Shown here piece after piece: positions 1-64,000 of a stretch of DNA of 64,000 nucleotides. The stretch comes from Bradyrhizobium sp. 186 (GTDB lineage: Bacteria; Pseudomonadota; Alphaproteobacteria; Rhizobiales; Xanthobacteraceae). The translations under genes were made by a program, and so were the position numbers. The notes under the pieces are model-generated. The model was not told the origin of the DNA and made no database searches. It saw only the letters and a program-made list of their open reading frames with translations. Where the stretch lies: NCBI RefSeq assembly GCF_023101685.1, contig NZ_CP082164.1, forward strand, positions 806,001 to 870,000. Direction: 5' to 3'. The stretch's first letter is position 1. Every line of letters begins with the position of its first letter.

Positions 1-314
1 TTGGAGACCGCGATCGTCGGCGGCGTCAGTGCCGAACCCATGATGATGTCGGCCTTGGATTCCGTGACGAAGCGGCGGGCGTTGGTGGTCGCGGTGGTGG
101 GATCGCCGCCGTCGTCGAGCACGATCACTTTTAGCGGCACGCCGCCGATTTCCTTTGGTGCGAATTCCAGCGCGTTGCGCTCGGGAATGCCCAGCGCCGC
201 GCCGGGGCCCGTCGTGGTGGTGGTGATGCCGATGGTGATTTCACTGGTCTGGGCCAGCGCAGGCAGCGCAAGCGTGGCCGCGGCGATCGCGGCGGTCAGG
301 TAAAAGCGTTTCAT
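1..314 (-). CDS. Branched-chain-type ABC transporter substrate-binding protein (N-terminal part, runs off window)
   Basis: About 104 N-terminal residues are present and the rest lies beyond the left edge. The ATG at 314 is preceded by GGGAGG at a normal distance. The protein opens with a Sec signal peptide (MKRFYLTAAIAAATLALPALA, then a QTSE mature start) and continues ITIGITTTTTGPGAALGIPE, the usual beginning of a Leu/Ile/Val-type periplasmic binding protein (type I fold). It is the last visible gene of the leftward operon with the thioesterase, dehydrogenase, CoA ligase and hydratase, so its ligand is probably an aromatic acid. It could supply the binding protein missing from the permease/ATPase genes at 12.4-15.9 kb. 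The family is clear; the ligand is inferred. Confidence 0.85.
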   Translation of the reverse strand, partial: MKRFYLTAAIAAATLALPALAQTSEITIGITTTTTGPGAALGIPERNALEFAPKEIGGVPLKVIVLDDGGDPTTATTNARRFVTESKADIIMGSALTPPTIAVS

Positions 315-416
315 TTATTCCTCCCTTTACGTGTTTCTTTGAAAGCAGAAATCGGGGTTTAATTCAGCCCCGTCTTTTGGTGATGCGGCGATTTAGCTCC
401 AAGATCCAACTAAGAC

Positions 417-836
417 CTAATTCCCCACGAATCTCGCCACCAGTTCCGGCGGGAAAGGTGCCGATTTCAGCTTCTCCGGGTTGGCCGGGTCGCGGCCGAC
501 CAGGACGCGGGTCTCGAACGCCTCGATGGCGAGATCGTCGCCCTTGTAGACATTATGCTTCACCTCGAAGCTCGAGCGCTTGATGCTCTCGATCCTGGTT
601 TCGATGGTGATCCAGTCGCCATGGGTCGAGGGGATGTAGAATTTCGCCCGCGTGTCGACCATGGGGATGCCGACCAGGCCGTATTTGTGGACCAGGTCCT
701 GTTTCGAGAAGCCCGCAGTCTCGAACAGGAGCGAGGTCGAATCGTCGAACATCGCGAAATAGCGCGGGTAATAGACGATGTTGGCGGGGTCGCAATCTCC
801 CCACTGGATCTGTACGTCGCGCCGGTTCACGAACAT
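417..836 (-). CDS. Acyl-CoA thioesterase, 4-hydroxybenzoyl-CoA thioesterase family
   Basis: This 139-residue protein is a single hotdog domain. The segment GDCDPANIVYYPRYF near residues 13-27 matches the active-site region of the 4-HBT family, including the catalytic aspartate and the N-IVYYPRYF helix start. Length is normal for the family. It lies 36 bases after the dehydrogenase gene in the same direction and before the binding-protein gene, inside the hydroxycinnamate-type operon. A plausible role is releasing 4-hydroxybenzoate or a related acid from its CoA ester after side-chain shortening, which would feed the pobA product encoded nearby. The family is seen in the sequence; the specific substrate is inferred from context. 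Confidence 0.85.
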   Translation of the reverse strand: MFVNRRDVQIQWGDCDPANIVYYPRYFAMFDDSTSLLFETAGFSKQDLVHKYGLVGIPMVDTRAKFYIPSTHGDWITIETRIESIKRSSFEVKHNVYKGDDLAIEAFETRVLVGRDPANPEKLKSAPFPPELVARFVGN

Positions 837-872
837 GCGTCGCGCCCTTGCTCTGCTGATTTTCCCGGCGTC

Positions 873-1634
873 TTACTTGGGCGCCATGCGCAACGAGCCG
901 TCGAGCCGCACCACTTCGCCGTTGAGATATGTATTCTCGACCATGTGCAGGGCGAGTGCCGCGAATTCATCCGCGTGGCCGAGCCGGCGCGGGAAGGGGA
1001 TCGCCGCGGCGAGCGAGTCCTGGGCTTCCTGAGGCAGGTTGGCCAGCAGGGGCGTCAGGAACAGGCCGGGTGCAATCGTCAGCACGCGGACGCCGAACTG
1101 CGCGAGCTCGCGCGCGATCGGCAGCGTCATGCCGACGATGCCGCCCTTGGAGGCCGAATAGGCCGATTGCCCGATCTGGCCGTCATAGGCGGCAACGGAG
1201 GCGGTGTTGATGATGACGCCGCGCTCGCCGGTCGCCTGCGGATCGAGCTTGGACATCTCCGTTGCGGCGAGACGCAGCATATTGAAGGTACCGATCAGGT
1301 TGACCTTGATCACCTTGTCGAAATCCGCGAGTGCCATCGGTCCGTCCCGGCCGACGACGCGCTTGGCGACGCCGATGCCGGCGCAGTTGACCAGCACGCG
1401 CGCCGGGCCGTGGGCCTTTGTAGCCGCCGCAATGGCGGCTTCGGCGGAGGCGGCATCGGAGACGTCGCAGGCCACGGCCACGCCCTTGATCTCGGCGGCA
1501 ACCGTCTCGGCAAGCTTGGTATTGAGATCGAAGACCGCGACTTTGGCGCCCTGCGCCGCCAGCTTCCGCGCGGTCGCCGCGCCCAATCCTGATGCGCCGC
1601 CGGTGACGATGGCTGCCTGATCCCTTAACAACAT
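873..1634 (-). CDS. SDR-family 3-hydroxyacyl-CoA dehydrogenase (type II-like)
   Basis: This 253-residue short-chain dehydrogenase has the Rossmann motif TGGASGLGAA near residues 10-19, the NCAG motif in mid protein, and the catalytic pair in YSASK near residue 157. Overall it resembles type II 3-hydroxyacyl-CoA dehydrogenases (HSD10-like): the N terminus MLLRDQAAIVTGGASGLG and the C-terminal YLNGEVVRLDG are typical of that group. It sits between the CoA ligase and the thioesterase, about 25 bases from the ligase. Oxidation of a 3-hydroxy-3-arylpropionyl-CoA to the 3-keto thioester would fit a beta-oxidative route. No thiolase for that route is visible in this operon, so that step would need an enzyme encoded elsewhere. 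Confidence 0.85.
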   Translation of the reverse strand: MLLRDQAAIVTGGASGLGAATARKLAAQGAKVAVFDLNTKLAETVAAEIKGVAVACDVSDAASAEAAIAAATKAHGPARVLVNCAGIGVAKRVVGRDGPMALADFDKVIKVNLIGTFNMLRLAATEMSKLDPQATGERGVIINTASVAAYDGQIGQSAYSASKGGIVGMTLPIARELAQFGVRVLTIAPGLFLTPLLANLPQEAQDSLAAAIPFPRRLGHADEFAALALHMVENTYLNGEVVRLDGSLRMAPK

Positions 1635-1659
1635 GGCGTTCTCCTGTAGCTGTGGTTTC

Positions 1660-3540
1660 TTAGCCGACCGATATCACACGGTCCGATGGATTGGCAGCGT
1701 AGAGCTCCTCGATCAGGAGGTTGCGATGCTCCAGCACCGCGCGCTGGTTGATCGAGCCCTTGTCGGTGACCTCGCCCTTGTCGATCGAAAGCGGCGTATC
1801 CAGGAGGATCGCGCGCGTGATCCGCGTCGAGGAGCCGGTGGCCGAGGCGAGGAAGCGCGTCAGGCGCTCGCGAAAGGCGTCGCGCACCAACTGGTCGCGC
1901 GTCGCGACGACGAGATCGTCGGCCGGCAGCGTCGGGTTGACCAGCCGGCAGCCGTCGAGATCGAGCACCACGAGCGCGGAGACCTCGTCGCGGTTGATGC
2001 CGGCGATGACGACGTCGCGCACCAGCGGCGCGCAGGCGGCGACGAAACGGGCACGCAGGGGGCCGACGCTGACCCAGGTGCCGCTCGCGAGCTTGAAATC
2101 CTCGCCGATGCGGCCGTCGAAGTCGAAGCCTGCATTGAAGTCGTCGGGATCGGCGGGCTTGAGCGCATCACCAAGCTTGTAGAACCCCTCCTCGTCGAAG
2201 GATTTTGCGGTGATGTCGGGCTGGCGCCAATAGCCGGGCATCACGTTCGGCCCCTTGGCGCGGATCTCGAGCTTGCCGTTGTTCGGCACCAGCTTGGCGT
2301 CATTGCCTGACACCGGGAGCCCGACATGACCAGAGCGGCTGGTGCGCGGATTGACCGACATGAAGAACGGGGCGGTCTCGGTCGCGCCAAGGCCGGTCAG
2401 CATCGGCACGCGATAGCCCTTCTCCTTGATCGCGAGCTCGTCGAGGCTGTTCCAGACGAACGGCGACAGTGCCGCGCCCGAGAAGAACATCGCGTGCAGC
2501 CGGTCGAAGAACTTTGCGCGCAGGCCCTGGTCGTCGCGCAAATACGGCAGCAGCGACTCGTAGCCCTTGGGAACGTTGAAATAGACCGTCGGCGAAATCT
2601 CCTGGAGATTGCGCACGGTCTCCTCGATGCCGCCCGGCACCGGCTTGCCGGCGTCGAGATACATCGAGCCGCCGTTGTAGAGCGTCAGCCCGATATTGTG
2701 GTTGCCGCCAAAGGTGTGATTCCAGGGCAGCCAGTCGATGATGACCGGCGGCTCGTCCTTCAGGAAGGCGAGCGTCTCGCGCAGCATCACCTGGTTGGCG
2801 CAGATCATGCGCTGGGTGTTGATGACGGCCTTGGGATTGCCGGTCGAGCCCGACGTCAGCAGGAATTTTGCGACCGTGTCGGGGCCGATTTTGCCGTGCA
2901 CCGCGTCGAGATCGCTGCGGATCGGCGTCGCCATGAGGCCGGCGAGCATCGTGACGTCACGCCCTGGCACCGCGCCGTAGGATGCGGCGATCTCGGTGCC
3001 GAGCGAGACATTTGCGGAAAGCGCGCCGGCGAACTTGTCGGCGTCCTCGGCGAAGACGAGGCCGGGCGTCAACAGCTTCATCAGGTAGGACAGTTTTCCG
3101 TAGTCCTTCGACACCAGCGAATAGGCCGGCGACACCGGGCAGAACGGAATGCCGGCATAGAACGCGCCGAAGGCAAGCAGTGCATGGTCGATCGAGTTGC
3201 CGGAGAGGATCACGACCGGCCGCTCCGCCGACAGGCCGCGCTGGATCAGCGCCGAGGCGATGTGCCGGCTCGCGGTGAGCAGCTCGGCGTAAGTGATCTT
3301 GCGCCAGCCGCCGCCTTCGCGCTCGGCCATGAAGACGCGGTCCGGCGTCGTCGTGGCCCAATGGTGCAGGCGGTCGGTGATGCGGACGGGATAGTCGCCG
3401 AGCGGCTGCTTTGGCCGCAGATAAATCGTGCCGTCGTCGCGCCGCTCGATGTCGATGGCGGGGTCGCCGAACGAGATCGGCCGCAGCGGGAAATTGCTCA
3501 CGCCGCGCTCCGTGCTGGAAGAGGACGGCTGTGCGCTCAT
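1660..3540 (-). CDS. Feruloyl-CoA synthase-like acyl-CoA ligase
   Basis: This 626-residue adenylate-forming enzyme activates a carboxylic acid with ATP and CoA. The phosphate-binding motif LLTSGSTGNPKAVINT is near residue 228 and the adenine-binding motif GLGATETAPFF is near residue 385. Length, the N-terminal block around FPLRPISFGDPAIDIERR, and the C terminus SIDKGEVTDKGSINQRAVLE match the feruloyl-CoA synthase subgroup instead of generic fatty acyl-CoA ligases. The C-terminal lysine region differs from the common PRTxxGK form, as usual in this subgroup. Its start overlaps the hydratase stop by four bases (ATGA), indicating translational coupling. The likely substrates are ferulate, p-coumarate or related hydroxycinnamates; the exact one cannot be read from sequence. 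Confidence 0.88.
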   Translation of the reverse strand: MSAQPSSSSTERGVSNFPLRPISFGDPAIDIERRDDGTIYLRPKQPLGDYPVRITDRLHHWATTTPDRVFMAEREGGGWRKITYAELLTASRHIASALIQRGLSAERPVVILSGNSIDHALLAFGAFYAGIPFCPVSPAYSLVSKDYGKLSYLMKLLTPGLVFAEDADKFAGALSANVSLGTEIAASYGAVPGRDVTMLAGLMATPIRSDLDAVHGKIGPDTVAKFLLTSGSTGNPKAVINTQRMICANQVMLRETLAFLKDEPPVIIDWLPWNHTFGGNHNIGLTLYNGGSMYLDAGKPVPGGIEETVRNLQEISPTVYFNVPKGYESLLPYLRDDQGLRAKFFDRLHAMFFSGAALSPFVWNSLDELAIKEKGYRVPMLTGLGATETAPFFMSVNPRTSRSGHVGLPVSGNDAKLVPNNGKLEIRAKGPNVMPGYWRQPDITAKSFDEEGFYKLGDALKPADPDDFNAGFDFDGRIGEDFKLASGTWVSVGPLRARFVAACAPLVRDVVIAGINRDEVSALVVLDLDGCRLVNPTLPADDLVVATRDQLVRDAFRERLTRFLASATGSSTRITRAILLDTPLSIDKGEVTDKGSINQRAVLEHRNLLIEELYAANPSDRVISVG

Positions 3541-4346
3541 GATTTCGGCTTTACCTTGGCGGTCTTGTGCTCGAGAAATTCACGGATCCTGCGTTTTGCC
3601 TCCTTGTCGCTCTGCGCCACTGTCGCCATCAGCGATTCCATCAGCAGGCCGGTCTGCGGATTGGCTTCCGCGATCATCGGCAGCGCCTGGAGCACGGCAA
3701 AATTCGTCAGTGGCGCGTTAGAGGCGACCTTGGTCGCAAGCTCCAGCGCCTTGCCAAGCCCGTTGCCGGCTTCCGTGACGTATTGTGCAAAGCCGTAGGA
3801 GGCGCCCTCGGTCGCGGTATAGACCCGCCCGGTCAGCATCATGTCCATCATCCGCGCCACGCCGATCAGCCGCGGCAGCCGCACCGAGCCGCCGCCGCCG
3901 ACGAAGATGCCGCGCTGTCCCTCGGGCAGTGCAAAATAGGTCGAGGGCTCGGCGACGCGGATGTGCGCCGCGCAGGCCAACTCGAGTCCGCCGCCGATCA
4001 CGGCGCCCTTCAGCGCCGCAATGACCGGAACACGGCTGTACTGGATGCGGTCGAACACCCGATGCCACATCTGCGAATGCAGCAGCCCGCCGGTGGCGTC
4101 ATGGTCGGTCAGCTCGGAGAGATCGAGGCCGGAGGAGAAGTGATCGCCGATGCCGTGGATGACGACCGCGCCGATATCCTCGGGCAGGGACGCAAAGCAT
4201 TCGCCGATTTCGAGGATGATGCCGTCGTTCAGCGCATTGCGCTTGGCCGGCCGGTTCAGACCCACGGTCAAAACCCGATCCGCCCTCTCGATCCTCAGCA
4301 GCCCGGAGGCACCCGCGTCAGCGGTCTCGGCGTTTCCCTGTGTCAT
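3537..4346 (-). CDS. Enoyl-CoA hydratase/isomerase family protein (crotonase), hydroxycinnamoyl-CoA type
   Basis: This 269-residue crotonase is the first gene of the leftward aromatic operon. It has the oxyanion-hole segments HFSSGLDLSEL and ALKGAVIGGGLELACAAH (about residues 68-78 and 110-128) and the acidic catalytic region ALPEGQRGIF near residue 143. Its stop overlaps the start of the feruloyl-CoA synthase-like gene by four bases. It probably hydrates hydroxycinnamoyl-CoA. Whether it also cleaves the product to an aldehyde and acetyl-CoA is undecided: the dehydrogenase and thioesterase downstream favour hydration followed by oxidation. The palindrome at 4366-4380 lies just upstream of the start and could be its operator. 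Confidence 0.82.
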   Translation of the reverse strand: MTQGNAETADAGASGLLRIERADRVLTVGLNRPAKRNALNDGIILEIGECFASLPEDIGAVVIHGIGDHFSSGLDLSELTDHDATGGLLHSQMWHRVFDRIQYSRVPVIAALKGAVIGGGLELACAAHIRVAEPSTYFALPEGQRGIFVGGGGSVRLPRLIGVARMMDMMLTGRVYTATEGASYGFAQYVTEAGNGLGKALELATKVASNAPLTNFAVLQALPMIAEANPQTGLLMESLMATVAQSDKEAKRRIREFLEHKTAKVKPKS

Positions 4347-4365
4347 TTGCGTCCTTGTCAGAATA

Positions 4366-4380
4366 GTTATGTTGTATAAC
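4366..4380. promoter_or_regulatory. 15-bp palindrome upstream of the hydroxycinnamate-type operon
   Basis: GTTAT-N5-ATAAC is a perfect inverted repeat of five-base arms, 20 bases upstream of the crotonase start at 4346, in an AT-rich patch of otherwise GC-rich DNA. The size suits a small dimeric regulator such as a MarR-family repressor. No such gene is adjacent; the nearest MarR gene in the window starts at 16121. Confidence 0.45.
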
Positions 4381-4433
4381 GAATTTGGGAGGAGTCAAGG
4401 AGGGGTTGGAGCGGCGGCCCCTTACATTCGGTG

Positions 4434-4558
4434 TCGTCCCGGCGAAGGCCGGGATCCATACCCCCAGGGAGACGTTTTGCGAAGACACGTCGTTCGGTAA
4501 TCTGACTGTCGGCCATCGATAGATCACGCGGTATGGGTCCCGGCCTTCGCCGGGACGA
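4434..4558. repeat. Palindromic repeat, family R1 (two inverted arms)
   Basis: A left arm reading TCGTCCCGGCGAAGGCCGGG then ATCCATAC is answered by its inverse (GTATGGGTCCCGGCCTTCGC...) about 70 bases later. Each arm can also fold on itself. Similar copies lie at 32426-32545 and, interrupted by an insertion sequence, at 37717-37765 with its partner fragment at 39207. Confidence 0.85.
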
Positions 4559-4604
4559 CAAGCGGAAGGAGTGGCGCCGACGCAATGCTGGTGGTGCGCT
4601 CTCC

Positions 4605-5063
4605 TCACATCACCTGATGCACGTCGATCACCACGCGATCCGCACGCCGCGCGGCTGACGCCACGAAGATGTGCTGCATCAGCCAGCGATAGTTTTCATG
4701 CCCGGTCTCGAATTTCGGCACGGTGCGGAAATAGATCAGTTTTGGATCCACCGGCTCGCCGCGCTTGAGCTTTTGCAGCAGTTCGACCGGACCGAAGCGC
4801 ATGCCCTTGTTCTCGACGTAGACGGTCGCACCGTCGTCGGTCTCGAAGGCGTATCTCGCTTCGAGATCGATCAGCTCGTTGGGGCGGATGGTCTGGAAGT
4901 CGGCGCCGAACGGCAGCACCTTGCCGGTAACCGCGCCCTTCACCTCGCCGCCGACGATCGGAATGATTCGGCGAACGCCAATGCCGGTCTCGCCGGCGGT
5001 GACGACGTCGCCGATCTCTGCGGTGATCGTGAAGACGTATTTGGTTTCGAGGGTGGGGGTCAT
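4605..5063 (-). CDS. DUF3237 domain-containing protein
   Basis: This 152-residue soluble protein carries the hallmarks of DUF3237: an N-terminal strand TKYVFTITAEIGD, the glycine-rich block IIPIVGGEVKGAVTGKVLPFGADFQ (split here around residues 34-58), and C-terminal YFRTVPKFETG followed by YRWLMQHIFVASA. The molecular function of the family is not established. There is no signal peptide. It lies alone between a palindromic repeat (4434-4558) and another repeat (5104-5256) and is oriented like the flanking aromatic-acid and TRAP transporter operons, so a catabolic link is possible but unproven. Confidence 0.85.
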   Translation of the reverse strand: MTPTLETKYVFTITAEIGDVVTAGETGIGVRRIIPIVGGEVKGAVTGKVLPFGADFQTIRPNELIDLEARYAFETDDGATVYVENKGMRFGPVELLQKLKRGEPVDPKLIYFRTVPKFETGHENYRWLMQHIFVASAARRADRVVIDVHQVM

Positions 5064-5103
5064 GGGTCAGCTCTTATGTGAGAAGACAAACAGCTGCTGC
5101 CTT

Positions 5104-5256
5104 CCCTTCTCCCCTTGTGGGAGAAGGTGGCGCGAAGCGCCGGATGAGGGGTTGTTTCCGCGAATTCAAGTGTAAGAGTTTAGCTCGAGGAGAGAGACCC
5201 CTCACCCGTCTCGCCGCTGCGCGGCGAGCCACCCTCTCCCACAAGGGGAGAGGGGA
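5104..5256. repeat. Long inverted repeat element, family R2
   Basis: CCCTTCTCCCCTTGTGGGAG opens the element and CTCTCCCACAAGGGGAGAGGG closes it as an inverse copy. Internal arms (GCGCGAAGCGCCGGATGAGG; CCTCACCCGTCTCGCCGC) flank a short variable centre. Nearly the same design recurs at 12235-12386 and 35930-36091. It separates DUF3237 from dctM. Confidence 0.85.
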
Positions 5257-5295
5257 AAACAGCTCGTTGCGCAGCTGACAACCGTATCACATCTC

Positions 5296-6615
5296 TCAAT
5301 GCGCCATCATGCGCGTCGGCAGCCAGGTCGCCAGCAGCGGGAACGCGATCAGGATCACCAGTCGCACCAGATCCGTCGCGACGAAGGGAATGACGCCCTT
5401 GAAGATGGTAGAGAAGGAGACGTCCTTCACCACACTCTTGATGACGAAGACGTTCATGCCGACCGGCGGGTGGATCAGGCCGAGCTCGACCGTCATCACA
5501 ATGATGACCCCGAACCAGATCGGGTCGAAGCCGAGATGGGTGATGACGGGGAAGATGATCGGCACGGTGAGGATGATCATCGCCATGGCGTCCATCAGGC
5601 AGCCGAGCACGAGATACATCACCATGATCAGCGCCAATACGCCGTAGGAGCCAAGGCCGAGACCGGTCAGGAATTCCGTCACCCTCTGCGGGGTCTGCGT
5701 CACCGTGAGGAAGTAGCCGAAGATCAAGGCGCCGATCAGCACCGTGAACACCGCGGCTGCGGTGCGCGTCGCCTGGAGCAGTGAGGCCAGGATCTTTTCG
5801 CGATCAAGCCGGCCGGTGAGCACGCCGATGATGAAGGCGCCGGCGGCGCCGACACCGCCGGCTTCCGTCGGCGTGAAGCGCGGCAGGAACGGCACTCCGT
5901 AGAGGCCGCCGATGACGAACACGAACAGCAGCACCGGCGCCCAGATGTCCTTCAATCCGGCAAATCGTTCGCGCCACGGCAGCACCTTGCCCTTGGGCAA
6001 AAAGTCGGGGCGGAAATAGCCGATCAGGCCGATGGTGATCATGTACATGGTCATCGCCAGCAGGCCCGGGATGATGCCGGCAATGAACAGTTTTCCGATA
6101 TCCTGCTCGGTGATGATGCCGTAGACCGCGAGCACGGTGGAGGGCGGCAGCATCGCACCCAGCGTGCCGCCGGCCGCGATCACGCCGGTGGCAAAGGACT
6201 GCGGATAGCCGAAACGGCGCATCTCGGGATAGGCGACCGCGGAGAACGTCGCGGCGGTCGCGACCGACGAGCCGCAGATCGCGGCAAAGCCGCCGCAGGC
6301 GCCGACGGTGGCGATGCCGAGTCCACCGCGCAAGTGCCCGACAAAGCCGTTGGCGGCGCGGAACAGCTCGCGGCTCATGCCGGAATTGCTGACAAAGGAG
6401 CCCATCAGCAGAAACATCGGGATGACGCCGAATGTGTAGTCGGTGACCGTGCGCATCGAGGTCTGGCCGACCAGCTTCAGCGCAGGCGTGGCGCCGACGA
6501 GATAGCTGAAGCCGGAGACGCCGACGAGGCCCATGGCCATGCCGACGGGCACGCGCAGCAGCATCAAGGCGAACAGGGAAACAAAGCCGAGAACGGCGAC
6601 AGCATCGGTACTCAT
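5296..6615 (-). CDS. TRAP transporter large permease subunit (DctM family)
   Basis: The ATG at 6615 gives 439 residues, the usual DctM length. The frame stays open further upstream but that stretch overlaps the small-permease gene and is not protein-like. The sequence is strongly hydrophobic with many predicted membrane spans, and contains characteristic segments such as GGFAAICGSSVATAATFSAV, GTLGAMLPPSTVLAVYGIIT and GLIHPPVGMNVFVIKSV. DctM forms the transport channel that moves organic acids into the cell with sodium. It starts two bases after the dctQ stop, and the set dctP-dctQ-dctM is divergent from pobA. A role in aromatic acid uptake, as in the TarPQM system of Rhodopseudomonas, is inferred from position. 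Confidence 0.9.
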   Translation of the reverse strand: MSTDAVAVLGFVSLFALMLLRVPVGMAMGLVGVSGFSYLVGATPALKLVGQTSMRTVTDYTFGVIPMFLLMGSFVSNSGMSRELFRAANGFVGHLRGGLGIATVGACGGFAAICGSSVATAATFSAVAYPEMRRFGYPQSFATGVIAAGGTLGAMLPPSTVLAVYGIITEQDIGKLFIAGIIPGLLAMTMYMITIGLIGYFRPDFLPKGKVLPWRERFAGLKDIWAPVLLFVFVIGGLYGVPFLPRFTPTEAGGVGAAGAFIIGVLTGRLDREKILASLLQATRTAAAVFTVLIGALIFGYFLTVTQTPQRVTEFLTGLGLGSYGVLALIMVMYLVLGCLMDAMAMIILTVPIIFPVITHLGFDPIWFGVIIVMTVELGLIHPPVGMNVFVIKSVVKDVSFSTIFKGVIPFVATDLVRLVILIAFPLLATWLPTRMMAH

Positions 6616-6617
6616 GG

Positions 6618-7154
6618 TTACTCCGTCGCCTTCAGCTTGGGATCGTGCATCTCTTCGGGGTGGAAGATCAGCCGGTAAGTGCGGATCGCGATCAGCAGCA
6701 CCGCGGAGACGTCGCCGATCCAGGCGATGGCGAAGAACGGCCAAGTCGGCATGTGCATGTCGAAGGTCTGGACGTTGTCGTTGTAGGTGCCGCGCACCTT
6801 GTCGAACAAGGTCCAGGTCTGCACGCTGACGACGAACAGCAGCACCAGCGTTGCGAACACGTCGATCCAGCGCTGGTAGCGTGGCCCGACATTGGCCCAG
6901 ATCAGATCGACCGTGATGTGGGTGCCGCGATAGGAGGTCGCGGCGATGCCCCAGAAAATGAGAATGCCGAGCAGCATGCGGCCGATGTCGAAGCTGTCGG
7001 GGATCGCATAGTTCAGCGTATTTCGCAGCAGCACCGACAGAAAGATGTCGAGCGCGACGATGCCGACGAAGCCGGCCGCGATCCATTCGATCGAGTCGAT
7101 AACGCGATCCATCCAGGCGCGCTTCATGGGGGGTGTCCCGTCGTGTGCTGTCAT
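6618..7154 (-). CDS. TRAP transporter small permease subunit (DctQ family)
   Basis: This 178-residue membrane protein has four hydrophobic segments, as expected for DctQ: roughly WIAAGFVGIVALDIFLSVLL, MLLGILIFWGIAAT, a third around VFATLVLLFVVSVQTW and a fourth around FFAIAWIGDVSAVLLIAI. The RGTHITVDL segment between the second and third spans is typical of the family. It ends two bases before dctM. A repeat-filled gap of about 200 bases separates it from dctP. An in-frame ATG at 7127 (MKRAWMDRV) is an alternative start. Confidence 0.88.
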   Translation of the reverse strand: MTAHDGTPPMKRAWMDRVIDSIEWIAAGFVGIVALDIFLSVLLRNTLNYAIPDSFDIGRMLLGILIFWGIAATSYRGTHITVDLIWANVGPRYQRWIDVFATLVLLFVVSVQTWTLFDKVRGTYNDNVQTFDMHMPTWPFFAIAWIGDVSAVLLIAIRTYRLIFHPEEMHDPKLKATE

Positions 7155-7184
7155 TGGGTTGGTTCCGGTCTCGCCGCGGACTCA

Positions 7185-7330
7185 CCTCGCCCCGCTTGCG
7201 GGGAGAGGTCGAATTCGAGCGTAGCTCGAATTCGGGTGAGGGGGACTCTCCGCGAGTCTATCTGTCACCATCTTTGCGGAAGCGGCCCCTCACCCCGACC
7301 CTCTCCCCGTAAGAACGGGGAGAGAGAGAA
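7185..7330. repeat. Inverted repeat element related to R2, between dctP and dctQ
   Basis: CTCGCCCCGCTTGCGGGGAG near the left end and CTCTCCCCGTAAGAACGGGG near the right end are each short hairpins. Between them lie a self-complementary GAATTCGAGC/GCTCGAATTC core and paired GTGAGGGG / CCCCTCAC blocks. The element sits inside the TRAP operon, so a transcript reading from dctP to dctQM would carry this structure. Confidence 0.75.
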
Positions 7331-7352
7331 GAAGAGCCGCCGCGATGACATT

Positions 7353-8369
7353 CTACTCCGCCAGCGCGTTGTATTTCTTCAGCGACGCCTTCAAATCCGC
7401 GAGTGCTGCGTCCGGATCGGCGCCGGCCTTCTTGGCGCCGTCGGACCAGGTCTTGACCAGCGGCTCGGCGGCTTTCCTCCAGGCGGCGGTCTGCTCGGGC
7501 GTCAGCTTGTAGACCTCGTGACCGGATTCCGCCTTCACCTTGTCGATGCCGGCGTCCTCGAACTTGCCCCAATACTCGCCGACCACGCCCGCCATCTCGA
7601 CCGAGCAGTTCTTGTCGATCGCGGCCTTCTGCTTGTCGGACATCGAATTGTACTTGTCCTTGTTGATCACGAACACAAAGGTCGTGGTGTAGAGCGGCGC
7701 CTCCATGTCGTACTTGGTCACCTTGTCGATGCCGAACAGCACCAGCGAGCCCCAGGGGAAGGTGACGCCGTCGGCAACGCCGCGCTCGATGATGTCGCGC
7801 ACTTCAGGCGCGGACGACTGCACGTTGGTGCCGCCGAGCGAGGTGACGAAGTTCGCCATGGTGGCATGTGCGGGGCGGATCTTCAGGCCCTTCACGTCCT
7901 CCGGCGTCACGATCTTCTTGGTGCGGGAGTGGAACGAGGAGGGCGAGTGGACGAAGGCGAGGCAGTACTTGACGTCCTTCATCTCCTTCTCGGCATACTT
8001 CCGATACCAGGCGTCCAGCCCCATCGAGCCGCCCTTGGCGTCCGAGATCAGGAACGGCAGCTCGCCGGCGCCGACGATCGGGAAGCGGCCGGGCTGATAG
8101 CCGGGATTGACATAGGTGACGTCGGCGATGCCGTCGCGCGCCATGTCATAATGGTCGAACGCCTTGCCGAGCTGCTGCGCCGGAAACACCTTGCCCTTGA
8201 TGGTGCCGCCGGAATCCTTCTCCACCGCGGCAGCCCAGTCTTCCAACGACTTTTGCAGCGGATGCGAGGCCGGCACCCAGTGCGAGATCTTCAGGTCGAA
8301 GGCCTTGTCCTGCGCGAACGCAGGCGTCACGCCTGCTGCCAGCAGCAACGCCAGACAAATTGTCCTCAT
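7353..8369 (-). CDS. TRAP transporter substrate-binding protein (DctP family)
   Basis: The ATG at 8369, preceded by GGGAGAG, gives 338 residues with a clear Sec signal peptide (MRTICLALLLAAGVTPAFAQ). The mature part starts KAFDLKISHWVPASHPLQ, typical of DctP. The segment VKGLKIRPAHATMANFVTSL contains the arginine that in this family usually binds the ligand carboxylate. The gene is first in the TRAP operon and is transcribed away from pobA, with the palindrome at 8418-8439 in the shared control region. The ligand is therefore likely an aromatic acid such as 4-hydroxybenzoate or a hydroxycinnamate. Family certain, ligand inferred. Confidence 0.92.
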   Translation of the reverse strand: MRTICLALLLAAGVTPAFAQDKAFDLKISHWVPASHPLQKSLEDWAAAVEKDSGGTIKGKVFPAQQLGKAFDHYDMARDGIADVTYVNPGYQPGRFPIVGAGELPFLISDAKGGSMGLDAWYRKYAEKEMKDVKYCLAFVHSPSSFHSRTKKIVTPEDVKGLKIRPAHATMANFVTSLGGTNVQSSAPEVRDIIERGVADGVTFPWGSLVLFGIDKVTKYDMEAPLYTTTFVFVINKDKYNSMSDKQKAAIDKNCSVEMAGVVGEYWGKFEDAGIDKVKAESGHEVYKLTPEQTAAWRKAAEPLVKTWSDGAKKAGADPDAALADLKASLKKYNALAE

Positions 8370-8417
8370 CGGTCGTCTCTCCCTGTTTTCGACGGCGGGC
8401 TTCGATGGCCCGGTCTC

Positions 8418-9805
<1,388 letters not shown>

Positions 9806-9830
9806 GGAGCGCGGCGAGCGCCACATACTC

Positions 9831-9917
9831 CGTCATTGCGAGCGAAGCGAAGCAATCCAGACTGTTTCCGCGGAAAGACTCTGGATTGCTTCGTCGCAAG
9901 GGCTCCTCGCAATGACG
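9831..9917. repeat. Palindromic repeat, family R3
   Basis: CGTCATTGCGAGCGAAGCGA then AGCAATCCAG is mirrored by CTGGATTGCTTCGTCGCAAG then GGCTCCTCGCAATGACG. It follows the pobA stop by 26 bases and may fold in the pobA transcript 3' end. Confidence 0.8.
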
Positions 9918-10029
9918 AGAGTGCCCATTTCAAACACCCGCGCAAATTCCGTTTAAAACTTTGTAGGCGGTGAAACCGTCATCCACATCGCGTTCAATGG
10001 CGGCGACCCCCCAACGACGCGAGACAGAC

Positions 10030-10449
10030 ATGACCAGCACCGATATCCCCGCCGGCTTCGAGCCGCATTTCCGCAAGGCCCCCCTCACCGATCCCTGGGA
10101 GCCGCTCTATTCTAAAAAGACCGACAAGGCCGTGATCATCGGGCTTCGTCTGGCGAAACCGCATACCAATGCGCGCGGGCTGATCCATGGCGGCCTCATC
10201 ACCGCGCTGGCCGACAACGCGATGGGCTATAGCTGTGCCCTGGTGACGAACTGGACCACGTCCTTCGTGACGATCTCGCTCTCGATTGATTTCGTCGGCT
10301 CCGCCGAGATCGGCCAATGGCTGGCGGTCGAGAGCGACGTCATCAAGACCGGCAGCACGATCTGCTTCGCGCAAAGCCTGGTCAAGGCCGACGACGCCGT
10401 GATCGCGCGCGCCAGCGGCACCTTTCGCGTCGTGCCGAAGAAGGGGTAG
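10030..10449 (+). CDS. PaaI-family hotdog thioesterase
   Basis: From the ATG at 10030 the product is 139 residues. It has the PaaI/HotDog signature: NARGLIHGGLITALADNAMG (about residues 42-61), with the HGG turn and the following helix bearing the acidic residue, and a second conserved strand SIDFVGSAEIGQWL. It probably hydrolyses an acyl- or aryl-CoA ester. An upstream ATG at 9970 is in frame, but that leader is not protein-like. It follows pobA with a repeat in between, and its own partner genes are unclear. The substrate cannot be told from sequence. Confidence 0.8.
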   Translation: MTSTDIPAGFEPHFRKAPLTDPWEPLYSKKTDKAVIIGLRLAKPHTNARGLIHGGLITALADNAMGYSCALVTNWTTSFVTISLSIDFVGSAEIGQWLAVESDVIKTGSTICFAQSLVKADDAVIARASGTFRVVPKKG

Positions 10450-10464
10450 CCCCGCTCCCTCCGT

Positions 10465-10552
10465 CGTCATGCCCGGGCTTGACCCGGGCATCCACGTCTT
10501 TAGCACCGCATGCGTGGAGCCGTGGATGGCCGGGACAAGCCCGGCCATGACG
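10465..10552. repeat. Palindromic repeat, family R4
   Basis: CGTCATGCCCGGGCTTGACC then CGGGCATCCACG is mirrored by CGTGGATGGCCGGGACAAGC then CCGGCCATGACG. A close copy is at 16651-16736. It lies between converging genes, so it may act as a bidirectional 3' structure. Confidence 0.85.
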
Positions 10553-10564
10553 GAGAGAGGCGAC

Positions 10565-11449
10565 CTACCCAAACCTCCACTCCGCCGTCTCCACCACGAG
10601 ATCGACGAACGCGCGCACCTTGGCCGAGAGCAGGCGCGAAGTTGGATAGACAATGTGGATCGGCAGTGCCGGCTGCTCGTACTTCGCCAGCACGATCTTC
10701 AACCGCCCGCGCTTCAGTCCCTCCGCGGCTTGATAGGCCAGCACCCGCGTGACTCCGCCGCCGGCTTCGGCATATTGCAGGGCTGCGTCGGCACTGTTGC
10801 TGATGAAGCGCGAGGTCGGTGTCATCTCGATCTCGCGTCCGTCGTGCACAAAGCGCCACTCGGTCGCCGGGCCGAACTGGATGGTCTGGTGCGTCTCGAG
10901 CGCCTCCGGCGTTTTCGGCTCGCCGTGACGCTTCAGATAGCCGGGCGAGGCCACGACGATCCGCCGCATCTCGCCGACCTGGCGCGCCACCAGTGAGGAA
11001 TCGGCGAGGTGGCCGATCCGCACCGCGGCATCGACGGCATCTTCCACGAGATTGACGAGATGATCCGATAGCCGCAATTCGCAGGCGACCTCGGGATAGT
11101 GCTTGAGATAGGCGGTCATGACCGGCCCGACATGGAGCCGGCCGAAGCCGACCGGCGCCGATACCACGAGCCGCCCGCTCGGCCGGTTGCGTTCTTCCCG
11201 GGCAGAGCCGTCGGCTTCCTCGACATCGGCGAGGATCCGCCGCGCGCGCTCCAGATAGCGCGTGCCGACGTCGGTGAGCGTCACCTGCCGCGTGGTCCGC
11301 TGCAACAGCCGCGCGCCGAGATGCTCCTCCAGCGCCGCGATCAGCCGCGTCACGGCCGAAGGCGACAGCCGCAGCTTGCGCGCCGCCGGCGCAAAGCCGC
11401 GCAGGTCGGCCACGGTGACGAAGACGTGCATGGCTTCGAGACGATCCAT
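10565..11449 (-). CDS. LysR-family transcriptional regulator
   Basis: Starting at the ATG at 11449 (MDRLEAMHVFVTVADLRGF) gives 294 residues, normal for LysR. The frame is open 36 bases further up without a good start. The N-terminal winged helix contains SFxAAARKLRLSPSAVTRLI-like sequence (here GFAPAARKLRLSPSAVTRLI) and LGARLLQRTTRQVTLTDVG. The C-terminal two thirds form the ligand-sensing domain. It belongs to the AaeR/DsdC-like broad subgroup with RLEAM starts. It is divergent from an FMN-binding oxidase-like gene at 11570, and the palindrome at 11456-11472 lies directly before its start, so it probably controls itself and that neighbour. Confidence 0.9.
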   Translation of the reverse strand: MDRLEAMHVFVTVADLRGFAPAARKLRLSPSAVTRLIAALEEHLGARLLQRTTRQVTLTDVGTRYLERARRILADVEEADGSAREERNRPSGRLVVSAPVGFGRLHVGPVMTAYLKHYPEVACELRLSDHLVNLVEDAVDAAVRIGHLADSSLVARQVGEMRRIVVASPGYLKRHGEPKTPEALETHQTIQFGPATEWRFVHDGREIEMTPTSRFISNSADAALQYAEAGGGVTRVLAYQAAEGLKRGRLKIVLAKYEQPALPIHIVYPTSRLLSAKVRAFVDLVVETAEWRFG

Positions 11450-11455
11450 GGCATT

Positions 11456-11472
11456 ATTGCATATATTGCAAT
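11456..11472. promoter_or_regulatory. LysR-type box ATTGC-N7-GCAAT
   Basis: ATTGC and GCAAT form an inverted repeat spaced by seven AT-rich bases, giving the dyad geometry expected of LysR recognition boxes. It lies six bases from the LysR start codon and about 100 bases from the divergent gene. Confidence 0.55.
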
Positions 11473-11569
11473 TATGAAGTGTCAAGCGGGCTGATTGTTT
11501 TGGCCATCGGAAGGTCCATTTTGTCGGTCGAGAGACGCAGGGATGCGCCCGATTTCAGGAGATGTTCCG

Positions 11570-12193
11570 ATGACGGTGGCAGCACACACCTATGCCAGCG
11601 ACGTAGCCTTCACGCCCGCAGTGAAATCGATCCAGGCCCGCAAGGGTTCGCGCGAGGCCTATGCCCGTGCCGAACAGCAGGGCTGGCGCACCGAGGTTGA
11701 CGAGAAACTGGCCGCCTTCCTGGCCGATGCCAACAGCTTCTATTTCGCCACTGCCTCGGCGGACGGCCAGCCCTACATCCAGCATCGCGGCGGCCCGAAG
11801 GGGTTTTTGAAGGTATTGGACAAGCAGACGCTCGCCTTCGCCGACTACGCCGGCAACCAACAGTTCCTCAGCCAGGGCAATCTCTCGGAGAATCCCAAGG
11901 CCTACATCTTCATCATGGACTACGCCCATCGCCGCCGGGTGAAGATCTGGGGCGAAGCGCGCGTGGTCGAGGATGACGACGCGTTGACGCAGTCACTGAT
12001 GCCGAAAGGCTATCGGGCGCGGCCCGAGCAGGTGATCGTGTTCAAGATCGCGGCCTGGGATACGAACTGCCCGCAGCACATTCCGCAGAAGTTCGATGCG
12101 GCGGATGTCGCGGCAGTGCTGGCGGCACGGGATCAGCGGATCGCGGAATTGGAGGCGGAGGTGGCGGCGCTGAAGGGGGCGGCGGCGACGTGA
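11570..12193 (+). CDS. Pyridoxamine 5'-phosphate oxidase-related FMN-binding protein
   Basis: The ATG at 11570 follows AGGAGA by seven bases and gives 207 residues. An earlier in-frame start at 11495 has no ribosome binding site. The split-barrel flavin-binding fold is indicated by FYFATASADGQPYIQHRGGP (about residues 56-75), LAFADYAGNQQFLSQGNL and the VKIWGEARVV strand. The C-terminal tail ends in a short coiled coil (RDQRIAELEAEVAALKG). Proteins of this group bind FMN; most have no known substrate. It is divergent from a LysR gene with a palindrome between, which suggests inducible expression. Confidence 0.82.
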   Translation: MTVAAHTYASDVAFTPAVKSIQARKGSREAYARAEQQGWRTEVDEKLAAFLADANSFYFATASADGQPYIQHRGGPKGFLKVLDKQTLAFADYAGNQQFLSQGNLSENPKAYIFIMDYAHRRRVKIWGEARVVEDDDALTQSLMPKGYRARPEQVIVFKIAAWDTNCPQHIPQKFDAADVAAVLAARDQRIAELEAEVAALKGAAAT

Positions 12194-12234
12194 GCCACTA
12201 CATCGCGTTTGGCGTCACGCGAGCGGCGCGATTT

Positions 12235-12386
12235 CCCCTCTCCCCTTGTGGGAGAGGGTGGCTCGCCGCGCAGCGGCCAGACGGGTGAGGGGTCGCTCTC
12301 CGCGAGTTAGGCTCTCACAATTGAGCTCGCCGATAGAACCCCTCATCCGGCGCTTCGCGCCACCTTCTCCCACAAGGGGAGAAGGG
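12235..12386. repeat. Long inverted repeat element, family R2
   Basis: Second copy of the element at 5104-5256 in inverted orientation: CCCCTCTCCCCTTGTGGGAG at the left, CTTCTCCCACAAGGGGAGAA at the right. It lies between converging genes (11570 and 12405) and probably forms their shared 3' structure. Confidence 0.85.
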
Positions 12387-12404
12387 AAGTGGAGTTTGCG
12401 GCGA

Positions 12405-13136
12405 CTACAACCCACTCGCGCCTTCGTGCTGGAAGCCGAGATAGCTCGCCGCGACGCGTTCGTTTGCAGCGACGTCGCTTGCCTTCCCGCTGAGCACGAA
12501 CTCGCCGAGCTCCATCACATAGGCTTGGTCCGCGATCTTCAGCGCGGCCTGCGCGTTCTGCTCGACCAGCAGGACGGAGACGCCGCTGGCGCGGAGCTCG
12601 GTGACGATGCGGAAGATGTCGGCGACGATGATCGGCGCGAGGCCCAGGCTCGGCTCGTCCAGCATCAGGAGTTTCGGGGCGCCCATCAGCGCGCGGCCCA
12701 TCGCGAGCATCTGCTGCTCGCCGCCGGAGAGCGTGCCGGCAAGCTGCTTGCGCCGCTCCTTCAGCCGCGGGAACAGGGTGTAGACCCGCTCCATCGAGGC
12801 CTTCGCCTTGCTCTTCTCGATGCGGAAGGCGCCGAGCTCGAGATTGTCCTCGACATTCATGGTCACGAACAGCTCGCGGTGCTCTGGGACAAGCCCCAGC
12901 CCCATCGCGACGCGGTCCTCGATGTCGAGCCGCGCCAGGTCCTGCCCGGCAAAGCTGACGCGGCCCTTCAGCGGAAAAATGCCCATGATGGCGGACAGCA
13001 GCGTGGTCTTGCCGGCGCCGTTGGCGCCGACGATGGTGACGATCTGGTTCGCGCCGACCTCGAGCGAGACCGAGCGCACCGCTTCGACCTTGCCGTAGGC
13101 GACATGCGCGTCGGTGACGGACAACAGCGCGCTCAT
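12405..13136 (-). CDS. ABC transporter ATP-binding protein, LivF type
   Basis: The ATG at 13136 overlaps the stop of the upstream fused gene by four bases and gives 243 residues, normal for LivF. It has Walker A (GANGAGKTTLL), the Q-loop, the signature LSGGEQQMLAMGRALM, and Walker B LLMLDEPSLGLAP. It powers uptake together with the permease LivH (14909) and the fused LivM-LivG. The MarR gene is divergent upstream of the set. No binding protein is in this operon. The whole resembles the four-gene CouPSTU aromatic-acid system of Rhodopseudomonas, in which two functions are also fused; this is an inference from organisation. Confidence 0.92.
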   Translation of the reverse strand: MSALLSVTDAHVAYGKVEAVRSVSLEVGANQIVTIVGANGAGKTTLLSAIMGIFPLKGRVSFAGQDLARLDIEDRVAMGLGLVPEHRELFVTMNVEDNLELGAFRIEKSKAKASMERVYTLFPRLKERRKQLAGTLSGGEQQMLAMGRALMGAPKLLMLDEPSLGLAPIIVADIFRIVTELRASGVSVLLVEQNAQAALKIADQAYVMELGEFVLSGKASDVAANERVAASYLGFQHEGASGL

Positions 13137-14902
13137 GCCGCCACTCCGAGATAGGCCTTGATCACTTCGGGATTGGTCTTGATGGTGGCGGGCGTGCCCT
13201 CCGCGATCTTGGTGCCGAAATCGAGCACCACGATGCGGTCGGCGAGGTTCATCACAAAACCCATGTCGTGCTCGACAAGAAGCACGCTCATGCCGCCGTC
13301 GCGCAATTCGCGCAGCAGCGTCGCGAGCCGCTGCTTCTCCATGTGGCGCAGGCCGGCGGCCGGCTCGTCGAGCAGCAGCAGCATCGGATCGACGCACAGC
13401 GCACGCGCGATCTCGACGATGCGCTGCTGCCCGAGCGACAGCGAGCCGGCGAGCTGATGCATCTGCTCGCCAAGCCCGACCCGCTCGATCTGGCGTGCGG
13501 CTTCTGCAAGCAGCTTGGCCTCGTCGGCGCGGTCGAACCGCAGCATCGAGGCAATCGGCCCCGAATGGCCGCGCAGATGCGCGCCGATCGCGACATTCTC
13601 CAGCACCGTCATGTCAGGCACCAGCTTGACGTGCTGGAAGGTGCGCGAGATGCCGAGCTTGACGATCTCCTGCGGCGGCGCGCGGTCGACCTTCTTGCCG
13701 AGCACGGAGATCGAGCCGGAGGTCGCGGACAGCACGCCGGTGATCAGGTTGAACGTCGTGCTCTTGCCGGCGCCGTTCGGTCCGATCAACGCGACGATCT
13801 CGCGGGCCTGCACGTCGAAGGAGACGTTGTTGACCGCGATGACGCCGCCGAACTGTTTTCGTGCTTTCTCGACCTGGAGCAGGACGCCGGATTGGCCCGA
13901 AGCGCGGGCGCGCGCCTCGAGCTTCAGCGAGGTGTCCGGCTTCCTGCCGCCGGACCGCTCGGGCAGGAGCGACATCAGCCAGGGCCAGACGCCGCCGGGA
14001 GCCAGCTGCAACAGCGCCACCAGCATGATGCCGAACACGATGGTTTCGACCTGGCCGGAGCCGGGCAGGATCAGCGGCAGGTAGCTTTGCAGCACCTCCT
14101 TCACGACCACGACGATCGCCGCGCCCAGCACGCCGCCCCAGACATAGCCGGCGCCGCCGACGACCGCGATGAAGAGATATTCGATGCCGGCTTGCGCGCC
14201 GAACGGCGTCGGGTTCACCGCGCGCTGGAGGTGGGCATAGAGCCAGCCGGAGAGGCCGGCGAGCACTGCAGCATGGATGAACACCAGAAGCTTCGCACGC
14301 GGTGTCTGCACGCCGAACGCTTCGGCGGCGACATGGCCGCGCCGGAGCGCGCGAATGGCGCGGCCGGTGCGGGAATCCAGCAGGTTCATGGTGAGCAGCG
14401 CCGAGAGGATCACGGCAACCCAGATCGCGTAATAGATCGAGCCGGGATCGAGCATCCTGAACGAGCCGATCGACAGCGGTGGAATCGCCGAGATGCCGTC
14501 ATTGCGGCCCAAAAATTCCAGCTTGCTGAACAGATAGAACAGCCCGAGCCCCCAGGCCAGCGTGCCGAGCGGCAAATAATGGCCGGAGAGGCGGACCGTG
14601 ACCAGGCCGAGCAGCACCGCCAACAACCCGCTGACCAGCAGCGACAGCGGCAAGGTCAGCCAGGGCGACAGGCCATAGGTCGTCGACAGCACCGCCGTGG
14701 TGTAGGCGCCGAAGCCGACGAAGGCCGCCTGTCCGAACGAGGTCAGGCCGCCGACGCCGGTGAGCAGCACGAGGCCCATCGCGACGAGGGCGGTGAGGCC
14801 GATATTGTCGAGCAGCACGATCCAGAACGGGGGCATGCCGGGGACAGACGGGATCGCCGCCATCACGAGCGCGAAGATGAGGATGGGAAGCCGGCTCTGC
14901 AT
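13133..14902 (-). CDS. Fused branched-chain-type ABC permease and ATP-binding protein (LivM-LivG)
   Basis: One 589-residue protein carries both functions. Residues 1-315 are a LivM-type permease with multiple membrane spans, containing [20 protein letters not shown] and [21 protein letters not shown] linker rich in basic residues (about 316-340) leads to a LivG-type ATPase with Walker [15 protein letters not shown], signature [16 protein letters not shown] and Walker [12 protein letters not shown], ending with the typical [12 protein letters not shown]. LivM and LivG are usually separate; here the frame is continuous with no sign of an error. It starts six bases after livH ends and overlaps livF by four bases. 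Confidence 0.92.
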
Positions 14903-14908
14903 CGCGCG

Positions 14909-15949
14909 TCAGTCCTTCTCTTCCTCGACCGCGGGGGCAGCGAGCGAGCGCAGCAGCAGCACGGGGATCAAGAGCATGAAAACGATCACCTCCTTGTAGT
15001 TGGAGGCGTAGAAGGACGAGAACGCCTCGACGATGCCGACGAAGAGCGCGGCGGCCGCCGTCAAGGGATAGCTGACGAGGCCGCCGATGATCGCGGCGAC
15101 GAAGCCCTTCAGGCCGATCAGGAAACCGCTGTCGTAATAGAGCGTGGTGATCGGCACGATCAAAATGCCCGAGAGCGCGCCGATGACGGAGGCGAGCAGG
15201 AAGGCGATCTGGCCCGACAGGGTGGTGCGGATGCCGACGAGCCGCGCGCCGAGCCGGTTGACGGCGGTTGCGCGCAAAGCCTTGCCGTAGAGCGTCAGGC
15301 CGAAGAACAGCCAGAGCCCGACGATGAAGGCGATGGTGATGCCGTAGACCGTGATGCTCTGGCCGGTGAAGCGCAGCGAGCCCGCGGTGAACGCGCCGGA
15401 CAGCACGGCAGGCCCGCGTTGGCCTTCGGCGCCGAAGAACAGCAGGCCCAGTCCCTGCAGCGCCAGATGGACGCCGACCGAGGCGATCAGCAGCACCAGC
15501 ACGGAAGTGTGCGCCAGCGGCTGGAACGCGATGCGGTAGAGAAACAGGCCGATCATCGCGACGATCACCAGCGAAAGCGCGATGCAGACCGCCACGGGCG
15601 GCTTCTGGCCGGCGAAATAGAGCGTCACCGCCAGCACGATGGCCGGCAGCACGATGTTGGTGAGGAAGGCGCGCACGATCAGCCGCGCATGCAGCGCCCT
15701 GCGTGCCGCGAACAGGTCGAACGCGAAGGCGCCGATGCCCATGGCGAGCGCGAGCTTTGCCGTGCCCGGCATCTGCCCGGCGGCCAGCGAGGCATAGGTC
15801 AGCGCGCCATAGGTGACGAACTCGCCCTGCGGGATCAGGATGACGCGGGTGACGGCGAACACCAGCACCAGCGCCAAGCCGAGCAGCGCATAGATCGCGC
15901 CATTGGTGATGCCGTCCTGTAGCAGGAACAGCATGATGGTGGTGTTCAA
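14909..15949 (-). CDS. ABC transporter permease, LivH type
   Basis: I prefer a TTG start at 15949 because GAGGGGGAG lies nine bases upstream; this gives 346 residues beginning with NTTIMLFLLQDGITNGAIY after the initiator. An ATG at 15934 and an in-frame start at 16009 are alternatives, but neither has a good ribosome binding site. The protein has about eight membrane spans and LivH features such as NGAIYALLGLALVLVFAVTR near the start and the glycine-rich ILIVPITTLYYDSGFLIGLK towards the C terminus. It is slightly longer than typical LivH. It is first in the operon with the LivM-LivG fusion and LivF and is divergent from the MarR gene. Confidence 0.88.
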   Translation of the reverse strand: MNTTIMLFLLQDGITNGAIYALLGLALVLVFAVTRVILIPQGEFVTYGALTYASLAAGQMPGTAKLALAMGIGAFAFDLFAARRALHARLIVRAFLTNIVLPAIVLAVTLYFAGQKPPVAVCIALSLVIVAMIGLFLYRIAFQPLAHTSVLVLLIASVGVHLALQGLGLLFFGAEGQRGPAVLSGAFTAGSLRFTGQSITVYGITIAFIVGLWLFFGLTLYGKALRATAVNRLGARLVGIRTTLSGQIAFLLASVIGALSGILIVPITTLYYDSGFLIGLKGFVAAIIGGLVSYPLTAAAALFVGIVEAFSSFYASNYKEVIVFMLLIPVLLLRSLAAPAVEEEKD

Positions 15950-16044
15950 GGCCGGACGCTCCCCCTCAAATCCGGACCTGTCCCCCGATTGCGGTGGATG
16001 GTCCGTCAACAGTCATTGAAACGCTGACGATATTTGATATGATC

Positions 16045-16066
16045 TATAACAATTATAAAATATAAC
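16045..16066. promoter_or_regulatory. Overlapping palindromes between livH and the MarR gene
   Basis: TATAA-CAA-TTATA-AAA-TATAA (16045-16065) holds two overlapping inverted repeats sharing the central TTATA. It is the most AT-rich part of the divergent gap and probably combines promoter elements and a MarR operator serving both directions. Confidence 0.5.
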
Positions 16067-16120
16067 TTCAAGGGGGGCGAACGATCCTCCCGAACTTAAC
16101 GGGATTGCGAGCATGAGGCG

Positions 16121-16630
16121 ATGACCGTTTCCAAGAGCGCTGAAAAATCCGCGGAGGCGACCAAGGGTCGCAAGGACGCGGGCGAAGGGCCGTCCGAAGC
16201 CCTCCAGCTCGGCGAACTCTCCGAACAGCTGGGCTATGTGCTGAAGCGTGCGCAGCTCAAGGTGTTCGAGAACTTCCTGCGCTGCATGGCCTCGCTCCAG
16301 CTCACGCCGGCGCAGTTCTCCGTGCTGCTGCTGGTCGAGAAGAATCCGGGGCGCAATCAGACCGAGATCGCCTCCACGCTGGGCATCCTGCGCCCGAACT
16401 TCGTGGCCATGCTGGACAATCTCGAGAGCCGCGACCTCTGCGCGCGGATCCGCTCCACCAACGACCGCCGCTCGCACATCCTGGTGCTGACCGACAAGGG
16501 CAAGGCCGTGCTGGCGCGGGCGAAAAAGCTCGTCGCCAGCAAGCACGAGTCGCGGCTCAACGAGTTGCTGGGCCCCGCCAATCGCGGAGCCCTGATCGAG
16601 ATGCTGTCGAAGATCGCCAACGAGTTTTGA
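16121..16630 (+). CDS. MarR-family transcriptional regulator
   Basis: The 169-residue product has an N-terminal charged extension of about 30 residues and then a MarR winged helix: LTPAQFSVLLLVEKNPGRNQ (about residues 66-85), the recognition helix TEIASTLGILRPNFVAMLDN, and the wing RSTNDRRSHILVLTDKGKA with the conserved DRR. It is divergent from the LivH/LivMG/LivF operon with the palindromes at 16045-16066 between. In Rhodopseudomonas the MarR protein CouR senses p-coumaroyl-CoA; this gene could play that role, given the feruloyl-CoA synthase-like operon 12 kb away, but that is inference. GAGGCG precedes the ATG closely. Confidence 0.9.
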   Translation: MTVSKSAEKSAEATKGRKDAGEGPSEALQLGELSEQLGYVLKRAQLKVFENFLRCMASLQLTPAQFSVLLLVEKNPGRNQTEIASTLGILRPNFVAMLDNLESRDLCARIRSTNDRRSHILVLTDKGKAVLARAKKLVASKHESRLNELLGPANRGALIEMLSKIANEF

Positions 16631-16650
16631 GAGGGACCTACATTCTCCGG

Positions 16651-16736
16651 CGTCATGCCCGGGCTTGTCCCGGGCATCCACGCCTTTCCTCAGGCGTGGC
16701 GGCGCGTGGATGGCCGGGACAAGCCCGGCCATGACG
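16651..16736. repeat. Palindromic repeat, family R4
   Basis: A close copy of 10465-10552: CGTCATGCCCGGGCTTGTCC at the left, mirrored by GGCCGGGACAAGCCCGGCCA then TGACGG. It lies between converging genes. Confidence 0.85.
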
Positions 16737-16753
16737 GATGAGAGGCCTGAACC

Positions 16754-18037
16754 TCAATCCACCAGAATCACCCGGATGTCGTTGACGTTGGTCAGCGTCG
16801 GGCCGGGCAGCAAGAGGTCACCGGTCGCCTCGAAGAATGTCGTCGCGTCATTGTTGTGGAGATAGGCTTGCGGTTCCAGCCCCTGCGCCGTCATCTTCGC
16901 AAAGGTCGTTGTGTCGATCAGCGCGCCGGCGGGATCGGTCGCCTTGCCGGCGCCGCCGTCGGCGCCATCAGTGTCGCCGGCGAGCGCCGAAATGCCGGTC
17001 GTGTCCTTCAGCAGGTCCGCGAGCGCCAGCGCGTATTCCTGGTTGGGGCCGCCGCGGCCATTGCCGCGCACGGTCACCGTGAGCTCGCCGCCGGAGAGGA
17101 TTGCGATACGCTTGCCCTGCGCGCGGGCTTGCAGCGCAAGCCTGGCGTGATCGGCGGCGACCTCGCGCGCCTCGCCTTCGAGATCGGCGCCGAGATCGAT
17201 CGTCTCGTAACCGGCGTCCCTGGCGAGCTTCACCGCGGCATCGAGCGATTGCTTCGGGCGTGCGATCAATTCGAAATGTGCGCGCGCAAAGGCGGCGTCG
17301 CCCGGCTTGCAGCTTTCATTGTCGGGATCGTCGAGCGCCCGGCGCACGGCGTCGTCGATGTCGAGCCGGTACTTCGCCACGAGCGCGCGCGCATCTACCA
17401 GCGTGGTCGGATCCGGCACGGTAGGGCCGGAGGCGATCGCGGAAGGGTCGTCATGCGGCACGTCGGAGATCGCGAGCGTCATGATCTCTGCGGCATTCTT
17501 GCCGGCGCGTGCGAGCCGCCCGCCCTTGATCCGCGACAGATGCTTGCGCACCGTGTTGACCTCGCCGATCGGCGCGCCCGAGCGCAGCAGCGCCTTGTTG
17601 ACCGCCTGCTTCTGCGCAAAGCTGATGCCCTCGACCGGCGCGATCCAGTTCGCCGAGCCGCCGCCGGTGAGCAGCACCAGGAGGAGATCGTCGGGCCCGG
17701 CCTGTTTTGCCAGTTCGAGCGTATCGGCCGCGCCCTTGAGGCCAGCTTCGTCGGGCACGGGATGGCCGGCCTCGACCACCCGGATGCGCCGTGTCGGCAG
17801 GCCGTGGCCGTGGCGCGTGGTGGCGATGCCGAGCAGGCGTTCCGGCGCGAGCTTGAGCGTGTCGAGATAATGCCTTTCCGCGGCCACGGCCATCGCGCCA
17901 GCACCCTTGCCGGCAGCGAGGCAGATCACGCGTCCCTTCGGAGCGGGCCGCAGATGCGGCGCCAGCACCATTTCGGGATGGGCGGCGGCAACGGCCGCGT
18001 CGTAGAGCGCGCGGAGCAGGGGGCGTCGGTCGGTCAT
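16754..18037 (-). CDS. Glycerate 2-kinase (MOFRL family, GckA/TtuD type)
   Basis: From the ATG at 18037 (MTDRRPLLRALYDAAVAAAH) the product is 427 residues, normal for the family; a GTG at 18112 would add 25 residues that look unrelated. Family marks are VICLAAGKGAGAMA (about residues 37-50), LLLVLLTGGGSANWIAP, the VNTVRKHLSRIKGGRLA block, and the C-terminal MOFRL domain with ILSGGELTVTVRGNGRGGPN then QEYALALA and LAGDTDGADGG. The enzyme phosphorylates D-glycerate, linking glyoxylate or tartrate breakdown to glycolysis. Older annotations call such proteins hydroxypyruvate reductase. It stands alone; a small palindrome at 18161-18174 may serve its promoter. Confidence 0.9.
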   Translation of the reverse strand: MTDRRPLLRALYDAAVAAAHPEMVLAPHLRPAPKGRVICLAAGKGAGAMAVAAERHYLDTLKLAPERLLGIATTRHGHGLPTRRIRVVEAGHPVPDEAGLKGAADTLELAKQAGPDDLLLVLLTGGGSANWIAPVEGISFAQKQAVNKALLRSGAPIGEVNTVRKHLSRIKGGRLARAGKNAAEIMTLAISDVPHDDPSAIASGPTVPDPTTLVDARALVAKYRLDIDDAVRRALDDPDNESCKPGDAAFARAHFELIARPKQSLDAAVKLARDAGYETIDLGADLEGEAREVAADHARLALQARAQGKRIAILSGGELTVTVRGNGRGGPNQEYALALADLLKDTTGISALAGDTDGADGGAGKATDPAGALIDTTTFAKMTAQGLEPQAYLHNNDATTFFEATGDLLLPGPTLTNVNDIRVILVD

Positions 18038-18160
18038 GACGATAGCCTTCGGCAAACTCTTGAGCAGACTCTTGGGCAGACGGAACAGACTGGCGACAAA
18101 CTCGCCGATCACCTGCCTACCGCATCATGCGCCAAAGCGTAAGCAGGCTTTGCCATCATT

Positions 18161-18174
18161 CGATTGTGCAATCG
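18161..18174. promoter_or_regulatory. 14-bp palindrome upstream of glycerate kinase
   Basis: CGATTG-TG-CAATCG lies about 125 bases upstream of the glycerate kinase start and downstream of the binding-protein terminator. It could be an operator; no regulator gene is adjacent. Confidence 0.3.
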
Positions 18175-18197
18175 CGTGATCATAATCGGTACGCAAG

Positions 18198-18234
18198 CCA
18201 AAGCCCCCTGCGATGGTCTCGCTGGGGGCTTTGG
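18198..18234 (-). terminator. Hairpin after binding-protein gene 1
   Basis: CCAAAGCCCCC and GGGGGCTTTGG form an 11-bp perfect stem 20 bases downstream of the stop at 18255. The following bases lack a strong U-run, so it may terminate with help or protect the 3' end. Confidence 0.65.
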
Positions 18235-18254
18235 TCGTTACAAGTTGCGCGCGG

Positions 18255-19484
18255 CTAGCCGCCGACGTCGGCGCTGATCACATCGCCGAACAGCTCCCAG
18301 CGTTCGCCCTTGAACCTCTCGAGCCGGAGCTGGCTGATCGGCGCAAAGTCGTTCGGCCCGGTGCCGATCTGGATGCCCGGCAGCAGCGCCTCGGTGCGGA
18401 AGTTCTTCAGGCTTGCGGCCTGCTTCATGATGTTCTCGCGCGTGAGATCGTCACCACACTGCTTCAAGACCTGGACCAGCGTCTGCGCCACGGCATAGCC
18501 GACGATGGTGCCCTTATCGAGCTTGTCGCCGTCGGGGAAGTATTTGGTCATGAAGGCCAGGAAGTCCTTCATGCCGGGATCGTTGGCCCATTCGGTATCC
18601 GACACGTCCTTCAGATAGTCGGCCGACATGATGTCCTGGCCGTTCTCGAAGCCGGCGGGCTTCATCACGCTGCCGACGGAGGCCGAGACGTTGTTGAGGA
18701 AGTGCAGCGGTTTCCAGCCGATCTCCGCGTTCTTCTTGATCGCCTGGGCTGCGAACTTCGGCGTCGTGATGTTCATGAAGACGTTGGCGCCGGTCGATTT
18801 CAGCTTGACGATGTGGTTGTCGACGCTCGGCTCCGATGTCTCATAGCTCTCTTCGATGACGATCATCGAGGCCGCCTTGGCCCCTAAGCCGTCCTTCAGG
18901 CCCTTCAGATAGTCCTTGCCGTAATCGTCGTTCTGGAACAGCACGGCGATCTTGGCGTCGGGCTTGTTCTTCAACAGCCACTTCGCATAGATCTGCGTTT
19001 CGCTCTGGTAGTTGGGCTGCCAGCCCATGGTCCAGGGGAAGTTCTGCGGATCGTTCCACTTGGTGGCGCCGGTGGCGACGAACAGTTGCGGCACCTTCTT
19101 CGAGTTCATGTATTTGTGGATCGCCGAGTTCGGCGGCGTGCCGAGCGAGTTGAAGATGAACAGCGCCTCGTCGCTCTCGACCAGCTTGCGGGCCTGCTCC
19201 ACCGTCTTCGGCGGCGAGTAGGCATCGTCATACGAGATGAAGTTGATCTTGCGGCCGTTGATGCCGCCTTCCTCGTTGATCTTCTTGAAATAGGCGGCTT
19301 CGGTCCGCCCGATGATGCCGTAGGCGGAGGCGGGTCCGCTGTAGGGCATGATGTTGCCGATCTTGATCTCGGTATCGGTCGCGCCCGTATCGTATTTCTT
19401 CTGGGCAAGTGCGGCACTGGTCGAGGCTGCGAAGACTGCGAGCGCAATGGACGCGGCCGCAAATTTGCCGGTGACAGCGGGCAT
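18255..19484 (-). CDS. Branched-chain-type substrate-binding protein, tandem paralogue 1
   Basis: The ATG at 19484 follows GGGAGAT and gives 409 residues; the open frame extends upstream but without a ribosome binding site. A Sec signal peptide ends ...STSAALA before QKKYDTGATDTEIKIGNI. The mature protein has the type I binding-protein fold of the LivJ family, with MPYSGPASAYGIIGRTEAAY near its start. It is one of four adjacent paralogues (18255, 19666, 21163, 22507) that share QKKYD(T/S)GA(S/T)DTEIKIGNIMPYSGP and most of their length. It is the most distal from the permease genes, with a hairpin downstream and another (19585-19611) upstream, so it may have its own promoter. The ligand is unknown; dicarboxylic or fatty acids are suggested by the divergent pim-type operon. 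Confidence 0.92.
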   Translation of the reverse strand: MPAVTGKFAAASIALAVFAASTSAALAQKKYDTGATDTEIKIGNIMPYSGPASAYGIIGRTEAAYFKKINEEGGINGRKINFISYDDAYSPPKTVEQARKLVESDEALFIFNSLGTPPNSAIHKYMNSKKVPQLFVATGATKWNDPQNFPWTMGWQPNYQSETQIYAKWLLKNKPDAKIAVLFQNDDYGKDYLKGLKDGLGAKAASMIVIEESYETSEPSVDNHIVKLKSTGANVFMNITTPKFAAQAIKKNAEIGWKPLHFLNNVSASVGSVMKPAGFENGQDIMSADYLKDVSDTEWANDPGMKDFLAFMTKYFPDGDKLDKGTIVGYAVAQTLVQVLKQCGDDLTRENIMKQAASLKNFRTEALLPGIQIGTGPNDFAPISQLRLERFKGERWELFGDVISADVGG

Positions 19485-19584
19485 TCCAATCTCCCTATTT
19501 TTTTGATGTGTGTGCGTCATTCTTTTTCTGGGTTTCTTGGCGACGCGGCAGCAATTGAATACGATTTGCGTTGCAGCATCAAGA

Positions 19585-19611
19585 AAAAGCCCCTGCGACG
19601 ACGTCGCAGGG
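19585..19611 (-). terminator. Terminator after binding-protein gene 2
   Basis: On the minus strand the stem CCCTGCGAC-GTC-GTCGCAGGG (nine perfect pairs) is followed by GCTTTTTC, a good intrinsic terminator. It lies about 55 bases past the stop at 19666 and before binding-protein gene 1. Confidence 0.8.
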
Positions 19612-19665
19612 ACTGCTTCTTTAGTAGTCACTTCTTTTCGTAGTCACCCTGGGGCTGTGCTGTCC

Positions 19666-20895
19666 TCAGCCGCTGACGTCACCGCTGAGGACGTCGCCGA
19701 ACAGCTCCCAGCTTTCTCCCTTGAAGCGCATGAGCTGCAACTGGGACAGCGGAGCAAAGTCGGTGGGACCCGTATTGGCCTTGATGCCCGGCAAGAGGCC
19801 GGCAGGTTCGAAGTCCTTGATGCTGGCCGCCTGCTTCATGACGTTCGCACGCGTCAGATCGTTACCGCACGCTTTGAGCACGTGCACAAGGCCCTGGGCG
19901 ACGATGTAACCGTACATCACCGCCGAATCCGCGCGGTTGGCTTCGGGATAGTATTTGTCGAGGAACTCATTCCAGGCCTTCATCGCCGGATCGTCCTTCC
20001 ATTGCGGATCGGTCGGATCCTTGTAGTAGTTCGAGGAGACGATGCCCTGCGAGGCCTCGAAGCCGGCCGGCTTCATCACGCTGCCGATCGAAACCGAGAC
20101 GTTGTTGAGAAAGTGCGTCGGATGCCAGCCGATCTCGGCGTTCTTCTTGATCGCCTGGGCGGCGAATTTTGGCGTGGTGATGTTGAAGAAGACATCGGCG
20201 CCGGTTGCCTTCAGCGTCACGATGTGGGAGTCGATGGTTGGCTCGGACGTCTCGTAGCTCTCTTCGGCGACGATCATCGAAGCCGCCTTGGCGCCAAGCC
20301 CCTCCTTCATGCCCTTCAGGTAGTCTTTGCCGTAATCGTCGTTCTGATAGAGGATGGCAATCTTGGCGTTCGGCATCTTCTGGAGGATATACTTGGCGTA
20401 GATGCGTGCCTCGCTCTGGTAGTTGGGCTGCCAACCCATGGTCCAGGGGAAGTTCTGCGAATCGTTCCACTTGGTGGCGCCGGTAGCGACGAACAGCTGC
20501 GGTACCTTCTTCGAGTTCATGTATTTCTGGATCGCGGAATTCGACGGCGTGCCCAGCGACTGGAAGATCAACAGCACCTCGTCGCTCTCGACGAGCTTGC
20601 GCGCCTGCTCGACCGTCTTGGGTGGCGAGTAGGCGTCATCATAGCTGATGAAGGTGATCTTGCGGCCGTTGATCCCGCCCTCCGCATTGATTTTGCGGAA
20701 ATAAGCTTCTTCCGTCTTGCCGATCACGCCGTAAGCGGACGCGGGACCGCTATAGGGCATAATGTTGCCGATCTTGATTTCGGTGTCTGAGGCGCCGGTG
20801 TCGTATTTCTTCTGCGCAGTTGCTGCCGTGGATAACGTAGCAGCCAGCGCGAGGGCAACCGAGAAGGCCCCCAATCGCACGTGGATAGCACGCAT
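19666..20895 (-). CDS. Branched-chain-type substrate-binding protein, tandem paralogue 2
   Basis: The ATG at 20895 follows AGGGAGA and gives 409 residues with a Sec signal peptide (MRAIHVRLGAFSVALALAAT..., cleavage before QKKYDTG). It is highly similar to paralogue 1 over the whole length, for example in PQLFVATGATKWND, PWTMGWQPNYQSE and NDDYGKDYLKG, with differences concentrated in the second lobe (WNEFLDKYYPEANRADSAVM) where ligand selectivity could differ. It ends with ELFGDVLSGDVSG. It has its own intrinsic terminator at 19585-19611, and a 267-base gap upstream holds a hairpin (20999-21029), so separate expression is likely. Confidence 0.92.
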   Translation of the reverse strand: MRAIHVRLGAFSVALALAATLSTAATAQKKYDTGASDTEIKIGNIMPYSGPASAYGVIGKTEEAYFRKINAEGGINGRKITFISYDDAYSPPKTVEQARKLVESDEVLLIFQSLGTPSNSAIQKYMNSKKVPQLFVATGATKWNDSQNFPWTMGWQPNYQSEARIYAKYILQKMPNAKIAILYQNDDYGKDYLKGMKEGLGAKAASMIVAEESYETSEPTIDSHIVTLKATGADVFFNITTPKFAAQAIKKNAEIGWHPTHFLNNVSVSIGSVMKPAGFEASQGIVSSNYYKDPTDPQWKDDPAMKAWNEFLDKYYPEANRADSAVMYGYIVAQGLVHVLKACGNDLTRANVMKQAASIKDFEPAGLLPGIKANTGPTDFAPLSQLQLMRFKGESWELFGDVLSGDVSG

Positions 20896-20998
20896 CGTGA
20901 TCTCCCTAGAGCCCCGGGTGAATGTGTCGATTGTTTTTGATTGGGTGCGGTCGTTTGCGCCGCTCCTGGCCGCATTCAATACCCCCCGCGGCTATCCA

Positions 20999-21029
20999 GC
21001 AACAGAAACGCTCCCTGCGGAGCTGTTGC
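20999..21029. other. Imperfect hairpin in the gap between binding-protein genes 3 and 2
   Basis: The gap 20896-21162 holds no gene. GCAACA...TGTTGC enclose an inner GCTCC-CTGC-GGAGC stem. There is no U-run after it on the minus strand, so it is not a standard terminator; it could be a leader structure for paralogue 2. The rest of the gap shows nothing recognisable. Confidence 0.35.
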
Positions 21030-21162
21030 AGGGCCCGATTTTGTCGGAGTAATGCGGAATATCCGATCTGCGAGGCGCCGCTCGGGCTTTGCAGTTAGCT
21101 GAGCTTGAGTTGATGTTGTCGCGCAGAACAATTTTTAGTTGCGCAAATTCGCGACGCGTTAG

Positions 21163-22389
21163 CTAGTGGCTGAGTTCGCTCGAGATGATGTCGCCGAACA
21201 GCTCCCATTTCTTGCCCTTGAACCGCATCATCTGGAGCTGCTCGATCGGGGCGAAATTGTCCGGCGCGGTGTTGATCCTGATGCCGGGCAGCAGCGTATC
21301 GGGTTCGAAATCCTTCAGGCTCGCCGCCTGCTTCATGACGTTCTCGTGGGTGAGGTCGTCGCCGCACATCTGGAGCACCTTCACCATGGTCTGTGCGGCC
21401 GCGTAGCCGAACACCACGGCGGCATCGAGCTTGTTGGCCATGGGATCATATTGCGCGAGGAAGTTATAAAATTTCTTCATGCCGTCATCGGCGTTCCACT
21501 GCGGGTCGGAGCCGTCCTTGGTGTAGGCCGCCGACAGCACGCCTTGCGAGATCTCGTAGCCCGCCGGCTCGATCACGCCGCCGACCGACGCCGAGACGTT
21601 GGAGATGATGTGCATCGGATGCCAGTTGATCTCGGCCGCCTTCTTGATCGCTTGCGCCGCGAATTTCGGCGTGGTGATGCTGATGAAGACGTCGGCGCCC
21701 GCGGCCTTCAGCTTCACGACGTGCTCGTCGATCGCCGGCTCCGAGGTCTCGTAACTGTCCGCGAGCACGATCATCGACGCCTTGGCGCCGAGGCCGTCCC
21801 TCAGTCCTCTCAGGTAGTCCTTGCCGAAATCGTCGTTCTGGTAAAGCACGGCGATCCTGGCGTCGGGCTTCTCCTTCATGATGTACTTGGCGTAGATCCG
21901 CGCCTCGCTGGCGTAGCTTGGCTGCCAGCCCATGGTCCACGGATATTGCTTGGGATCGTTCCACTTGGAGGCGCCGCTCGCGACGAACAATTGCGGCACC
22001 TTCTTCTCGTTCATGTATTTGCGGATGGCGCCGTTGGTGGAGGTGCCGAGCGAGCCGAAGATCAGCAGCACCTCGTCGCTCTCGACCAGCTTGCGCGCCT
22101 GTTCCACCGTCTTCGGCGGCGAATAGCCGTCGTCATAAGAGATGAATTTGATCTTGCGGCCGTTGATGCCGCCCTCGGCATTGATCTTGTTGAAGTAGGC
22201 TTCCTCGGTCTTGCCGATCGCGGCATAGGCGGAGGCCGGGCCGCTATAGGGCATGATGTTGCCGATCTTGATCTCGGTATCGGAAGCGCCGCTGTCGTAT
22301 TTCTTTTGCGCAAGCACCGGGCTGCTCATCGCAGTGCACAACGCGACCACGGCCGAAAGGGCCGCAACCTGAAAATGAACGGCAGTCAT
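21163..22389 (-). CDS. Branched-chain-type substrate-binding protein, tandem paralogue 3
   Basis: The ATG at 22389 follows AGGAGA and gives 408 residues. The signal peptide (MTAVHFQVAALSAVVALCTA...) is cleaved before QKKYDSGASDTEIKIGN. The mature protein aligns with the other three paralogues but is the most divergent: for example KYIMKEKPDARIAVLYQNDD, SMIVLADSYETSEPAID and INWHPMHIISNVSAS. One alanine of the shared GAKAASMI is missing (GAKASMI). A strong terminator of paralogue 4 lies just upstream at 22452-22483, so this gene probably has its own promoter, and TGACGTCA at 22441-22448 lies in the right place for a control site. Confidence 0.92.
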   Translation of the reverse strand: MTAVHFQVAALSAVVALCTAMSSPVLAQKKYDSGASDTEIKIGNIMPYSGPASAYAAIGKTEEAYFNKINAEGGINGRKIKFISYDDGYSPPKTVEQARKLVESDEVLLIFGSLGTSTNGAIRKYMNEKKVPQLFVASGASKWNDPKQYPWTMGWQPSYASEARIYAKYIMKEKPDARIAVLYQNDDFGKDYLRGLRDGLGAKASMIVLADSYETSEPAIDEHVVKLKAAGADVFISITTPKFAAQAIKKAAEINWHPMHIISNVSASVGGVIEPAGYEISQGVLSAAYTKDGSDPQWNADDGMKKFYNFLAQYDPMANKLDAAVVFGYAAAQTMVKVLQMCGDDLTHENVMKQAASLKDFEPDTLLPGIRINTAPDNFAPIEQLQMMRFKGKKWELFGDIISSELSH

Positions 22390-22451
22390 TGTTCTCCTAC
22401 CCCGAGTTCGATCGGCGCCGCATTGAACAAGATTGACGCCTGACGTCAACA

Positions 22452-22483
22452 AAAAGCCCCCGCGATCGCTCGCGGGGGCTTTT
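22452..22483 (-). terminator. Strong intrinsic terminator after binding-protein gene 4
   Basis: AAAAGCCCCCGCG-ATCGCT-CGCGGGGGCTTTT is a 13-bp perfect stem. On the minus strand it runs into TTTTTG. It lies 24 bases past the stop at 22507. Confidence 0.88.
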
Positions 22484-22506
22484 ACCGGGACTATCGCGTC
22501 AGCGAA

Positions 22507-23742
22507 TTATTCCGGAGCGACGTCGCCGCTCAGGATCTCGCCGAACGGTTCCCATTTCTCGCCCTTGAAGCGCTGCACCTGGAGCTGGCTGATCGGGGCG
22601 AAGTCGCTCGGACCGGTGTTGACCTTTACGCCGGGCAGCAAGGTGTCCGGAGCGAAGTCCTTCAGGCTCGCCGCCTGCTTCATCAGGTTGGCGCGGGTGA
22701 GATCGTCGCCGCACATCTCCAGTACCTTGGCCAGCGTCTGCGCTGCGCCATAGCCATAGACCACGCTGGTGTCGGTCTTGTCGGCGCCAGGCACATACTT
22801 GTCGAGGAACTCGGACCACTTCTTCATGCCGGGGTCGTCGTTCCAGCGCGGATCGGCGCCATCCTTGGCATAGGCCGCCGATAGCACGCCCTGGGACGCT
22901 TCAAAGCCGGCCGGCTTCATCACGCTGCCGACCGAGGCCGACACGTTGGTGATGATCTGGAGCGGCTTCCAGCTAAGCTCCGCGGTCTTCTTGATGGTCT
23001 GGGCGCCGAATTTCGGCGTCGTGTAGATCAGGAGCACATCCGGATTGGCGGCCTTGATCTTGACGATGTGGCCGTCGATCGACGGCTCGGAGACCTCGTA
23101 GCTCTCCTCCATGATGATCATCGACGAGGCCTTGGCGCCGAGACCGTCCTTGGTGCCTTTGAGGTAGTCTTTGCCGAAATCGTCGTTCTGATAGAGGATC
23201 GCGATCTTCGCGTCCGGCTTCTCCTTGAGCAGCCATTTCGCGTAGATCTGCGCTTCGCTCTGGTAGGAAGGCTGCCAGCCGATGGTCCAGGGGAAGTTCT
23301 TCGGATCGTTCCACTTGGTGGCACCGGTCGCGACGAACAGCTGCGGGATCTTCTTGGCGTTGAGGTATTTCTGGATCGCGCTGTTCGAGGGCGTGCCGAG
23401 CGGGTTGAACACGGCGAGCACCTCGTCGCTCTCGACCAGCTTGCGGACCTGCTCGACTGCCTTCGGCGGCGAGTAGGCATCGTCATATGTGACGAAGTTG
23501 ATCTTGCGGCCGTTGATGCCGCCCTTGTCGTTGATCATCTTGAAATAGGCTTCTTCGGTCTTGCCGATGATGCCGTAGGCCGACGCCGGACCGCTGTACG
23601 GCATGATGTTGCCGATCTTGATCTCGGTGTCGGAAGCGCCGGTGTCGTATTTCTTTTGGGCAAATGCCGCGCCGGAGTTGAAAGTGATGGCCGCCGTTGC
23701 CGTGACCAGCGCGGCGGCTCGCAGTGTTCTTCCAAGAAGCAA
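22507..23742 (-). CDS. Branched-chain-type substrate-binding protein, tandem paralogue 4
   Basis: No ATG fits; a TTG at 23742, six bases after AAGGAG, begins a 411-residue protein with signal peptide LLGRTLRAAALVTATAAITF... cleaved before QKKYDTG. It is closely related to paralogues 1 and 2 and lies 40 bases after livM, so it is the copy most likely co-transcribed with the permease and ATPase genes. A strong terminator follows it at 22452-22483. The open frame extends far upstream into livM in another frame, which is not coding. Role: periplasmic capture of the substrate for the LivHMGF transporter. Confidence 0.9.
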   Translation of the reverse strand: MLLGRTLRAAALVTATAAITFNSGAAFAQKKYDTGASDTEIKIGNIMPYSGPASAYGIIGKTEEAYFKMINDKGGINGRKINFVTYDDAYSPPKAVEQVRKLVESDEVLAVFNPLGTPSNSAIQKYLNAKKIPQLFVATGATKWNDPKNFPWTIGWQPSYQSEAQIYAKWLLKEKPDAKIAILYQNDDFGKDYLKGTKDGLGAKASSMIIMEESYEVSEPSIDGHIVKIKAANPDVLLIYTTPKFGAQTIKKTAELSWKPLQIITNVSASVGSVMKPAGFEASQGVLSAAYAKDGADPRWNDDPGMKKWSEFLDKYVPGADKTDTSVVYGYGAAQTLAKVLEMCGDDLTRANLMKQAASLKDFAPDTLLPGVKVNTGPSDFAPISQLQVQRFKGEKWEPFGEILSGDVAPE

Positions 23743-23782
23743 TTGGGTCTCCTTCGTTGATGAGAGTCTTGATGAGAGTTTT

Positions 23783-24802
23783 TCAGTTCTTTTTGAGCCT
23801 GCCGGCGAGCTGCTGGCCCAGAATCGCGACCTGCCTTGCGCCGTGCGGCACGAGGTAGATGACGAGGAACAAGAGCACGCCGAACACGGCGCCGGAGAGG
23901 CCCTTGGAGATGCCCTCCGCGATGTTCGGCACGAAGATGATAAAAGCGGCGCCGACGATCGAGCCGGGCAGCCAGCCCACACCGCCGACGACCATGCCGA
24001 GGAACAGCGAGATCGCGAGCGTGATGGTGTAGCTGTCGGGCGCGACGAACTGTACCGCGATGGCGCCGAGCGAGCCGGCGATGCCGGTGACGGCCGCGGA
24101 CACGCCGAAGGCCAGCGTCTTGTATAGCGCGACGTCGACGCCCATGGCAGACGCGGCGATCTCGTTGTCGCGGATCGCCATGAAGGCGCGGCCCGAACGG
24201 GAGCGCAGCAGGTTCACCGAGAAGATGTAGATCGCTATCACGACGACGAGCGTGAAGTAGTACAGCCACATGTCCTGCGACATCGGCAGGCCGAACGGCG
24301 CATCGGGCTTGGTGACGACGAGGCCCTGCACGCCGCCGGTCCAGTGCTCGAGGAAGTTCAGCTTCAACAGCTGCGGCATGGCGGTGGCCAGCGCGAAGGT
24401 CGCGAGCGCGAGATAGACGCCGGAGAGCCGCAGCGCCGGCTGCCCGAACAGGAAGCCGAAGCCGAAGCAGACCACGCCGGCGATCGGCAGGGTCAGGGCG
24501 TAGTTGATGTTGAAGTGCTCCATCAGCACCGCCGTCGTATAGGCACCGACGGCGTAGAACGCGCTCTGGCCGAGCGAGAACTGGCCGGAGCCGCCGGTCA
24601 GGATGTTCAGCGCCAGCACCGCGAGCCCGTAGATCAGAAGCATCGTCATCTGGAAGATGATGAAGTTCTTGACGAAGACGGGCATGATGAGCAGCGCCGC
24701 GAGCACCACCAGCGAGGTGCCGGTGCCCAGCGTCATCGCCCGCTTCGGAACGGCCTCGACCGCCTGGTGGCCTTCTGCAACGACTTCTTCTGCAGCGCTC
24801 AT
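23783..24802 (-). CDS. ABC transporter permease, LivM type
   Basis: The ATG at 24802 (MSAAEEVVAEGHQAVEAVPK) gives 339 residues; a TTG two codons earlier overlaps the livH stop. The N-terminal 25 residues are polar, followed by about nine membrane spans. LivM marks are LNILTGGSGQFSLGQSAFYA (about residues 66-85), RLSGVYLALATFALATAMPQ and the cytoplasmic loop RSRSGRAFMAIRDNEIAASA that contacts the ATPase. It is a separate permease here, in contrast to the fused version at 13133. It lies between livH and the binding-protein genes. Confidence 0.92.
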   Translation of the reverse strand: MSAAEEVVAEGHQAVEAVPKRAMTLGTGTSLVVLAALLIMPVFVKNFIIFQMTMLLIYGLAVLALNILTGGSGQFSLGQSAFYAVGAYTTAVLMEHFNINYALTLPIAGVVCFGFGFLFGQPALRLSGVYLALATFALATAMPQLLKLNFLEHWTGGVQGLVVTKPDAPFGLPMSQDMWLYYFTLVVVIAIYIFSVNLLRSRSGRAFMAIRDNEIAASAMGVDVALYKTLAFGVSAAVTGIAGSLGAIAVQFVAPDSYTITLAISLFLGMVVGGVGWLPGSIVGAAFIIFVPNIAEGISKGLSGAVFGVLLFLVIYLVPHGARQVAILGQQLAGRLKKN

Positions 24803-24804
24803 GA

Positions 24805-25683
24805 TCAAACTCGCTTGACGATTTGCCGGCCGAACAGGCCAGCGGGTTTGACGACCAGGACGGAGATGATCAGCGCGAGCGCGATCGGAAGTTTCAGCTC
24901 GTTGCCGACGCCGGGGATGTAGGTGCCGGCGAGGTTCTCGAAGACTCCGACCAGGAAGCCGCCGACAACGGCGCCGAACGGGCTGGTCAGTCCGCCGAGC
25001 ACGGCCGCGGCGAAGCCGTAGATCAGCACGCCGCCCATCATGTTGGGCTCCAGGAACACGACGGGAGCGATCAGCATGCCGGCGATCGCGCCGATCGCGG
25101 ATGCCATGCCCCAGCCCAGCGCAATCATCCAGGAGGTGTTGATGCCGACGAGACGCGCCGATTCAGGCACCGACGCGGCGGCGCGCATGGCGAGGCCGAT
25201 CTTGGTGTACTGGAAGAAGAAATAGAGGCCGAGCAAGAGCAGCACGGTGACGCCAATCATGCCGGCCTGATGGGTCGAGATCAGCTGGCTGCCCAGGAAC
25301 GGCGCGGAGCCGAACGGGGTCGGATACTGCTTGATGGTGAAGTCCCAGATCAGGCCGGCCGAGGAGTTGATGATCGCAAACAGCGCGATGAAGCCGGCAA
25401 CGTTGGTCAGGATCGGCGCCTTGGCGAGCGGCTTGAACAAAATGCGCTCGATCGCGATGCCGCCGACGAAGGAAAGGGCCAGCGTGAGCACGAAGGCGGC
25501 CCAATAGGGTATGCCCCACTGCATCAACTGCCAGGAGATGAAGGTCGAGAACATCGCCATCTCGCCTTGCGCGAAGTTGAGATGGTCGATCGCCTGGTAG
25601 ATCATGACGACGGCGAGCGCCATGCAGGCGTAGATTGCGCCGGTGGCAATCCCAGCCAGGACTTGGTTGGTGAAAAGCTCCAT
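24805..25683 (-). CDS. ABC transporter permease, LivH type
   Basis: This 292-residue membrane protein has the standard LivH length and start (MELFTNQVLAGIATGAIYAC), the AQGEMAMFSTF-like segment in LNFAQGEMAMFSTFISWQLM, and a C-terminal loop SVPESARLVGINTSWMIALG that carries the ATPase-coupling region. It begins 12 bases after livF and ends two bases before livM. Together with LivM it forms the channel for the four tandem binding proteins. Confidence 0.92.
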   Translation of the reverse strand: MELFTNQVLAGIATGAIYACMALAVVMIYQAIDHLNFAQGEMAMFSTFISWQLMQWGIPYWAAFVLTLALSFVGGIAIERILFKPLAKAPILTNVAGFIALFAIINSSAGLIWDFTIKQYPTPFGSAPFLGSQLISTHQAGMIGVTVLLLLGLYFFFQYTKIGLAMRAAASVPESARLVGINTSWMIALGWGMASAIGAIAGMLIAPVVFLEPNMMGGVLIYGFAAAVLGGLTSPFGAVVGGFLVGVFENLAGTYIPGVGNELKLPIALALIISVLVVKPAGLFGRQIVKRV

Positions 25684-25695
25684 CGTGCCGGCTCC

Positions 25696-26409
25696 TCAGT
25701 AACCCAGATAGGATTTGCGGATTTCTTCGTTGTTCGCGATGTCCTTGGCGTTGCCCGACATCACGATGCGGCCGGTCTCGATCACGTACGCATGGTCGGC
25801 GAGTTCGAGCGCGAGTTGGGCGTTCTGCTCGACCACCAGGATCGACACCTTGTCCTCGCGATTGATCTTGCCGAGGATGCCGAACAGGTCGCGAACGACC
25901 AGCGGCGCGAGGCCGAAGGACGGCTCGTCCAGCAGCATCAGGCGCGGCCGCAGCATCAGCGCGCGGGCGACCGCGAGCATCTGCTGCTCGCCGCCGGAGA
26001 GCGTGCCGGCCTGCTGGGTATGCCGCTGCTTCAAGACCGGGAAATGCGCATACATGCGCTCGATGTCGGAGACGATGCTGGCACTATCCTTGCGGGTGAT
26101 GGCGCCAAGCTGGAGGTTCTCCTCCACCGTCATGGTGGTGAAGGTGCCGCGGCCCTGCGGCACGTGAGCGATGCCGAACCGCACGATGCTCTCGGTGGAG
26201 CGGTTGTTCAGCGGCTTGCCGTCGAACTCGATCCCGCCGGTGGAGCGCACCATGTTGCAGATCGCGCGCAGCGTGGTGGTCTTGCCGGCGCCGTTGGCGC
26301 CCAAAAGCGTCGTCAGCGAACCTTCGCTGAGTGAGAAGGACAGGCCGTGGAGCGCTTGGACCTGGCCGTAATAGGCGCGCAGGTCCTTGACGTTGAGCAG
26401 CGTCGTCAT
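25696..26409 (-). CDS. ABC transporter ATP-binding protein, LivF type
   Basis: This 237-residue ATPase has Walker A GANGAGKTTTLRAI (about residues 36-49), signature LSGGEQQMLAVARALM and Walker B LMLLDEPSFGLAP, ending GNAKDIANNEEIRKSYLGY, the usual LivF tail. Its start overlaps the livG stop by four bases. It drives the transporter served by the tandem binding proteins. Confidence 0.93.
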   Translation of the reverse strand: MTTLLNVKDLRAYYGQVQALHGLSFSLSEGSLTTLLGANGAGKTTTLRAICNMVRSTGGIEFDGKPLNNRSTESIVRFGIAHVPQGRGTFTTMTVEENLQLGAITRKDSASIVSDIERMYAHFPVLKQRHTQQAGTLSGGEQQMLAVARALMLRPRLMLLDEPSFGLAPLVVRDLFGILGKINREDKVSILVVEQNAQLALELADHAYVIETGRIVMSGNAKDIANNEEIRKSYLGY

Positions 26410-27203
26410 TGGTCCTTGCTCCCGAGATAGGCCTTGATGACGTCGGGATCGGCCTGCACCTGGGCGGGCGTGCCTTCCGCAAGCTTCTTGCCGAAGTTCA
26501 GCGCGACGACGTGGTCGGCGATCGACATCACGAGACCCATGTGGTGCTCGACCAGCAGCACGGTCATGTGGCGGTCATCGCGGATGCGGCGGATGAGGTC
26601 GCCGAGCACATAGACTTCCTCATGGTTGAGGCCGCCGGCCGGCTCGTCGAGCAAGAGGATCTTCGGATCGGCCGCGAGTGCCCGCGCCAATTCGACGCGC
26701 TTCTGCGTGCCGAAAGGCAGGCCGGACACGATGGTGTGGGCGACGTCCTCGAGTTTGAGATAAGCGAGGATCTCGTGCACCTTGTTGTTGACGCTGGTCT
26801 CGCTGCGCCGGACCCAGGCGAGTTTCAGCGAGTCGCTGATGATGTCGCTCGAGGTCTTCGAATGCGCACCGACGCGGACATTGTCCATCACCGAGAGGTT
26901 CGGAAACAGCGCCACGTTCTGGAAGGTGCGGCCGATGCCGATCTCGGCGATCCGGTGCGGAGGCCGCGACAGGATGCTCACGCCCTCCATCAGGATGTCG
27001 CCGGACGACGGCTGATAAAGCCGGGACAGGCAATTGAAGAGCGTGGTCTTGCCGGCGCCGTTCGGGCCGATCAATCCCAGGATCTGGCCCTTGTGCATGT
27101 CAAACGACACGCCGTTGAGCGCAACGATGCCGCCGAACACGACGCTGACGTCGCGAACCGCGAGCAGGGGCGATGTCCCCTGCGCGAGCTGTGCCTGCGT
27201 CAT
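26406..27203 (-). CDS. ABC transporter ATP-binding protein, LivG type
   Basis: The ATG at 27203 (MTQAQLAQGTSPLLAVRDVS) gives 265 residues, close to the family norm; an in-frame start at 27266 would add 21 residues and nearly touch the IclR stop. It has Walker A GPNGAGKTTLFNCL, signature FGTQKRVELARALA and Walker B ILLLDEPAGGLNHEE, and the long LivG insert. The typical DPDVIKAYLG ending is present. It is the second gene after the IclR regulator, with which it may be co-transcribed. Confidence 0.92.
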   Translation of the reverse strand: MTQAQLAQGTSPLLAVRDVSVVFGGIVALNGVSFDMHKGQILGLIGPNGAGKTTLFNCLSRLYQPSSGDILMEGVSILSRPPHRIAEIGIGRTFQNVALFPNLSVMDNVRVGAHSKTSSDIISDSLKLAWVRRSETSVNNKVHEILAYLKLEDVAHTIVSGLPFGTQKRVELARALAADPKILLLDEPAGGLNHEEVYVLGDLIRRIRDDRHMTVLLVEHHMGLVMSIADHVVALNFGKKLAEGTPAQVQADPDVIKAYLGSKDQ

Positions 27204-27269
27204 CTCGTCTCGCCCACGTTGTTCAGTGGGCGGAGGGGCGGTGCGAACCGGTCCCTGCAATGACAAGAG

Positions 27270-28169
27270 CTATCTGATCCCCTCGGCCACACGCGCAACT
27301 TTTCCTCCTGATTTCAGCTTTTTGCTGTCTTGTTTTTTTGAATGCGGCATCAGACCCCCGAGTGCCGCTTCGATGTTCCTTACCATCGTCAGCAGACGCG
27401 GTCCAATGTCAGTGATCAATCGCTCTTCCGTGAAACGGAATGCCGGTGCGCCGCAGTTGAAGGCGTAGGGACCGGTTCCGTCGTTCAGTTTGAGCGCGAC
27501 TCCGGCGGCGCCGATATCGTCGTGCCAGTCGCCGACCGAAATCGCAAAGCCGTGTTTCGCGACGGTTTCGCCGGAACGTTCCAGTCCGTCGCGCATCTTG
27601 GGCCAGCGGCTGCCGTAATGTTCGCGCAGAACGCGCGACAGTTCTGCGCGATCACCTTCGTCGAGCGCCCAGAAATAGGCGCGACCCATCGCGCTGGTTG
27701 CAATCGGCACGCGAGAGCCGACGTCAAGTTGAACACCGACCGTCTCGCTGCCGCGGCTCTGGCCGAAATAGATCATGCTGTGGCGGTCGCGACCGCCGAT
27801 CGCGACCGCGCCGCCGGTCGCACGCATCATGTCCTCGCGAAACGGTTCGGACAAATGCCGAACGCCGAGATTGGCTAGCGCCGCGTAGCCAAGCGCCATC
27901 GCGGCAGGCGCAAGCTGATACTTCTCGAAGCGGGGAACCGGCGTCAGATAACCGAGCTTCGTCAATGTGTAGGTCAATCGCGAGATGGTTGGCTTGGGCA
28001 GGTTGGTACGGGCCGCGATCTCCTGATTGCCGAGAAGTCCGTCGCTGGGTTGGAATGCGCGCAATACATCAAGTCCGCGGGAAAGCGCGACGACGAAATT
28101 CCGATCGGTCGCAGTCTTCTTTCCTGTACGCTTCATCCCTGATCTGCTCTTGCGCGGAGTCGTTGACAA
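27270..28169 (-). CDS. IclR-family transcriptional regulator
   Basis: The frame begins with TTG at 28169 (299 residues) or ATG at 28136 (MKRTGKKTATDRNFVVALSR, 288 residues). The N-terminal winged helix has SRGLDVLRAFQPSDGLLGNQ, then EIAARTNLPKPTISRLTYTL, typical of IclR. The C-terminal effector domain includes VPIATSAMGRAYFWAL. A lysine-rich C-terminal tail is unusual. It lies upstream of and in line with livG-livF-livH-livM and the binding proteins, and divergent from the pim-type operon, with the perfect palindrome at 28203-28221 between. It probably controls both directions in response to a dicarboxylate or its CoA ester. Confidence 0.9.
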   Translation of the reverse strand: MSTTPRKSRSGMKRTGKKTATDRNFVVALSRGLDVLRAFQPSDGLLGNQEIAARTNLPKPTISRLTYTLTKLGYLTPVPRFEKYQLAPAAMALGYAALANLGVRHLSEPFREDMMRATGGAVAIGGRDRHSMIYFGQSRGSETVGVQLDVGSRVPIATSAMGRAYFWALDEGDRAELSRVLREHYGSRWPKMRDGLERSGETVAKHGFAISVGDWHDDIGAAGVALKLNDGTGPYAFNCGAPAFRFTEERLITDIGPRLLTMVRNIEAALGGLMPHSKKQDSKKLKSGGKVARVAEGIR

Positions 28170-28202
28170 GCCACGTGCTTCAAAATAACCCTGCCGTCAA
28201 GA

Positions 28203-28221
28203 TGCGGAATTAAATTCCGCA
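28203..28221. promoter_or_regulatory. Perfect 19-bp palindrome, probable IclR operator
   Basis: TGCGGAATT-A-AATTCCGCA has nine-base arms with a single central base. It lies 34 bases from the IclR start and 45 from the pimF start. Length and GGAA/TTCC content suit an IclR dimer. Confidence 0.65.
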
Positions 28222-28265
28222 CTGCGAAATCGAATAAAAGTTAATCCCCACCAAGGAGGGACACC

Positions 28266-30362
<2,097 letters not shown>

Positions 30363-30419
30363 TGGAATTGGGCTCGGTGGCCACGATGTCTCGTTCCGGG
30401 GGACGCTCTCTCCGTTCCC

Positions 30420-30500
30420 TCCCCCACGCAACCGGGGTTTACCCCGGTTGCGCATCCTCAAAAGACGCAAGTCGGGCAGGCCCGACTTGCGGCGGGGGAG
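30420..30500. repeat. Compound palindromic repeat between pimF and pimA
   Basis: Two perfect 10-bp hairpins, GCAACCGGGG-TTTA-CCCCGGTTGC (30428-30451) and GCAAGTCGGG-CAGG-CCCGACTTGC (30467-30490), are enclosed by CCCTCCCCC at the left and GGGGGAGGG at the right. The RNA could form a three-way junction inside the pim transcript. The rest of the 286-base gap (30363-30648) shows no gene. Confidence 0.75.
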
Positions 30501-30648
30501 GGTCAGGGAGGGGGGTAGCCCCGGGCGAGGTCAGTGTTTGCGGCTACCGCCTTCCCCAACCCTTCCCCGCAAGGGGGAAGGGAGCCCTTCCCCTTGTGCC
30601 CACCTCACGCGAATCTGTCGCGACAACTTTGCACAGTATCGGTCGCCT

Positions 30649-32331
30649 ATGACTCACCCCGGCGAACAGTTTTACCCCGAGGGCGTGCGTTGGGACGACA
30701 CCATCGTCCAGGGCACGCTTCCCGACCTCTTGTCGAAAGCTGCCGCCGATTACGGCCCGCGCACCGCGCTGGAGTTTCGCGATCGTCCGATCAGCTACAC
30801 CGAACTCGCCGGGATGGCCGAGCGCGCCGCCGCGGCGTTCCTTCGTGCCGGCTACGGCAAGAACAGCTCCATCGCGCTGTTCCTCGGCAACACGCCCGAT
30901 CATCCCGTGAGTTTCTTCGGCGCGCTCAAGGCCGGCGCCCGCGTTGCGCATCTCTCCCCGCTCGACGGCGAGATCGCGCTGACGCACAAGGTCTCGGATT
31001 CCGGCTCGCGGGTGCTGGTCACCTCGAACCTTGCGGCATTGCTGCCGACCGCGCTGAAGTTTCTTGAGAAGGGCCTGATCGACCGCCTGGTCGTCTGCGA
31101 GGACGACAATTGGGGCAAGGTCGGCACGCCGCAGGCCGCGATCCCCGCCGATCCCCGCATCGTCACCTTCAAAACCTTCGTCGAGGGCGCCGCCGCGCCG
31201 GCGCAGTGGCCGCAGATGACGGCGGATGACGTCGCGCTGCTGCAATATACCGGCGGCACCACCGGCCTGCCCAAGGGGGCGATGCTCACGCACGGCAACC
31301 TCACCTCGGCCGTGTCGATCTACGACGTCTGGGGCAAGCCGTCGCGTGCGACCCGCGGCGAAATCATCGAGCGCGTGATCTGCGTGCTGCCGCTGTTCCA
31401 CATCTACGCGCTCACGGTCGTGCTGTTGTCCTCGCTCAGCCGCGGCAATCTGATCTCGCTCCATCAGCGTTTTGATGTCGAAGCGGTGATGCGCGACATC
31501 GAAATCAAGCACGCGACGTACTTCCCGGGCGTGCCGACGATGTGGATCGCGATCGCGGCCCTGCCCGATCTCGACAAGCGCGACTTCTCCTCGCTTGCCA
31601 CCATCGGCTCCGGCGGCGCGCCGCTGCCGGTGGAGATCGCCAACTTCTTCGAGCGCAAGATCGGCAAGAAGCTGAAAAGCGGCTGGGGCATGACCGAGAC
31701 CTGCTCGCCCGGCACCGGCCATCCGCCGACAGGACCGGACAAGCCCGGCTCGATCGGCCTGATGCTGCCCGGCATCGAGCTCGACGTCGTCGCGCTGGAC
31801 AATCCGACGAAGGTACTGCCATCAGGCGAAGTCGGCGAGATCCGCATCAAGGGCCCGAACGTCACCAGGGGCTATTGGAACAAGCCGAAGGAATCCGTAG
31901 AATCCTTTGCCGACGGCCGCTTCCTCACCGGAGACATCGGCTACGTCGACGCGGACGGCTATTTCTTCCTGGTCGACCGCAAGAAGGACATGATCATCTC
32001 CGGCGGCTTCAACGTCTATCCGCAGATGATCGAGCAGGCGATCTACACCATTGCCGGCGTGCACGAGGTGATCGTGCTCGGCATTCCCGACCAGTATCGC
32101 GGCGAGGCCGCCAAGGCCTTCATCAAGCTCAGGCCGGACGCGAAGCCGTTCTCGCTCGACGAGCTGCGCGCGCAGCTCACCGGCAAGCTCGGCAAGCACG
32201 AATTGCCCGCAGAGGTCGAGTTCGTCGACGATCTGCCGCGCACGCCGGTCGGTAAGCTGTCGCGCCACGAATTGCGCCAGCAGCAGAAACCGTCACAACC
32301 CACCCAATTCGCATCAGGAGGTCGCTCTTGA
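30649..32331 (+). CDS. pimA: Dicarboxylate-CoA ligase (acyl-CoA synthetase)
   Basis: The ATG at 30649 (MTHPGEQFYPEGVRWDDTIV) gives 560 residues. The frame is open for 200 bases upstream, but that is repeat DNA. Motifs in order: QYTGGTTGLPKGAMLTHGN near residue 196, GWGMTETCSPGTGHPP near 344, GYVDADGYFFLVDRKKDMII near 427, and PRTPVGKLSRHELR with the catalytic lysine near 537. It is related to long-chain acyl-CoA ligases and, by operon position, to PimA, which activates dicarboxylic acids. The TTG of the residual pimB reading frame overlaps its stop. Confidence 0.87.
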   Translation: MTHPGEQFYPEGVRWDDTIVQGTLPDLLSKAAADYGPRTALEFRDRPISYTELAGMAERAAAAFLRAGYGKNSSIALFLGNTPDHPVSFFGALKAGARVAHLSPLDGEIALTHKVSDSGSRVLVTSNLAALLPTALKFLEKGLIDRLVVCEDDNWGKVGTPQAAIPADPRIVTFKTFVEGAAAPAQWPQMTADDVALLQYTGGTTGLPKGAMLTHGNLTSAVSIYDVWGKPSRATRGEIIERVICVLPLFHIYALTVVLLSSLSRGNLISLHQRFDVEAVMRDIEIKHATYFPGVPTMWIAIAALPDLDKRDFSSLATIGSGGAPLPVEIANFFERKIGKKLKSGWGMTETCSPGTGHPPTGPDKPGSIGLMLPGIELDVVALDNPTKVLPSGEVGEIRIKGPNVTRGYWNKPKESVESFADGRFLTGDIGYVDADGYFFLVDRKKDMIISGGFNVYPQMIEQAIYTIAGVHEVIVLGIPDQYRGEAAKAFIKLRPDAKPFSLDELRAQLTGKLGKHELPAEVEFVDDLPRTPVGKLSRHELRQQQKPSQPTQFASGGRS

Positions 32332-32423
32332 CCGACGCCGTCATCGTTTCCACCGCCCGCACCCCGATCGGCAAGGCCTACCGCGGCATGGGCGCGGCGG
32401 GTTTGTTTGAGGTGTTGCAGTAG
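32328..32423 (+). pseudogene. pimB: Residual thiolase gene with internal in-frame deletion (pimB remnant)
   Basis: A TTG start overlapping the pimA stop, behind AGGAGG, opens a 31-codon frame. Its first 20 residues, after the initiator TDAVIVSTARTPIGKAYRG, are the canonical N terminus of acetyl-CoA acyltransferases. The next residues, MGAAGLFEVLQ then stop, are the canonical thiolase C terminus (normally after CVGGG). About 360 codons, including the active-site cysteine and both histidine regions, are missing with the frame preserved. A palindromic repeat begins three bases after the stop. The product cannot be a thiolase. Chance resemblance at both ends is very unlikely; an assembly error remains possible. 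Confidence 0.85.
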
Positions 32424-32425
32424 TC

Positions 32426-32545
32426 GTCGTCCCGGCGAAGGCCGGGACCCATACTCCGCAGCCGGAGTTCGGGGCACAGACGGCAATCGCCTTCGCGAGA
32501 CAACGACGATTAGTGGTTATGGGTCCCGGCCTTCGCCGGGACGAC
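32426..32545. repeat. Palindromic repeat, family R1
   Basis: GTCGTCCCGGCGAAGGCCGG then GACCCATAC is mirrored by TTATGGGTCCCGGCCTTCGC then CGGGACGAC. Same design and similar arm spacing as 4434-4558. It lies directly after the pimB remnant. Confidence 0.88.
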
Positions 32546-32569
32546 AAGGGAAGCTCAGAGGAGGATCCG

Positions 32570-33760
32570 ATGGATCTCGCATTCACGAAAGAAGAGCAGG
32601 CGTTTCGCGAGGAAGTGCGGGAGTTCTTCCGCGGCAACGTACCGCCGGACACGCGGCGCAAGCTGGTCGAGGGCCGTCACCTCTCGAAGGACGAGATGGT
32701 GACGTGGTGGCGTATCCTCAACAAGAAGGGTTGGGGCACCAGCCACTGGCCCAAACAATATGGCGGCACCGGCTGGACATCCGTGCAGCACTACATCTTC
32801 AACGAGGAGCTGCAGTCCTATCCGGCGCCGCAGCCGCTCGCCTTCGGCGTCAGCATGGTCGGCCCTGTCATCTACACCTTCGGCAATAAAGAGCAGAAGA
32901 AGCAGTATCTGCCGCGCATCGCCAATGTCGACGATTGGTGGTGCCAGGGCTTCTCCGAGCCCGGCTCCGGCTCCGACCTTGCCTCGCTCAAGACCAAAGC
33001 CGAGCGCAAGGGCGACAAGTGGATCATCAACGGCCAGAAGACCTGGACCACGCTGGCGCAGCACGCCGACATGATCTTCTGCCTCTGCCGCACCGATCCC
33101 AGCGCCAAGAAGCAGATGGGTATCTCCTTCATCGTCTTCAGCATGAAGTCGAAGGGCGTCACGGTGCGTCCGATCCAGACCATCGACGGCGGCGTCGAGG
33201 TCAACGAAGTGTTCTTCGACGACGTCGAGGTGCCCGTCGAGAACCTGATCGGCGAGGAGAACAAGGGCTGGGACTACGCAAAATTCCTGCTCGGCAATGA
33301 GCGCACCGGCATCGCCCGGGTCGGCGTCTCCAAGGAGCGGCTGCGTCGTATTCGCGACTTGGCCTCCAAGGTCGAATCCGGCGGCAAGCCGATCATCCAG
33401 GACGCCGCGTTCCGCGAGAAGCTCGCCGCTTGCGAGATCGAGCTGAAGGCGCTCGAGCTGACCCAACTCCGCGTCGTCGCGGACGAAGGCAAGCACGGCA
33501 AGGGCAAGCCCAATCCGGCGTCGTCCGTGCTGAAGATCAAGGGCTCCGAGATCCAGCAGACCACGACCGAACTGCTGATGGAAGTGATCGGCCCGTTCGC
33601 CGCGCCCTACGACGTGCACGGCGACGACGGCTCGAACGAAGCCATGGACTGGACCGCCCAGATCGCGCCGAGCTACTTCAACAACCGCAAGGTCTCGATC
33701 TACGGCGGCTCCAACGAGATCCAGCGCAACATCATCGCCAAGGCGGTGCTGGGGTTGTGA
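32570..33760 (+). CDS. pimC: Acyl-CoA dehydrogenase, pimeloyl-CoA dehydrogenase large-subunit type
   Basis: The ATG at 32570 follows GAGGAGG and gives 396 residues. It has the acyl-CoA dehydrogenase layout: N-terminal helices, a central beta domain with WWCQGFSEPGSGSDLASLKT (about residues 122-141) and WIINGQKTWTTLAQHADMIF, and a C-terminal helical domain ending SIYGGSNEIQRNIIAKAVLG. It pairs with the gene at 33851 in the manner of heteromeric dehydrogenases such as PimC-PimD. It would introduce the double bond into pimeloyl-CoA and similar dicarboxylyl-CoA esters. Confidence 0.87.
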   Translation: MDLAFTKEEQAFREEVREFFRGNVPPDTRRKLVEGRHLSKDEMVTWWRILNKKGWGTSHWPKQYGGTGWTSVQHYIFNEELQSYPAPQPLAFGVSMVGPVIYTFGNKEQKKQYLPRIANVDDWWCQGFSEPGSGSDLASLKTKAERKGDKWIINGQKTWTTLAQHADMIFCLCRTDPSAKKQMGISFIVFSMKSKGVTVRPIQTIDGGVEVNEVFFDDVEVPVENLIGEENKGWDYAKFLLGNERTGIARVGVSKERLRRIRDLASKVESGGKPIIQDAAFREKLAACEIELKALELTQLRVVADEGKHGKGKPNPASSVLKIKGSEIQQTTTELLMEVIGPFAAPYDVHGDDGSNEAMDWTAQIAPSYFNNRKVSIYGGSNEIQRNIIAKAVLGL

Positions 33761-33770
33761 CCTCTCCTCC

Positions 33771-33814
33771 CTCTCCCCGCTCTTCGCGGGGAGAGGGTTG
33801 GGGTGAGGGGCCTC
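33771..33814. repeat. Short hairpin repeat between pimC and pimD
   Basis: CTCTCCCCGC-TCTTC-GCGGGGAGAG forms a 10-bp stem, followed by GGTTGGGGTGAGGGG as in the R2-related element at 7185. It is a partial copy of that family. Confidence 0.7.
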
Positions 33815-33850
33815 TCTCCGCGCAGAGACTTGTTACTTGAGGAAACAGAG

Positions 33851-34993
33851 ATGGATTTTGATTTGAACGAGGAGCAGCGGCTTCTCAAGGACAGCATCGA
33901 CGGCCTGCTGACCGATTCCTATGATTTCGAGAGCCGCAAGAAATACATGAAGGAGAAGGGCGGCTGGAGCAAAGCCGTCTGGCTCAAGCTCGCCGATCAG
34001 GGCCTGCTCGGTCTGCCCTTCGCGGAGGCCGATGGCGGCTTCGGCGGCGGCGGCGTCGAGACCATGATCGTGATGGAAGCGCTCGGCAAGGCTCTCGTGC
34101 TCGAGCCTTATCTCGCGACCGTGGTGATCGGCGGCGGCTTCCTCCGTCATGCCGGCACCGATGCGCAGAAGGCGGCTCACGTGCCCGGCATCGTCGACGG
34201 CAGCAAGACGCTGGCGTTTGCCCAGCTCGAGAAGAATTCGCGCTACGATCTCTTCGACGTCACCACGACGGCCAAGAAGAAGGGCGACGGTTGGGTGATC
34301 GACGGCGAGAAATTCGTCGTGCTCAACGGCGAGAACGCCGACACGCTTCTAGTCACCGCGCGCACCAAGGGTGACCGACGCGACAAGAGCGGCATCGGCG
34401 TGTTCCTGGTGCCGGCGAACGCCAAGGGCGTGACCAAGAAGTCGTATCCGACCCAGGACGGCCTGCACGCCGCCGACATTACCTTCACCGGCGTCGAGGT
34501 CGGCGCGGATGCTGCGCTCGGCAATCCCGACGACTCGCTTGCGCTGATCGAACGCGTGGTGGACGAAGCCCGCGTCGCGCTCTGCGCCGAGGCGGTGGGC
34601 CTGATGGACGAGTCGCTCAAGACCACCGTCGAGTACATCAAGACACGCAAACAGTTCGGCGTCGCGATTGGCTCGTTCCAGTCGCTTCAGCACCGCGCCT
34701 CCGACATGTTCGTCGCCGCCGAGCAGGCCCGCTCGATGTCGATGTTCGCGACCATGGCGGGCGATTTCGAGGACGCCAAGGAGCGCTCCAACGCGATCGC
34801 CGCGGCCAAGGTGCAGATAGGCAAGTCGCTGAAATTCGTCGGCCAGCAGGCGATCCAACTCCACGGCGGCATCGGCATGACCATGGAGGCGAAGATCGGC
34901 CACTACTTCAAGCGCCTGACCATGATCGAAAACAGCTTTGGCGACACCGACTATCACCAGCGTCGCGTGGCGGATGGTGGCGGGTTGATCTGA
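33851..34993 (+). CDS. pimD: Acyl-CoA dehydrogenase, pimeloyl-CoA dehydrogenase small-subunit type
   Basis: The ATG at 33851 gives 380 residues (MDFDLNEEQRLLKDSIDGLL). The dehydrogenase fold is visible in FAEADGGFGGGGVETMIVME, the substrate-binding strand LAFAQLEKNSRYDLFDVTTT and the C-terminal FVGQQAIQLHGGIGMTMEAK, which carries a glutamate in the region expected for this subgroup. The sequence is clearly distinct from PimC, so this is a partner subunit and not a recent duplicate. It is separated from pimC by a short hairpin repeat. Confidence 0.87.
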   Translation: MDFDLNEEQRLLKDSIDGLLTDSYDFESRKKYMKEKGGWSKAVWLKLADQGLLGLPFAEADGGFGGGGVETMIVMEALGKALVLEPYLATVVIGGGFLRHAGTDAQKAAHVPGIVDGSKTLAFAQLEKNSRYDLFDVTTTAKKKGDGWVIDGEKFVVLNGENADTLLVTARTKGDRRDKSGIGVFLVPANAKGVTKKSYPTQDGLHAADITFTGVEVGADAALGNPDDSLALIERVVDEARVALCAEAVGLMDESLKTTVEYIKTRKQFGVAIGSFQSLQHRASDMFVAAEQARSMSMFATMAGDFEDAKERSNAIAAAKVQIGKSLKFVGQQAIQLHGGIGMTMEAKIGHYFKRLTMIENSFGDTDYHQRRVADGGGLI

Positions 34994-35010
34994 TCCACGG
35001 TAGCGGTGGC

Positions 35011-35114
35011 TGTCATCCCCCGCGAAGGCGGGGGATCCAGTACGCCGCGGCTCCTCGGTTCTGGCCGCGCTGCCTCTGCAATACTGGATCGCCCGGTCAA
35101 GCCGGGCGATGACG
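35011..35114. repeat. Palindromic repeat (TGTCATCCCCCGCGAAGGCG type)
   Basis: TGTCATCCCCCGCGAAGGCG then GGGGATCCAGTA is answered by ATACTGGATCGCCCGGTCAA then GCCGGGCGATGACG. It is related in layout to families R3 and R4. It lies between pimD and the SDR gene. Confidence 0.8.
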
Positions 35115-35148
35115 ACAGAACAAGCGGAAACAGCGGAAGCCAACAACA

Positions 35149-35922
35149 ATGAAAAACACCCCGTTCGATCTCACCGGAAAAGTTGCAATCGTCACCGGCT
35201 CCAGCCGCGGCATCGGCCGCTCCTCCGCCGAATTGCTCGCAAAACTCGGCGCCAAGGTCGTGATCTCCTCGCGCAAAGCGGAGGCCTGCAAGGAAGTCGC
35301 GGACGGCATTAATGCTGCCGGCGGCGATGCCATCGTCATCCCCTGCAACATCGCCCGCAAAGACGAGGTCGAGGCGCTGATCGCAGGCGCAACCAGGCAC
35401 TACGGCAAGATCGACATCCTCGTCTGCAACGCCGCGGTGAACCCGTATTACGGCCCGCTGCTCGACATCACCGACGAAGCTTTCGACAAGATCATGGGCA
35501 GTAACGTCAAGAGCAACATCTGGCTCTCCGCGCTCGCGATCCCGCAGATGGCCGAACGCGGTAGCGGCTCGGTCGTCATCATCTCCTCGATCGGCGGCTT
35601 GCGCGGCTCCACCGTGATCGGCGCCTACGGCATCTCCAAAGCCGCAGATTTCGCGCTGTGCCGCTCGCTCGCCGGTGAATGGGGCCCGAAGGGCGTCCGC
35701 GTCAATTGCATCGCGCCCGGCCTCGTCAAGACCGATTTCGCCCGCGCGCTGTGGGAAGACGAAGCCCTCCTCAAGCGCCGCACCGCCACCACACCCCTTC
35801 GCCGCATCGGCGAACCCGACGAAATCGCCGGCGCCGTCGCCTACCTCGCCTCCGATGCGTCGAGCTTCATGACTGGACAAACCATCGTCATCGACGGCGG
35901 CGTCACCACGGCGGCAGTGTAG
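35149..35922 (+). CDS. SDR-family oxidoreductase
   Basis: This 257-residue short-chain dehydrogenase has TGSSRGIGRSSAELL at residues 15-29, NAAV in mid protein, and the catalytic YGISK near residue 162, with the C-terminal FMTGQTIVIDGGVT typical of the classical group. Overall it resembles DHRS4-like or FabG-like enzymes. It follows pimD with a repeat between and lies in the same direction, so it may belong to the dicarboxylate operon, but no specific substrate is evident. The ATG at 35149 gives a normal length. Confidence 0.85.
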   Translation: MKNTPFDLTGKVAIVTGSSRGIGRSSAELLAKLGAKVVISSRKAEACKEVADGINAAGGDAIVIPCNIARKDEVEALIAGATRHYGKIDILVCNAAVNPYYGPLLDITDEAFDKIMGSNVKSNIWLSALAIPQMAERGSGSVVIISSIGGLRGSTVIGAYGISKAADFALCRSLAGEWGPKGVRVNCIAPGLVKTDFARALWEDEALLKRRTATTPLRRIGEPDEIAGAVAYLASDASSFMTGQTIVIDGGVTTAAV

Positions 35923-35929
35923 CTTTCTT

Positions 35930-36091
35930 CCCCTCTCCCCTTGTGGGAGAGGGTGGATCGCCGCGTAGCGGCGAGACGGGTGAGGGGTCTGTCTCCGCGT
36001 GTGGATCTCCCTCATCGTGAACATGGCTCTCCGCGGATAGAAACCCCTCATCCGGCGCTTCGCGCCACCTTCTCCCACAAGGGGAGAAGGG
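35930..36091. repeat. Long inverted repeat element, family R2
   Basis: Third full copy: CCCCTCTCCCCTTGTGGGAG at the left and CTTCTCCCACAAGGGGAGAA at the right, with the same internal GTGAGGGG / CCCCTCAT blocks. Same orientation as the copy at 12235. Confidence 0.85.
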
Positions 36092-36191
36092 ATGGTGGCA
36101 CCACCTGTCCCAGCCTTGACCTTCCCGCCCTAATCCGCTCCCTTTGGCGCGACACAATGATCCCCCTTAGGGAAACGCCAAGGTAGCTTCC

Positions 36192-37697
36192 ATGTCTTTC
36201 GTCCTCGCCATCGACCAGGGCACCACCTCCTCGCGCGCCATCGTCTTTCGCAGCGACATCTCGATCGCGTCCAGAGCGCAGCAGGAATTCCCGCAGCACT
36301 TTCCGGCTTCGGGCTGGGTCGAGCACGAGCCGGAGGACATCTGGACCTCGACGGTGATGGTCTGCCGCGACGCGATCGAGAAGGCCGGCATCACCGCAAA
36401 GGACATCGCCGCGATCGGCATCACCAACCAGCGTGAGACCACCGTGGTGTGGGACCGCGCCACCGGGCAGGCCGTGCACCGCGCCATCGTCTGGCAGGAT
36501 CGCCGCACCGCCGACATCTGCGCGAAGTTGAAGGCGGACGGCCGCGAGCCGGTGATCTCCGAGAAGACCGGCCTGATCATCGATCCCTATTTCTCCGGCA
36601 CCAAGGTCGCATGGATCCTCGACCACGTCCCCGGCGCGCGTGCGCGTGCCGCGCGCGGCGAGCTGATGTTCGGCACCGTCGATTGCTATCTGCTCTGGCG
36701 CCTCACCGGCGGCAAGGTGCACGCCACCGACGCCACCAACGCCTCGCGCACGCTGCTGTTCAACATCCACACCGGGCAGTGGGACGACGAGCTGCTTGAA
36801 ATCATCGGCGTGCCGCGCTCGATGCTGCCCGAGGTGAAGGACTCTTCCGCCCGCTTCGGCGAGAGCGTGCCTGATCTCTTCGGCGGCGCCATCGCGATCT
36901 CCGGCATCGCCGGCGACCAGCAGGCCGCGACGATTGGACAAGCCTGCTTCCGCCCGGGCATGATGAAGTCGACCTACGGCACCGGCTGCTTCGCGCTGCT
37001 CAACACCGGCACCACGCCGGTGGCCTCAAAAAACAAGCTGCTCACCACCATCGCCTACCAGCTCGGCGGAAAGCGCACCTACGCCCTCGAAGGCTCGATC
37101 TTCGTCGCAGGCTCGGCGGTGCAGTGGCTGCGCGACGGCCTCGGCATCATCAAGCACGCCGCCGAGACCGGCCCGCTCGCCGACCAGTCCGATTCCATGC
37201 AGAGCGTCTATCTCGTCCCGGCCTTCGTCGGCATGGGCGCGCCCTATTGGAATCCGCGCGTGCGCGGCGCGCTGTTCGGCCTCACCCGCAACACCGGCCC
37301 GGCCGAGCTAGCGCATGCCGCACTCGAAAGCGTCTGCTACCAGACTTTCGATCTCTGGGCCGCGATGCGCGCCGACTGGCCGAGCTCGGAGACGGCCAGC
37401 GTCGTGCTGCGCGTCGACGGTGGCATGACCGCATCCGACTGGACCATGCAGCGCCTCGCCGATCTGCTCGACGCCCCCGTCGATCGCCCCGTGATCCAGG
37501 AGACCACGGCCCTGGGCGCCGCCTATCTCGCCGGCCTCCAGGCCGGCGTCTATCCCGAGCCGACAAAATTCGCCGACAACTGGCGCCTCGAGCACCGCTT
37601 CAAGCCGAACATGAGCCAGGCGACGCGGGAGCGGAAGCTCGCGGGATGGGCGCGCGCAGTGAAGGGTGTGTTGGCGAGTGATAAGGGGGAGGGATAA
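36192..37697 (+). CDS. glpK: Glycerol kinase
   Basis: This 501-residue FGGY-family kinase starts [20 protein letters not shown] and contains [17 protein letters not shown] (about residues 76-92), IVWQDRRT, the [15 protein letters not shown] block, and [16 protein letters not shown]. The C-terminal [20 protein letters not shown] and [12 protein letters not shown] complete the family pattern. It phosphorylates glycerol to glycerol-3-phosphate. No glpD, glpF or glp repressor is next to it. An R2 repeat lies 100 bases upstream and a disturbed area with an insertion sequence follows. Confidence 0.95.
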
Positions 37698-37716
37698 GCC
37701 CGCCTCTTTCCACGTT

Positions 37717-37765
37717 GTCGTCCCGGCCTAGTGCGCAATTGCGCACGGGGGGCCGGGACCCATAC
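37717..37765. repeat. R1 repeat, left arm, separated from its right arm by an insertion sequence
   Basis: GTCGTCCCGGCC, a TGCGCAATTGCGCA centre and GGCCGGGACCCATAC form the left arm. The expected right arm start GGTATGGGTCCCGG is split by the insertion sequence: GATGG ends at 37841 and TATGGGTCCCGG resumes at 39207. Confidence 0.7.
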
Positions 37766-37911
37766 CGCGAGGTCCATCGATCGCAAGTGGTGCTAATCCC
37801 GAACGACCTATCTTCGCCAAACCTGATCCTGTGGTTGATGGTGTGGACGGCCCCCTACGGCATCAGTGTGCCAGAATGAGGTTGTCAGAAACTCATTCGC
37901 AGGAGCCGCCC

Positions 37912-38952
37912 GTGAACCAGATTATCCGCATTGGAATGGATACGTCGAAGTATATTTTTGTGCTGCATGGGGTTGATGAGGATGAGCGGCCGGTCTTGCG
38001 CAAGAAGCTGTCGCGCAAGCAGGTGCTCGAGTTCTTCACCAAGTTGCCGCCGACCGTGATCGGGATGGAGGCCTGCGGGGCTTCGCAACATTGGGCGCGA
38101 GAGCTTCGCCAGCTCGGCCACGAGGTGAAGCTGATGGCGCCGCAACTGGTGAAGCCCTACGTGTCGCGGAACAAGAACGACGGACGGGACGCGGAAGGGC
38201 TGTGCGAGGCGATGAGCCGACCGACCATGCGGTTCGTGCCGGTGAAGAGCGCCGAGCAGCAGGCCGCATTGATGCTGACGGGCATCCGCGACGGGCTGAT
38301 CGCCCGGCGCACTCAGTTGACCAATACGATCCGCGGCCATGCGGCGGAGTTTGGCCTGATTGCGCCCAAGGGGCTGGACAAGATCGAGCCGTTGCTGGCG
38401 CAGATTGCGCAGGACGAGACGCTTCCCGTCCTGGCGCGCGAGCTGTTTGTCGTGCTGGGCCGCGAATGCGCCAAGCTCGAGAGCGAGCTGGAGGCGATCG
38501 AAGCCAGGCTGATGGCCTGGCACCGTGGCGATGCCATGGGCCGGCGTTTGGCGCAGATCCCCTCGGTCGGTCCGATCGTTGCCACCGCGCTGGTGATGAA
38601 GACGCCGGATCCGCGGGCGTTCCGCTCCGGTCGTCACTTTGCGGCCTGGGTGGGATTGACGCCCAAGGACCACTCCACCGCCGGCAAGACCAGGCTTGGC
38701 AAGATCACCCGGGCGGGCGACGAGGACTTGAGGCGGCTGCTCGTGATCGGGGCCACGGCCGTGATCCAGCAGGCCCGACGAGGCCGCGGCCAACACTCAC
38801 GTTGGCTGCTGGCGCTGATTGCGCGCAAGCCGCCGAAGCTTGCGGCCGTGGCGCTCGCCAACAAGGTGGCCCGCATCGCCTGGAAGCTCATGGTGACGGG
38901 AGAGAGTTACGATGCGGCGCGGTTGAATGCCGCTGCGGCAGGGGCCGCCTAA
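37912..38952 (+). CDS. IS110-family DEDD transposase
   Basis: A GTG at 37912 behind AGGAG gives 346 residues, the typical size. The RuvC-like N-terminal domain shows GMDTSKYIFVLHG (first Asp), VIGMEACGASQHWAREL (Glu) and RNKNDGRDAEGLCEAM (Asp pair), making the DEDD set. The C-terminal Tnp20 domain contains IPSVGPIVATALVM, HFAAWVGLTPKDHSTAGKTR and ITRAGDEDLRRLLV. The gene is intact, so the element may still be active. Members of this family use a structured RNA made from their own noncoding end to choose target and donor DNA. Confidence 0.93.
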   Translation: MNQIIRIGMDTSKYIFVLHGVDEDERPVLRKKLSRKQVLEFFTKLPPTVIGMEACGASQHWARELRQLGHEVKLMAPQLVKPYVSRNKNDGRDAEGLCEAMSRPTMRFVPVKSAEQQAALMLTGIRDGLIARRTQLTNTIRGHAAEFGLIAPKGLDKIEPLLAQIAQDETLPVLARELFVVLGRECAKLESELEAIEARLMAWHRGDAMGRRLAQIPSVGPIVATALVMKTPDPRAFRSGRHFAAWVGLTPKDHSTAGKTRLGKITRAGDEDLRRLLVIGATAVIQQARRGRGQHSRWLLALIARKPPKLAAVALANKVARIAWKLMVTGESYDAARLNAAAAGAA

Positions 38953-39192
38953 CAGATTGGCCGACCCGCGGGCTCGCTCGCCGGCCGACCCGGAGCTGCA
39001 GGAGCAGATGGAGCGATCGATCGAGCAACGATGCGAGACAATCCGTGGGACCCATTGGCCGCCAGCAGGTCGCCGGGTTGTTTGGAACCCGCATCGCGCA
39101 AACCATCTTGGCCAGCGATCTAATCCATCGCACTCAACAGGCCGGACATATGGATGCAAGCGATCCGATCTCTCAAAAAGCTCTTGTGCCAC
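38953..39192 (+). ncRNA. Candidate bridge-RNA region of the insertion sequence
   Basis: This right-hand noncoding part of the IS follows the transposase stop. In IS1111-type elements the bridge RNA is encoded at this end. Exact RNA ends and guide loops were not determined. Placement by family knowledge only. Confidence 0.3.
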
Positions 39193-39206
39193 GGGGGCCG
39201 TCCACA

Positions 39207-39371
39207 TATGGGTCCCGGATCTACGAAGGGAGAGTGCGAGGCCAATTCCATTGGCTTCCCGAACCTCTCCAGCCGATATTGCTCCTCATCCGCGCCAAAT
39301 CCGTCAATGCTGCATGCGCTGGGCCGCACGCGACGCGCTGACAGGATATCCTGAAGTTCTGGCACTCTCAT
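39207..39371 (-). pseudogene. Possible small gene cut by the insertion sequence
   Basis: On the minus strand from ATG 39371 a frame reads MRVPELQDILSARRVRPSAC, then SIDGFGADEEQYRLERFG, which looks protein-like and resembles the N terminus of small proteins with a YxLE strand. It then runs into the insertion sequence end at 39206, where coding character stops. The sequence after YRLERFG already looks abnormal. No function can be given. It could also be chance. Confidence 0.3.
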
Positions 39372-39413
39372 TTGCGTTTCGTTAAAGGCATTCTCGGCGA
39401 CGACGGGCCTATT

Positions 39414-40030
39414 TTACTTCGGCAGATCGTACGGCGCGAGGCGCCACAATCGTTCGGGCAGCGGCTGCATGGGAGGAGGCTGAAGCTCTCCGTAGCTTGA
39501 GCTCAGCGGAAGCCCGGGCTCCCAACGATGGATGACGAACACCACTCGATACTGTTTCGCCGCGGGCAGCCTCTGTTTGTGGTCGGTATCTCACCGTCCG
39601 CCGTCAGGAAAGTCTCATCCCAAGCCATCTCCGCGTGGTTCCCGGGATTGGATGGATCGACCTGAACCAAGTCACGGGGATTGAACCGTGCGTCCGGATT
39701 TGCCACCAGCACCTCGAGAACCGCGGCATCGTCCATATAGTGCCGCAGGTTGTCTTCCCACTCCTGCCGCTCTTCAGCGGTCAGCGGCACGATTTCATCA
39801 CCCCTGCCAGCCTTGCGCAGAATGGTCTTCACTTCTTCGCTGAAGTTGGGCGGATCGTTGGAGTTGATCGACTCCCGGATGAAGCGGGCATAGGCAACCT
39901 TGTCCGTGCTGAAGGAGTAGACGCCCAAGATACTGAAGGAGGGAAGTTTGTCAGCAGTCACGTCGTTCTGGCCCCGTGCGGCGCCCATCGTGATCGACAT
40001 CATGCAAACGATCAAGAGCGAGCGAAGCAT
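39414..40030 (-). pseudogene. Secreted hypothetical protein with a frameshift near its C terminus
   Basis: The ATG at 40030 starts a Sec signal peptide (MLRSLLIVCMMSITMGAARG) and a mature domain containing SFSILGVYSFSTDKVAYARF and LTAEERQEWEDNLRHYMDDA. In frame it would end at 39503 with an unconvincing tail. Near 39570-39595 another frame takes over with protein-like sequence (QYRVVFVIHRWEPGLPLSSS, YGELQPPPMQPLPERLWRLA) ending at a TAA at 39414. A one- or two-base indel therefore seems to have split a gene of about 205 codons. It lies two bases after a DUF6636 gene and next to the insertion sequence. Function unknown. A sequencing error is the alternative. Confidence 0.65.
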
Positions 40031-40032
40031 GC

Positions 40033-40452
40033 TCAAAACACCTTCTGCTCCGCCCGTGCCAGCGAGAACCCGTGCTGCATCGCATTGAAGCAGGTCAGCC
40101 CCGTCTGCTCGGACCGGCAGGTGAATCCCGCGCGCTGCCACACCTCGCCATAGGCGAGCACCGGCAGTGATCGGTCAATGATGGTGTCGCCGGCGCCGAT
40201 GCGTCCCGCGCTGCCTTTCGCGCTCATCTCGAAGGCGTTGCCCCATTCGAGTTCGCAATCCGCCGGCCGTCGCGGGCGCGTGTCCATGTTCATGATGTCG
40301 CAGCGGAGCACGCCTTGACCGTTGTCGGTGAAGAACTGGCAGGCGATGTTTTTCGACGGCGTCTGGAAGCCGATAGGACGGTCCTGCGCGTGGGCGAAGC
40401 TCGCGGCGGCAAGCAGGGCGAGGACGGTGAGGGATCGCAGGGTACATGCCAA
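40033..40452 (-). CDS. DUF6636 domain-containing secreted protein
   Basis: This 139-residue product has a Sec signal peptide (MACTLRSLTVLALLAAASFAHA) and the family pattern FQTPSKNIACQFFTDNGQGV then LRCDI, with further conserved cysteines in RPADCELEWG, AGFTCRSEQTGLTCFN. The four to five cysteines suggest periplasmic disulphides. The role of the family is unknown. It ends two bases before the frameshifted secreted-protein gene, so both were probably one transcription unit. Confidence 0.82.
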   Translation of the reverse strand: MACTLRSLTVLALLAAASFAHAQDRPIGFQTPSKNIACQFFTDNGQGVLRCDIMNMDTRPRRPADCELEWGNAFEMSAKGSAGRIGAGDTIIDRSLPVLAYGEVWQRAGFTCRSEQTGLTCFNAMQHGFSLARAEQKVF

Positions 40453-40598
40453 GACTCCCGGCCGGTCGGCCGTCCATTGATTCCGTTTCGTTGCAGCGAG
40501 CGCAACGCTCCATTGCCGAGATTTTTGTTGCGGCCGGCGCGCAGTCGCGATGAACTGGCCGGCCCTGCCGTGTCCTACGACTGAGAAGAGCGAGAACC

Positions 40599-41228
40599 AT
40601 GTTCCTGATCGGCCAATATGATTCCCCCTTCGTCCGCCGCGTCGCGATTGCGCTGAGGTTTTATGGCCTCGCCTTCGAGCACAGGCCGTGGTCGACCTTT
40701 GGCGATGCCGACAAGATCGCGCCCTATAATCCCCTGCGTCGCGTGCCGACTTTGGTGCTCGACGACGGCGAGGCGCTGATCGAGAGCACGATCATTCTGG
40801 ATTATCTCGACGAGCTGGTGGGGCCGGAGAAGGCGATGCTGCCACGAAGCGGCGTCGAGCGGCGGCGGCACTTGCGCATCTGCGCGCTCGCCTCCGGCCT
40901 CGGCGACAAGGCCGTCAGCCTGGTCTACGAGCGCGTGCTGCGGAAAGAGCAGCTTGCGCTGTGGGTCGAGCGCTGTGAGGCGCAGATCGCGGACGTCCTC
41001 GGCGTGCTGGAATCCGAGCGCGCCAAGGTGACGACGCCGTACTGGCTGGGTGAACGCATCGGCCACGCCGACGTCGCGGTCGCCTGCGTTGTCCGCTTCA
41101 CCCGCGAGGCGCATCCGCAGTTGTTCGAGCCTTCGCGCTACCCGGCGCTGAGCGCGCATGCCGATCGCTGCGAGGCGCTCGCCCCGTTCCAGGAGATCGT
41201 GCAGCCGCTGGCGCCGCCGAAGGGATGA
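40599..41228 (+). CDS. Glutathione S-transferase family protein
   Basis: This 209-residue protein has an N-terminal thioredoxin-like domain (MFLIGQYDSPFVRRVAIALR, with the YDSPF active-site region and NPLRRVPTLVLDDGEALIES near residues 44-63) and an all-helical C-terminal domain (YWLGERIGHADVAVACVVRF). Substrate unknown. GAAGAGCGAGAACC precedes the ATG. A decayed partial copy of the same gene type lies at 42262-42400, 1.0 kb further on, ending in nearly the same C-terminal sequence, so this locus once had at least two GST genes. Confidence 0.88.
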   Translation: MFLIGQYDSPFVRRVAIALRFYGLAFEHRPWSTFGDADKIAPYNPLRRVPTLVLDDGEALIESTIILDYLDELVGPEKAMLPRSGVERRRHLRICALASGLGDKAVSLVYERVLRKEQLALWVERCEAQIADVLGVLESERAKVTTPYWLGERIGHADVAVACVVRFTREAHPQLFEPSRYPALSAHADRCEALAPFQEIVQPLAPPKG

Positions 41229-41244
41229 ACGCGCTGCGTCGATC

Positions 41245-42033
41245 CTACTCCCGCGTACAGGGCTTGAACTTGCCCGTCGCGGACTTCAGGACGATCGGAT
41301 TTGGCGACAGCCTTATGCCGAAGAACAATTGGGAGCCGGATACCTTGTCGTCCGCCCCCTGGTGTGCATCGAGGTCAAGCTTCGCTGCGATCTCGGATGT
41401 CAGCTTGGCCCGCTCCTCCATCGAAATCTTGTTCTGATATTTGATCTCGTAGACGACATCGGCCTCCAGCACGGACCGGGTCTGGCAAACGACGCCGCCG
41501 CTCGAAATGTTCTGGGTGATCGCGTCCTCGCATTCGGCCTTCAACAATGCATTCCGGGTCGATATCAGCGATTCGTCGGAAATCAGGAGAATGTTGGCGT
41601 TCTCGAGTTTGAGATGAATCGAGTCGACCTGCTGCATCCCGGCCACGGCCGACAGCTTGTCCCTGACCTGTGCGGACACGTCGAGATTCTTCTCGAGCGA
41701 CTGCTTCAGGTCCCGATCGACGGTCGGTGATTTCTGGATCTTGCCGGCCAGCAGTGTGGGGTTTACATCGCAGGTCGGATGCAGTTCCAACCGGCCGCTG
41801 CTCAGATATTCGATGGTATTGATCGTGCCGGGACCGCCGAACGTGCTCGGCGGGACGACCTCGAAATATCCAGTCTCGGAGAGGATGGCCGTGATCGTCT
41901 GCTTCTTTCGCGGGAATTCAACCCAGGCTGCAGCCATCACCAGGCCTATCGCGACAAACACGCCGCTCCCAAGCCAAAGCCATTTGCGGCTGGCTACTTT
42001 CCCGGGCAGCACAACTGATTTCGCTCGCCGCAT
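41245..42033 (-). CDS. Membrane-anchored hypothetical protein
   Basis: I do not recognise a family. From the ATG at 42033 (MRRAKSVVLPGKVASRKWLW) the product is 262 residues with one N-terminal membrane span (WLGSGVFVAIGLVMAAAWV) after a basic stretch, so most of it should face the periplasm. The soluble part has a predicted start TITAILSETGYFEVVPPSTF, a cysteine pair spaced through the chain (HPTCDVN, KAECEDA, GGVVCQT, KFKPCTRE) and helical segments. An upstream extension of the frame to 42213 overlaps the small cysteine-rich gene and looks noncoding. Its start region overlaps that small gene by 40 bases. Confidence 0.6.
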   Translation of the reverse strand: MRRAKSVVLPGKVASRKWLWLGSGVFVAIGLVMAAAWVEFPRKKQTITAILSETGYFEVVPPSTFGGPGTINTIEYLSSGRLELHPTCDVNPTLLAGKIQKSPTVDRDLKQSLEKNLDVSAQVRDKLSAVAGMQQVDSIHLKLENANILLISDESLISTRNALLKAECEDAITQNISSGGVVCQTRSVLEADVVYEIKYQNKISMEERAKLTSEIAAKLDLDAHQGADDKVSGSQLFFGIRLSPNPIVLKSATGKFKPCTRE

Positions 42034-42125
42034 GGCACGTAGCCTTTCGGACAGTCGGCGGCGACAATCGTTGGCAGCACGACAAGAGCGATCGCGGCGA
42101 CGAACAGTGCAATAAACTGCTTCAT
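41994..42125 (-). CDS. Small cysteine-rich secreted protein (43 aa)
   Basis: The ATG at 42125 opens MKQFIALFVAAIALVVLPTI with cleavage likely after VAA, leaving a mature peptide of about 20 residues, DCPKGYVPCGERNQLCCPGK, with four cysteines. This could form two disulphides. It overlaps the following membrane-protein gene by 40 bases in another frame. Signal peptide plus dense cysteines argue for a real gene despite its size. Function unknown; small secreted cysteine-rich proteins in rhizobia have varied roles. Confidence 0.6.
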   Translation of the reverse strand: MKQFIALFVAAIALVVLPTIVAADCPKGYVPCGERNQLCCPGK

Positions 42126-42261
42126 ATGCTCGATCCCAAACAAACCATCGGTTTGAGGTAGTACGCCGATAGAATAGCGAATCAAGGTTGAGCGGACAAG
42201 TGATCGAGTTCACAGTGCCCGGTTCCCGCGCACACGAGCCGGTGAGATGGGTTGTGGGACT

Positions 42262-42400
42262 GCGAGCGGTCTTGGTTGTGCACGAGCGCGTTCAACGCGT
42301 GCGTGCTCTCGCTACTCGGCGCCGAGCGCACCTGCCTGGCGTTGCGAGGCGCTCGATGCGTTCAAGGCCATCGTGCAGCCACTGACGCCAAAAGGGGTGA
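42262..42400 (+). pseudogene. Relic of a second glutathione S-transferase gene
   Basis: The last part (42310-42397) translates to YSAPSAPAWRCEALDAFKAI then VQPLTPKG, matching the C terminus of the GST at 40599 (YPALSAHADRCEALAPFQEI then VQPLAPPKG). Just before it, in another frame, AVLVVHERVQRVR matches KAVSLVYERVLRK of that GST. About 200 bases between these two parts are missing, and one extra G precedes the stop TGA. The N-terminal half is absent. A decayed duplicate or older paralogue. Confidence 0.7.
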
Positions 42401-42517
42401 GGGGGATTCGCATCCGCGGAGTGCGAAACTGGCGCGGTGGGCGATCATGGTTTGCTACAGGTGTTTTGCCCGACGGGTCAACCAGCGGCACCGCCGTTGT
42501 AATTCGTCAAGCCTTTC
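42401..42517. other. Noncoding stretch between the GST relic and the terminator
   Basis: Together with 42126-42261 and 42518-42579 this makes a gap of about 450 bases without an intact gene. Apart from the relic and the hairpin at 42518 I see no gene, RNA or repeat of a known family here. Confidence 0.5.
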
Positions 42518-42558
42518 AACCCCATCTCTACTGTGCATGGGGTTGTTTTTCATTTTTT
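42518..42558 (+). terminator. Intrinsic terminator
   Basis: AACCCCAT and ATGGGGTT form an eight-pair stem with an 11-base loop, followed by GTTTTTCATTTTTT on the plus strand. Upstream on that strand only the GST relic remains, so it may be the terminator of the lost gene. It lies 22 bases past the metH stop and may also end that transcript, though without a U-run there. Confidence 0.7.
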
Positions 42559-42579
42559 AGTTTTGGGGCGGCGGCGCGC

Positions 42580-46443
<3,864 letters not shown>

Positions 46444-46449
46444 CTGATC

Positions 46450-47391
46450 CTACGCAGCCTTCTGGGCGCTCTTGGCGCGAATGCCGAGCAAATGGCTGAT
46501 AGCGAACACGAGATCGGCGCGGTTCATGGTGTAGAAATGGAAGGTGTCGACGCCGTGCTTCGCCAGCTTGTGCACTTGGCCGGCGGCAACGGTCGCCGCG
46601 ACCAGCTTCCTTGTGTCGGGGTCGTCGTCGAGGCCGTCGAATTTCTCCGCAAGCCAGTTAGGCACGCTGGTGCCGGCGCGGGTGACGAAATTGCGGGCCT
46701 GCTTGAAATTGTGCATCGGCATGATGCCCGGCACGATCGGGATATCGATGCCGCGGGCGCGGACGCGATCGAGATAGCGGAAGTAGAGGTCGTTGTCGAA
46801 GAAGACCTGCGTGATCGCGCGCGTGGCGCCCGCATCGACCTTGGCCTTCAGCGTGTCGATATCGGCGTCGAAGTCGCGTGCCTCGGGGTGCTTCTCGGGA
46901 TAGGCCGAGACCGAGACCTCGATATCGGCGTGCCGCTTCTTGATCCCGGCGACGAGCTCGGCCGAGCTCTGATAGCCGTCGGGGTGCGTGGCGTAGGGCG
47001 TGCCGATGCCGCCGGGCGGATCGCCGCGCAAGCCGACGATGTGGCGGACGCCGACCTCGTGATAGCGGTCGACGATCTCGTCGATCTCGCCGCGCGAGGC
47101 GCCGACGCAGGTCAAATGCGCCGCCGGCAGCAGCGCGGTTTCTTTCAGGATACGCGAGATGGTGGAATGCGTGCGCTCACGGGTCGAGCCGCCGGCGCCA
47201 TAGGTCACCGAGACGAATTTCGGGTCGAGCGGGGCGAGGCGGTTGATGGTGTCCCAGAGATTCCGCTCCATCTCCTCGGTCTTGGGCGGAAAGAACTCGA
47301 AAGAGATCGCAGGCCGCTTCGAAGAGAGATGCCCATTTTGGAGGTGCCCGTCTTGCCCGTCGGCCTGGGCAGGCGTCGTCAACTCGGTCAT
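46450..47391 (-). CDS. metF: Methylenetetrahydrofolate reductase
   Basis: I chose the ATG at 47391, giving 313 residues; the frame is open to 47565 but the extra 58 residues overlap the probable leader. The TIM-barrel features are present: AISFEFFPPKTEEMERNLWD (about residues 28-47), KFVSVTYGAGGSTRERT, HLTCVGASRGEI, VGLRGDPPGG and AITQVFFDNDLYFRYLDRV. It reduces methylene-THF to methyl-THF with FAD and NADH. The N-terminal tail of about 25 residues (with HLQNGHLSSK) is longer than in E. coli. It is the first gene of the metF-metH operon. Confidence 0.95.
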   Translation of the reverse strand: MTELTTPAQADGQDGHLQNGHLSSKRPAISFEFFPPKTEEMERNLWDTINRLAPLDPKFVSVTYGAGGSTRERTHSTISRILKETALLPAAHLTCVGASRGEIDEIVDRYHEVGVRHIVGLRGDPPGGIGTPYATHPDGYQSSAELVAGIKKRHADIEVSVSAYPEKHPEARDFDADIDTLKAKVDAGATRAITQVFFDNDLYFRYLDRVRARGIDIPIVPGIMPMHNFKQARNFVTRAGTSVPNWLAEKFDGLDDDPDTRKLVAATVAAGQVHKLAKHGVDTFHFYTMNRADLVFAISHLLGIRAKSAQKAA

Positions 47392-47774
47392 GGCACCACT
47401 CACTCCAGCTTTGGGCGTCCGGCGGTCAGCTACCTCCGGGAGCCTAAGATAGGGCAAAGGCGCCTGGATCGACAGCCCATCAGAGATGGGAAATTGCCCA
47501 TTATTGGCAATAGAGTGATCAATTGAAGGGCATTCTTCGTGTTCGTGGGATCGTGGAATTTGCAATTTAGTATAATAAAATCAACAAAATAATAGATTTC
47601 ATGGACGGACTAGGCCGCCATAACGACGTGGGCAGAATGAAGCTCTTGTGAATCTCTTGGCCTTCGTCCCAACGATCTGCTTGCCCTCGCCGCTGATCCG
47701 CTCACGGCATGCACACGCCAGCCCTGCGCGGCCAGCCCATTGCCGCGCCGATGCCGTGCATTAGGTTACCCGCC
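47392..47774. other. metF leader and divergent promoter region
   Basis: No gene is convincing in these 383 bases. On the minus strand, upstream of metF, two small hairpins occur: TTGCC-AATAAT-GGGCAA (about 47492-47508) and CCCATC-TCT-GATGGG (about 47476-47490). An AT-rich patch at 47562-47596 is the best place for the metF promoter. I did not find the conserved elements of a SAM riboswitch. The promoter of the oxidoreductase gene at 47775 should also be here. Confidence 0.4.
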
Positions 47775-48794
47775 ATGCTCCCGCTCTCAGTTCTTGACCT
47801 CTCCGTCGTCACCACAGGCACAAAGCCCGCCGCGGCGCTGCGCAACAGCATCGATCTGGCGCGCCATGTCGATGGTCTCGGCTATGTCCGCTACTGGCTC
47901 GCCGAGCACCACAATCTGGCTTCCGTCGCCAGCCCGGCCCCCGACGTCATGATTGGGCAGATCGCGGCGGTGACGAAGCACATAAGGGTCGGCTCCGGCG
48001 GCGTGATGCTCCCCAACCATGCGCCGCTGGTGGTGGCCGAACGATTCAAGATGCTGGAGGCGCTGTTCCCCGGTCGCATCGATCTGGGCCTCGGCCGCGC
48101 CCCCGGCACCGATGGTGCCACGGCGTATGCGCTCAGAAGCCGGCTCGACCGCCGCGAGGGCGACGATTTCCTGGAGCGGCTGCAAGAATTGATTCTGTGG
48201 GAGACCCGCGAATTCCCCTCAGGCCACCCTTACAACAACGTCGTCGCGATGCCCGACGACACCAAGCTGCCACCGATCTGGCTGCTCGGCTCCAGCGACT
48301 ACTCCTCGGAGTTGGCCGCCCAGGTCGGCATGGGCTTCGCCTTCGCCCATCACTTCGCGTCTCATGATGCGATTGATGCGATGGTGCATTATCGCAACCG
48401 CTTCCAGCCTTCGGCTTGGAGCGCGAGCCCGCACGCGATCCTTGGAGTCGCGGTGATCACCGCTGACACCGATGACGAAGCCGAAAAGCTCGCCACCTCC
48501 TTCGATCTCAACCGCCTGCGCCGCGACCGCGGCCAGTATCTGCCGTTGCCGAGCGTCGAGGAGGCGCTGGCCTATCCTTATACGGACACCGAGCGCACCT
48601 CGATCCTCCGCAACCGCTCTCGCCTGTTCGTCGGCAGCCCTGCGACGGTGCAGCAGAAACTTCAGCCGTTGATCAACGCCAGCAAGCCGGATGAATTGAT
48701 GGTGATCACGGCTGTGTACGATCACGACGCGCGGAAGAGGTCGTATTCGCTGCTGGCGGAGGTGTTCGGGCTGGCGAAGCAGGTGGCCGCGTAA
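47775..48794 (+). CDS. LLM class flavin-dependent oxidoreductase
   Basis: The ATG at 47775 (MLPLSVLDLSVVTTGTKPAA) gives 339 residues, usual for the family; an earlier in-frame start at 47709 adds unrelated residues. Luciferase-like monooxygenase features are HVDGLGYVRYWLAEHHNLAS (about residues 32-51), IRVGSGGVMLPNHAPLVVAE and LFPGRIDLGLGRAPGTD. It would use reduced FMN; the substrate is unknown. Its closest type is the MsnO8/YhbW-like group. It stands alone, divergent from metF and converging with pheA. Confidence 0.9.
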   Translation: MLPLSVLDLSVVTTGTKPAAALRNSIDLARHVDGLGYVRYWLAEHHNLASVASPAPDVMIGQIAAVTKHIRVGSGGVMLPNHAPLVVAERFKMLEALFPGRIDLGLGRAPGTDGATAYALRSRLDRREGDDFLERLQELILWETREFPSGHPYNNVVAMPDDTKLPPIWLLGSSDYSSELAAQVGMGFAFAHHFASHDAIDAMVHYRNRFQPSAWSASPHAILGVAVITADTDDEAEKLATSFDLNRLRRDRGQYLPLPSVEEALAYPYTDTERTSILRNRSRLFVGSPATVQQKLQPLINASKPDELMVITAVYDHDARKRSYSLLAEVFGLAKQVAA

Positions 48795-48798
48795 CGCC

Positions 48799-48883
48799 GT
48801 CATTCCGGGGCGATGCGAAGCATCGAACCCGGAATCCCGAGGTCGTATGTGGCGGGTTCGCACTTCGTGCGCCCCGGAATGAC
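48799..48883. repeat. Palindromic repeat between converging genes
   Basis: CGTCATTCCGGGGCGATGCG then AAGCATCGAACCCGGAAT is followed by GGCGGGTTCGCACTTCGTGC then GCCCCGGAATGAC. Outer arms are inverse copies. It fills the whole gap between the oxidoreductase and pheA stops. Confidence 0.78.
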
Positions 48884-49729
48884 TCACTCCATCGTCGCGC
48901 GGAAGGGGTGCCCCGGATACACGCCAACGATACGGAATTCGCGCGAGAAGAATTTCAGCTCCTCGATCGCGAACGCCAGGCCCTTGTCCTCGGGATGGCC
49001 GTCGACGTCGGCATAAAACTGCGTGGCGAAGAAATTGCCGTCGACCATGTAGCTCTCGAGCTTGGTCATGTTGACGCCGTTGGTGGCAAAGCCGCCGAGC
49101 GCCTTGTAGAGCGCGGCCGGCAGGTTGCGCACCCGAAATACAAAAGTCGTGACCAGCGGGCCGGAGCCTTGCGCCGCCCATTTCGGCTCTCGCGCCAGCA
49201 TCACGAAGCGCGTGGTGTTGTGCGCCTCGTCCTCGATGTCCTCGGCAAGGATGTCGAGGCCATAAATCTGCGCGGCCAGGCGCGAGGCGATCGCGGCGAC
49301 CGTCTTGTCCTTGCGCTCGGAGATGTCGCGGGCGCTGCCGGCGGTGTCGGCGTGCACGATCGGCTTGATACCAAGCTTGCGGATGATGCGCCGGCACTGG
49401 CCGAGCGCATGCACATGGCTCTCGACGCTCTTGATGTCGGAAAGCTTCGTTCCCTTCACCGCCATCAGCTGATGCCGGACCGGCAGGAACCATTCACCGA
49501 CGATGAAGAGGCCGGAGGCCGGCAGCAGGTGATGGATGTCGGCGACACGGCCCGCGACCGAATTCTCGATCGGGATCATGCCGAGATCGGCCTCGCCCGA
49601 CGAAATCGCCGACAGCGCGTCCTCGAAGGTGGCGCAGGGCATCGGCTCGGCGTCGGGATAAGCCTCGACGATGGCGATGTGGGAATTGGCCCCGGGCTCG
49701 CCCTGGAACGCGATTTTCAGCTTGGTCAT
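48884..49729 (-). CDS. pheA: Prephenate dehydratase
   Basis: This 281-residue monofunctional enzyme starts MTKLKIAFQGEPGANSHIAI. The catalytic domain holds DLGMIPIENSVAGRVADIHH (about residues 48-67) and the conserved threonine region EAHNTTRFVMLA near residue 170. A C-terminal ACT domain (RNLPAALYKALGGFATNGVN, then MTKLESYM) provides phenylalanine feedback control. It converts prephenate to phenylpyruvate. There is no chorismate mutase domain. It follows kdsB by 21 bases in the same direction, probably one transcription unit. Confidence 0.96.
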   Translation of the reverse strand: MTKLKIAFQGEPGANSHIAIVEAYPDAEPMPCATFEDALSAISSGEADLGMIPIENSVAGRVADIHHLLPASGLFIVGEWFLPVRHQLMAVKGTKLSDIKSVESHVHALGQCRRIIRKLGIKPIVHADTAGSARDISERKDKTVAAIASRLAAQIYGLDILAEDIEDEAHNTTRFVMLAREPKWAAQGSGPLVTTFVFRVRNLPAALYKALGGFATNGVNMTKLESYMVDGNFFATQFYADVDGHPEDKGLAFAIEELKFFSREFRIVGVYPGHPFRATME

Positions 49730-49750
49730 GGTCGGCCTTGTAACAGCGGC

Positions 49751-50491
49751 TCAGGATTTGGAAAGTATGCTGCGGGCGGTTTCGAGGTCGGCCGGCGTGT
49801 CGACCCCGCGGGGCACGGTATCGACTATGGTGAAGTCGATCCGCATCCCGGCCTCCAGCGCCCGGAGCTGCTCGAGCTTCTCCTGCAATTCGAGCGGCGA
49901 GGGCGGCAGCGACACGAACCGCTCCAGCGCCGCGCGGCGGTAGGCGTAGAGGCCGATATGGTGGTAGCGCGGTCCGTCGCCCGTTGGCGCCGTGGCGCGG
50001 GTGAAATAGAGCGCGCGCATCCGCTTGCCCCCAAGCGAGGTTCCGACCGCCTTCACGACGCTGGGCGCAAGGTCCTCCTCCTCGGTATGGATTTGCGAGG
50101 CCAGCGTGGCGATGTCCACGGCCGCGTCTTCCAGCGGCGGCAGCACGTCACGGATGTTGCCGGTCGTGATCGTCGGGAAATCGCCCTGGAGATTGACCAC
50201 GATCTCGGCCTTTCCTGCCGGATCGAGCTTCCGCATGGCCTCGTGGATGCGGTCCGAGCCCGAGGGGTGCTCCGGGCGGGTCATCACGGCTTCGCCGCCA
50301 TGGGCGGTAACGACCGATGCGATCTCCGCCGTATCGGTTGCGACCGCGACCCGGCCGATCCCGGCGGCTTCGGCGCGGCGCATCACGTGCACGATCATCG
50401 GGAGCCCCGCGATATCGGCGAGCGGCTTGCCGGGTAGGCGGGTGGCGGCCATGCGGGCCGGGATCAGCACCAGGATGCGGGGATCGGTCAT
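49751..50491 (-). CDS. kdsB: 3-deoxy-manno-octulosonate cytidylyltransferase
   Basis: From the ATG at 50491 ([20 protein letters not shown]) the product is 246 residues, the normal length; the open frame continues upstream across the cycM promoter without coding character. KdsB marks are [37 protein letters not shown] near residue 75, [10 protein letters not shown] and [14 protein letters not shown]. It activates KDO as CMP-KDO for lipopolysaccharide core synthesis. It is followed by pheA and is divergent from cycM, an arrangement seen in Bradyrhizobium. Confidence 0.96.
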
Positions 50492-50711
50492 CGGTTCAAG
50501 GGCCTGAAAACGGGGCGTTTTCCGCGTCGAGAAATGGGGTGGGGACGAGCTGAAAGCCGGGTCGCTTATACGGGTTGCCAGAGCAGGGGCAAACCGATAT
50601 CTCAATGTCAAAACTCGGGGGGATGATAGCAATGTTCGATTCTCCCGAGGCTCGTTCTGGCGGCCATTTGGGGCCGCTCGATTCTTCTCGCGGTGTGGGG
50701 CCTGGCCGGAA

Positions 50712-51266
50712 ATGGACTCCTTCGAACTCAACAAGATTCTCGGTGCCGTGCTCGGCACTTGCCTCTTCCTCCTGGTGACGAGCTTCACCGCCAACGCGCT
50801 GTTCACGCCGAAGCCGCTGGAAAAGCCCGGTTTCGAGATAGCCGTGAAGGAGGACGCCGGCCACGGCAAGGAAGGTGGCGCCGCTGCTGCGCCCTCCGAG
50901 CCGATCGAAAAACTGCTCCAGACCGCCTCCGTCGAGAAGGGCGCGGCTGCCGCCAAGAAGTGCGGCGCCTGCCACACCTTCGAGAAGGGCGGCCCGAATC
51001 GCGTCGGTCCGAACCTCTTTGGCGTCGTTGGCGACCATGTCGGCGAGGGCCGCGGCGGCTTCAACTTTTCGGCCGCGATGAAGGGCAAGGGCGGCGCCTG
51101 GGATTTCGATGCGCTCAACAAGTTCATCGCCAATCCGAAGGGCTACGTCCCGGGCACCGCGATGGGTTTTGCCGGCATCCCGAAGGATAGCGAGCGCGCT
51201 GACGTCATCGCCTATCTGAACAGCCTCTCCGACAGCCCGAAACCACTGCCGACGGCGTCGAAGTAA
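50712..51266 (+). CDS. cycM: Membrane-anchored cytochrome c (CycM)
   Basis: The 184-residue protein has an uncleaved N-terminal anchor ([20 protein letters not shown]), an alanine- and charge-rich linker, and a class I cytochrome c domain with CGACH at residues 84-88 and the axial methionine in PGTAMGFAG near residue 150. Length and layout equal CycM of Bradyrhizobium japonicum, which passes electrons from the bc1 complex to the aa3-type oxidase. It is divergent from kdsB. A hairpin at 51295-51321 follows. Confidence 0.95.
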
Positions 51267-51294
51267 GGCCTCCGGCCATCGATATTGGAATGCG

Positions 51295-51321
51295 CGGCCA
51301 GGCTGAAAATCCTGGCCGTTT
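51295..51321 (+). terminator. Terminator-like hairpin after cycM
   Basis: CGGCCAGG-CTGAAAAT-CCTGGCCG is an eight-pair GC-rich stem followed by TTT, 28 bases after the cycM stop. Confidence 0.65.
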
Positions 51322-51477
51322 CCGTATCCGGGCCTCGCGGCGTCGTTATCGGGGCGTTTCGCCGCAGCGAACCGTCTCCCGGGCTTCCAAGATGAGCAAA
51401 AAGCAACATATTCCGTCGAAACCTCGCCTATATTGAGCACTTAAAGGGGTAACCTCCTTCAAGACTGGGATGTTGAT

Positions 51478-53373
51478 TTGGCCATTACCCGACGCGATCT
51501 CTTGCTCACCGGCGCCGCTGCCTTGGCGATTCCTGCCCTCGGTTCCGCGGCGGGTGTTCCCGTCATCGGCGCGGCCGAGGCCGCAGGCGAACTGCCGTGG
51601 CGCCACGCGCTGTCACTGTTCGGGAACGTCAAATACCCCGCCGGCTTCGAGCGGTTCGATTATGTCAATCCGGAAGCGCCCAAAGGCGGCATCGCGCGCC
51701 AGATCGTCACCGGTACCTTCGACAATTTCAACATCGTCGTGGCCGGTGTGAAGGGCACGGTCGCCGGTGCCGTCGCGTTCATCTATGAGTCCCTCCTGAC
51801 GGCCTCGCTCGACGAAGTCTCGACCGAATACGGTGCGCTGGCCGAGGCCGTAAGTCACCCGGACGATTTCTCCTTCGTCACCTATCGTTTGCGGCCGCAA
51901 GCCAAATGGCATGACGGCAAGCCGGTCACCGCGGATGACGTGATCTTCTCGCTCGATTCCTTCAAGAAGCACCACCCGATGTACTCGGCCTACTACAGCC
52001 ATGTGGTGAAGGCCGAGAAGGTCGGCGAGCGCGAGGTAAAGTTCGTGTTCGACGCGCCGGGCAACCGCGAGCTGCCGCAGATCGTGGGGCAGCTCACCAT
52101 CCTGCCGAAGCACTGGTGGGAAGGCACCGACGCACAAGGGCGCAAGCGCGACGTCTCCGCCACCACGCTCGAGGTGCCGCTGGGCTCGGGTCCCTACCGG
52201 ATCAAGGAGTTCGTTGCCGGCCGCACCATCAGTCTCGAGCGCGTGAACGACTATTGGGGACGCGATTTCGCCGCCAATGTCGGCCGCAACAATTTCGACG
52301 AGCTGCGTTACGAATATTTCCGGGACGCTACCGTCGCGATCGAGGCGTTCAAGGCCGACCAGGTCGATTGGCGTACCGAGAACAGCGCCAAGAGCTGGGC
52401 GACCGCCTACGATTTCCCGGCCGTGGCCGAGAAGCGCGTGATCCTGGAGGAGTTCGCCAACCGCAGTTCGGGCGTCATGCAGGCCTTCGTGCCGAACCTG
52501 CGCCGCGCCAAGTTCAAGGATCCCCGCGTGCGCCGCGCGCTGAACTACGCGTTCGACTTCGAGGAAATGAACAAGCAGATCTTTTTCGGCCAGTACAAGC
52601 GCATCAGCAGCTATTTCGACGGCATCGATGAACTGATGGCGACCGGTCTGCCGCAGGGCAAGGAGCTGGAAATTCTCGAAACCGTACGCGCGGACGTGCC
52701 GCCCGAGGTCTTCACGACGGTTTACACCAACCCGGTCGGAGGCAGCCCGGAAGCGGTACGCGACAATCTGCGCGAGGCGCTACGCTTGCTGAAGGAGGCC
52801 GGCTATGAGGTGCGCGATCGCAAGCTGATCGATGTCAAGACCGGGAGCCAGCTCGCCTTCGAACTCTTGAGCGCAGATCCGAGCTTCGAGAGGATCGTGC
52901 TGTTCTACAAGCCGTCGCTCGAGCGCCTCGGCATTGCGGTCAGCGTGCGGACGGTCGATCCGACCCAATACGAGAACAGGCTTCGCGACTGGGATTTCGA
53001 CGTCGTCACCAACTCCTGGGGCGAGTCGCAGTCGCCGGGCAACGAGCAGCGCGAGTTCTGGTCGTCCAAGACGGCCGACATCGCTGGTTCGCGCAATATT
53101 ACCGGTATCAAGAATCCGGCGATCGACAAGCTGATCGAGCGGGTGATCTATGCCACGGATCGCGACGATCTCGTAGCCGCAACCAAAGCGCTCGACCGTG
53201 TGCTGCTGTGGAATCACTACGTCGTGCCGCAGTGGACTTACTCGAAGGTACGCACCGCGCGCTGGGATCGCTTTGGTCGTCCAGCCGAGTTGCCCAAATA
53301 CGGCCAGTCGGGCTTCCCGTTCATCTGGTGGTATGACGCAGACAAGGCGGCGCGGATCGCAAAGAAGTCGTGA
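51478..53373 (+). CDS. Extracellular peptide-binding protein (YejA/YepA family), first copy
   Basis: A TTG at 51478 starts a 631-residue protein with a twin-arginine signal (AITRRDLLLTGAAALAIPAL), so it is exported folded. The rest is a family 5 periplasmic binding protein of the YejA type: LPWRHALSLFGNVKYPAGFE, FDYVNPEAPKGG near residue 60, VTYRLRPQAKWHDGKPVTAD near 136, and the C-terminal YVVPQWTYSK-like block. It begins the five-gene rightward operon with a second binding protein and yejB, yejE, yejF. In Agrobacterium a Yej system of this kind imports cell-wall peptides; substrate here is by analogy. Confidence 0.88.
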   Translation: MAITRRDLLLTGAAALAIPALGSAAGVPVIGAAEAAGELPWRHALSLFGNVKYPAGFERFDYVNPEAPKGGIARQIVTGTFDNFNIVVAGVKGTVAGAVAFIYESLLTASLDEVSTEYGALAEAVSHPDDFSFVTYRLRPQAKWHDGKPVTADDVIFSLDSFKKHHPMYSAYYSHVVKAEKVGEREVKFVFDAPGNRELPQIVGQLTILPKHWWEGTDAQGRKRDVSATTLEVPLGSGPYRIKEFVAGRTISLERVNDYWGRDFAANVGRNNFDELRYEYFRDATVAIEAFKADQVDWRTENSAKSWATAYDFPAVAEKRVILEEFANRSSGVMQAFVPNLRRAKFKDPRVRRALNYAFDFEEMNKQIFFGQYKRISSYFDGIDELMATGLPQGKELEILETVRADVPPEVFTTVYTNPVGGSPEAVRDNLREALRLLKEAGYEVRDRKLIDVKTGSQLAFELLSADPSFERIVLFYKPSLERLGIAVSVRTVDPTQYENRLRDWDFDVVTNSWGESQSPGNEQREFWSSKTADIAGSRNITGIKNPAIDKLIERVIYATDRDDLVAATKALDRVLLWNHYVVPQWTYSKVRTARWDRFGRPAELPKYGQSGFPFIWWYDADKAARIAKKS

Positions 53374-53387
53374 AGGACATTTTTCGC

Positions 53388-55259
53388 ATGGCGCAGCCCT
53401 CACGCCGGCACGTGCTCGGTCTCGGCATTGTCGCCCTGAGCGCGTCGTGGCTGCGGGGCTCGCGGGCCTCGGAGATCCCGACCGAAGTCCACGGTATGTC
53501 GGCATTCGGCGATCTCAAATACCCCGCCGACTTCCACCATTTCGACTATGTCAATCTCGATGCGCCGAAGGGCGGCACGTTCTCGCTCATTCCGTCGGTG
53601 CGCGCCTACAACCAGTCGTACCAGACATTCAACTCGCTCAACGCCTTCATCCTCAAAGGTGATGGCGCGCAGGGCATGGACATGACTTTTGCGCCGCTGA
53701 TGGTGCGAGCTAATGACGAGCCGGACGGGATGTATGGGCTCGCCGCCAAATCCGTGCAGATATCGCCTGACAAGCTGGTCTATCGCTTCACGATGCGTCC
53801 CGAGGCGAAATTCCACGACGGAACCAAGCTCACCGCGCACGACGGGGCGTTTTCGTTGACGGCGCTGAAGACGAAGGGCCATCCGCTGATCATCGTGCAG
53901 ATGCGTGACATGGTCAGCGCGGAAGCTATCGACGATGCGACACTGATCGTCACCTTTGCCAAGGGGCGGGCCCGTGACGTACCGCTCTATGTCGCGAGCC
54001 TGCCGATCTTTTCGAAAGCGTACTATGCGTCTCGAGCCTTCGACGAAACATCCCTGGAAATCCCGCTGGGCTCAGGGCCTTACAAGGTCGGAAATTTCGA
54101 GGTCAATCGCTACATCGAATACGAGCGCGTGAAAGACTGGTGGGCCGCCGATCTGCCGGCTTGCCGGGGCAGCTACAATTTCGACATCGTGCGCTACGAG
54201 TTCTACCGTGACCGTGATGTTGCGTTCGAAGGCTTCACCGGCAAGAATTATCTCTATCGCGAGGAGTTCACGTCCCGCATCTGGGCGACGCGCTATGATT
54301 TTCCTGCGGTGAAGGATGGTCGCGTCAAGATCGAGGTCGTGCCCGACGATACGCCCTCCGGTGCGCAAGGCTGGTTCATCAACACGCGGCGCGAGAAGTT
54401 CAGGGATCCGCGCGTGCGCGAGGCCTTGATCGACGCCTTTGACTTCGAATGGACCAACAAGACCATCATGTACGGCGCCTATGCCCGTACGGTGTCGCCC
54501 TTCCAGAATTCGGATCTGATGGCGAGCGACGGGCCTCCTTCGTCGGAAGAGCTGAAGCTGCTGGAGCCGTTCCGCGGCCAGGTTCCCGGCGAAGTGTTCG
54601 CCGCACCGTTTGCGCCTCCGGTCTCGGACGGGTCCGGGCAAGACCGTGGCCTGTTGCGGAAGGCGCAGCAATTGCTGAACGAGGCCGGAGTGCCCATCAA
54701 GGACGGCAAGCGGATGCTGCCGAATGGCGAGGTGTTCAGGATCGAGTTCTTGTTGGACGAGCCCTCCTTCCAGCCGCATCATGGGCCCTACATCAAGAAC
54801 CTCGCGACGCTCGGCATCGAGGCGAGCGTGCGTCTCGTCGATGCCGTGCAATACAAGGCGCGCCAGGAAGATTTCGACTTTGACATGACGATCCAGCGCT
54901 TCAGCATGTCGGCGACTCCCGGCGATGCCATGCGCGCGTTCTTCTCCTCGCAAGTCGCAGCAACCAAGGGCTCATACAATCTCGCGGGCATCGCTAGCCC
55001 GGCCATTGATGCCATGATTGAGAAGATCATGGCGGCCGACAACCGCGAAGAATTGACCATCGCCTGCCGTGCCTTCGATCGCCTGTTCCGTGCCGGCCGC
55101 TATTGGGTGCCGCAATGGTATAACAAGACGCATCGGCTTGCTTATTGGGATCAATTCAGCCGTCCCCAAAAGCTTCCGCGTTACGCAAACGGCGTCGGTG
55201 CTCCGGATATCTGGTGGTATGACCGCGCCAAGGTGGCCAAGTTCGAGCAGGCGAAATAG
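53388..55259 (+). CDS. Extracellular peptide-binding protein (YejA/YepA family), second copy
   Basis: The ATG at 53388 follows AAGGA and gives 623 residues with a Tat signal (PSRRHVLGLGIVALSASWLR). A GTG at 53370 overlaps the previous stop and would add six residues. It is a paralogue of the preceding gene with the same FGDLKYPADFHHFDYVNLDA then PKGG segment, VYRFTMRPEAKFHDGTKLTA and PQWYNKTHRLAYWDQF. The two proteins are only moderately alike, so they may have different ligands. It lies two bases before yejB. Two full binding proteins for one permease set is uncommon outside this bacterial group. Confidence 0.88.
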   Translation: MAQPSRRHVLGLGIVALSASWLRGSRASEIPTEVHGMSAFGDLKYPADFHHFDYVNLDAPKGGTFSLIPSVRAYNQSYQTFNSLNAFILKGDGAQGMDMTFAPLMVRANDEPDGMYGLAAKSVQISPDKLVYRFTMRPEAKFHDGTKLTAHDGAFSLTALKTKGHPLIIVQMRDMVSAEAIDDATLIVTFAKGRARDVPLYVASLPIFSKAYYASRAFDETSLEIPLGSGPYKVGNFEVNRYIEYERVKDWWAADLPACRGSYNFDIVRYEFYRDRDVAFEGFTGKNYLYREEFTSRIWATRYDFPAVKDGRVKIEVVPDDTPSGAQGWFINTRREKFRDPRVREALIDAFDFEWTNKTIMYGAYARTVSPFQNSDLMASDGPPSSEELKLLEPFRGQVPGEVFAAPFAPPVSDGSGQDRGLLRKAQQLLNEAGVPIKDGKRMLPNGEVFRIEFLLDEPSFQPHHGPYIKNLATLGIEASVRLVDAVQYKARQEDFDFDMTIQRFSMSATPGDAMRAFFSSQVAATKGSYNLAGIASPAIDAMIEKIMAADNREELTIACRAFDRLFRAGRYWVPQWYNKTHRLAYWDQFSRPQKLPRYANGVGAPDIWWYDRAKVAKFEQAK

Positions 55260-55261
55260 CC

Positions 55262-56371
55262 ATGAGCGCCTATATCGCCCGCCGCATTCTGCTGATGATC
55301 CCGACGCTGCTCGGGATTCTCTTCGTCTCCTTCGTCGTCGTGCAGTTCGCGCCGGGCGGGCCGGTCGAGCGGGTGATCGCGCAGCTCTCCGGCGCCGATA
55401 CCGGCGGCAGCTCGCGCATTTCGGGCGGCGGCGATTTCGCGCAGCGGGCGCCCGGGCAGCTCGGCGCCGACGGTGATGCCATCAACTCGAAGTATCGCGG
55501 CGCGCAGGGCCTCGACCCAGACTTCATCAAGAAGCTCGAGGTGCAGTTCGGTTTCGACAAGCCGGCGCCGGAACGGTTCGCGCTGATGGTCTGGAATTTC
55601 TCGCGCTTCGATTTCGGCAAGAGCTATTTCCGCGACGTCAGCGTGATCCAGTTGATCAAGGAGAAGCTGCCGGTCTCGATCTCGCTCGGCATCTGGCTGA
55701 CGCTGATTACCTATCTGATCTCGATTCCGCTCGGCATCCGCAAGGCGGTGAAGGACGGCACGCGCTTCGACACCTGGACCTCGGCGGCGATCATCGTCGG
55801 TTTCGCGATTCCAGGCTTCCTGTTCGCAATTCTCCTGATCATCCTGTTTGCCGGCGGCTCCTTCTTCAACCTGTTCCCGCTACGCGGCCTGACCTCGGAC
55901 GGCTGGTCGCAATTTCCCTGGTACTGGAAGATCATCGATTATTTCTGGCACCTGGCGCTGCCGCTGATCTCGATGGGTCTGAGCGCCTTCGCGACCATGA
56001 CGCTGCTCACCAAAAACTCGTTCCTCGACGAGATCCGTAAGCAATATGTCATGACCGCACGCGCCAAGGGCTGCAGCGAGGGACAGGTGCTCTACGGGCA
56101 CATCTTCCGCAACGCGATGCTGATCGTGATTGCGGGTTTCCCCGGCGCCTTCATCCACGCGTTCTTCTCCGGCTCGCTCCTGATCGAGACCATCTTCTCG
56201 CTGGACGGGCTCGGGCTGCTCAGTTTCGAGAGCGTGCTCAACCGCGACTATCCTGTCGTATTCGGCACGCTCTATATCTTTTCGCTCGTCGGCCTCGTGG
56301 TCAATCTGATCTCCGATCTGACCTATATGTGGATCGACCCGCGGATCGACTTCGAGGCGCGGGAGGTCTGA
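55262..56371 (+). CDS. yejB: Peptide ABC transporter permease, YejB type
   Basis: This 369-residue permease starts MSAYIARRILLMIPTLLGIL, followed by a long periplasmic loop (residues 30-130) typical of YejB and not of shorter DppB-like proteins. Five further membrane spans follow, with the ATPase-coupling loop YVMTARAKGCSEGQVLYGHI near residue 260. It ends FEAREV. Its stop overlaps the yejE start (TGATG), so the two subunits are translationally coupled. Confidence 0.93.
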   Translation: MSAYIARRILLMIPTLLGILFVSFVVVQFAPGGPVERVIAQLSGADTGGSSRISGGGDFAQRAPGQLGADGDAINSKYRGAQGLDPDFIKKLEVQFGFDKPAPERFALMVWNFSRFDFGKSYFRDVSVIQLIKEKLPVSISLGIWLTLITYLISIPLGIRKAVKDGTRFDTWTSAAIIVGFAIPGFLFAILLIILFAGGSFFNLFPLRGLTSDGWSQFPWYWKIIDYFWHLALPLISMGLSAFATMTLLTKNSFLDEIRKQYVMTARAKGCSEGQVLYGHIFRNAMLIVIAGFPGAFIHAFFSGSLLIETIFSLDGLGLLSFESVLNRDYPVVFGTLYIFSLVGLVVNLISDLTYMWIDPRIDFEAREV

Positions 56372-57549
56372 TGGCTCTGACCGCGCCGACCCCAATCGAG
56401 ACCACCGCGAAGTCGCCGTTCGGCGAAGCCGTCCCGGTCACGCACAAGCAGTTTGCGCCGTCGCCGCTCAACCGGCGGCGCTGGGAAAACTTCAAGGCGA
56501 ACCGGCGCGGCTACTGGTCGTTCTGGATCTTCATGGTCCTGTTCGTGCTGTCGCTGTTCGCCGAGCTGATCGCCAACGACCGGCCGTTCCTGATCAAATA
56601 TGACGGCCATCTCTACTGGCCGGCCTTCGTCACCTATTCGGAGACGACCTTCGGCGGTGACTTCGAGACTGCGGCCGACTACCGCGATCCCTATTTGCAG
56701 AAGCTGATCAAGGACAAGAGCGGCAGCATCGTCTGGCCGCTGATCCGTTACTCCTACGACACCCATAATCTCGATTTGCCGACGCCTGCGCCGTCGCCGC
56801 CGACCTGGATGCTGACGGAAGCGCAGTGCAAACCTGTCGTCGAGAAGAAGGGCCTGAAGAGCTGCCGCGACCTCGAATACAACTGGCTCGGCACCGATGA
56901 CCAGGGCCGTGACGTGGTGGCGCGGCTGATCTATGGCTTCCGCATCTCGGTGCTGTTCGGCCTCTGCCTTACTATCGTGTCCTCGATCGTCGGCGTCGCC
57001 GCCGGCGGTATTCAGGGCTATTTCGGCGGCTGGATCGATCTCGGGTTCCAACGTTTCATCGAGATCTGGACCGCGATCCCTTCGCTCTATCTGCTTCTGA
57101 TCCTGTCGTCGGTGCTGGTCCCCGGCTTCTTCGTGCTGCTCGGGATATTGCTGCTGTTCTCATGGGTGTCGCTGGTCGGTCTCGTGCGCGCGGAATTCCT
57201 GCGCGGGCGCAATTTCGAATACATCCAGGCCGCGCGAGCGCTCGGCGTGTCGAACGCAGTGATCATGTTCCGGCATCTCTTGCCGAACGCGATGGTGGCG
57301 ACCATGACGTTCCTGCCGTTCATCGTCTCCAGTTCGGTGATGACGCTGACGGCGCTGGATTTCCTCGGCTTCGGCCTGCCGCCCGGCTCGCCTTCGCTCG
57401 GCGAACTGCTGTCGCAGGGCAAATCCAACGTGCAGGCGCCGTGGCTCGGCTTCGCCGGCTTCTTCTCCGTCGCGATCATGCTGTCGCTGCTGATCTTTAT
57501 CGGCGAAGCCGTGCGCGACGCCTTCGATCCGCGCAAGACGTTCAGGTAG
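56371..57549 (+). CDS. yejE: Peptide ABC transporter permease, YejE type
   Basis: The ATG at 56371 follows GGGAGG and gives 392 residues. It has the YejE layout: a polar N terminus with SPLNRRRWENFKANRRGYWS, one membrane span, a large periplasmic insert (about residues 65-185, with YNWLGTDDQGRDVVARLIYG), then five spans. The coupling loop is YIQAARALGVSNAVIMFRHL. C terminus is GEAVRDAFDPRKTF. It forms the channel with YejB. Confidence 0.93.
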   Translation: MALTAPTPIETTAKSPFGEAVPVTHKQFAPSPLNRRRWENFKANRRGYWSFWIFMVLFVLSLFAELIANDRPFLIKYDGHLYWPAFVTYSETTFGGDFETAADYRDPYLQKLIKDKSGSIVWPLIRYSYDTHNLDLPTPAPSPPTWMLTEAQCKPVVEKKGLKSCRDLEYNWLGTDDQGRDVVARLIYGFRISVLFGLCLTIVSSIVGVAAGGIQGYFGGWIDLGFQRFIEIWTAIPSLYLLLILSSVLVPGFFVLLGILLLFSWVSLVGLVRAEFLRGRNFEYIQAARALGVSNAVIMFRHLLPNAMVATMTFLPFIVSSSVMTLTALDFLGFGLPPGSPSLGELLSQGKSNVQAPWLGFAGFFSVAIMLSLLIFIGEAVRDAFDPRKTFR

Positions 57550-57552
57550 AAC

Positions 57553-59190
57553 ATGGACGCGATCAACCAGCCCCTGCTCAGCGTGCGCGACCTTTCGGTG
57601 GCCTTCCACCAGGGCGGCGAGACCACGCTTGCGGTCGACAAGGTCTCGTTCCAGATCAAGCGCGGCGAGTGCGTGGCACTGGTCGGTGAATCCGGATCCG
57701 GAAAATCGGTCAGCGCGCTCTCGATCCTGAAGCTGCTGCCCTATCCGAACGCCTCGCATCCTTCGGGCAGCATCCGCTTCAAGGGACAGGAGCTGCTGGA
57801 CCAGTCGGAGCGGCAGATGCGCGAGATTCGCGGCAGCGATATCTCGATCATCTTCCAGGAGCCGATGACCTCGCTCAATCCGTTGCACACGATCGAGGCG
57901 CAGATCGGCGAGATCATCCAGCTGCACAATCCGACGAGCAATGCAGAGGCGCGCAGGCGGACGCTGGAATTGCTGACGCAGGTCGGAATCCCCGAGCCCG
58001 AAACGCGGCTCAAGAGCTATCCTCACCAGCTCTCCGGCGGCCAGCGCCAGCGCATGATGATCGCGATGGCGCTCGCCAACGAGCCTGATCTGCTGATCGC
58101 GGACGAGCCGACGACCGCGCTCGACGTCACCGTGCAAGCGCAGATTCTGGCGCTGCTCGCTGAGATCCGCGCGCGGCTCGGCATGAGTCTTCTTTTCATT
58201 ACCCACGACCTCGGCATCGTACGCCGCATCGCAGACACCGTCTGTGTCATGAAAGGCGGCGAGATCGTCGAGCAGGGGCCGGTCGAGCAGGTCTTCACGA
58301 GCCCGAAGCATCCCTATACGCGCGATCTGCTGGCCGCAGAGCCGAAGCCTGATCCGGCGCCGCCGCAGCCAAATGCACCGGTGGTGATGTCGGCCAATGA
58401 TCTCAAAGTCTGGTTTCCGATCAAGCGCGGGCTGATGCGCAAGACGATTGGTCACATCAAGGCGGTCGACGGCGTCAGCGTCGCTGTGCGCAAGGGTGAG
58501 ACGCTCGGTATCGTCGGCGAGTCCGGGTCCGGCAAGACCACGCTGGGGCTGGCGCTGCTGCGGCTGATTTCCTCGAACGGGCGTATCGTGTTCCTGGGTA
58601 AGGACGTCCAGGGCCTGCGCTTCAAGGAGATGCGCCCCTTCCGGCGCGATATGCAGATCGTGTTCCAGGATCCGTTCGGCTCGCTCAGTCCGCGCATGTC
58701 GGTCGCCGACATCGTCGGCGAAGGCCTCTCCGTGCATCAGCCAAAGCTATCGCGCGAAGAGCGCGAGGCGCGCGTCGTCAAGGCGCTCGAGGATGTCGGG
58801 CTGAAGTCGGACACCCGCTACCGCTATCCGCACGAGTTCTCCGGCGGCCAGCGCCAGCGCATCAGTATTGCGCGCGCGGTGGTGCTGGAGCCGGATTTTG
58901 TCGTGCTGGACGAGCCAACCAGCGCGCTCGACATGCTGATCCAGGCACAGATGGTCGACCTGTTGCGCGAGCTTCAGCGCAGGCGCGACCTGACCTACAT
59001 GTTCATCTCGCATGATCTGCGCGTCGTCGCCTCGCTTGCAAGCCATCTGATCGTGATGCGCGGCGGCAAGGTGGTCGAGGAAGGGCAGGCGGCCGAGCTC
59101 TTCAAGAATCCGAAGACGGATTACACGCGCGCGCTGTTCGCGGCGGCGTTCCGGCTTGAAACGGCGGGGAACGGGTCGGCGGCGACGTAG
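57553..59190 (+). CDS. yejF: Peptide ABC transporter ATP-binding protein, YejF type (two ABC domains)
   Basis: The 545-residue protein contains two complete ATPase domains. The first has Walker [14 protein letters not shown] (near residue 42), signature [15 protein letters not shown] and Walker [15 protein letters not shown]. The second has Walker [16 protein letters not shown] (near 322), signature [15 protein letters not shown] and Walker [15 protein letters not shown]. The oligopeptide-binding C-terminal motif ([14 protein letters not shown]) follows the first domain. It is the last gene of the operon, three bases after yejE, and converges with the NlpC/P60 gene. Confidence 0.95.
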
Positions 59191-59196
59191 TCTCGG

Positions 59197-60039
59197 TCAG
59201 AGCCGCTTGATCGCAGCGATCTCGCTGCCGGCCTGCTTGATACGCGCGATTGCCGGCTCGGTCGGCTCGATCATGGTTGCCATGTGATACGCATTGGCGT
59301 GAACCATAGTGCCGCCGTCGCGCACGATGGCGACGTGCCCCTTCCAGAAGATCAGATCGCCCCGTTGCAGCTTGCCCGTCTCGTGCGGCTCCAACGCGCG
59401 GCCAAGGCCCGCCTGCTGCATGTCGCTGTCGCGCGGGCAGCCGATGCCTGCGGCGATCAGCGAGACCTGCACCAGGCCGGAGCAATCGATGCCAAAACTG
59501 CTCTTGCCGCCCCAGAGATAGGGCGTTCCGACGAAGCGCTCGGCGACCGCGACAAAATCCGACTCGCGATGATCGGGCGGTGCAAGATGCACCTTGGGCA
59601 GATACTTTCCGTCGGCAGTCACGGCAAAACTAGCGTCCTCGCGCGCCACCGCGAGCTGGGACCCCAGCACCAGCGTGTCGGTCGGCGGCAGCTTGATCGA
59701 GGGGCCGGGAAACGCAAACGTCTGGAGCGCGATCACCTTGTGCGTCGGCGCGGCCATCGGCTTCATTAGCGCTGCATCAGGAAGCCAGCCGACATAGCCG
59801 TCGCTGGCAAGCTGGCCCCAGGCCCAGCCTTCGCCGTTGTGGTCGTAGATCGTCACGCGCTCGCCGCGTAGCGCCTGCGTCATCAGCGTCGCGTTCGAGG
59901 ACGGCTGCTCCCGCACTGCCGTGATCGGCTCGACCACCTCGTATTCCTCGCCGGTGACGAAGCGATCCGCTTGTACCTTGCCCTCGAGATATTTCGCGGC
60001 GAGGTCGCCCCGCGCCGGCGTCAGCCGCGGATCATGCAT
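59197..60039 (-). CDS. C40 family peptidase (NlpC/P60 with SH3-like domains)
   Basis: The 280-residue protein has bacterial SH3-like strands in its N-terminal half (AVREQPSSNATLMTQALRGE, EGWAWGQLASDGYVGWLPDA) and a C-terminal NlpC/P60 domain with the catalytic cysteine in FGIDCSGLVQVSL (near residue 186) and the histidine in WKGHVAIVRD (near 235). There is no signal peptide, which suggests cytoplasmic cleavage of short peptides such as imported murein peptides (YkfC-like). Its start overlaps the aminopeptidase stop by eight bases. It converges with yejF. Confidence 0.9.
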   Translation of the reverse strand: MHDPRLTPARGDLAAKYLEGKVQADRFVTGEEYEVVEPITAVREQPSSNATLMTQALRGERVTIYDHNGEGWAWGQLASDGYVGWLPDAALMKPMAAPTHKVIALQTFAFPGPSIKLPPTDTLVLGSQLAVAREDASFAVTADGKYLPKVHLAPPDHRESDFVAVAERFVGTPYLWGGKSSFGIDCSGLVQVSLIAAGIGCPRDSDMQQAGLGRALEPHETGKLQRGDLIFWKGHVAIVRDGGTMVHANAYHMATMIEPTEPAIARIKQAGSEIAAIKRL

Positions 60040-61408
60040 AGCGCTCGCTCAGCAATGTGTAGAGCGCGCGGGCGGCCTGGCACTCGCCGCCCTCGGGCCG
60101 CGCCGGCTTTGCCGACGGGGTCCAGCCATAGATATCGACATGCAGCCAGCTCCTGGCCTGCTCGACGAAGCGCTGCAAGAACAGCGCGCAGGTGATCGAG
60201 CCCGCAAACCCGCCAGAGGGTGCATTGGTGATGGTGGCCGTCTTGGAGTCCAGCCACGCATCGTAGGCCGGCCACAGCGGCATGCGCCACAACGGATCGT
60301 TCTCCTTCGCCGCGCAGCGCGCGACGTCAGCGGCAAGCGTCTCATCATTGGTGTAAAAGGGCGGTAAATCCGGCCCCAAAGCGACGCGCGCCGCGCCCGT
60401 CAGCGTGCCAAGGTCGATCAGAAGGTCGGGCTTCTCCTCGTCGGCCAGCGCCAGCGCGTCGGCAAGCACCAGCCGCCCTTCCGCGTCGGTGTTGCCGATC
60501 TCGACCGTGATGCCTTTGCGCGAAGGGAAGATGTCGAGCGGACGGAAGGCATTGCCGGAGACTGCATTTTCCACCGCCGGAATCAGCACACGCAGCCGCA
60601 CCTTCAGCTTCGCACCCATCACCATGCGGGCGAGCGCCAGCACGTTGGCGGCACCGCCCATGTCCTTCTTCATGATCAGCATGCCGCTGGACGGCTTCAG
60701 GTCGAGCCCGCCGGTGTCGAAGCAGACGCCCTTGCCGACCAGAGTGACTTTGGGATGGGAGGGATCGCCCCAGCTGATGTCGATCAGCCGAGGCGCGCGG
60801 TCCGAGGCCATGCCGACCGCATGGATCAGCGGGAAATTCCCAGCCTTCAAATCCTCGCCGATGATGCAGGCAAAGCGTGCACCGAATTCGCCGGCGAGCG
60901 CCTGCGCTGTTGCGGCCAGCTCCTCCGGGCCCATGTCGTTGGCCGGTGTGTTGATGAGGTCGCGCGCCAGCATTGCGGCATCAGCGATGCGGTTGATCTC
61001 GGCCGCGTCGACGCCGTCGGGCGGCACCAGCCGGACCTCGGGGCGGTCTGCCTTGCGGTAGCGGGCGAAGCGGTAGCTGCCGAGCGCAAAGGCGAGCGCC
61101 GCCAGTCGTGCATCGTGCGGTGCATTGGCAAAGCGATAGGTACCCGGCGGCAACAGGCCCGGCAAGGCGCCCGGCCTGAACAGGTCGCGCGATCTGGCGC
61201 CGTCGTCCTCGATGCCGAACAAGATCTGTGCGATCGCGCCGTCGGGCGCAGGCAGTGCGAGGTAGCCGCCGGGCTTGGCGGCAAAGGCGCTGGCCGTGGC
61301 GAACTGGCGTTGCGCCGGCGGTAGCCCCTCGCGGATCGCGTCCCAGCTCGACTTGGTGACGAAGGTGATCGGGATGGCGGCGGAAGACGTCTCGAAGACG
61401 GAAGGCAT
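60032..61408 (-). CDS. Leucyl aminopeptidase family protein (M17)
   Basis: The ATG at 61408 (MPSVFETSSAAIPITFVTKS) gives 458 residues; a TTG at 61432 adds eight. The C-terminal catalytic domain has the metal- and substrate-binding blocks VTLVGKGVCFDTGGLDLKPS (near residue 220), MLIMKKDMGGAANVLA and the signature NTDAEGRLVLADAL (near 306). It is a cytoplasmic, metal-dependent exopeptidase releasing N-terminal residues. Length is slightly below E. coli PepA. It overlaps the NlpC/P60 gene by eight bases, so the two peptidases are made together. Confidence 0.93.
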   Translation of the reverse strand: MPSVFETSSAAIPITFVTKSSWDAIREGLPPAQRQFATASAFAAKPGGYLALPAPDGAIAQILFGIEDDGARSRDLFRPGALPGLLPPGTYRFANAPHDARLAALAFALGSYRFARYRKADRPEVRLVPPDGVDAAEINRIADAAMLARDLINTPANDMGPEELAATAQALAGEFGARFACIIGEDLKAGNFPLIHAVGMASDRAPRLIDISWGDPSHPKVTLVGKGVCFDTGGLDLKPSSGMLIMKKDMGGAANVLALARMVMGAKLKVRLRVLIPAVENAVSGNAFRPLDIFPSRKGITVEIGNTDAEGRLVLADALALADEEKPDLLIDLGTLTGAARVALGPDLPPFYTNDETLAADVARCAAKENDPLWRMPLWPAYDAWLDSKTATITNAPSGGFAGSITCALFLQRFVEQARSWLHVDIYGWTPSAKPARPEGGECQAARALYTLLSERYA

Positions 61409-61611
61409 CGGAAGGTCCGGATCTGAGATCAACAGGTCATTCGGTCGGAGGAGACTTCGCAGAGTTTTGCCGCGCCTGCAATCGGCTTCGCGGTCATTGT
61501 TCAGCGAGGCGCTACTCGCAGCAGAAGTGCCGTGCTAGGTTCCGGACGACGGTCGCCAAGGGCGCGGAGAACGCCGGCGACCGAAGACCAAGCGTGCCGG
61601 GAGGAAGTGCA

Positions 61612-61815
61612 ATGGACGTTGTGTGGAGCGTGGTCACATTCATCGGCGAGGCCCTCGAGGCGGTTTTTGGCTATGTCGAGCATCACCACTGGATCTTTGC
61701 TTTCCTTGCCGGCGGCTACGTCTTCTATCTTCACGACCGTTCGGTCCATGCGCGGTTCAATGCGCTCGACAGGCGCATCGACGAAATCCGCAAGCGCCTT
61801 GCCATCGAATATTGA
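61612..61815 (+). CDS. Small membrane protein (67 aa)
   Basis: The ATG at 61612 follows GGGAGGAAG and gives 67 residues. A first amphipathic or membrane segment (VVWSVVTFIGEALEAVFGYV) is followed by HHH, a second hydrophobic stretch (WIFAFLAGGYVFYL), and a charged helical tail (RFNALDRRIDEIRKRLAIEY) likely to form a coiled coil. No family recognised. It stands alone between the aminopeptidase and the phosphoesterase. Confidence 0.65.
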   Translation: MDVVWSVVTFIGEALEAVFGYVEHHHWIFAFLAGGYVFYLHDRSVHARFNALDRRIDEIRKRLAIEY

Positions 61816-62053
61816 TTGGATCGGCGAAACCATCGTCGCACGTGTCTCGTATTCATGTTGAGAACTGCCGTTCACGAAAGCGGTCAGAGAGGGCTTTACT
61901 AGCGCTGTGGTTGTAGAATTATCGATGAATATTTTAGATTGTGCCGTGCGGTTCTGCACGCATCGAGCGCTTGGTTGAACCGGCCTGAACCTGTTCGTCG
62001 AAGGCATTTCTCTCATCGTTTGGCGGCGCAGCATTCGCAATGAGCGGCGCAAA
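61816..62053. other. Intergenic region upstream of the phosphoesterase gene
   Basis: About 240 bases with a lower GC patch (TATCGATGAATATTTTAGAT near 61920), likely the promoter of the gene at 62054. I see no gene, repeat family or strong hairpin. Confidence 0.4.
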
Positions 62054-63556
62054 ATGGATAGATCGTTTGTCATTGCGCATATTTCCGACCTGCATCTGGA
62101 CGGGTCAGGCCGGCTGCTTGCGACGATCGAAGCGCTCAGAGCCGCTCTCGGCGAGAGGATGGCCGACTTCGCGGACATTCCCGATCGCGTTCTGCTGATC
62201 ACAGGCGATCTCGTGCACGACCCGACGCCGCGCGCGCTCGACGAAGCGCTCGCCGTCATCGCATCCTTCCGGCAGACCGGGCTGTTCACCGACATCCAGG
62301 CGATCGCCGGCAACCATGACGTCAAGCCGCCGAGCCAGCGCGCCGGCCGCCACGACGCCTACGATTATTTGCATCTGCCGCGAACCTCGAAGAGCGTCTA
62401 TTACCGCCAGGCTGGCCTTGAACTGGTGCTATTGGATTCCAACCGCGCAAGTCTCACGACGCTCGCGAGTGGCAATATCGATCAGAGTGCTTACAGCGCG
62501 ATGGTCGCGGATTCCGCCCGGCTGAGCGTCGAGCTCGCGGGCAGCATTGGATCGGCCGGACGCGCCGATTATGCCGAGCCGGTGGAAAACCTGGTGCGCG
62601 TGCTGGCGCTGCACCATCATCCGCTTCCGCAGGCGACCGGCGAAGGAAAGCGGTTTCTCGGCGCCCCTGACGAGCCGCTGATGTATCTCGCCGCGCCTGC
62701 GACCTTTCTCGAAGCGGCCACCTCGCTCAACGTCAATCTGGTCCTGCACGGCCACCGGCATGTCGAGGGACTGACCCGCTATTCGATCCCCGACCCGCGC
62801 GCGACCGTCAGCGAAGGCGGTGAGGATTACTGGCGTACGATCTACGTGCTCTCCTGTCCGTCCTCGACCGGGCAGGCCGGCGACGATGCGGGCTTCAACA
62901 TCATCCATTTCGGCTCAACGTCCGAGGCCAGCCGTCCCGAGTACCGGTTCGCAATCGCCCGGTATTCGCGGCCGCGCAACGGCGGTGCATTCGGACCGCT
63001 CGACTCGAACCTGCCGGACGGCGTCATCAGGCTTCCGGCAGGGCGGGATTTTTCCCGCGATCCCGCCTTCCAATCGGCGATCGAGATTGGCTCATGCGCA
63101 ACGCTGAAGCGCGATCAGATCGTGGCGTTGGCTCGCCTGCTGTTGATGCGCCGCGCCTTCTACGCTGACTGCAAGCAGAGCTGGGCGAACACGCTCCACA
63201 CCTGTCTGGTCAGCTCGCAAGCCTGGGAGGCTATCGACGGCAAGTTCGCGAGGTCGGGGCAGGCGCATGACGTCGAGGTGGTGGCCGCGGTAAGGCTGCT
63301 GCTGAGCCGATTGACCGAGCAATCCGCAGACGTACTCGGCATCAATCGCCTCGCGCTCGGCGAACTCCGTGCGAAGCGCCTGGTCAATCGTTTGGACCTT
63401 ATGCGCGAATTGCCGAGGATGCCGCGCGCGGGCATCGATGTTGAGGGACAGATGCAGCAGAGATTGCAATTGCTGCGGGACCTGAATGATCGGGTGAAGG
63501 TGCTCGGCCTGGACCTCGGCCTCGGCGGCGAGATGCCGCCGCAAACGCCTCCGTGA
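62054..63556 (+). CDS. Calcineurin-like metallophosphoesterase with a long C-terminal extension
   Basis: The 500-residue product has all metal-binding motifs of the family: ISDLHLD (residues 10-16), TGDLVHD (near 50), AGNHD (near 85), LHHHP (near 188) and HGHRH (near 232). This catalytic part ends around residue 300. The remaining 200 residues include LKRDQIVALARLLLMRRAFY and a helical end with possible coiled-coil character (DVEGQMQQRLQLLRDLNDRV), which I cannot assign. No signal peptide. Substrate unknown: cyclic nucleotides, nucleic acids or phosphoproteins are all possible for the family. Confidence 0.85.
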   Translation: MDRSFVIAHISDLHLDGSGRLLATIEALRAALGERMADFADIPDRVLLITGDLVHDPTPRALDEALAVIASFRQTGLFTDIQAIAGNHDVKPPSQRAGRHDAYDYLHLPRTSKSVYYRQAGLELVLLDSNRASLTTLASGNIDQSAYSAMVADSARLSVELAGSIGSAGRADYAEPVENLVRVLALHHHPLPQATGEGKRFLGAPDEPLMYLAAPATFLEAATSLNVNLVLHGHRHVEGLTRYSIPDPRATVSEGGEDYWRTIYVLSCPSSTGQAGDDAGFNIIHFGSTSEASRPEYRFAIARYSRPRNGGAFGPLDSNLPDGVIRLPAGRDFSRDPAFQSAIEIGSCATLKRDQIVALARLLLMRRAFYADCKQSWANTLHTCLVSSQAWEAIDGKFARSGQAHDVEVVAAVRLLLSRLTEQSADVLGINRLALGELRAKRLVNRLDLMRELPRMPRAGIDVEGQMQQRLQLLRDLNDRVKVLGLDLGLGGEMPPQTPP

Positions 63557-63649
63557 AGTCGAGGGCGCCGGGTGTTAACCGGCGGTTAGGGTTAACAGTC
63601 TATTGCTGGCGCGTTCGGCTCGATCAATCGGCTCGAGAGTCAAAGCGTC

Positions 63650-64000
63650 ATGCGCCAACGGTTCAGTCTTGCCCGGCTTCTTGCGTCCACCTCGCTGGTC
63701 GCGGCGGTGGCTATGGGTCTTGGCGGCTGCGCGGCGATGTCGAAACTCTCCGATGTCACCGGCTCGGTCGGGCCGCGGGCGGAAGCCGCCCCCACCGATC
63801 CCACGCGCGCCGTCGAAGCCTATGGCGAGCGCTATCGCGCCAATCCCAAGGACGCCGACGCGGCACTGGCCTATGGCCAGGCGCTGCGCGCCAACGGTCA
63901 GCGCGCCCAGGCCGCCGCCGTGCTCGAGCAGGCGACCATCGCCAATCCCGGCAACAAGGCGCTGCTCGCCCAATATGGCCGAGCGCTCGCCGACAATGGT
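63650..64000 (+). CDS. TPR-repeat lipoprotein, TadD-like (N-terminal part, runs off window)
   Basis: 117 residues are visible. The N terminus MRQRFSLARLLASTSLVAAV is followed by a lipobox (LGGC near residue 27), so the protein is a lipoprotein. From about residue 50, YGERYRANPKDADAALAYGQ and LEQATIANPGNKALLAQYGR are tetratricopeptide repeats. The layout resembles TadD, the outer-membrane assembly lipoprotein of Flp/Tad pili. Other tad genes would be expected near but lie outside the window. The identification as TadD is likely but not certain. Confidence 0.75.
   Translation, partial: MRQRFSLARLLASTSLVAAVAMGLGGCAAMSKLSDVTGSVGPRAEAAPTDPTRAVEAYGERYRANPKDADAALAYGQALRANGQRAQAAAVLEQATIANPGNKALLAQYGRALADNG

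Follow-up and report, generated by a model that had tools for sequence, protein, structure and literature searches.

The pim operon of Bradyrhizobium sp. 186 (G000) has lost its own thiolase gene. The frame at 32328–32423 on the forward strand of the window (the whole stretch of 64,000 nucleotides that was analysed) is a young remnant of pimB, created by an in-frame internal deletion, and this deletion is one of many separate pimB losses in Bradyrhizobium. We consider it likely that a PimB-type thiolase whose gene lies at another place in the genome has taken over thiolysis in trans.

The pim operon of Rhodopseudomonas palustris has the gene order pimFABCDE and was reportedly described by Harrison and Harwood in 2005. 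An excerpt of one paper places a transporter next to it (PMC3223731). The G000 cluster resembles this operon in its order, pimF-A-(B)-C-D, in the adjoining ABC transporter and in the scores of pimA, pimC and pimD, which lie above curated cut-offs; it differs in that pimB is reduced to 31 codons, and no whole pimB was found at 68 of 140 loci in the genus. The transporter, of the branched-chain amino-acid type with two permeases and two ATPases, occupies 23783–27266 on the reverse strand. It is followed at 27270–28169, also on the reverse strand, by an IclR-type regulator (Pfam HTH_IclR and IclR_C) divergent from pimF. All remaining genes of the cluster lie on the forward strand. The pimF-like gene at 28266–30362 encodes a fused enoyl-CoA hydratase/3-hydroxyacyl-CoA dehydrogenase (Pfam ECH_1, 3HCDH_N and 3HCDH), for which FadB and FadJ are the best NCBIfam models, with scores under their cut-offs. 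Next come pimA, encoding a dicarboxylate–CoA ligase (30646–32331; TIGR03205, 1127 bits, cut-off 705.6), pimC, encoding the large subunit of pimeloyl-CoA dehydrogenase (32570–33760; TIGR03204, 891.5 bits, cut-off 623.85) and preceded by its own AGGAGG site, and pimD, encoding the small subunit (33848–34993; TIGR03203, 800 bits, cut-off 652.7). A short-chain dehydrogenase gene (35149–35922; Pfam adh_short_C2) ends the cluster. An IS110-family transposase gene lies downstream, at 37831–38952.

Beyond the 31-codon stump, no thiolase is encoded in the pim operon of G000. The preliminary description had claimed as much, and comparison with the loci of relatives bears it out; the downstream genes are intact, as it had also stated, the rest of the operon being open. 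Between the stump and pimC lies a palindromic dispersed repeat of about 125 bp (32424–32548), detected by self-search of the genome. At least 102 matching pieces occur on both strands of the same genome (40 of 116 candidates scored), and similar elements are seen, by eye, in many other pimA–pimC spacers.

The stump consists of the first 20 and the last 11 codons of pimB and stands in the same place as the intact gene, which has 395 codons in relatives, between pimA and pimC. It is translated as LTDAVIVSTARTPIGKAYRGMGAAGLFEVLQ, followed by a stop. Its TTG start overlaps the TGA stop of pimA at 32329–32331, and an AGGAGG ribosome-binding site lies upstream at 32316–32321 on the forward strand; both elements had been called intact earlier, and both can be read directly from the sequence at 32316–32331. 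Aligned to Bradyrhizobium sp. LTSP849 (L221), whose intact pimB has 395 codons, the stump splits best with 4 mismatches. The two ends meet in frame at GCGGCATG, a direct repeat of 8 bp, and 1,092 bp (364 codons) are gone. The repeat occupies 32383–32390 on the forward strand, and the same 8 bp are present at both break sites in the intact LTSP849 gene. Wherever the cut is placed inside the repeat, one mismatch falls 5′ and three fall 3′ of it; placing it 2 bp upstream of the repeat is equally good. The intact gene also has a 9-bp repeat between its two ends, which the deletion did not use.

Identity to LTSP849 pimB is 98% over 63 bp in the 5′ part and 93% over 41 bp in the 3′ part, and the local alignment scores of the stump against the two pimB ends (61 and 39) are well above the maxima of 20 shuffles (14 and 15). 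The thiolase-like character of both ends, and the in-frame internal deletion of ‘about 360’ codons proposed on that basis, are thereby substantiated, the loss amounting to 364 codons. As all four differences between the stump and LTSP849 pimB are synonymous, the deletion is recent. At E 0.01 no Pfam family is matched by the 31 residues, which is to be expected of a piece this short. The deletion itself probably arose by slippage or recombination between the two copies of GCGGCATG, and the frame would then have been kept by chance, with a likelihood of one in three.

The search for pimA and pimC covered 146 Bradyrhizobium genomes, among them G000. At least one of the two genes was found in 142 genomes, and both lie close together on one contig in 140. 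The interval between them is short in 68 of these linked loci, which lack a full pimB, and long in 72, of which 71 carry full PimB and one (G098) a frameshifted version. Pieces of pimB stand well above shuffled controls, a rough measure of 20 shuffles per locus, in six of the 68 short loci (G000, G013, G076, G042, G003 and G070). The other 62 score at most 14 against the pimB ends and at most 2 above their own shuffles. Two of the six clear stumps, those of G000 and G076, are in frame, a share equal to the chance expectation; the other four, judged by eye, are out of frame or have no start. Among named loci, 79 were readable within the best 80 of 307 PimA matches, which is not an even sample, and 27 of these 79 have no PimB between pimA and pimC. 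pimB is absent, for example, from entries for B. betae, B. yuanmingense, B. valentinum, B. cytisi, B. agreste and DOA9; entries that have it include B. japonicum SZCCT, B. niftali and B. stylosanthis. In addition to its pim-operon copy, G067 has a second pimB–pimC pair at G067:C26:4562-6512, with identities to the queries of 92% for pimB and 91% for pimC.

Of 20 loci fetched from other genera one was cut off and 19 could be read, and 18 of these have pimB upstream of pimC. A PimB-type thiolase is found, by coordinates, within 700 bp of pimC in 43 of the 51 PimC-bearing genomes outside the genus. Since other genera carry pimB at the locus, its presence is ancestral and the changes of state within Bradyrhizobium are mostly losses. 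A locus tree of 140 rows requires at least 19 changes of pimB state, 10 of them forced by starred branches, and addition of 18 outgroup rows brings the number to 20. The 158-tip tree omits L195, which is too short, and L192, which has no pimA; its outgroups are those of highest PimC identity, and the distant genomes G148, G163 and G204 are not among them. The nearest row to G000 is G013, also pimB-less but with a different stump, and the two may represent one shared loss or two events. In G180 (L308), which belongs to another genus, the PimB-type thiolase adjoining pimC is in two frames; G151 has a different pimC neighbourhood, and G203 has a PimB-type thiolase at the end of another contig.

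Selection on the remaining genes was assessed as pooled dN/dS in 13 pimB-less and 13 pimB-bearing neighbour pairs, over 194 codons of pimA and 199 codons of pimC. The pimA part gave 0.078 in pimB-less pairs versus 0.086 in pimB-bearing pairs, and the pimC part 0.081 versus 0.051, somewhat higher without pimB. No stops occur inside the compared parts in 158 genomes. These parts of pimA and pimC are under purifying selection in the absence of pimB, and the low dN/dS together with the lack of stops therefore indicates that the steps before thiolysis are retained. As selection persists without pimB, another thiolase probably serves. The preliminary description had said that another thiolase ‘must serve’ unless the pathway had changed; the substitution it named is the likeliest reading, with three other PimB-type thiolases (60–73% identical to PimB) in G000.

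Loss of pimB could instead reflect decay or change of the pathway, for instance towards substrates needing no thiolysis, rather than replacement of the enzyme. The raised pimC value in pimB-less pairs fits such a course, as does G218, a genome of another genus in which both pimA and pimB are missing at the locus. Set against this are dN/dS values near 0.08 for pimA and pimC, with no stop in the compared parts, and the presence of pimF, pimA, pimC and pimD in every named pimB-less locus that extends far enough. One clade, moreover, comprises 25 pimB-less rows, which suggests an old loss after which the other pim genes were kept. We therefore regard decay or change as unlikely.

It is very improbable that the stump has a function of its own, either as a translated 31-residue peptide, which had been raised earlier, or as a short leader that couples the translation of pimA and pimC. 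The frame is open, with an intact start, ribosome-binding site and stop, and in G076 too a short frame, of 19 codons, connects the start of pimB with its stop. These two in-frame stumps are, however, unlike in both length and sequence, all six clear stumps differ from one another, and the remaining 62 pimB-less loci hardly rise above their shuffles; pimC, furthermore, has its own GGAGG-type site in those pimB-less spacers that were seen whole. No function is needed to explain the 31-residue frame. That a full pimB exists in the strain and was dropped by the assembler is barely credible, because the 8-bp junction repeat is too short, far below read overlap, and other species have independent deletions of their own in pimB; the assembly, moreover, comprises 10.77 Mb in 2 contigs and holds no other copy of pimB, its best paralogs being 72–73% identical.

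G000 contains 18 Thiolase_N matches, 16 of them above the cut-off. Its three PimB-type thiolases are two copies of the 72–73% paralog, one on the chromosome and one on contig C2, and T60, an unlinked PimB-type thiolase about 60% identical to PimB. The designation T72 is used for any PimB-like gene of 70–82% identity outside the pim operon. In G000, G008 and G026, the three Bradyrhizobium loci examined, serA and serC are neighbours of T60. It has Cys, His and Cys at the aligned thiolase-motif positions, which we take to be the motifs usual for thiolases. The best model for T60 (522 bits) and for both G000 copies of T72 (614 and 603 bits) is NCBIfam NF005494, which describes PimB-type acetyl-CoA C-acyltransferases; intact PimB is a member by its cut-off of 615 (618.1 bits), whereas T60 and the T72 copies fall below it. 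T60 is the best candidate for replacing PimB, with a predicted role in thiolysis of 3-oxo-dicarboxyl-CoA.

Other sources of the missing activity were considered. A relocated pimB in G000 was rejected: the genome search that had been suggested as a check found no moved copy, the nearest thiolases being 72–73% identical to PimB, compared with 88–98% identity of the genus's pimB genes to the same query. A PimB-like gene of 80–82% identity occurs in 15 pimB-less genomes (16 loci), and in the six loci fetched, from five genomes, it has a PimC-like gene (about 54% identity) close by; on the basis of this neighbour it was taken as part of another cluster. T72 was rejected as the only backup, as 22 of the 68 pimB-less genomes are without it. 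Among plasmid records, 39 have some match to the operon and none covers 80% of it in one place.

Several further pim-like genes lie outside the operon. In G000 a parallel cluster with PimC-like, PimD-like and PimB-like (72–73%) genes is present in two copies, on the chromosome and on contig C2 (L215 4744-8278 and L216 4540-8079). The same genome has a second pimD–pimC pair (L217 7666-10057; G000:C1 at about 8.884–8.886 Mb), 77% and 83% identical, with no match to pimA or pimB above 45% identity in the surrounding 18 kb. G055 has a second T60-like gene (89%; L315 4078-5247), about 3.5 kb from a pimF-like gene near a contig end and far from pimA.

T60 was matched in 132 of the 146 genomes of the genus. 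It accompanies 66 of the 68 pimB-less linked loci, the two misses being assemblies that are 81% and 87% complete, and is unmatched in nine of the 72 pimB-bearing loci. The 11 linked-locus genomes without a T60 match are thus nine with pimB, one of them the frameshifted G098, and two that are incomplete. In G098 (L140) the frameshift lies near codon 70 of pimB, on a contig of 5,705 bases, and may be a sequencing error or a fresh loss. Six genomes have no linked pimA–pimC: pimB without T60 was found in G041 and G137, T60 without a PimB match in G033, G035 and G097, and neither in G101 (67% complete). Outside the genus, T60 was found in two of 114 genomes of the family (G189 and G218, of one genus). 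Both are pimB-less at the locus and have no PimB-type match elsewhere in the genome at E 1e-100, and serA and serC are absent beside T60 within the 9 kb fetched from each. In three genomes of distant genera (G148, G163 and G204), with PimC 62–66% identical, pimC directly follows pimF or pimA with no pimB between, and neither T60 nor a PimB-type thiolase was matched at E 1e-100; these three genomes, like G098, speak against replacement by T60.

When pimB loss was modelled with a rate dependent on T60, and T60 coded as unknown for G090 and G100, the LR was 34.1 over 158 tips, a value as high being reached in none of 60 simulations. Within Bradyrhizobium alone the LR for T60 was 11.5, a borderline result, as 6 of 100 simulations attained that value. 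T72 gave a similar LR of 11.4 in the genus, and T60 is therefore not singled out. A paired comparison of T60 with pimB loss gave 4 to 0, with 9 undecided (p 0.125). The distribution fits a backup enzyme, and which thiolase this is is not proven by it.

With the other pim enzymes apparently remaining under selection, thiolysis of the dicarboxyl-CoA intermediates would most likely take place in trans, through a PimB-type thiolase encoded elsewhere that acts on pim substrates and whose presence would make pimB dispensable. In G000 this thiolase may be the T60 gene product encoded beside serA–serC, and the two copies of the 72–73% paralog are possible helpers. More tentatively, T60, which is rare in the family outside Bradyrhizobium, might itself have made pimB dispensable and so triggered ten or more independent losses, leaving the last step permanently served from outside the operon.

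Cases in which a paralog takes over from a lost operon gene are already known. Redundant thiolases of beta-oxidation have been inferred by RB-TnSeq in dicarboxylate degraders, where 7 of 50 predicted thiolases were significant/specific, according to an excerpt of that study (PMC12543098). Those degraders, as the excerpt describes them, are beta-proteobacteria with fitness data, whereas the evidence in Bradyrhizobium is recurrent gene loss. Among the open papers matched by literature searches on the pim genes and on thiolase loss in Bradyrhizobium, the titles and opening lines of abstracts contain no report of pimB loss. The present case adds the same loss repeated many times within one genus, at stages that range from a recent in-frame stump to complete removal, together with a named candidate for the substitute. 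It also cautions that an operon gene that is missing does not mean that the pathway is missing. If T60 is indeed the substitute, the pim pathway of these bacteria would be one whose last step depends permanently on an enzyme encoded outside its operon.
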